From the NCBI GenBank assembly GCA_001599915.1, contig BCIG01000045.1, positions 1 to 31,684 of the forward strand: a DNA stretch of 31,684 nucleotides. Reading direction: 5' to 3'. Position numbers and translations under genes: made by a program. This document shows positions 1 through 31,684 of the stretch, piece by piece. The notes under the pieces are model-generated. The model worked only from the letters and a program-made list of their open reading frames with translations. It was not told where the DNA came from and made no database searches. Origin of the DNA: Symbiotaphrina buchneri. Taxonomy: Eukaryota; Ascomycota; Symbiotaphrinales; Symbiotaphrinaceae. Every line of letters starts with the position of its first letter. The stretch's first letter is position 1.

Positions 1-95
1 ATTTGAGGGATATCTTTCGACGCTGCAGTGGCCGTCTGCGCGTGCTGAGAGCGAGATGGTCGAGGAGGAATTGATGGAATTGATGAGGTAGCCAT
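1..95 (-). CDS. 5' end of an IPPRP-containing protein, possibly AIM21-like (partial)
   Basis: On the minus strand an ATG at 95-93 opens a frame that stays open to the window edge, giving 31 codons that begin MATSSIPSIPPRPSRSQ. The IPSIPPRP stretch is a proline-rich, SH3-ligand-like motif. A start of this kind, with further IPPRP repeats, is what I remember of fungal AIM21 proteins, which act at cortical actin patches. Only the N-terminus is visible, so the assignment rests on one motif. The plus strand is also open over 2-91 and could be the last 29 codons of another gene, but that reading has no recognisable motif. Everything downstream lies outside the window. Confidence 0.42.
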   Translation of the reverse strand, partial: MATSSIPSIPPRPSRSQHAQTATAASKDIPQ

Positions 96-1801
96 GATGT
101 GTATGTTGTTGTTAATTCGGTCTTTGTGGTTCAAGGAAATCTGCATGTCGAGACAGGAAAGATTAGCTTGAAGTGATCCAGCGGGAAAAAAGACGCAGTG
201 CAGGGATCTAGAGGGATTTAATTGAACGCGACACTTCAGGTGCAGAAAAGCCGCAGGCCCCAGTCAGGTGTTGGCATGCCATGCTGTCACCTGGAGGCTC
301 TTTTGTTTTCAAGCCCAGCTGGCTCCTCCTGCAGGGCACCGACTTTTATCTGTTGGGCCACGGCTTCTTTATCTGCGTCGATCCCCAGCAAGATCAAGTC
401 CAGATAGCGAACCAGAGGCCTGCGGATATGCTGCAACAAGGGCAATAAGAATAAGAGATCAAGGACTTACCAACAAAAGTGATTCAACATCGAAAAAGAG
501 GTATCGTGTGGATTTGATTGTATTCACGGTTTCAACGGAATTCGTTTCTTTGAAGTCTTAAGTGGAATGGGGACAGCGGGTATGTAGGAACTATGTACCT
601 TTTGACGGTGAGTTGCGTGCCGGGCCTTTACAATGACGTTCGGTTTCATTGGTCCGAGCCACAGGCCAGCCCGAGCCCAAACATGCAGGCCCCGACGCTT
701 TCGCCAGGTTACAAGGTTACAACTTACCTGAGATTTTCTGATGTATTTTTGTATCATTCTTTCTCTCGGTGGGTCTATGATGCATTTTCTCCCCATAAAA
801 TTGATGAATATCAAGCTTAGCCACAAGTATATCTCTCACATATATTCGTAACTGTTAGGACTGCAAGTTCTCGCTCCGAAGATAAGGTGCCTTTGTAGTA
901 TTTCCCTCATTGCTGGCAATCCTCCAACGTGGGGACAACAACGATACCTGCCACATCACCACCCCGGTCCTGTAACTCAGGGGCAAAGGCGTGACACGAC
1001 CCTACAAGGAAAGACAACTTCAAGGACCAGGTCACCAGTTTCTTGCTGTCTCATGACGCTGATTCGTGCCTCGATACGCTCCATACAGCCTAGGGGAAGC
1101 CGTGGCTTGAAGGCCTTTACTCCTCACGTGCACACTAGCTCGCCCTAGGCCCTCTGAGGTCGTTCTTCCTTGAAAGGGCCCCGCACTATGCCCATAAATA
1201 TACGGTGTACACCGTCCGTCTCTGAGGTGAAGGTTCTAGACAAGGGTAATTCAGCCATCGGGGCGCAGTAACAAAACACAAGACTTGTTTTCAGTAGAAG
1301 TGTTTACGATGGTGGAATGTCTGTACTTCTGTCAGTTCATAAGCCCCTCGGGTTTGTTCCTGGCCTTGGATGTCTTCGTCCAAGTGTCCCATTGGCGTTT
1401 CTTATTCATCTACCCCGCACAACCCATTCCAGGGTCAAACCGATCCTGCCCAACATGGTATTCATTTTTGGGCTCTCTCATCACACCGCGGTTTATATGT
1501 ATATGACTGGTCCCATATGGGCTTGTAGAGTACGCGGTTAATTAGGAGCCAGAGCCCGCAGGTGCAGCTGACTCGCAGGCGGAGTTATAGCCATATGGAA
1601 TGACAATTCTCGGGTTCCACGGGCCGAGGGATCTGGTGAGCGTAGATGCCATTAATCGGCGATATTACCCCATGAAACACTTGATCAGGAATAGCGCAGA
1701 TCACGTCGTTGGAGGAGGGGCATAGAACGTGACGGGAACCACACCGTTGGAGGCATATCCGCGGCTTGAAACCCCGCATGCATGCATTACGTGTGTTCAT
1801 T
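96..1801. other. Intergenic region, no supportable gene
   Basis: About 1.7 kb with only short overlapping frames (longest 100 codons) and no recognisable domain. It should contain the promoter of the minus-strand gene at the left edge. An AT-rich ATAAATATA stretch near 1195-1203 and a perfect 14 bp palindrome at 1202-1215 look promoter-like, but no gene start follows them convincingly. Where the first 150-200 residues of the aminotransferase gene should lie (before 1802), none of the conserved N-terminal motifs of that family is seen in any frame. Confidence 0.6.
1202..1215. repeat. Perfect 14 bp palindrome ACGGTGTACACCGT
   Basis: The bases ACGGTGTACACCGT are their own reverse complement. 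They directly follow an ATAAATATA stretch. The shape suits a dimeric regulator site, but no gene is tied to it and 14 bp palindromes can occur by chance. Confidence 0.5.
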
Positions 1802-3077
1802 TTTACTTACATGAACGCGGTACAATCGGCACGACCGCGAGGCTTGAATGTCGTCCCGGTCGCCATTGACGCCGAAGGCATGTGCGCAAAGGGTAGAGGA
1901 GGTCTGGAAGATGTTTTGAAGAATTGGGACCCTCAGAAGGGAAAGAGGCCGCATTTAATGTATACGGTAACGTACGTGATGACGCCATCCTCCCTAAAAA
2001 TGACAAGCTTCAAGGAATATGCGGGGATTGACTTTGAGCTGCAGGATCGGCCAGAACCCCACTAGCGGGACCTTGAGCCTCTCGCGTCGCAAGGAGACTT
2101 ATGCTCTCTGCTCCAAATACGATGTTATCATTATTGAAGATGATCCGTATTGGTATCTACAGTTCCCATCGGCAACGTCGCAGTCGCCGGCACACACCTA
2201 CAGGAACCCCGGCAGATCATCCGGATATGACTTCCTCGACTCCCTCATCCCCTCTTACCTCAACGTCGATACCGATGGCCGTGTCATTCGCCTTGACACT
2301 TTCTCCAAGACCGTTGCACCTGGCTGTCGTCTAGGATGGATCACCGCGCAGCCCGAAATTTGCGAGCGAATTCTACGCATCACCGAAACCAGCACACAAC
2401 AACCTTCAGGATTTGTGCAATCCATGATCGCTGAGCTCCTCATGGGTCCTGCCACAGCCGAGGATCCTGGTCGCGGAGGCGCCCGCGATGGCTCCGGCTG
2501 GAACATGGACGGGTGGGTGCGCTGGCTCGAGGGGCTCCGCGGCAGCTACGAGCGACGGATGAACCGGATGGTCAAGATCCTGCGTGAGGGCGCGTACTAC
2601 ATCTCCGAGTCGTCGCAAGACGAGAACGACGACAACTTCGCGCTCATCTCCAAGCAGCCCATGTACAGCTTCCCGACGCCGCTGGGCGGCATGTTCATCT
2701 GGCTGCGCCTGCACCTGGCATCGCACCCGCTCGCGGACGAAATCAAGGGCGGGCAACCGCGGCTGGCGCGCGCGCTGTGGATCTTCCTCACCACCAAGCC
2801 CTACCTCGTCCTCGTCTCCCCCGGCCGAATCTTCGCCCCGACAAAGGAGATCGAGGAGGAGCGCGCGTGGGAGTACTTCCGCCTGTGCTTTGCCGCTGTC
2901 GAGGAGCAGGAGGTCGATGAGATGAGCCACCGCTTCGCTAAAGCCGTCAGGGCGTTCTGGGACTTGAAGGAGAAGGATATCGTCAAGTTGGAGGATAGCG
3001 AGCAGGAAGCCCTGGCGAAGGGTACGGGCGAGAGCGCAGAGGAGGGGTTGGCTATGTTGATGGCGAGAGGGTGTTAG
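1802..3077 (+). pseudogene. Aro8-type aromatic aminotransferase, N-terminus missing
   Basis: This is the C-terminal 400 residues of a class I/II PLP-dependent aminotransferase of the fungal Aro8/AADAT type, which transaminates aromatic amino acids or 2-aminoadipate. Homology begins at FTYMNAVQSARPRG (1802) and runs through MYTVTIGQNPTSG and IIIEDDPYWY, then the PLP-lysine motif TFSKTVAPGCRLGW (Lys codon 2307-2309), and on to a normal C-terminus at TAG 3075-3077. One intron fits at 1972-2044 (GTACGT...GCAG), joining MYTVT to IGQNP. Family members usually have about 550-600 residues. The first 150-200, with the LAGG and substrate-loop segments, are not found upstream. A TGA at 1730-1732 closes the upstream frame and no AG acceptor lies close to the homology start. 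I infer a 5'-truncated gene. A distant first exon, or a remodelled N-terminus, is possible. The family call is firm. Confidence 0.8.
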
Positions 3078-3468
3078 ATGCTTGACCCCTCGTGTCTGCA
3101 TCTTGAGTGAAGGAGCCTATATATGATGAATTGTGCGTGGAATGACTGCGGTTTGTTTTGCAAGCGGGGTATACATGATGCTTGTTATGTTTTATCTGGC
3201 ATTTAGATGGACGCACGGCCTAGACCAACTCTCCGGCTGACGACGTATGGATGACCCATGCCGTGCGACGATGCGGCAAGCCCTCTGAAGAATGACGTCC
3301 TATATGTGAATGCTGCATCAAGTCTATGAGATCTGACCGCGAAAGAAAACAAAGCAAGAAGCCAATAGTCTAGCGGTATATGTATGCGTACCTCTCCCAT
3401 CTCTATCGTCGTCACATCATGCCGTAGCTGCATTGCATTACACATTATATCCTCATCTTCATAGGTCC
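3078..3468. other. Convergent 3' intergenic region
   Basis: 391 bp between the converging ends of the aminotransferase and hydrolase genes. It should hold both 3' UTRs. I see no further gene or structured element. Confidence 0.6.
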
Positions 3469-5187
3469 CTAGCCGGGGCCCTCCTTCAATACTGTCCCTT
3501 CCTTCTCCTCTATGACCTCCGGGGATGATGAGCCCCTCGCACGATTCTCGCAATACGCCTTGACGACCTGGACGACCCTCCTCCGCTCGTCAGGCCAGTC
3601 AAAGACCTGTGCATGGTCTAACTTCTCGAACCAGAGTATCTCCAGCCCATCGCCTGTCCAGGGACGGGTCTTCCAGATTTGCTCGCCGTCAGCAGTAGCG
3701 GATTGATCTGAGCGTGCAGAGAGCAGCGGTTTGCGCTCGGCATGGCCGTTTGGAGAAGCGGGCTCGGCGTCAATGGGCACAGTAGGGGTCGGTACTCTCT
3801 TGCCCTGCGCCAGCCACGCGCCGACAACGGGCGTATCGACGATGAGATCCCTGCCTCCGAGCACGACCGTCGCGGGGCGCGGCTCGGCGCCATCCTCTCC
3901 GCCTAGGACGTCCTCCATCCACAGGACGTTCTCGCTCCAGAAGAAGCGGCGGGCGAGGGTATGCGCGACGAGGGGGTCCTTGCTGGCGAAATATCACAGC
4001 TGCAGCTCGTTGGCGCGGCGCGGGCGGCGGTGCGTGAAGTTGTACGCTACGTCTGGGAGGTGCAGGAGGAAGACGACGGGGTCGATGAGCACGAGCGCGG
4101 CGATGCGTGGCGCGAGTGAAGGCGTGTGCAGGAGGTGGGTGGAGACGACGCTACCGTAGCTGTGTGAGACTAGTATGAAGCGCTCCCAGTTGTGGAAGGC
4201 GAGGATCCGCGCGATCTCTTGCACCATGGCTTCTTTGCGGAGGGCGGGCGCGGTGAGTCGGAAGCTGATGGGGAGGAGCTCGACGGCGATGATGCCGATG
4301 GATGTGTCGGTGAGAGCGGAGTTGCAGTTGTTCAGCTCGTTGAGGAAGGTGACATAGGGGAGCAGACCGATGCCGATGCCGTGGATGAAGAGCACGGGAA
4401 GCTCGGTTTTGGAGGTGTGGGGCCGGTACCAATATGCGACGGACTCGGTGGGCGCACGATGGGGGCTTAGAAGGGCGACTGGCCGTAGAGGGAAAGAGGA
4501 GAAGAAGCTCAGAGGCGAGGGTCTGTAGAATGCGAAGGAGTTGTAGAGGAGCCGGCAGGACGTGTAGGTGTCCACAAAGAAGACAATCTGCACACTAATT
4601 AGTGTCCCTGATGCGGCGTTTCTTCAAGAGGTAATTATGCTCACCATATACCAGGTCAAGCTCCTCGGTAGCACATGGATCTCATCCAACGTCAACCGCA
4701 AGCACTTGGCGCTTCCACGCCCATGGGGTATCTCCCTATGAAGAAGGTCTTCCATCATGCAAACATATTCCTCCAGCTCTTCATCATCCTGGGGATGGAC
4801 GTCCCCTTTGTTGAAGAACGCCCATCGCAGGAACTCTTTGACATTATCTCGTCTTATCTCCTCCGCCGGCGCGTCCAGGAACCATTTCTCGAGGTACCGC
4901 TCAGGGTCCGTGACGCTATCCAGACATCGCTTGTATAGTGCGCGGCGTTGTTCCCGGCTGACCAGCTCCGGGTGGACAGTGGCTTTCTGAATATAGACGG
5001 CAAGAGGCAGCGAGACCAGCAGGAAGAAGGCGCTTTCACATGAAAGCCAGACGGTGAGGATCCAAGGTATATGAACTCGGACGAAGTAGGACAAGACTAG
5101 TATCACGAGGCTGGCCGGCGGAAGATACTGGAAGAAGAGAGTGCATATTCGAATGGAGATATATTCCCCTGTCGACGTTCCCAACAT
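3469..5187 (-). pseudogene. Alpha/beta hydrolase with one in-frame TGA
   Basis: Two exons (5187-4645 and 4587-3469) with a 57 nt intron (GTGAGC...GTGCAG). Exon 1 begins MLGTSTGEYISIR and has hydrophobic segments around residues 15-65, suggesting a membrane anchor. Exon 2 has the oxyanion-loop motif LFIHGIG (HG 250-251) and the nucleophile elbow SHSYGS (Ser324). Downstream are GGRDLIVDT, with the likely acid, and LDHAQVFDW, with the likely catalytic His. The frame would encode 553 residues, but codon 379 (3996-3994) is TGA inside ANELQL-stop-YFASKDP. Related proteins, as I recall, carry Trp there (TGG), so a single G to A change explains it. The stop comes after the nucleophile but before the predicted acid and His, so a product ending there should be inactive. 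The 174 codons after the stop remain open and family-like, which points to a recent mutation, a base-call error or read-through. Substrate unknown. Confidence 0.8.
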
Positions 5188-5719
5188 GTTGGAAGCGGTG
5201 CAGCCTCAACCGGGAGCTGAAGGAGAAACGGTGCAGGTTGTCACGCGCAGTTGGCGGTCTGACGCCGGCGAGTAGAAGTTGAAAAGATGAGGCTGTGCTA
5301 GCATGCTGATTTCCCGGGTTATATTAGCGAGGATCAAGAATCGCGCCGGTTCACCCGTAAATTCCCTGTTTTGAGGGTTTGAGAGAAGGAGGGCGTTATG
5401 ACAAGAACAAGAAGTATTTCCTACTGCCTAAATAATGTCGGCGCGTTGTTGTTGGGCGGTGAGCCTCGGCCCAACAGCTCAGGGTCCATACCTGAACAGC
5501 CGAAACCTGCGCCATGTCTCGGAATGCACCAGTTTCGAGCGTCCAGGTCTAGCTACCCATATGGGGGAATCCTCGCATTTTGGAGAACGGGCTGGGCGGG
5601 GAACCAGTTCGCCGACGGCGCGATCTTGGCCGGTCATTAATGGCTCTCTACGACGACAGGAAAAGAGATGCCTCTATGAAAGGTATTTGTGACGAGTGAC
5701 TTCCCTGTAATTGCTCAAT
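5188..5719. promoter_or_regulatory. Shared divergent promoter region
   Basis: 532 bp separate the start codons of the hydrolase (minus) and the acetoacetyl-CoA synthetase (plus), so the region should hold both promoters and 5' leaders. Open frames here are short and lack domains. I see no clear TATA element or palindrome that decides a start. Confidence 0.5.
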
Positions 5720-8406
5720 ATGGATCCCCATCCTGTCCCCAGGAAGCTATGGGAACATCCCGACCCTGAGCAAACTCCTATAGGGAAATTCAAGACGCGG
5801 ATAAACAAAAAGAGGGGCCTGAATCTCAAAGTATAATGCATCTCAGAACGTAGTTGAAGTGGATGAGCTGATGTTCGAATAAACAGACATATGATGACCT
5901 ATATCAATGGTCGTGCAACGAGAGACTGCAGTTCTGGGAGGATATGTGGGAGCAGGCGGAGCTGATCCATGAGGGAGACTACGAATACGTATGCTTTTGG
6001 CCCTCATTCAGCGGTCCTAGCTGCTTACTACCGCGAAGATTGTGGACCCTAATGCCCGAATGGATTCAATCCCGAAATGGTTTCCCGGTGTGAAACTGAA
6101 CTGGGCTGAGAATATATTGTTCAATCGGGCTTCCCCTGGAGAAGCTCCTAGCAAATCTAATAAGTCGGTCCGCTCAAAATCCCATAAAGAGGACAACAAG
6201 GTCGCTCTCCTGGAGGTCAAGGAAGGTATGCGAGAAGGAGTTCGTCCTGTGACATGGGGCGAACTCCGAACTCGAGTGGGTCGAATGTCCAATGCAATGA
6301 GAAGAGCCGGTGTCGTGAAGGGAGACAGAGTGGCTGGTGAGTTACTCTTGCTACTTCCTGCAGAGGAACCATGATTAAGGACTGACGGCTGGCACACAGT
6401 TGTTGCTCAGAATTCTGTAGACACGCTTGTTGTTTTCTTGGCCGTCACCTCCTTGGGAGGATTGTTTTCCTCGAGTTCAACTGATATGGGCGTAAAGGTG
6501 AGCTTATCAGTGCGATTTTCAGATCACAACTCTCCAGTCCATACTAATGAATGGAGCTAGGGCATATTATACCGCATGACGCAAATAGAACCAAAATACA
6601 TTTTCATGGACGACTGGACTGTATACAATGGGAGAAAGGTAGATCTACGACCAAAGATGAAAGAGATAATAGACGGTATGAAGAGCGTGGGAGAGTTTAA
6701 AGGTCTCGTTTCTCAAGCCCGCTTCGAGCAGCCGGCAGATATACAAGGCATACCTCCCAGGTATCACGCATTCTTTGTGCGTTGAAAGACCAACTGCTGA
6801 TTGCACGACAGTCAAACAGCTGCGGACTTTGTCAAGGATATAGACTCGGATGAATTGACATTTGAGCGAGTGGAATTCTCGGACCCTTTCTTGATAGTGT
6901 ATTCTTCAGGGACAACCGGTCAGCCGAAATGCATTGTTCATTCAGTAGGGGTGAGTCTAATTCCCCCCTATTGCATGTAAGGACTTATACGAAGTATATA
7001 GGGCGTACTATTGAGCGGCAAAAGAGAGAATGGACTGCACAGGAGCATAACACCGGACTCGGTATATTTGCAATATACAACGGTCAGTCAACTGCAGAAA
7101 GCTCCGGAGATGTTCAAAAGTAATTGACCGATTTTAGACTGGATGGATCATGTATTTGGCCATGGTGAATGTTCTGCTGTGTAGCGCCACGACCGTCTTG
7201 TATGATGGGTCTCCTTTTCAGCCCGATTTGCATACCTATCTCCGAATGATCGGGGACTTGAAGTACGTGACTCGTGATGCATGATAATTGACCACTGACG
7301 ACCAGCAGGGTCACCCACCTTGGCACATCTCCTCGATATCTTCACGAGATCGAGAAAGCAAACATCATACCTAAAGATGTTACTGACCTCAGCCATCTTA
7401 AATCTGTAATCACGACTGGTATGGTACTTTCTGACGCTCAGTTCGAGTGGTTCTATGACTCAGCCTTTCCACCATCTGTACATCTGGGGAACTTCTCCGG
7501 TGGTACAGATATTGCGGGAAGCTTCGCACTGGAGAACCCTCTGTCGCCGGTGTATGTGGGCGGCTGTCAGGGTGCTGCCTTAGGTATACCGGTAGAGATT
7601 TATGACTCCCTGATAGAGGGCGGAATCGGCGTCAAAGGACAACCGGTCGAAAATGGCATACCGGGAGAACTCGTAGCGTAAGTCTCCTAGCCCATGTGAA
7701 GCTGTGCTAAACGGTCACAGCACTAAAGCCTTCCCAAACATGCCGGTCATGTTCTGGGGAGAGAATGGACGCCAGAGATATTTTGATGCTTATTTTGCCA
7801 GATTCGATGGTAAGCCACTGATCTTCCGGGGTGATAATCCGAGCTGATCCCCGGAATTAGATGTGTGGACGCATGGAGATTTCATAACGAGACATCCAAT
7901 CACAAAATCTATCATTTTCCTCGGCCGAGCAGATGGCGTTTTGAATCCTTCCGGAGTCCGTTTCGGTTCAGCGGAGATATACAGCATCATTGAAAAGGAC
8001 TTCTCTGAGCAAGTGGCAGACTCCATCTGCGTTGGTCAGAGGAGGCCGCAAGATGCTGACGAAACTGTCTTTCTGTTTCTCCTCATGACACCTGGCAAAA
8101 AGTTCACCAACCAGCTGGTGAACGCGATAAAAACTGCTATCCGAAAAGAGTTGAGCAGCAGACATGTACCAAAGTATGTGTTTGAGACTCCCGAGATACC
8201 AGTAAGTCTTTGCCGCATGAGTCTCTGAAGCAGTCTAACCAATCCAGACCACCGTCAACCTTAAAAAGGTCGAGCTTCCCGTAAAGCAGATTATCTCCGG
8301 GAAGGTTATTAAGCCTTCTGGTACTCTGCTAAATCCGGAGAGCTTGAACTATTATTACCGGTTTGCCAAAGTCGAAGATTTGGTGGAACCGAAGAGCAGG
8401 CTATAG
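5720..8406 (+). CDS. Acetoacetyl-CoA synthetase (12 exons)
   Basis: ANL-superfamily acyl-CoA synthetase that activates acetoacetate to acetoacetyl-CoA with ATP in the cytosol. Exons: 5720-5830, 5887-5988, 6039-6336, 6400-6497, 6561-6760, 6812-6950, 7002-7082, 7138-7262, 7309-7677, 7721-7809, 7861-8201 and 8248-8406. All eleven introns are GT-AG, 46-63 nt long, and every junction keeps phase, giving 703 residues, close to the usual 650-700. The N-terminus has the ACAS_N-like part with WFPGVKLNWAENILF. The ATP-binding P-loop YSSGTTGQPK is at 300-309, and YTTTGWIMYL (from 341) is typical of this enzyme. NFSGGTDIAG, HGDFI and GRADGVLNPSGVRFGSAEIY follow. The C-terminal ISGKVIKPSG carries the expected catalytic lysine. 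The start ATG follows an in-frame-free leader. All motifs are intact. Acetyl-CoA synthetase is less likely because of the YTTTGW and GSAEIY context. Confidence 0.93.
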
Positions 8407-8500
8407 ACCCTCAATCTCGATAGACAATAGAAGCGTGGAGAGCAGCACTCTCTGCTGGGGTATATATCGGTATAAAGAACTTCCGGACGAACGAGAGAAA

Positions 8501-9358
8501 TCATTTCTTTCCCTTCTTCTTGCCCTCTTTCTCCCCTTCTCCAGTCCAGCCTCCTTTGACCAGGACTTCTCTCGCGACCTGATTGATCAATCGAAATCGA
8601 TCAGGTCCTAGTTTGATCCCGCCATACCATCGGCTGACGACAACCATCACACCCCAGACATCCATTGTACTCATAAGCTTCAGAAGTCTGCCCCCAGCTG
8701 CGCTTTCGCCGTCGTCGTCACAGTCTTGATATGTAACCTCTCCAGACCGTATCCGCCATGCTGTAATGTTGTGTGTTGCCTTTGCAACCTTTTTGTCCGT
8801 ATCTATAAGATGTCCTAGAAAATCCTCCGCCTGTTGTACGCTCGTCACGCCCACCGCACGGGCAATAAAGACAGACTTCTTCTCCACAGCTGGTTCGCTC
8901 ATGACCCAATCTGGTGGATCGAAAGTATACTCTGTCGATTGTTGGCGTTTGTTCCCTTCATAATCTCGGTATTCCCACCTTTCCGCACCCTCCTCCCTCT
9001 CCTCGATAGCATCCTCGCCGACGTGCTGATCCTCCTGTTTCGGCTCTTCTCCGAGTAAACGCTCAACCTCCTCCACAACATCGAAGAGACAGACCATCCC
9101 TTCCTGCCATACCCGACTGACCACATCTGCCACTATTTGTACGACTCGGCGTCCTTCGCCTTTTTCTCCAAGGGCGCTTTCTGTGCCCAGCACGACGGGC
9201 GGGATTGAAGGGTAGGTCGGCGGGAGCTCTAGACGTAGGGATATTGGGTGTGTCGGTAGTGACAGAATGTAAACATCAGGATCGGAGGATGCGGTTAGAG
9301 TGTTTTCGTTGTAGATGGAATTGATGGCGGATATTTCGTCGATGAGGTCTTGGGACAT
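8501..9358 (-). CDS. YIH1: YIH1/IMPACT family regulator of Gcn2
   Basis: Intronless frame of 285 residues. Residues 1-105 form an RWD domain (start MSQDLIDEISAINSIYNE, with the LPPTYPSIPP motif), which in this family binds Gcn1 and so limits activation of the eIF2-alpha kinase Gcn2. An acidic linker around 110-130 follows. The C-terminal IMPACT/UPF0029 domain spans about 155-270, with KSVFIARAVGV, HNITAWRI, the DDDGE-AGG signature and VVVSRWYGGIKLGPDRF. The tail is Lys/Gly-rich (GKKKGKK). Length and domain order match fungal YIH1. The gene converges on the acetoacetyl-CoA synthetase with a 94 bp gap between stop codons, so the two 3' UTRs probably overlap. Nothing is missing. Confidence 0.93.
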   Translation of the reverse strand: MSQDLIDEISAINSIYNENTLTASSDPDVYILSLPTHPISLRLELPPTYPSIPPVVLGTESALGEKGEGRRVVQIVADVVSRVWQEGMVCLFDVVEEVERLLGEEPKQEDQHVGEDAIEEREEGAERWEYRDYEGNKRQQSTEYTFDPPDWVMSEPAVEKKSVFIARAVGVTSVQQAEDFLGHLIDTDKKVAKATHNITAWRIRSGEVTYQDCDDDGESAAGGRLLKLMSTMDVWGVMVVVSRWYGGIKLGPDRFRLINQVAREVLVKGGWTGEGEKEGKKKGKK

Positions 9359-12300
9359 TGCGAGGATGATTGGCGAGCCAGACTAAGCTGAGATCCAGGA
9401 AGTTATTGTCTATGTGTGCGTTCGGATCCATAGCAGACCATTCCGCGAGCAATAGCCAGCGTTTGCTGCAGAGGTGGATGTTTGGCGGTCGTGAGGCTGT
9501 CAATGAGGTCGTAGTGGGGGAGGTCGCGCTAAGCTCACCATCGTGGCTTCAATTTATGGGGCTGTTTACTGACTACTCTGAAAATCAATCAAGGTCTATA
9601 AATTTGAGTCATGACCATTATTTACTTGTGCTGATATCGTCCTAGTCTAGCATTCAGCGTCGAAAGATATCGTCTCATTAAACAACATTTTGAAGCAATT
9701 ATTGCATGGTACCATCTCTCACAATTGTCCGCTCTTTGGCCTTCATGCCACAATTCATGCGATTGACCGCTTGCTGGGCTACAGTCATCGCTCTTTCCGA
9801 TGCGTACAGTCTTTTCAGCTAGTGCAAGCGACAGAGTCTATACAAACCAGTCGTCTGTTGAGCTTGACAGAAGTTTCATGATTTTGGGATTCTGCAGACC
9901 TGTATGTAGGTGATAAGCCCAAGTCATGCGTCAGGGACTTGAGCGCATCACAATATACTTTGCGGTCATGGTCGGATGTGATGAGCCAGATGCAGTGGCA
10001 AGGAGTCAAGCATAATAGTGGCCTGGGCGAGTTTCCCTCTTCCTGTAATTGCCAGTCGAAGTTTTGCAGGAGAAACTCCGTCGACAACTCAGAGATGCAG
10101 AGCAATGCAGGGGTTGAAAAGGGGTGAACTCTGCAAAAGCCCGCACAACCAATACAACGATTCCGTAAGGTCACACTGCATCCAGCACAAACCAGAAGGG
10201 TGAAAAGCTTGTTTTCCCCGCAGATTCTGTTTCTCACGGCTGAAAGGAAAGGTGATGAGAGCTCTTTGTAGCGCTCAGCATTTTTAACTTTCTTGAATCT
10301 TTAGCCAATCATGATCTTGAACATCTAGAGAATGCCAGTCATGGAACGTTTTTAAGGGGCTAGGTTATGTGGGACATCCAATACTTACCTAAGCGCGTAG
10401 AACTGCCATTGCTCTCAAGTGGAGGCTCTTCTTTTAGGGTACATTTACCTGGACAGATTGATGCGTCCAAGGATTATTGGCACCTGGTAGACAGGGGTTT
10501 CCTGCGGCCTTGAGCGAGGCCCGCCTGGTCGTTTCGGATTCTATCCGATATGGTACCCTTATCCATGTTGACGACATGGACCAGTAAATAATCCGAAACA
10601 GTGTTGAAAACTTTATCGTGGGGCAAATCTCCGCTGGCATGATCCTCTGGTCAATAATATGATAATACGATTGATCCTGTGAGCCTGTTCTATGCTAGGC
10701 GGGAAAGACTGTTTTGGCGGAGAGTCGATAAAATTTAGAGCTTTGAGTACGAGCACAAGATTCTTGCCAGAATTGCCAGTCGAATTATATAGAATATGAT
10801 CGTCTGGCTGGGGCAAATCAACATCGTATGGTCGTGTCAACGTTGCTGAAGAGCCATATGCAGTTTGCTTCACCTTCATATCGTGCATAGAGGAGTTATG
10901 GCGATTTGTTCTGCTCGGATGTGAAACTCCCGTCACTCAGTTTCGAACGAAATGACATGCCTTGATCATTTTGCGGATGATCACTTCCCCGCTCTAACAG
11001 CGAAGACCCATTTCCTGTCGAAATTTGCCTCCACTCCTGAGCTGAAGATATCGTGAAAGCCAACGCGTGGTTGAACCCCTTGTTTCACGATCTGCTGTTT
11101 TCCAAGGACCAAGGTCTCGGCATTGTTATCGATATGCCTTTTCGAGGATAGTGGTCCCGAGAATTCCAGGGGCAGAGTGACCCCTGCATAGCTGATTGGC
11201 GAGAAGATCCAGCCTCACCGCTATCGCATCAACCACTCAAGACCACGCAGAGCAAAGGCACGCAGGTGACACAAGGTCAGGCTCGTGGTGCGTGTGCCAG
11301 TAAATGTCGCGTCGTGCATTCGAAAGCGTCAACTGAACCTTCAAGGTCCAATCGACAGTTTCCCAAAGTCAAAAAGCCAAGCAATCACGTCTCGTCTACC
11401 CCTTGATTTGCCGTGACGAAGGGGGTGATCGCTCGTGTCTAAAAGACCGGCACGCTTCAGAAAGGCCCACTAAGGCTCCAGACCGGAACTGCCAGTGGCG
11501 GGATCGATATTGATCCTTGGTTCAAAGGGGAGCTTGTAGAGATGGCCCGATGCTATCGACGCGTTGTGCGGAGAGCCTTATCCTTTCATGGTGAAGCCTT
11601 GACCAATAGATAGAGAACTTTTGCTCTGCCTTGCATCATGGCCTGGTCCCAGTCAGAGTTCACATTCCTCGTCTATGCTTTTCAGGGGGAAGGTGCTCAC
11701 CTGCCGGTGGCAGCTGGTGGCTTATATCAAGCTACTCCTCCGACATTGAATTCTCCTTCATCGCTCTCAACCGCGAAAAAGTCTGCTTCAAGTCACTCCT
11801 TTAGCTTGTGTATTGCCTGGAGCATACAAAGTCTTTCAGATTTCTGAGAAATCACTGCGAAGCTTGCGCCCACATCCGGATCTCTTGCAGAGGTCAGATT
11901 CGAAGAACTTGTCGAAGGTACGCGAAGGTCCTTACGACTCCTTTCATTCACTGGCAATGCCCGCACAAAGCTGTATTGTTCCAGAGTTGATGCGGAATCT
12001 CCCCAAATGCCCCAGTTTGTGGTGAATGGTTTCAGTGTCATAGGGTGTGTCACAGGGCTGTGCGCTTTTTCGCCTGAACCCCAATAGCTATTGTGCGGTC
12101 ATTGTTCATTCATTATCAATGCTTTGTCTTTCCACCTCCTGTACACGCAATTCAAGAGAGGCCACATCAGCTTCGAGTACCATGGCTTTGTTTCTTTTTC
12201 GTTCCAGTGACTTGTAGTTATTGTTCATGGCCGTTCCGCTCTGAGGTCTATTAATACGGCTCCCCGCTCACGTATCTGCAGATCCCCGAGGAAGAAATCA

Positions 12301-12458
12301 TTTTACGCCTGAAAACTTACGATCTTGTCGAAAACGAACTTTGATAGTTGTTCTCGACTTCTACGATTACACTCCCTTCAAGAACTCCGTCCGGCACGAT
12401 AGTTCTTCAACAACAACACCACATCGCCAGCTTAGTCTCCGTCAACAAAGCTTCCACC
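9359..12458. other. Long gene-poor interval
   Basis: 3.1 kb between the divergent YIH1 and LPMO start codons. Frames on either strand are at most 140 codons (9815-10237 minus, 10613-10936 minus) and show no family I recognise. There is no transposase, reverse transcriptase, tRNA or long repeat. The left 250 bp should hold the YIH1 promoter and the last few hundred bases the LPMO promoter. Eroded gene remnants or non-coding transcripts cannot be excluded. Confidence 0.5.
12249..12256 (+). promoter_or_regulatory. TATA-like element upstream of the LPMO gene
   Basis: TATTAATA lies about 200 bp before the chosen LPMO start. Its position and AT-richness in a GC-mixed context fit a TATA-type promoter. 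This is a composition-based guess. Confidence 0.3.
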
Positions 12459-13655
12459 ATGCATTCCCGGAACACGGTTTTGACCGCCGCTCTCGGCCTC
12501 TTGAGCTGTGTCACAGTCACCAATGCCCATATGATCATGGCAAACCCTGTCCCCTATGGAAAATCCACTCTCACCAACGGCCCCCTGGCCGCCGACGGCA
12601 GCGACTTTCCATGCAAGCAACGAACGGGAGTCTACGATGCGGAGGGCGCAGATAATCAGATGGCTTTGGGCTCTACTCAGGAGCTTAGCTTTATTGGTAC
12701 TGCGGTACACGGTGGTGGTTCATGTCAGGTTTCAATAAGCTATGACGAGAACCCTACAGCATCTAGCACCTGGAAGGTCATCCATTCGATTATCGGTGGT
12801 TGTCCGGCACGCGGACAAACTGGCAACCTTCCCGGAGACGACGCCACCCTCCCCGCGCCTGATACTTACAACTTCACGATCCCGGATGGCTTGCCCACGG
12901 GAACAGCGACTCTCTCATGGTCCTGGAACAACAAAATAGGCAACAGAGAGTTCTATCAGAACTGCGCGCCTATAACATTGACCGGCGGAAGTTCAAAGCG
13001 TGATGTCTCCACGCGGGATACAAATGCCTTCTACAACAGCTTGCCGGACATGTTCGTGGCGAACATCCCTCGGACAGAGTGTGGAACGGTCGACTCAACA
13101 GATGTGAAATACCCCAACCCCGGCGACTCTGTTGACTATGAAGGTACGCAAACCTCGAGTGCCATATCGACACCTACCGGCACTGCCTGTCAACAGGCCA
13201 CAGGCGGGAGTGCCTCTGGCTCTGCTGTTTCGACTGGCGCTGCTTCTGTCGCAGCTACTTCCGCCGCCGCCTCTTCAGCCTCAAATAATGGAGGTGGCTT
13301 CTATGCTCCTTCTTCCTCTGCTGTGGCCACACCAGCCGCGTCCTCCGTTGTGGTTACTTCAGTTGCAGTGGCATCACCATCGGCGGTTGCTTCAGCCTCG
13401 TCTGTATCCGGCGGGAATAGCAGTTCAGCTGGTGCCCAGACCGCTAGCACCGCTTGCTCCACAGAAGGCGAATTCAACTGCATTGGAGGCAGCAGCTTTC
13501 AGCAATGTGCTAGTGGAGTTTGGTCTGTCGTGCAGCAGATGGCAGCTGGGACTACTTGCACTAGTGGAGAGAGTGAAAGCCTTCAGATTGCGGCTGGCAA
13601 GCATCGGCGCAACGTCCGCTTCTCCCACGGTCATCTTCGCCGGAACATGTTGTAG
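12459..13655 (+). CDS. Secreted AA11 lytic polysaccharide monooxygenase with C-terminal X278-like module
   Basis: Single-exon frame of 398 residues. I chose ATG 12459, although the frame is open further upstream, because it sits in TTCCACCATG and starts a 23-residue signal peptide (MHSRNTVLTAALGLLSCVTV, then TNA). Cleavage after TNA leaves His as residue 1 in HMIMANPVPYG, the hallmark of AA11. In mature numbering, the second copper-brace His is His61 (AVHGGGSCQ) and the axial Tyr is Tyr143 (REFYQNCA). These are close to His60 and Tyr140 of the characterised Aspergillus oryzae enzyme. A Ser/Ala/Thr-rich, probably O-glycosylated linker covers about residues 265-350. A Cys-rich module (CSTEGEFNCIGGSSFQQC to AAGTTC) then resembles X278, which is attached to many AA11 proteins and implicated in chitin binding. 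The enzyme should oxidatively cleave chitin outside the cell or in wall remodelling. All key residues are present. Confidence 0.92.
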   Translation: MHSRNTVLTAALGLLSCVTVTNAHMIMANPVPYGKSTLTNGPLAADGSDFPCKQRTGVYDAEGADNQMALGSTQELSFIGTAVHGGGSCQVSISYDENPTASSTWKVIHSIIGGCPARGQTGNLPGDDATLPAPDTYNFTIPDGLPTGTATLSWSWNNKIGNREFYQNCAPITLTGGSSKRDVSTRDTNAFYNSLPDMFVANIPRTECGTVDSTDVKYPNPGDSVDYEGTQTSSAISTPTGTACQQATGGSASGSAVSTGAASVAATSAAASSASNNGGGFYAPSSSAVATPAASSVVVTSVAVASPSAVASASSVSGGNSSSAGAQTASTACSTEGEFNCIGGSSFQQCASGVWSVVQQMAAGTTCTSGESESLQIAAGKHRRNVRFSHGHLRRNML

Positions 13656-13957
13656 TTCATTTCTATCCGCAGGCGGGTAAATATCGATTGAGAAATCAGC
13701 CACATGCATATGGTCTCGGCGTTGTTGGTATGCATTTATCGGTGTAGCTAGGAAATTTTCATTCAAGGTAGAGGTCTATTAGGGAACAAAATTACGTTAC
13801 TATCGAAACCTTTTCACATTTTCAAAGAACGGAGTATATACTTAGTTTCTGTAGCTTATTGAGCTTACTTGGAGCCATTTACTTGATTGTACCCGATGTT
13901 CATAGATGGCCAATTCCATCACTTACCATTCATTCCATATTGCCTAGTATCACAGAG
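13656..13957. other. Convergent 3' intergenic region
   Basis: 302 bp between the stops of the LPMO (plus) and the DUF3433 gene (minus). AT-rich, as expected of 3' UTRs. Nothing else is recognised. Confidence 0.55.
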
Positions 13958-16900
13958 CTAATGATCCAAAATGCCACCATTGATCATGGATCTCTCGGAC
14001 CGATCTGGTCTCCGCTTGAGTATCTCAAGTCCACCCGGCTGTCTCCTTACGGGAACCACGAAAGGTTCCCGCTCAATGCCGACATGGACTCTGCCGTCCA
14101 CACCAATGTAGCTCCCATAGCCATAGAGATCGCTACGCGCCCTGAACTCAGATTTGGCAGTGCCCGCTGCTTCTGCTACCAAGTGACTTCCTGAAAGATT
14201 TGCAATGGTGGCAGCAATTGTAGTCGGCATGCGTGGTAGGAGCCGCTGAGGCCGGAAGCCATACACGAGAAAGGCCACCAACACATTAACGAGAAGAAGA
14301 CTCAGCGCGATATAGAAAGCGCTATCGACGGCAAAAACGCGGGATTCCGTGTAAGTTATCGATCCATCCAGATGACTACCAGAAGGAGAAGATGCGAAGA
14401 GATCGGTATTGAGACCCAGAAGTATTGCAAATAGTCGTTTATAAATGATCTCTAGGGAAGCGACAGTGGTTTGGTAGTCTGGGACAGGCTGTGAGGGATC
14501 CGTGAGGCCAGAAGAATTGCTCAGTGCCTTGATCAAATAATTAACCCAGTCTTCTGTGAAAGAATCGTTGTGCCAGGTTGGGGCAGTTCTTGTCTGCAAC
14601 AGAGTATTGACCTGGCCTATGAAGTCTGAGGAATTCGTGGAGAAGTATTTGTCAACGTCCGTATCAAAGTCTGACGTTTGAGCAGCAGTCAAGACTCGGC
14701 CCGCTGTGTCTACTGCAACCTCAAATTCTGCGGTCACGAGCTTCGGATGACAACTAACAAACAGGCCATCTAGCGAGTCGATTGTTGATGTTTGAGAGTC
14801 GCTCCCGGTCATAGGAGATGAGCTGGCTGTCGCGCGAATCCATGCACCTGTAATAAACTGTTGACAGAAAGGGGAGCTCGCCAGCGGCTCTGTGTCCAGC
14901 TCACTTATCTGTATAACGAACTCCATGGCTGTCATACCTTCAGGAGAACCCTCAAAATATAGGACGCTGAGAACTCTCGAATTTGGTACGGTAGTGCAAG
15001 TTATGGAAGCTCCATCTCCTAACTGATGAGTAACCGTAAGATTTCCGGAGATCCCATTTGGCTGGATAGGGAATAAGAATGTGTTGTTAACTCCATCTGC
15101 CATAAGCTGCTGGCAGAGCAGATCTGTACCGAATCCCCGGGTCACCGATGTATACTGGTCGACGGTGGTTCCAGGAACAGCGTTGCTGAGGTCGAAGGGC
15201 AGAAAAAAATATTCCGTTGTGATCCACGGCGGCAGCGGGGTGTCTGACGTGATGTTGGACTTTGCCACATAGAAATGATCAAAATAGTCAGTGGGAGTCC
15301 CCTCAACAGGCGCGTTCATGAGTATTAGATCCGTCCTGTTGAAGAATGGATCATTTAGTGGTAGCAGCTTGATCGTGGACTGAAATTTGACTGAATCCTG
15401 CCTGAACAGTCCACTCAGAGCAACGGCAAGCACGTTCGCAAGTATCGCCACGGTACAGACGCTGACTATGAGAAAATGCCGAGATCTGGCGGCGCGTAAG
15501 ATCACTAGCTGCGGGGGCAGCGACGTATATCTTGCTCCAAGAGATGAGGCAGAGGAAGCGCGGCCTCGTCGAAGTTCCTCGTATGGTTGTAGAATGCAAA
15601 GCAGCCGATTGAGGAGAACCCAGAAAGGTTCAACGAACGTAGCAAAAGCTGTCGGTAGATAACTTAGTAGCAGTTGCTGTAGGAAAGCGGAACTAGATGG
15701 TTGAGGCAATCCTTTGTTCCAAGAGTCAATAATTCATCACAGACATATAGTTCAGAGTCATACCTATATCGCTCTTTCCTTTGGAGAAGACCACCGACAG
15801 AACCACGAGGGCACCAATCAACGTGGACATGAAGAGCCCTCCCACCAGCAGACTGAGTTCCCGGGGCCGTACAGGCTTCGAGGGAGTTCCGCCTGCGGAA
15901 CCATGTCTCTGCTTATTGTCGGTGGTTGTGCTGAGGTTTCCGTTCATCAACACAATAGCCGCATGTTTCTCCTCTCCCATGCCATGCCAATGAATGCCAA
16001 AGTGGTACCCATGAAGTCGGTGCTCTAAGTCTTCAGGTTCCGGTATGTTGCAGACTCTGAAGCATTCGAGTAGATCGCTGCACCTGCAGGAAAGGAATAG
16101 CACATCTTCCACGGATGCTGGATCAGACAAAAGCTTGCTGGGTCGTCTGTTCGATATGATAAGAAGCATCAGAGCTAGCACTATAACTGTACCCAGAAAA
16201 GCCTCGACGAGTAGTGCGAATGTTGAAACGATGATGACGCTCTGTGTGTCGTATATTAGGGTCCCATCAAATGGCTCCATTTGAGACTCGCTCGGTATCA
16301 TGAGGGTTTTGATAGCAAGACCAAATAGAAGCTTATGCGCAGTTTGGAAAGCAGTCTCCATCAGCTCAGGACTCTCATATTGTATGGGAGCAATGTCCGT
16401 ATCGCCTAATGCGAATCCAACCATATTGGTGGTAGGCCACTCAACAGAGAGATTCCGTACTCGTGTAAACTGCTGAATGATCGAAATATCAGGAATATCT
16501 CTCCTCTGATCTGTTGGAAGGAGGCCAGTGCCAATGGTATACTCAAAGTTCGTTCTATTGAAGACTGTATCTGGAAGGACCGCCTTCTCACCCCATGCAT
16601 CGATTGACAGGACATCCAAGGTGCTTGCTGAGATGTGTGCCGGGACATTTTGGAGATAATAATTCGGTTGACAGAAAATAGCTGTCACGTTGCTATCGAG
16701 CGGTTGCCGCCTCTGCGCCCATATAGCAAGAAACCTATGCGAAGCGTTAGTTGGGCAGCCACTGTCAGATAAAGACCAGTCTATGTAAGCATTGTCTGCA
16801 TAACCCATATAAAGGATGGTAAAATTGGTCTGCTCCTCTTGAGGGAACTGCACTCCCGTAACATTGCAGCCGTCTCCGTCAGCGAACGCGTACTGGTAAC

Positions 16901-17863
16901 CATAATCGTATGGGGTAATATCTGCCGGAGAGCATGACAGTTCAGTGCAAAAAAGTTGAGTGTCCGCTTTCCAGGTTGCGTTCTGCATTGACGTAGTACC
17001 GGTCTTGACTAATTTGAGAGGTGCAAGAGCATAATCCCTTGTCACAAAGTCAGGCAGCTTTTGGTCCAGCCATAAGCTGGCGTATGCCTGATTCATGAAT
17101 TCGGCGTCCAGGCTTGCTGATTGGTTTGCAACTGGCGCTATCACTGTGGTGGGTTCAAAAGAGGCGACACTCGAATGCGATGTGACCGAGACCCCAAATA
17201 CGCCGCTCTGTAAGGGGACAATAGCCCAGGAGATCAAGACCATTGCAGTGCCCGCTGAAAAAACTGCCCAGTGCCTGTTTGGATGTCAGTATTTTGAGGT
17301 GCTGGGGCTTGTTGCGAACATACCCGCGGCGGGCAGCAGATACTGGCACAGTTGCCACAAAATCGAAGGGATAGTGGAGTGACAAAGAATCTTCAGCAGT
17401 GGCACCTCTCGGCTTCGAAAGCTGAAAGTATGGCTCCAAGCTTTTTGCGTCTAGATCTATCAACTCCAAGCTATGCTATAAATAACAGCAATAATGGTCG
17501 GTAGATAGTTATATGAAAAAGTCTGTATGAACGGTATATCGTTGATATCAGAGGCCAAAATGATGCCACCCTGACTTGCGCTTTTCTGTCTTAATACCTC
17601 GAGTACCACGATGAGGATGATAGTGGAGCCAATGAACCCGCCCAGGATAATCGGACCTAGTGTCATTGGTTTCCATGCTTTGGGCAGTGGACTGTCACCC
17701 AGAGCGTGACCTTGGACGACAAGTGATTTCTGTTCTGGAGTCTCTGCAAACAATTAGCCAGTGGATCGGCGGGAAGATGCGGCCGAGGACAATGTGATTG
17801 ACTTACGACAAGTTTCTTCCCCATTCGCAGGTCTGGCCTGACGCGATCTATATATCCCTCCAT
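13958..17863 (-). pseudogene. Large DUF3433-family membrane protein with one frame break
   Basis: Two DUF3433 repeats on the minus strand. Proposed exons: 17863-17807, 17729-17324, 17274-15764 and 15711-13958. Introns are 77, 49 and 52 nt, all GT-AG and phase-consistent, apart from one frame break within exon 2. About 1,240 residues result. The first repeat has IAVIYSIAW, then IDLDAKSLEPYFQLSKPRG and a segment ending HWAVFSAGTAMVLISWAIVP. The second has YLPTAFATFVEPFWVLLNRL, LCILQPYEELRRG and YTSLPPQLVILRAARSRHF. Around eight hydrophobic segments flank two large ectodomain-like regions rich in N-x-S/T sites, so a plasma- or endomembrane protein is likely. Function of the family is unknown. 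At about 17461-17469 the frame ends IAWS-stop and resumes one base out of step as LIDLDAK, as if one base were missing. Everything downstream is clean. The first exon (MEGYIDRVRPDLRMGKKLV) is the least certain part. Confidence 0.82.
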
Positions 17864-18768
17864 TGAGAATTCCTCGGCGTACAGCCATCAACTAATACTG
17901 CATGAAATAGAATAAATCGAGCACCGTTCAGCCAGTGTAAATATTTGCTTCTTCCAAACAATTGTTATACCGATGTGCAATATATATATCGAACCGTAAC
18001 AACCCATATCATGCATATGGAGAGACACAAGCATGAGGACAGCATTTAAGAAATGGAACACCAACAGCAAACCAAGGGCTTGCCAACACAGGAAGTTCTC
18101 TAGAATTCAGACGGGCGGCAATAAGTGCTGCTCGACGGCCTCTAATGAGGTCTTACAACTGTAAGCGCCCAACCTTCTTCCGCTTTGCTCCATGATTGGA
18201 CAGCTGCTTGGGAGCTGTTCAAAGATATGGGGCAGGACATCCAAAGCAACACATTATGCAGTAAAGGGCCGAAATCTTTTTTAAACGGCTCCGTTATTGC
18301 ATATCTGGTGTTAGTTAAGCGTTTCAGAAATTGATGATGAGGCCGACGGCGCGGATTCATCGGTATATTATGCCATGTCTGCACTTGTCATGAGTACTGC
18401 AGAGGCCAAATTGAACACTTTTGTGGTGGAGACTATTCTTAGAGCAAGTTACCGCAATTATTCATGCATCTGTAATCGACCAAATTGTACTGCTAGATTA
18501 GTAGGAATTGTTCGTATCTCGAGCTTGAACACCGGTGCTCGCGACGTCCCATCGAGCGTTTCATGAGGGTTGACGCCCAGGGCGGTTAATGATTGGCTGA
18601 GGGCAAACGCAGATTCGCGCACGGTGGCGGCTCATTTTGGATTAGTCAGTTATGGGTTCAAGCCCTTAGCGTCGCCCACAACCGAAAGCTCAACATCGCG
18701 GTATCGAAACATCGACAACCACCGGCAACTTCGACAACCAGCAACCCCTTCGAGGACAGACGACCAAA
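17864..18768. promoter_or_regulatory. Divergent promoter region of DUF3433 gene and uL4 gene
   Basis: 905 bp between two divergent start codons. An inverted CCAAT box (ATTGG, 18592-18596) lies about 175 bp before the uL4 start, and the last 60 bp before that ATG are rich in CAA/CGA, as in many fungal ribosomal protein leaders. No extra gene is supported. Confidence 0.5.
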
Positions 18769-20106
18769 ATGACGACTCGTCCCACCGTCAGCATCGCCTC
18801 GGCCGATGGCACCCCCAGCGGGTCGACTCACCCGCTCCCAGCGGTCTTCAAGGCCCCAATCCGTCCGGATATTGTCCAGTATGGAACTCAGGTTCTACGT
18901 ATGTTGGTATGGTCGCTGATGAGAATTCAGGACCGTCCACACTGGTATGGCCAAGAACAAGAGGCAGCCATATGCCGTGAGCGAGAAGGCTGGTCATCAG
19001 ACTTCTGCTGAGTCGTGGGGTACCGGTCAGTATACACACTCCAGAATTTTTCGGAAGCATTTGACTGCAGCTTGTTGAAGGATGAGGAGCAATATGGGGC
19101 AATAGCACTGGGTGAAACAATCGCTGACTCGTTCTCATTCAGGCCGTGCTGTCGCTCGTATTCCTCGTGTCTCTGGTGGTGGTACCCACCGTGCCGGTCA
19201 AGCTGCGTTCGGTAACCAGTGCCGTTCTGGTCGTATGTTCGCACCTACCAAGGTCTGGAGGAAATGGCATCAGAAGATCAACTTGGGCCAGAAGTATGAG
19301 ATTTTGCAAAGTTGAATCGAGGACTACAAAGTTCTGACATATACAGGCGTTTCGCTACCACCTCCGCTTTGGCCGCTTCTTCCGTTCCCTCGCTCCTCCT
19401 TGCCCGCGGCCACCACGTGTCCCAGGTCCCCGAGGTTCCTCTGGTCGTCGATTCGAGCGCTTTCTCCGGCCTGCAGAAGACCCAGGCTGCTGTCAAGCTC
19501 CTGAACACGGTCGGTGCTGGTCCTGATCTCGCCAAGGTCAAGGGCTCCCGCAAAATCCGCGCCGGTAAGGGTAAGCTGAGGGGCCGTCGTCACCGTCAAC
19601 GCCGCGGTCCTTTGGTCGTCTACAACCCCGATGAGGATGGCAAGGACCTCATTGCTGCATTCCGCAACATCCCCGGTGTTGAGACGTCCTCCGTCTATGC
19701 CCTCAACCTTCTCCAGCTCGCCCCCGGTGGTCATCTCGGCCGCTTCATCATCTGGTCCTCCTCCGCTTTCAAGGCCCTTGACACCATCTACGGCTCCACT
19801 ACTGAGCCTTCAGCTCTCAAGAAGGACTTCCTCCTGCCCTCCAACGTCGTGTCGAACGCAGACATTGGCCGTCTTATCAACTCTTCCGAAGTGCAGGCTG
19901 TTGTCCGTCCGGCTAAGGGTGAGGCCAAGACCAAGAGGGCTGGTGTCCAGAAGAAGAACCCCCTCAAGAACAAGCAGGTTCTCCTGAGACTGAACCCTTA
20001 TGCATCTGCATTCTCGAAAGAGCATCTGGGTCAATCTAAGGCTCGTGGTGACGGTGCGCCGGAGAGGGCTGGAGAGACTTTCGTGAAGATTCTGCACGAG
20101 GACTAA
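18769..20106 (+). CDS. RPL4: 60S ribosomal protein L4 (uL4)
   Basis: Core large-subunit protein whose long loop lines the peptide exit tunnel. Exons 18769-18878, 18931-19025, 19143-19293 and 19347-20106 are joined by introns of 52, 117 and 53 nt (donors GTATGG, GTCAGT, GTATGA). All junctions keep phase and encode 371 residues, normal for fungi. Recognisable segments in order are [80 protein letters not shown] and [13 protein letters not shown]. After the last intron come [40 protein letters not shown] and the fungal C-terminal extension ending [10 protein letters not shown]. Codon use in exon 4 is strongly C-ending, as expected for a highly expressed gene. The first two short exons and their introns are a common arrangement in fungal ribosomal protein genes. 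Nothing is missing. Confidence 0.97.
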
Positions 20107-20527
20107 GCTGGGAGGTAGTGATGAATTCTTCTTGTTGTTAGGCGATGGTTATCGAAAAGGTCATTTGTTGCTACGATGATGCCTAGTTCATGGGTAGCAG
20201 CATATCAATTCAAAGGTTTCTTGACCGTATCATTTTGCGTCTGTCTGGAAGTCCTATCGTCGGGCTTCCTGAGCATCAGCTATGTGTCCACGTGCGTGTG
20301 AGATCCTAATTCAGAAGCCATTACTACCTAAGTTCTGAGCAAGCAAGCATGCCTGTTCAATTGCAGGATAAAACACATCTTTGTACAGCGTAATACGAGT
20401 TTGTATTGCTGTTCGACAGAAGGAACCGTATGTAAAATACAGAAACCATTTACCGTCTAAGGACTGCCCGCAAACTCCCCACCGTCTTCGGACAATTCCC
20501 CCTCTGTTGTTCTACTCTATTCCTTCG
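20107..20527. other. Intergenic region after uL4
   Basis: 421 bp with the uL4 3' UTR. The last 60 bp turn pyrimidine-rich (CCCCCTCTGTTGTTCTACTC), as seen before many fungal start codons. No other element is recognised. Confidence 0.5.
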
Positions 20528-20649
20528 ATGTCTCACAGCCCTACAACCACTCCGACCCACTTCACCGGCCCACAACCGCGTTTAGAAACACCAGCCACGC
20601 CACAGCGCACCGCACCCCATGCTAAATCTCCGGCAAGTTCGTTTGGAAT
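20528..20649 (+). CDS. Possible first exon of a small unrecognised gene
   Basis: An ATG at 20528 preceded by a pyrimidine-rich leader opens MSHSPTTTPTHFTGPQPRLE and runs 40 residues of Pro/Thr/Ser-rich sequence, up to a good donor (GTGAGT at 20650). If not spliced, the frame stops at 20651-20653 after 41 residues. Downstream frames up to about 20970 are open in all three phases for 60-80 codons, but none continues a family I know and I cannot place the acceptor. The leader and donor suggest a real gene start. The lack of a clear second exon suggests a small gene, an uncharacterised one, or a remnant. No function is proposed. Confidence 0.3.
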
Positions 20650-20979
20650 GTGAGTGTAGTCAGGTATCTACCGAGGCGCTCTCTCAATGGGGATGTTCGG
20701 TGCGTAGTTCACTCGGTGGTTCGTCTCTGACGCATACCGCTACCACGACCGGCTCTTCAGCTACGGTGCTTGTCGATCCTCTCGCCTGGCAAGCGAGCGC
20801 TGATCGCGGTATCCACGGAAGATTTACATTTGGAAAGCATCGCGGGAAAGGCCTACGCACGTTGCACAGGAGGGATGTCCTTCTCTGGTTATGATCGCCA
20901 GGCTGCAAAGGCAAGATTTGGCTATGAAGAGGGGAAGGCCCGTTGGCGAGCCGGACGTCAGGGCTTCTAGGGCATCAAA

Positions 20980-23327
20980 TCCAACGGGCACAGCTGGCTG
21001 GGCGTTGCTTTAACTGCTTATGTCGAAAACAGGCGGATCTCGGCGCGACCGGTCCACGGTAGTTCTTCGACCGTCCCAATCCTTGTGTTCAGCGAAGTGT
21101 TTCAGAACATCACTGGAGTTGAGATTTTGGTTTTAATTGCCGACGAATCATTAGCATTATTCGGGCCTTTCTTTTCACTCACTTCTCGGCCGGTAAAGCC
21201 ATTATTCGGTATTCGTCCGCGTTGTTTGCTAAGAATTTTGACCGGAGGATCATCGGGAAGGAAATCACCAAGTGGAAGCCAGGACTGCCGGATCTGATAA
21301 GAAGCATTCACATCTACGGAGTTCGTATTTCCGGTCGTGTTGCGCCGCATAGATCCAAGCAGGGCGCACTAATTGCCCCTACACGCACCGAGGACGTGGC
21401 TTCCAACGTGTGCATTATCCCCTTGAAGCAACTCAACTGCCGTAACCTGATGGAACTATCCGAAGGGATCGATAGGTTGGCAGCTGCCGATCTCTCTTTG
21501 CACAAAGCCGAAGCAACAAGCCGAGGGATGTGCCAGGGCCCGTTCGGGCAACACGAGATAAGACATCGTGAAAGTATCAACTCAAGACGCGCAAGCTCAA
21601 GAGTTGCAAGAAGCTCCCCGTTGTCTTTGGATATCGGACTCTCCCCTGACTATGAGGGTAGCATACCGTATCTCAACCGGACACTTGTTAACAAAGACGT
21701 GGCGTTCAACAGCCACAATTAAGGTACTCGTACAGTATTGTGCACAGGTGCAAAATCTCAAAGCCTGGTCTAAGCGTCTACGGCTCGACCGGGCTAACAA
21801 ACTCAACTATCCAAGGGCCGGTTCTGTCTCAAAATGTAACATTGGTTGAGATTGTGAGCCGTGTCCGGGAAATTGCAGGTGATAAAAAAGGTGCGGTTCC
21901 TGCAGGTCAAAATCTTGATGGTCTAGACTATGCGTTTCAGAAATATCGTACGACATGGGTGGTTGGCATCCCTCGGCTCAGTCTTTTCCAACTCCATAAG
22001 GGCAAGCTCGTGCGGGACAAAATTCCACAGAACGTGGGGTCGATTTCTATTAGCCCAAGTCCAAAGGGGGCATCCCGGTAAGAATGCGAAGGAATGTGCC
22101 TTGTGGCGTTGTATGCTGGGAACTTGGTACATACACGCATTGACAAGTTCGAAGAGTACGAGTACAGTAATCTTGACGATGCTACAATGAATGCATACAG
22201 ATGTTCATCCTCTGTACTCCGTACGGCACAACCGTTATCTGACGGACTGAAGATCGTCGTACGGTGTCAGCCTTGGGCCGTCAATGATATTAAATCCAAA
22301 ACCTATGAGATCCAACGAACGGTCATAATGAAATTATACCCGATGCAAGCGTCTCACACAAGCTGACACTGCATGAAGAAGTACCGAAAACGATTTAAAT
22401 TTGCAGGGATGTTTGGTTGAGTAGCCAAGAAATGGTCTGTGTCCCGAGAAATCGGAGCAAGACCCCGAACTCTAAAGATCATCACCTACGGAGTTTGAAG
22501 AGAAGGGGAGAAAGTCCGACGGACCACAAAGGCATGGGGCAGCCGGATGCGGTATTCTGATATCTGGAAGTTGACGACGTGCCATTTTGTTCTGTTTACG
22601 GCAATCAAGATGCCGAAAAGACCGGATCATTTCCCTATCGCAAAGCGAGACCCGAAGCCATAAAGCAACCATGGGCACAGCTTGGCCACTGAGAGCCGGA
22701 GCCGGCTGCAATTGCAGGAGACATGTCTCCTTCGTCAGCTCTGCGGCGAATAAACGTGTGCCCTTATGAATCAGCAGGGGATCAAAGTAAAGGATCCTGG
22801 CTCCTGGCACAGCACCCTATGACCTGGCATCGCCACGGGCTCATGGATGCTGTACCGCCCGTACGAACGCTCGAGTCCTTGTACGACTACATAGGTATTC
22901 ATCAGCCACACAATGGATTTCTATGCAGACTTGCTGTTCCGCCATCAGTCAGTCTTCATAGCTCTGTGCTTCTGGACCCGGCCGAAGGAGTTACGGCCCC
23001 CGTGAAAGGAGATACCAAACGTTTACTCCGTATGGCGAGAGTACTCGAGTGCCGGCAGAGAGATGGTACTCTGTACTTCTACGGAGTACCGTAACTCGGT
23101 ATGGCTTGGCGTATCCCCTTTTCTAGGTCCAAGGTTCCCTGGACACGCCGGTAGATACCGAGCACGCGGTCAAGCGGTGGATCTCCAAAGTATCCGTCAA
23201 ACAAGGGCGGCCGCCCGCTGCTAGCTAGCCCTAGACGCGAGCATTCCGATGGCTGATCACCCGCCAAAATTGCATCACCACCACCCGGTTTCTGCACGCT
23301 CCTGGCATGGCTTACCCTCTTAGAGCC
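20980..23327. other. Gene-poor interval
   Basis: Only overlapping short frames occur; the longest is 166 codons at 21222-21722 (plus), with no recognisable domain or family motif. No transposon ends, tRNA or long repeat were found. A strong hairpin lies at 23065-23090. Confidence 0.5.
23065..23090. repeat. Inverted repeat GGTACTCTGTA / TACGGAGTACC
   Basis: Two 11-base arms (23065-23075 and 23080-23090) are reverse complements except for one T-G pair, around a 4-base CTTC loop. The core ACTCCGTA/TACGGAGT is frequent in Eurotiales intergenic DNA. Related half-sites occur nearby, as at 22214-22226 and 23028-23034. It could form a hairpin in RNA or a small cruciform. Confidence 0.7.
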
Positions 23328-25123
23328 TTAGTCGTGCATCAACAGAGATTTGGAACCAAAATTTAAGAGTTCCTGGAGCGCGGGATTCACGGTGCCTAGA
23401 CTCGAGCCGCGGAATTTGATCCATTCTTCGAGATCTGTTACCCTTTTTTTTCTCCTTGGGCTATGGGGCGGGGGCATGACTGATTCGTGTCGGAAGCTGC
23501 CTTTTCGCGATCTTACGTACCACTGGTGGCTTCTTATGACTGTTCCTGGTGCAATAAAATCTTCAACCACGGCAAATGGGTTAAAGCTATCAAAAAAGCG
23601 AAGCTTCGCAGATACTTGGGCCGCGATTGGAACAAGCAAAGTGATGGTGTCGGCAATCTGGTCCTCATCGGCAAATGCAAACATGGCATTGGGAAGAGCA
23701 GGGGCCAGGGGGTGGAAATAGCGGTCAATAATAAATAATAATGGGTCCACAAATGGTTCAGAGACTCCTTCGACCGAGGTCATGCTGTTGAGTTGTTGCC
23801 CGCTGACGCCTCCTCGTATGAGGTACGTCCTGCCAATTTCCTGCACGAATCCCGCACGACGATGGCGGATAATTGAAGCATGCAAGATGAAGTGCTTTCA
23901 ACGTGGACATGGATCACTATCACTGGGACTTCGTAGGTAAGGTATCCATCTTGCAAGTGCGCGTATCACACACCAAGGAGAGACGAGCGCAAAGGAGGTG
24001 GGTAGACTAAGCCGATAGCAGCGACGTTTCCTGTCGATCATCTTAGAATCTTTGGATAGTGTCGAGCCAGCCAGCCGCGCCCGCATCGACCTTGTGAGCC
24101 TTGGTAGGGAGGGTCCAAGTGCACTGGCGTCGTGCGCGCATCAACGCATGCCCTAGTGACCTCGTAAAAGCAATTAATGAGCCGACCAAGGCAAGCTAAA
24201 CTTACCTTACGTTAGATGCGTATTCGTACCCTTGGGTGTGCCTCCCGCGTCCATGAACATCTGACTTGCTCTTGGGACCTCTTCACCAAGGTCTTACGAG
24301 TTACTTCTGGCAAAGGAAAGGTATCTGCGAACCACTTCCATCTAACCATCGCCAGCCGGTGGCTTCGTCCAATCACCTCTTCGGCCTGACAACCCAGTCT
24401 GCCAATCCCGGTCTATGCAACTCTGGGAATAATATCATCAATACCCCACGAAAGCCCACGCCCACCAACAACTACCCAACCAGTGCTGCCTACCTTGTTC
24501 AGGGCCCGGGCAATGTCAGATTCAATCCCGTTAGCTGAACCTGGTCATCCGGCATACGCTCACCCATCTTACTGATCTTCCCTGCACCCTACTTCTTTCG
24601 CAATCAAATCCGCTCCCGGCAGTTGTGGGCGACCTGCGGGCACAAGAGAGTCGCCGGGCAGTTCAACATAGAGGGCACATCGGCCGAATAAATCCCCGTC
24701 GGCATCACTCTCCTAAGTCCTAACTACCGGTCAATTGCCAGCTTCTCACCCTGCGTTAGGCCGCGGAACCAGCCAAGAACGTGCCAGTGGTTGTGGATCT
24801 TTCCCGTCGCTTCAATTATCTCTCCTGATCTTCGGGCCATAGGTCCTAGTCCGCAGAGGCTCTAGAGCGACTGGACGTGCAGGGCTTGATATTCGACTTG
24901 GAAACAAACTTCAAGCCCCGTGCATTCAGTTACCGGTACCGTACATCAGACTCATTTTACACGGCGATCATCCAGCATGTCAATGCCGTACTAGTGGGGT
25001 TGCGTCGCTCTGGAACCTAATTCCTAGTCCCATTCTTTTCTCACAGGAGGGCGGTAGACAGAGCAAATGCCGTTGGACTGACCTCCTGGGCTGAGATCTT
25101 TGACCAACCTTCATCGGAGTACC
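23328..25123. other. Gene-poor interval before the regulator leader
   Basis: About 1.8 kb. The longest frame is 185 codons on the minus strand (23328-23885), with no family match I recognise. The rest has frames under 125 codons. The right part is likely promoter or leader of the downstream regulator. Confidence 0.45.
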
Positions 25124-25722
25124 ATGCATTTCCCGTGTCTGCAAACGTCGACAACACAAACTTTCTTCGCAAATTCCTCCGGACATTTGGCAACCCTTAC
25201 GAAGTTCCTCCTTTCCCCAGATCAGGATCGCATCGCCGTGGCTTTGCGCCCTTGATCGAATAGGAGACTAGACGAAGGCTTCGAGAAGTTCTGTACGTCC
25301 AACAGGTAGGACGCTCGTGATGCGATTTTCCCGTGTTTCCCAAGCAAGGAATCGTGGCTGACGAGCAGTATAGAAGACACGCTTCTAGACCTACACACCG
25401 GGCCGTGTCGATCACTGGCGGCTACTATTCTCCTCCCGTTCCATGTTGATATACACCTCGATTCCGTTGCCTTGTACACAGATCGTTTCACAATACCCCG
25501 GATATACATTCAGTAACCAGAACGCGAACTATTATTTTATCCTGCCATTCCAGCTTCCTTGACGTAAATATCCGCGTCGACCTCGGCTGGACCTTACCAC
25601 CATTATTCTACAACATTACTCTTTGTGCAGGTCTTTTGCGCGAAACAAGCGCTATAATACTGGAGACGCTGGTATCTACGCCAGTCTCGCCTCATATCTG
25701 AGTCATATTCTTCCTCCGGGCG
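25124..25722 (+). promoter_or_regulatory. Putative long 5' leader with upstream ORF and possible leader intron
   Basis: A 43-codon upstream ORF (25124-25255, starting MHFPCLQTSTTQTFF) lies about 470 bp before the regulator's start codon. A plausible leader intron follows at 25306-25373 (GTAGGA donor, GGCTGAC branch-like site, GTATAG acceptor). Long leaders with upstream ORFs are common in fungal developmental regulators, where they damp translation. Without transcript data it is not known whether this DNA is leader or promoter. Confidence 0.3.
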
Positions 25723-28700
25723 ATGCCGGACACATATAGGCACCCCGGAACCATGATGGGTCGGCCGGATCCTTCATTTGCGCAGCAGGACCAAGCTTGG
25801 GGTACCGGGAGGAGTGAAATTGGGTATAATTCTACAAGAGGAGACTATCAAGGGGCACCATACAGATCAAGTGAATACGATCGACCAAGGGTTACCCAAC
25901 TTCCCCCTGTTCGCGAGTTATTCGCTGCTCATTCGGACCCTCCGCCCACATATTCACGGCCTGCTTATTCTTCAGCTTGGGCTGCCGAGTCCACATTGGA
26001 TCGGCGACCTTCTCCACATCATGGCTCTTTGCCAGATGACAGATCACGAAACTATCCATATCCTGGGTCACATACAGCATCACCAGCCACCTACCCTGTG
26101 GACATCCATCGGGATCCTCCAAGGTCCGGCCCGAATCTAGCATACGAAACAGCGTCTACACCCCGTGTACTACAACCTCCACCTTACGCTACCACTCAAA
26201 CATCCGCTCCATTACCCCATACTACCCTCCCGACTACTGAACATTCGCGGATTCATTATGGTCAGGACCACCTTACGTCCCTCTCACTATCCAAACAGCA
26301 CGATTATCGAGACTATCCTCCGCCTTCTCCGGGTCCTCACTCCCCGAACTCCGCTCACACTCCTCGCCGAACTGGACTAAACGGACAGCCTCTTCCTAAG
26401 TTCGTTGGGGAAGTTGATGTACCTGGTGAAGGTATATGTTACCTTTACGACGACGGCTCACATTGCAAGAAGTTCATCAATGGTGAAAAGGTCAATGAGC
26501 AATGGGGGGTGACAAAGGCTGGGAAACCACGGAAACGACTGGCGGTTGCTTGCCTCAACTGTCGCGAGAAGAAGATCAAATGCGAGCCAGCCGAACCAAA
26601 ATGCGCCCAATGCGAGAAGAGCGGGAAGGAGTGCATCATGAATACGTGAGTACTTGATCAACTTCCCTTTTCTGCGATCATCCTGGTTCCTGTGCTGGTC
26701 ACGAGGGCATGACAACCTCCCCTGCCGTCTTCGATTCTATGCGAATACGCGCATTCCAATCTCTTGTCATCATTGCCCGGCAACTGTTCAATCCCTTCAC
26801 GGGAAGGCTATGCTATGTGACCACATGATGCCTCTTTTATTGGGTGTTTTCTGCAGTTACCCGCTGCAAATAATCTGCACATAGCATGCATATTACTCCT
26901 GATCGGCCTTGAGTGTTACACAAGATACGATTCAACTGCTAACACCAATATAGTCCGCGCGCTGCACATCAGGTCACTCCTGACACTCCGGAATTTCGCG
27001 TGTACGACAGGAAGCCAGTTGACGCTGTTGAACGACCACGGATACGCTCTAGCGAGGAAAGAAAGCCCCAACTACCGTACGATCCTAAACGGCGGCGGAG
27101 TTCCCATACATCGGAAGAGGAAGCTTCAAGTCCAAGGGTAGGCCGCTCGGAGGGGCTTAAGGCAGAGAAACATGCCGGCAAAAAGACGAGGCGGGAGTCG
27201 TCAGGCTCGTCTGTTGCTCTCATCAGCGCAGATCGCACACGCTCTAGAAGCAAATCGGATTCGACAAGGGTTCCACTGACAACGCTCATCAACGGAGGAC
27301 ACCAACCAGATTTTGCCGGTCTAGCCCTTAGAGTGGATCGTGAGGACAGGAGTAAAGATCCTTTTGATGGCACGAGGGATCCATATCTCGTCGATCCAGA
27401 CTTGACAACGGAGATGGTCAACTTGTACCTGAGATTCGTCAATGAACCAATCTATGGCTTGTTTCCTACAAGGTCATTCCAACGATGGGTGAAAGAGAAC
27501 AGAGACAAGACCACGGACGAGATTATGGTTTTGTATATGGTCATGGCCATGGGATCGTTATTCTCGCCGAACCGGAAGAGGCCTACTATGAACCACATTC
27601 TTCACTCCGCACGCGATATGGTTCAGGCGCAGCATGGAAACTTCAACTTGCAAATCATGCAGACTCGGCTTCTCTTGTCGGTGTATTACTTTGCGATTGG
27701 AAAGAAGTCGAAGGCATGGGAATGGACGGGTCAAGCTGTCAGGGCGCTGTTTGCGCTGAATTTCCACACTGAAGAAGGGATTGCGGATTTGGATCCTCGA
27801 AGTGACCTCGTCTATGGTCTCAACAAGGATGCCGTGATTGAATGTCGTCGCAGGGCATTTTGGGGCTGCTATCTCCAAGAGGCGAGTACCTTTCCGAAGA
27901 CCATTGAAGCAAGCTAACAATTCGCAGCGTTTCAGCGAATCTTGTTCTAACCGCCCTTCCATTATCAACGATGACGACATCTTCCTCCGTGTGCCATGCT
28001 CTGAGACGACTTTTGATGAACAACGAAATGTTGTTGGACCATTCTTCGAGAATACTGAGATGGATAAGGACAGCGACAATGAAGACCGGGAGACAAGTAT
28101 AGGCCAGATGGGTCTCCAGGTACAGATAACCAGGCTGCTAGGTGGCATTGCAAGAACTTCCTATCGTTTCAAACACAAACCTCCGGGAAGCTACAACATG
28201 CACTACGAGAAGTTCTACCGGGAGAGGCAGCAGCAACTTACCGAGTGGTATACTGGTATACCACAAGGTTTCAAATGTACACCGGAGAACGTCGAGAAAC
28301 ACGCACAGGCCGGCACACTCAATAAGTTCGCGTGTGTGAATGCGCTCTACCGGTACAGCATATTGAAGTTGAACCGACATGCACGGCAATGCCTGCCCCG
28401 GTCCAGCCTCGAGCGTAACATTCGTGCTCTCAGAGAAGAAGCACTATCGACACTTGTTGACATAGGCAAACCCCTTGAAGAAGTGTGCAAGCGACATAGA
28501 AAGACGCTGTCGGATTTTGGCATATCCATTCCGATTTTCGGGTACTGCACCTCGATTGCTGCTGAGATCTTGAGCGCCGGTGGTACGAATCTTCCTGAGA
28601 CTCTGGACCTCATTGGCGCGTGCATGATGGTTCTTGAGGAACAATCGCAGCATTGGGCAAGTTCAAAAGGGCAACTTGCTATGGTGACGAAAATCGTGAA

Positions 28701-28839
28701 GGGTCTGGCCGAGCAGGCGACCCCCGAGAAAGAGGTATTTCGCGTGCTAGTCCCTCCTGAGGAAGGGGAGTCTACGGAGAGCGACATTATACTTGCTACG
28801 CCCGAAGATATCTACCTGGAGACTATCACCGCCGCGTGA
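25723..28839 (+). CDS. Zn2Cys6 transcription factor, RosA/NosA-like
   Basis: Exons 25723-26645, 26954-27881 and 27928-28839 encode 920 residues. The N-terminal 230 residues are Pro/Ser/Tyr-rich and disordered-looking. A conserved lead-in (ICYLYDDGSHCKKFINGEKV, then NEQWGVTKAGKPRKRLAVA) precedes the binuclear zinc cluster, with Cys277, 280, 287, 294, 297 and 304 (C-x2-C-x6-C-x6-C-x2-C-x6-C). This lead-in plus cluster is what I recall from the RosA/NosA regulators of sexual development. Residues about 430-650 form a fungal transcription factor middle homology region (YLRFVNEPIYGLFPTRSFQR, then FWGCYLQERFSES). The protein is longer than RosA or NosA (about 700 residues), so orthology is unsure. 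Intron 1 splits the cluster-coding exon from the rest and is 308 nt, long for this genome. Intron 2 (27882-27927) has a GC donor. It should act in the nucleus as a DNA-binding regulator; targets are unknown. Confidence 0.85.
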
Positions 28840-29380
28840 GGCCAGCCTGGTGTGCAAGCGAGTACAGTCTACGCAGTCCATGGTCAGCTCTCTCTGTACA
28901 TGTCATTGTACACTTATATCTATCTCTTGGTACTTGTTTTGCTCTGTTACGGGTCAAGATACCCGTGCTGAACTCGGTGTGTATCACCGATGGCGTTTGC
29001 TGGGTCTGCTTTCCTCGTTCATGCTATTGGCGTTTCGCGCCCGCTCGCGCTGCGTTTTGCATGCCTTGCTGTACGATTAGTAGCGGTCCACTGCAACCGC
29101 ATTCTGTGCAGCTACTGGTACATAGGATATGGAGCGCTGGGCGGCCATCCTGTCTACCTCGAGGCTTCTGCCTGTGTGCGGCCCGCGGCCTTGCTGGGCT
29201 TTTGAGTAGGAGACTATGCGATATACATGTACGATACTCTATCCGCTGTATACAGAGTAACAGTTCCACCATCTCCGTGTCCGAATTCAACCGCGCGACC
29301 ATATCGTAAAGCGTTTTGCTGGCGGTGATGCTTCCAAGCCCTGGGTTTGCGGCCGGCGATAGTCGTGCCATACTGCTGAA
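28840..29380. other. Regulator 3' region
   Basis: 541 bp between the regulator stop and the first box of the tandem array. The first part should be 3' UTR, with CTCTCTGTACATGTCATTGT and AT-rich runs. No gene is supported. Confidence 0.55.
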
Positions 29381-29675
29381 AACCTCGCCTATAATGCTTA
29401 AACCCTCTCCATATTCTTAATCTCCCGGTATGAGGAAACTCGCGCCTATATTCTTGGGAGTACTCAGGTACAGAGGGCCTCGCCTATATTCTTAAAGCCT
29501 CTCCTATATTCTTACTTCTCCGCCTATTTTCCAGAACCTCGCCTATATTCTTAAAGTCGCGCCTATATTCTTAACTCCCCACCGACTCTCAGAACCTCGC
29601 CTATATTCTTAAAACCTCTCCTATATTCTTAGCCTGTCCGCCAATTTTTCAGAACCTCGCCTATAATGCTTAACT
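29381..29675. repeat. Expanded box block at the array's left end
   Basis: CTAT-type box cores occur at 29389, 29410 (degenerate), 29446, 29484, 29504, 29524, 29543, 29563, about 29583 (degenerate), 29601, 29621, about 29642 (degenerate) and 29661. From 29484 the order is A-A-B repeated three times and then C, where A is CTATATTCTTA, B is CTATTTTTCAGAA-like and C is CTATAATGCTTAA. Spacing is 18-21 bp throughout. This looks like local triplication of the box set present once in the other units. Confidence 0.88.
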
Positions 29676-29856
29676 CCTCGGTACAAGGAATAGGCCTGTC
29701 ATACTCCGTAGAGCTTCGCCATTGAACCAATGCCTCACAGATGATTGTACAATCTGTGGAGTGCTAGGGATTGAGAAAAGATGCTTCTTTTGGCTACACC
29801 TTTTGCGCAAGTTGTATAGGCTTTCGCCGGCTCTGTAGTTGGAGTCGCAAGAACTG

Positions 29857-29871
29857 CCCCGCAGCGCGGGG
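29857..29871. repeat. GC hairpin CCCCGC-AGC-GCGGGG in unit 1
   Basis: Perfect 6 bp stem with a 3-base loop, lying 20 bases after GTAGTTGG in the first long unit. Confidence 0.7.
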
Positions 29872-30054
29872 TTTAACGTGCAGTCGGCCGCAACTCCCAG
29901 GCTATCAAGAGATTTCAAATGTTGTCAGGGCGCACCAAACCTCCAGTAACACTCTCTCCTGTTCAAAACAATCCATGAGGACGCATAGTGATTGCTGCCT
30001 CGCTCTTTGCTGGTGGTGATGCCTCTTGCTGATACTTCCAGCAGTCAGTATGCA

Positions 30055-30364
30055 GGTACAGAAACCCTCGCCTATATTCTTAGAACCTCTCCTATATTCT
30101 TTGTTCTACGCCTTTTTTTCAGGAACCTCGCCTATAATGCTTAAGACCTCGGTGCTAGGAATATACCTATCATGCAGCTTCATGGTCAATTCAAGTCCCC
30201 AGAGATAATTGTACAATTTGTTGAGTGCTAGACATTGGGCTTCCTCCGACTTAGTAGTTGGTCGGAATTCTTTGGGACTGGCGCAGGACTTGTCGCATGA
30301 TCCTTCGCAACTATCAGGCCATCAAGAAATTCGGAATGCTCTAGCGGTGGATAGAACATACTGA
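30055..30364. repeat. Short repeat unit 2
   Basis: 310 bp. Box cores at 30072, 30092, about 30112 and 30132 (20 bp steps). Contains the 12 bp palindrome AATTGTACAATT (30207-30218) and ends soon after the GGCCATCAAGAAATT segment. Confidence 0.85.
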
Positions 30365-30833
30365 GGTACGAAAAACCGCGCCTATATTCCTAAAACCTCG
30401 CCTATATTCTTAAATCTTCGCCTATTTCTCAGAACCTCGCCTATAATGCTTAAGCCCTCGATATTAAGAATGTACCTATCATACAGCTTCAATGGTTAAT
30501 TCAAGTCCTTAGAGCTGGTGGGTTAACTTACTGAGTGCTAGGGATTGAGTAAAATTCCTTTCTCATTACAGCTTTTGTACGAATCTTATCGCATTTGTTT
30601 GACTCAGTAGCTGGCCAGAATCCTCTTAACTGCGCCGTGAGGCGCAAAGCTTGTTGCGCGAATGGCGGCCACAACTGCCAGGCCGTCAAGAGATTTGAAA
30701 TGTTGCTTACGGCAGATAAAATTTCCTGTAACTCCCACGTCTATCCAAAACGATTATGCGACGAGATAGTGATGTTTTGAAGTCCTCTTCACAGGGGATG
30801 ATGCATCTCCTCTCTGATTCCCAGCAGTATACA
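30365..30833. repeat. Long repeat unit 3
   Basis: 469 bp. Box cores at 30382, 30402, 30422 and 30441 (20-20-19). Contains a perfect hairpin TGCGCC-GTGA-GGCGCA (30631-30646) and the long-unit extension up to CCCAGCAGTATACA. Confidence 0.87.
30631..30646. repeat. GC hairpin TGCGCC-GTGA-GGCGCA in unit 3
   Basis: Perfect 6 bp stem with a 4-base loop, 24 bases or less after the GTAGCTGG that corresponds to GTAGTTGG of unit 1. Stem bases differ from those of unit 1. Confidence 0.7.
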
Positions 30834-31145
30834 GGTACAGAAACCCTCGCCTATATTCTTAAAACCGCGCCTATATTCTTAAATCACCGCCTATTTTTCA
30901 AAACCTCGCCTATAATGCTTAAGGCCTCGATACGGGGAATGTACCTATCGTACAGCTAACAATCGTTGATTCAAGACCCCAGAACTGATCGCATAAGCCA
31001 TCCAGTGCTAGAAATCTACAGCGGATATTCTCTATTTCGAGTCTCAACTTTTCCTGCAAGTTTCCTTAGTTCTGGTTAGCTCAATGCTTGGTCAAAAGAG
31101 TCTCTGCGACTGGCGCAGGAACTGTCGCAGGTTTCTAGCAGCAAA
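30834..31145. repeat. Short repeat unit 4
   Basis: 312 bp. Box cores at 30851, 30871, 30891 and 30910 (20-20-19). Contains the inverted repeat CTGCGAC/GTCGCAG (31104-31130, 13-base loop) and lacks the long-unit extension. Confidence 0.86.
31104..31130. repeat. Inverted repeat CTGCGAC/GTCGCAG in unit 4
   Basis: Perfect 7 bp arms around a 13-base spacer, after the GCTTGGTC that corresponds to GTTGGTCG of other units. Confidence 0.65.
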
Positions 31146-31654
31146 GGTACAAAAAGCCTCGCCTATATTCCTAAACCCGCGCCTATATGCTTAAATCTCC
31201 ACCTATTTTTCAGAACCTCGCCTATTATACTTAAACTCTTGATACGAGGATGTACCTATTTGTACCTATTGTACGGCGTCAACCATGAGATCTGGCCCCA
31301 GCACTGACTGATGGCGTCACCAGTTGAGTACTAGGGAATTATTGAGAGAATATTCCTCTTTCTTGTCTGCGGATTCTGTGTGATTTTCGTTGGACTTATA
31401 CTGGCTCTGTAGTTGGTCGGTATATCTGGAACAGGGGCAGGGCTTTTCGTGCGATCGATAGCAACCATCAGGCTACGAAGGAGTTGCAAATGCTACTGAC
31501 GGCGCACAGAAATCAATTACTTCCTCTGGCACTTGGTAGTTGCCCGCAACCATATTTCTCGGTCCAGATGGACCTGCATGACCGCATCTTCATACTTTGC
31601 TCTTTGCTGGCTGTGATGCCTCCTGTCTGTTTCCTAGCAGTACGGAGCGAGGGA
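31146..31654. repeat. Long repeat unit 5
   Basis: 509 bp. Box cores at 31163, 31183, 31203 and 31222 (20-20-19). Contains a local duplication of GTACCTATT near 31252-31270 and the long-unit extension (GCAAATGCTACTGACGGCGC to CTAGCAGTACGG). Confidence 0.84.
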
Positions 31655-31684
31655 GGTACAAAGAGCCTCGCCTATATTCTTAAA
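31655..31684. repeat. Start of repeat unit 6, cut by the window edge
   Basis: GGTACAAAGAGCCTCGCC followed by TATATTCTTAAA reproduces the start of the other units, showing that the array continues to the right. Confidence 0.85.

Follow-up and report, generated by a model that had tools for sequence, protein, structure and literature searches.

A single-locus tandem array of conserved, regularly spaced boxes beside a Zn2Cys6 regulator gene in Symbiotaphrina buchneri: a putative protein-binding platform

The window analysed here covers contig C45 from end to end, 31,684 bases of the Symbiotaphrina buchneri genome (23,383,419 bases, 23.4 Mb, 82 contigs). A transcription regulator gene is followed, on the same strand, by a non-coding tandem array that spans 29382 to the contig end at 31684. 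The features are as follows, in window coordinates.

25723..28839, + strand: Zn2Cys6 / Fungal_trans transcription regulator by Pfam; three frames, probably exons
29382..31684, + strand: visible array, 46% G+C against 51% in window 1-29000; apparent continuation at C40:1-2285
29382..29465, + strand: left terminal block (box, box at +20, imperfect palindrome, box); best match is the inverted C40:2190-2285
29466..29680, + strand: first unit, three consecutive box sets with a period of 58-60 bp
29681..30053, + strand: spacer of unit 1, poorly conserved
30054..30170, + strand: box block of unit 2 (boxes 30065, 30085, 30125; weaker third by alignment)
30364..30478, + strand: box block of unit 3 (boxes 30375, 30395, 30434; weaker third by alignment)
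30833..30947, + strand: box block of unit 4 (boxes 30844, 30864, 30884, 30903)
31145..31270, + strand: box block of unit 5 (boxes 31156, 31176, 31215; weaker third by alignment)
31654..31684, + strand: start of unit 6, truncated by the contig end past its first box

The regulator gene had been proposed in an earlier, sequence-only reading of this DNA, and Pfam analysis assigned it a Zn2Cys6 cluster in frame 25723-26649 (PF00172, E 1.5e-8) and Fungal_trans in frames 27000-27917 (PF04082, E 1.1e-14) and 27838-28839 (E 4.9e-4, a match that falls below the curated cut-off). These domains are generic; PDB matches were only to other Zn2Cys6 domains, NCBIfam gave no match for the regulator, and a full-text literature search with its peptide words gave none either. 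Its stop ends at 28839, 542 bases ahead of the first box, in agreement with the distance of about 540 bp estimated earlier. The genome carries at least 143 Zn_clus matches, so adjacency of the array to a Zn2Cys6 gene may be chance.

The same array, in the same orientation, opens contig C40 (43,780 bases) and closes there with an inverted block, bringing the visible total to about 4.6 kb over two contig ends. The sequence-only reading had the array running on past the window; an apparent continuation does exist at the start of C40, and the window end is itself the end of a contig. C45 stops after the first box of a unit, and the second box of a unit is where C40 begins. If the two adjoin without loss, the interrupted unit would measure about 477-478 bp, similar to the other full-length units of 469, 486 and 509 bp. 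We infer that C45 and C40 join, and additional units may be missing between them. On C40, a DUF1996 frame on the - strand (3739-4452; PF09362, E 4.8e-51) has its 3’ side facing the array, an additional - strand frame without a Pfam match reaches down to 2704, and then comes an insulinase-family peptidase, also on the - strand. If the contigs join, the array apparently lies between two convergent genes and faces the 3’ end of each, a position that argues against an ordinary promoter.

The array is composed of boxes of about 16-20 bp with a TATA-like core, grouped in sets. All six GGTAC[A/G] unit starts reported earlier were recovered where they had been seen (29467, 30055, 30365, 30834, 31146 and 31655; n = 6), in the stretch that begins at about 29,382 and closes the contig, and a seventh GGTAC, at 29680, falls within the first block. 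A typical unit runs in the order of a block of CGCC boxes of about 115 bp (first, second, weaker third and fourth box), often an imperfect palindrome, TGTACCTATC or a relative, and a spacer. Examples of the palindrome are CTCG-ATA-CGAG at C40:1084-1094 and CCTCCTATAGAGG at C40:2228-2240. The block of unit 3 is flanked by AGGTACG and TGTACCT, and that of unit 4 by AGGTACA and TGTACCT. Relatives of the 20-mer ACCTCGCCTATATTCTTAAA (≤7 mismatches) number 25 in 29382-31684, all on the + strand, compared with 11 in window 1-28000. For its 14-base core (≤3 mismatches), 16 occurrences were counted in the array, whereas 200 dinucleotide shuffles averaged 0.26 and reached 2 at most; the whole window has 18, compared with a mean of 1.89. 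Boxes keep a single orientation except at the right end: C40 carries 12 on the + strand and 5 on the - strand, the latter in the inverted right end (2145-2282), and one weak box match at C40:2549 lies outside the array.

The spacing of the boxes is nearly fixed. The first and second boxes are exactly 20 bp apart in 13 of 14 pairs (22 bp in the remaining pair), and the second box is followed by the next strong box at 37-40 bp in 13 of 13 measured cases, both counts omitting the set cut by the contig ends. Some blocks deviate from the pattern, namely c3 and the block with a second box at 22 bp. Unit length varies: units 2 and 4 measure 310 and 312 bp owing to different spacer deletions, and the others 469-738 bp.

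Genome-wide searches placed these sequences at one locus. The 16-mer CGCCTATATTCTTAAA at ≤1 mismatch gave 22 matches, every one at the C45 end or in the first 2.3 kb of C40, compared with 0 for its reversed control. A search of the unit against the same genome had been suggested in the earlier reading; blastn of a 479-bp unit returned 14 matches, confined to the C45 end and the C40 start. All 13 matches to CGCCTATA-N40-60-CGCCTATA likewise fell in the array parts (control, 1). Genome repeat counts of this kind are lower bounds, and no further copy of the array was found in the 23.4 Mb genome by the 16-mer, unit blastn and spaced-pair searches. Outside the array, the 18-mer motif has two isolated matches at ≤2 mismatches in the genome. 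At ≤3 mismatches there was no genome-wide excess (110 matches, counting those in the array, compared with 211 for the reversed control), and this absence of enrichment outside the array would be unusual for an ordinary transcription factor.

In wider searches, viral contigs gave 0 exact matches to the box sequence, prokaryote genomes (257 Gb) gave seven contigs with a single 18-mer match each, about the chance expectation, and plasmids had no blastn match to either of two units. A full-text search with four box 11-mers returned no paper on a fungal repeat array, as judged by title, and one on single-locus tandem arrays in filamentous fungi yielded no earlier account of this array among the papers listed.

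With its inverted right end, the locus might be what remains of a mobile element, either a non-autonomous DNA transposon or one of foldback type, having terminal inverted repeats and numerous boxes inside. The left block aligned to the inverted right end of C40 with a score of 105 and 76 of 95 aligned columns matching, whereas 300 mononucleotide shuffles scored 33 at most; its scores against nine ordinary blocks were 52-73, and against block c4 86. Terminal inverted repeats are present, provided that the C45-C40 join holds, and C40:1679-1756 and 2208-2285 form arms that are 92% complementary. However, no second copy was found in 23.4 Mb, no transposase-like frame was noticed on inspection of the stop-to-stop frames, and the boxes are spread over the whole locus rather than just near its ends. 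No target-site duplication was seen by eye beside the outer boxes. We regard an origin as a mobile element as improbable.

Conservation across the array was assessed in alignment A1, which comprises eight units. The identity, column-class and split analyses omitted the left block, the first box set of unit 1 and both right-end blocks. Mean pairwise identity (28 pairs of the eight units; 21 pairs for the last spacer part) was 0.84 in the box block (columns 67-150) versus 0.56-0.60 in three spacer parts. The units are diverged, as had been described, with spacers 56-60% identical. The conserved middle described earlier does correspond to a conserved part, which is the box block at the unit start, the remainder being poorly conserved. 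Within the block, identity was 0.925 in the box cores (52 columns) against 0.525 in the linkers (13 columns), with 0.574 in the spacer; core and linker columns were picked by eye once the alignment had been seen. Since the short linkers are no better conserved than the spacer, gene conversion of whole blocks is not the explanation.

A split test was used that removes the bias of column choice, ancestry common to both halves remaining. Columns of the block that are invariant in u1-u4 had an identity of 0.874 in the other four units versus 0.623 for variable columns, a difference reached in 0 of 5000 permutations, whereas the corresponding values in the spacer were 0.642 and 0.615 (1334 of 5000 permutations). 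This outcome indicates site-specific constraint in the block and none in the spacer by the same test. The locus is an old, worn single-locus tandem repeat whose units are not homogenised and which is under site-specific constraint, an unusual combination. That the boxes are kept far better than the intervening DNA suggests that they bind a protein.

The same data bear on the inert satellite that the earlier reading had listed among its possible roles. Here, units would have arisen by unequal crossing-over in an old local satellite without function, and boxes would be renewed by slippage or short-tract conversion among the 20-bp repeats. Spacers are indeed more alike in some neighbouring units (66-72% among u5, c1 and c2; 63-67% among u1, u2 and u3), as expected from unequal crossing-over, the boxes within a set are alike, and sets are at times doubled or tripled. 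Against this, most units retain distinct signatures for the third box (...TATTTTTC-like) and for the fourth (...AATGCTTAA or ...TATACTTAA), c3 being an exception; slippage between boxes would blur such signatures. In addition, the in-block linkers have diverged as much as the spacers, and the box spacing is maintained. Fungal satellites and subtelomeric repeats are non-coding tandem units, as is this array, which differs in its single locus, its lack of homogenisation, its site-specific conservation and the absence of the telomere repeat (TTAGGG x3) from both C40 and C45, two short contigs. We consider an inert satellite rather unlikely. Of the roles suggested earlier, the protein-binding platform gains from the site-specific conservation and fixed spacing and the inert satellite loses some ground; a phased platform of putative binding sites fits the data better.

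In line with the earlier remark that the units carry no frame of note, stop-to-stop frames are short and inconsistent. A coding array was rejected: the 20-bp period sets first and second boxes in different frames, the spacing from the second to the next box is a multiple of three in only 5 of 13 cases, and variable columns occur at all codon positions. One observation speaks against this rejection: within the fourth box, and there only, variable columns are mostly third positions of one frame. Frames in 29466-31684 show the recurring peptides LAYILK, SPIFLK and SPIMLK (e.g., frame 30732-30959), which we attribute to the repetition of the 20-bp boxes in the DNA.

Transcription into one or more long non-coding RNAs, with the boxes as promoter elements or RNA-protein sites, would agree with the uniform orientation of the boxes except at the right end and with their TATA-like core. 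Yet the spacers are not conserved, and an Rfam search of both array parts at E ≤1 returned only mir-2209 (E 0.7; 20.2 bits against a cut-off of 70). Six folding tests, on both strands of blocks u3, u4 and c2, yielded no RNA fold whose stability clearly exceeded that of shuffles (z -0.46 to 1.86). Over the whole window, Rfam at the gathering score gave no family and ARAGORN no tRNA. The non-coding transcript considered in the earlier reading was in this way checked in part, with no credible Rfam family and no unusual fold in the three blocks, and we judge such a gene highly improbable.

The composition of the locus was also compared with that of fungal centromeres. The array, about 4.6 kb without a recognised gene and with 46-48% G+C against 51-52% around it, could be the core of one chromosome's centromere with chromosome-specific sequence. 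In the sections available of their description, the regional centromeres of Zymoseptoria tritici are short and slightly A+T-rich, with no motif common to the chromosomes (PMC4589918). The array resembles them in shortness and G+C content, but those sections do not describe tandem box arrays as part of the centromeres (PMC4589918). Low-G+C islands on three other contigs provide alternative candidates, and C15, a contig of 722,239 bases with telomere repeats at both ends, shows no such array in its first 200,000 bases. A centromere core is quite improbable.

In that part of C15, the self-similarity search found seven matches at three places; the largest cluster, at about 135.3-136.1 kb, falls in a repetitive, probably coding stretch of diverged repeats (C15:135.1-136.3 kb). 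C15 is probably a complete small chromosome because both ends carry telomere repeats. The low-G+C islands (about 7-36% per 500-base window; genome 51-52%) lie at C15:6.5-10.8 kb, C11:460001-462000 and C20:397501-400500, the first 1.5 kb of the last being mostly N and not counted (1370 of the 6000 bases of the piece are N). They are candidates for RIP-mutated repeats or centromeres.

The RIP indices of the array were mixed. TA/AT was 0.94-1.02 in the array, 0.53-0.68 in its surroundings and 1.24 in the C15 island; the corresponding values of (CA+TG)/(AC+GT) were 1.21-1.23, 1.24-1.37 and 0.48. With the first index raised and the second hardly changed, the array is not plainly RIP-mutated, and the TATA boxes themselves may raise its TA/AT index.

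We give an even chance to the locus being a single-locus, non-coding array of putative sequence-specific protein-binding sites that acts in cis. The fixed, near-helical spacing together with the site-specific conservation points to cooperative binding, with one protein for each set. In the proposed mechanism, one protein or complex would bind cooperatively to each box set along a single face of the DNA, the series of sets would build a nucleoprotein platform, and the platform would act in cis on local chromatin or on the expression of the neighbours. In its most concrete version, which is a guess, the array would be a 3’ control region through which the adjacent gene is regulated, either by its own Zn2Cys6 product or by a factor that acts on that regulator. 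Other conceivable roles in cis are silencing, boundary formation and anchoring.

ADV-1 offers a parallel, being itself a regulator of the Zn2Cys6 class. In the portions available of the Neurospora study, the protein is bound some 3 kb downstream of adv-1, where the 3’ ends of converging genes lie; over-expressing it reduces the expression of the native gene, which suggests negative autoregulation (PMC5217103). The likeness would lie in the Zn2Cys6 gene, the binding 3’ of the gene, the convergent 3’ position (here if the contigs join) and possibly negative autoregulation, and the array could be a strongly developed form of an ADV-1-like 3’ control region. On the other hand, those portions of the ADV-1 study do not mention a tandem array (PMC5217103), and the ADV-1 motif GCGCTTA, with two occurrences in the rest of the window, has none on either strand of either array part. 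Since the motif is missing from the array, the parallel is mechanistic only.

Iterons resemble the boxes in their length of about 20 bp and in a spacing close to whole helical turns. At plasmid origins, according to the part of the source available, such direct repeats are bound by one protein (PMC4980987). The array differs from them in being a nuclear fungal locus at which no replication gene or plasmid was seen.

A more specific form of the platform would be a one-per-genome element that presents phased sites in cis to a dedicated DNA-binding protein, with selection preserving the sites while the units diverged over a long time. Examples would be a built-in binding sink or a 3’ feedback control array serving a regulator gene, or else a site for chromosome-specific anchoring or pairing. 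This more specific form we consider unlikely. We know of no such single-locus phased-site element in fungi. Non-coding tandem arrays are often assumed to be inert; here the spacers have drifted and the boxes and their spacing have held. Confirmation in relatives would make the locus a compact test case for what a single-locus binding-site array does next to a regulator gene. It would also point towards a fungal DNA-binding protein that has essentially a single target locus.

Minor observations concern box intervals, unit length and the remainder of the window. A period of 156 bp accounts, within 3 bases, for four of six box-to-box intervals as its multiples (matched in 22 of 5000 simulations), or for four of seven when the interval spanning the contig junction is included (39 of 5000 simulations). 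This nucleosome-spacing fit was set aside, given the common ancestry of the units and an optimised period. Units 2 (30054-30363) and 4 (30833-31144) are about 160 bp shorter than units 1 and 3, and their near-equal length was considered, on an exploratory basis only, as a possible nucleosome-length effect. Elsewhere in the window, a secreted-looking frame without a Pfam match (12348-13655) carries an HMIMANPVPYG stretch after a signal-like segment, which we take to resemble fungal copper monooxygenases.
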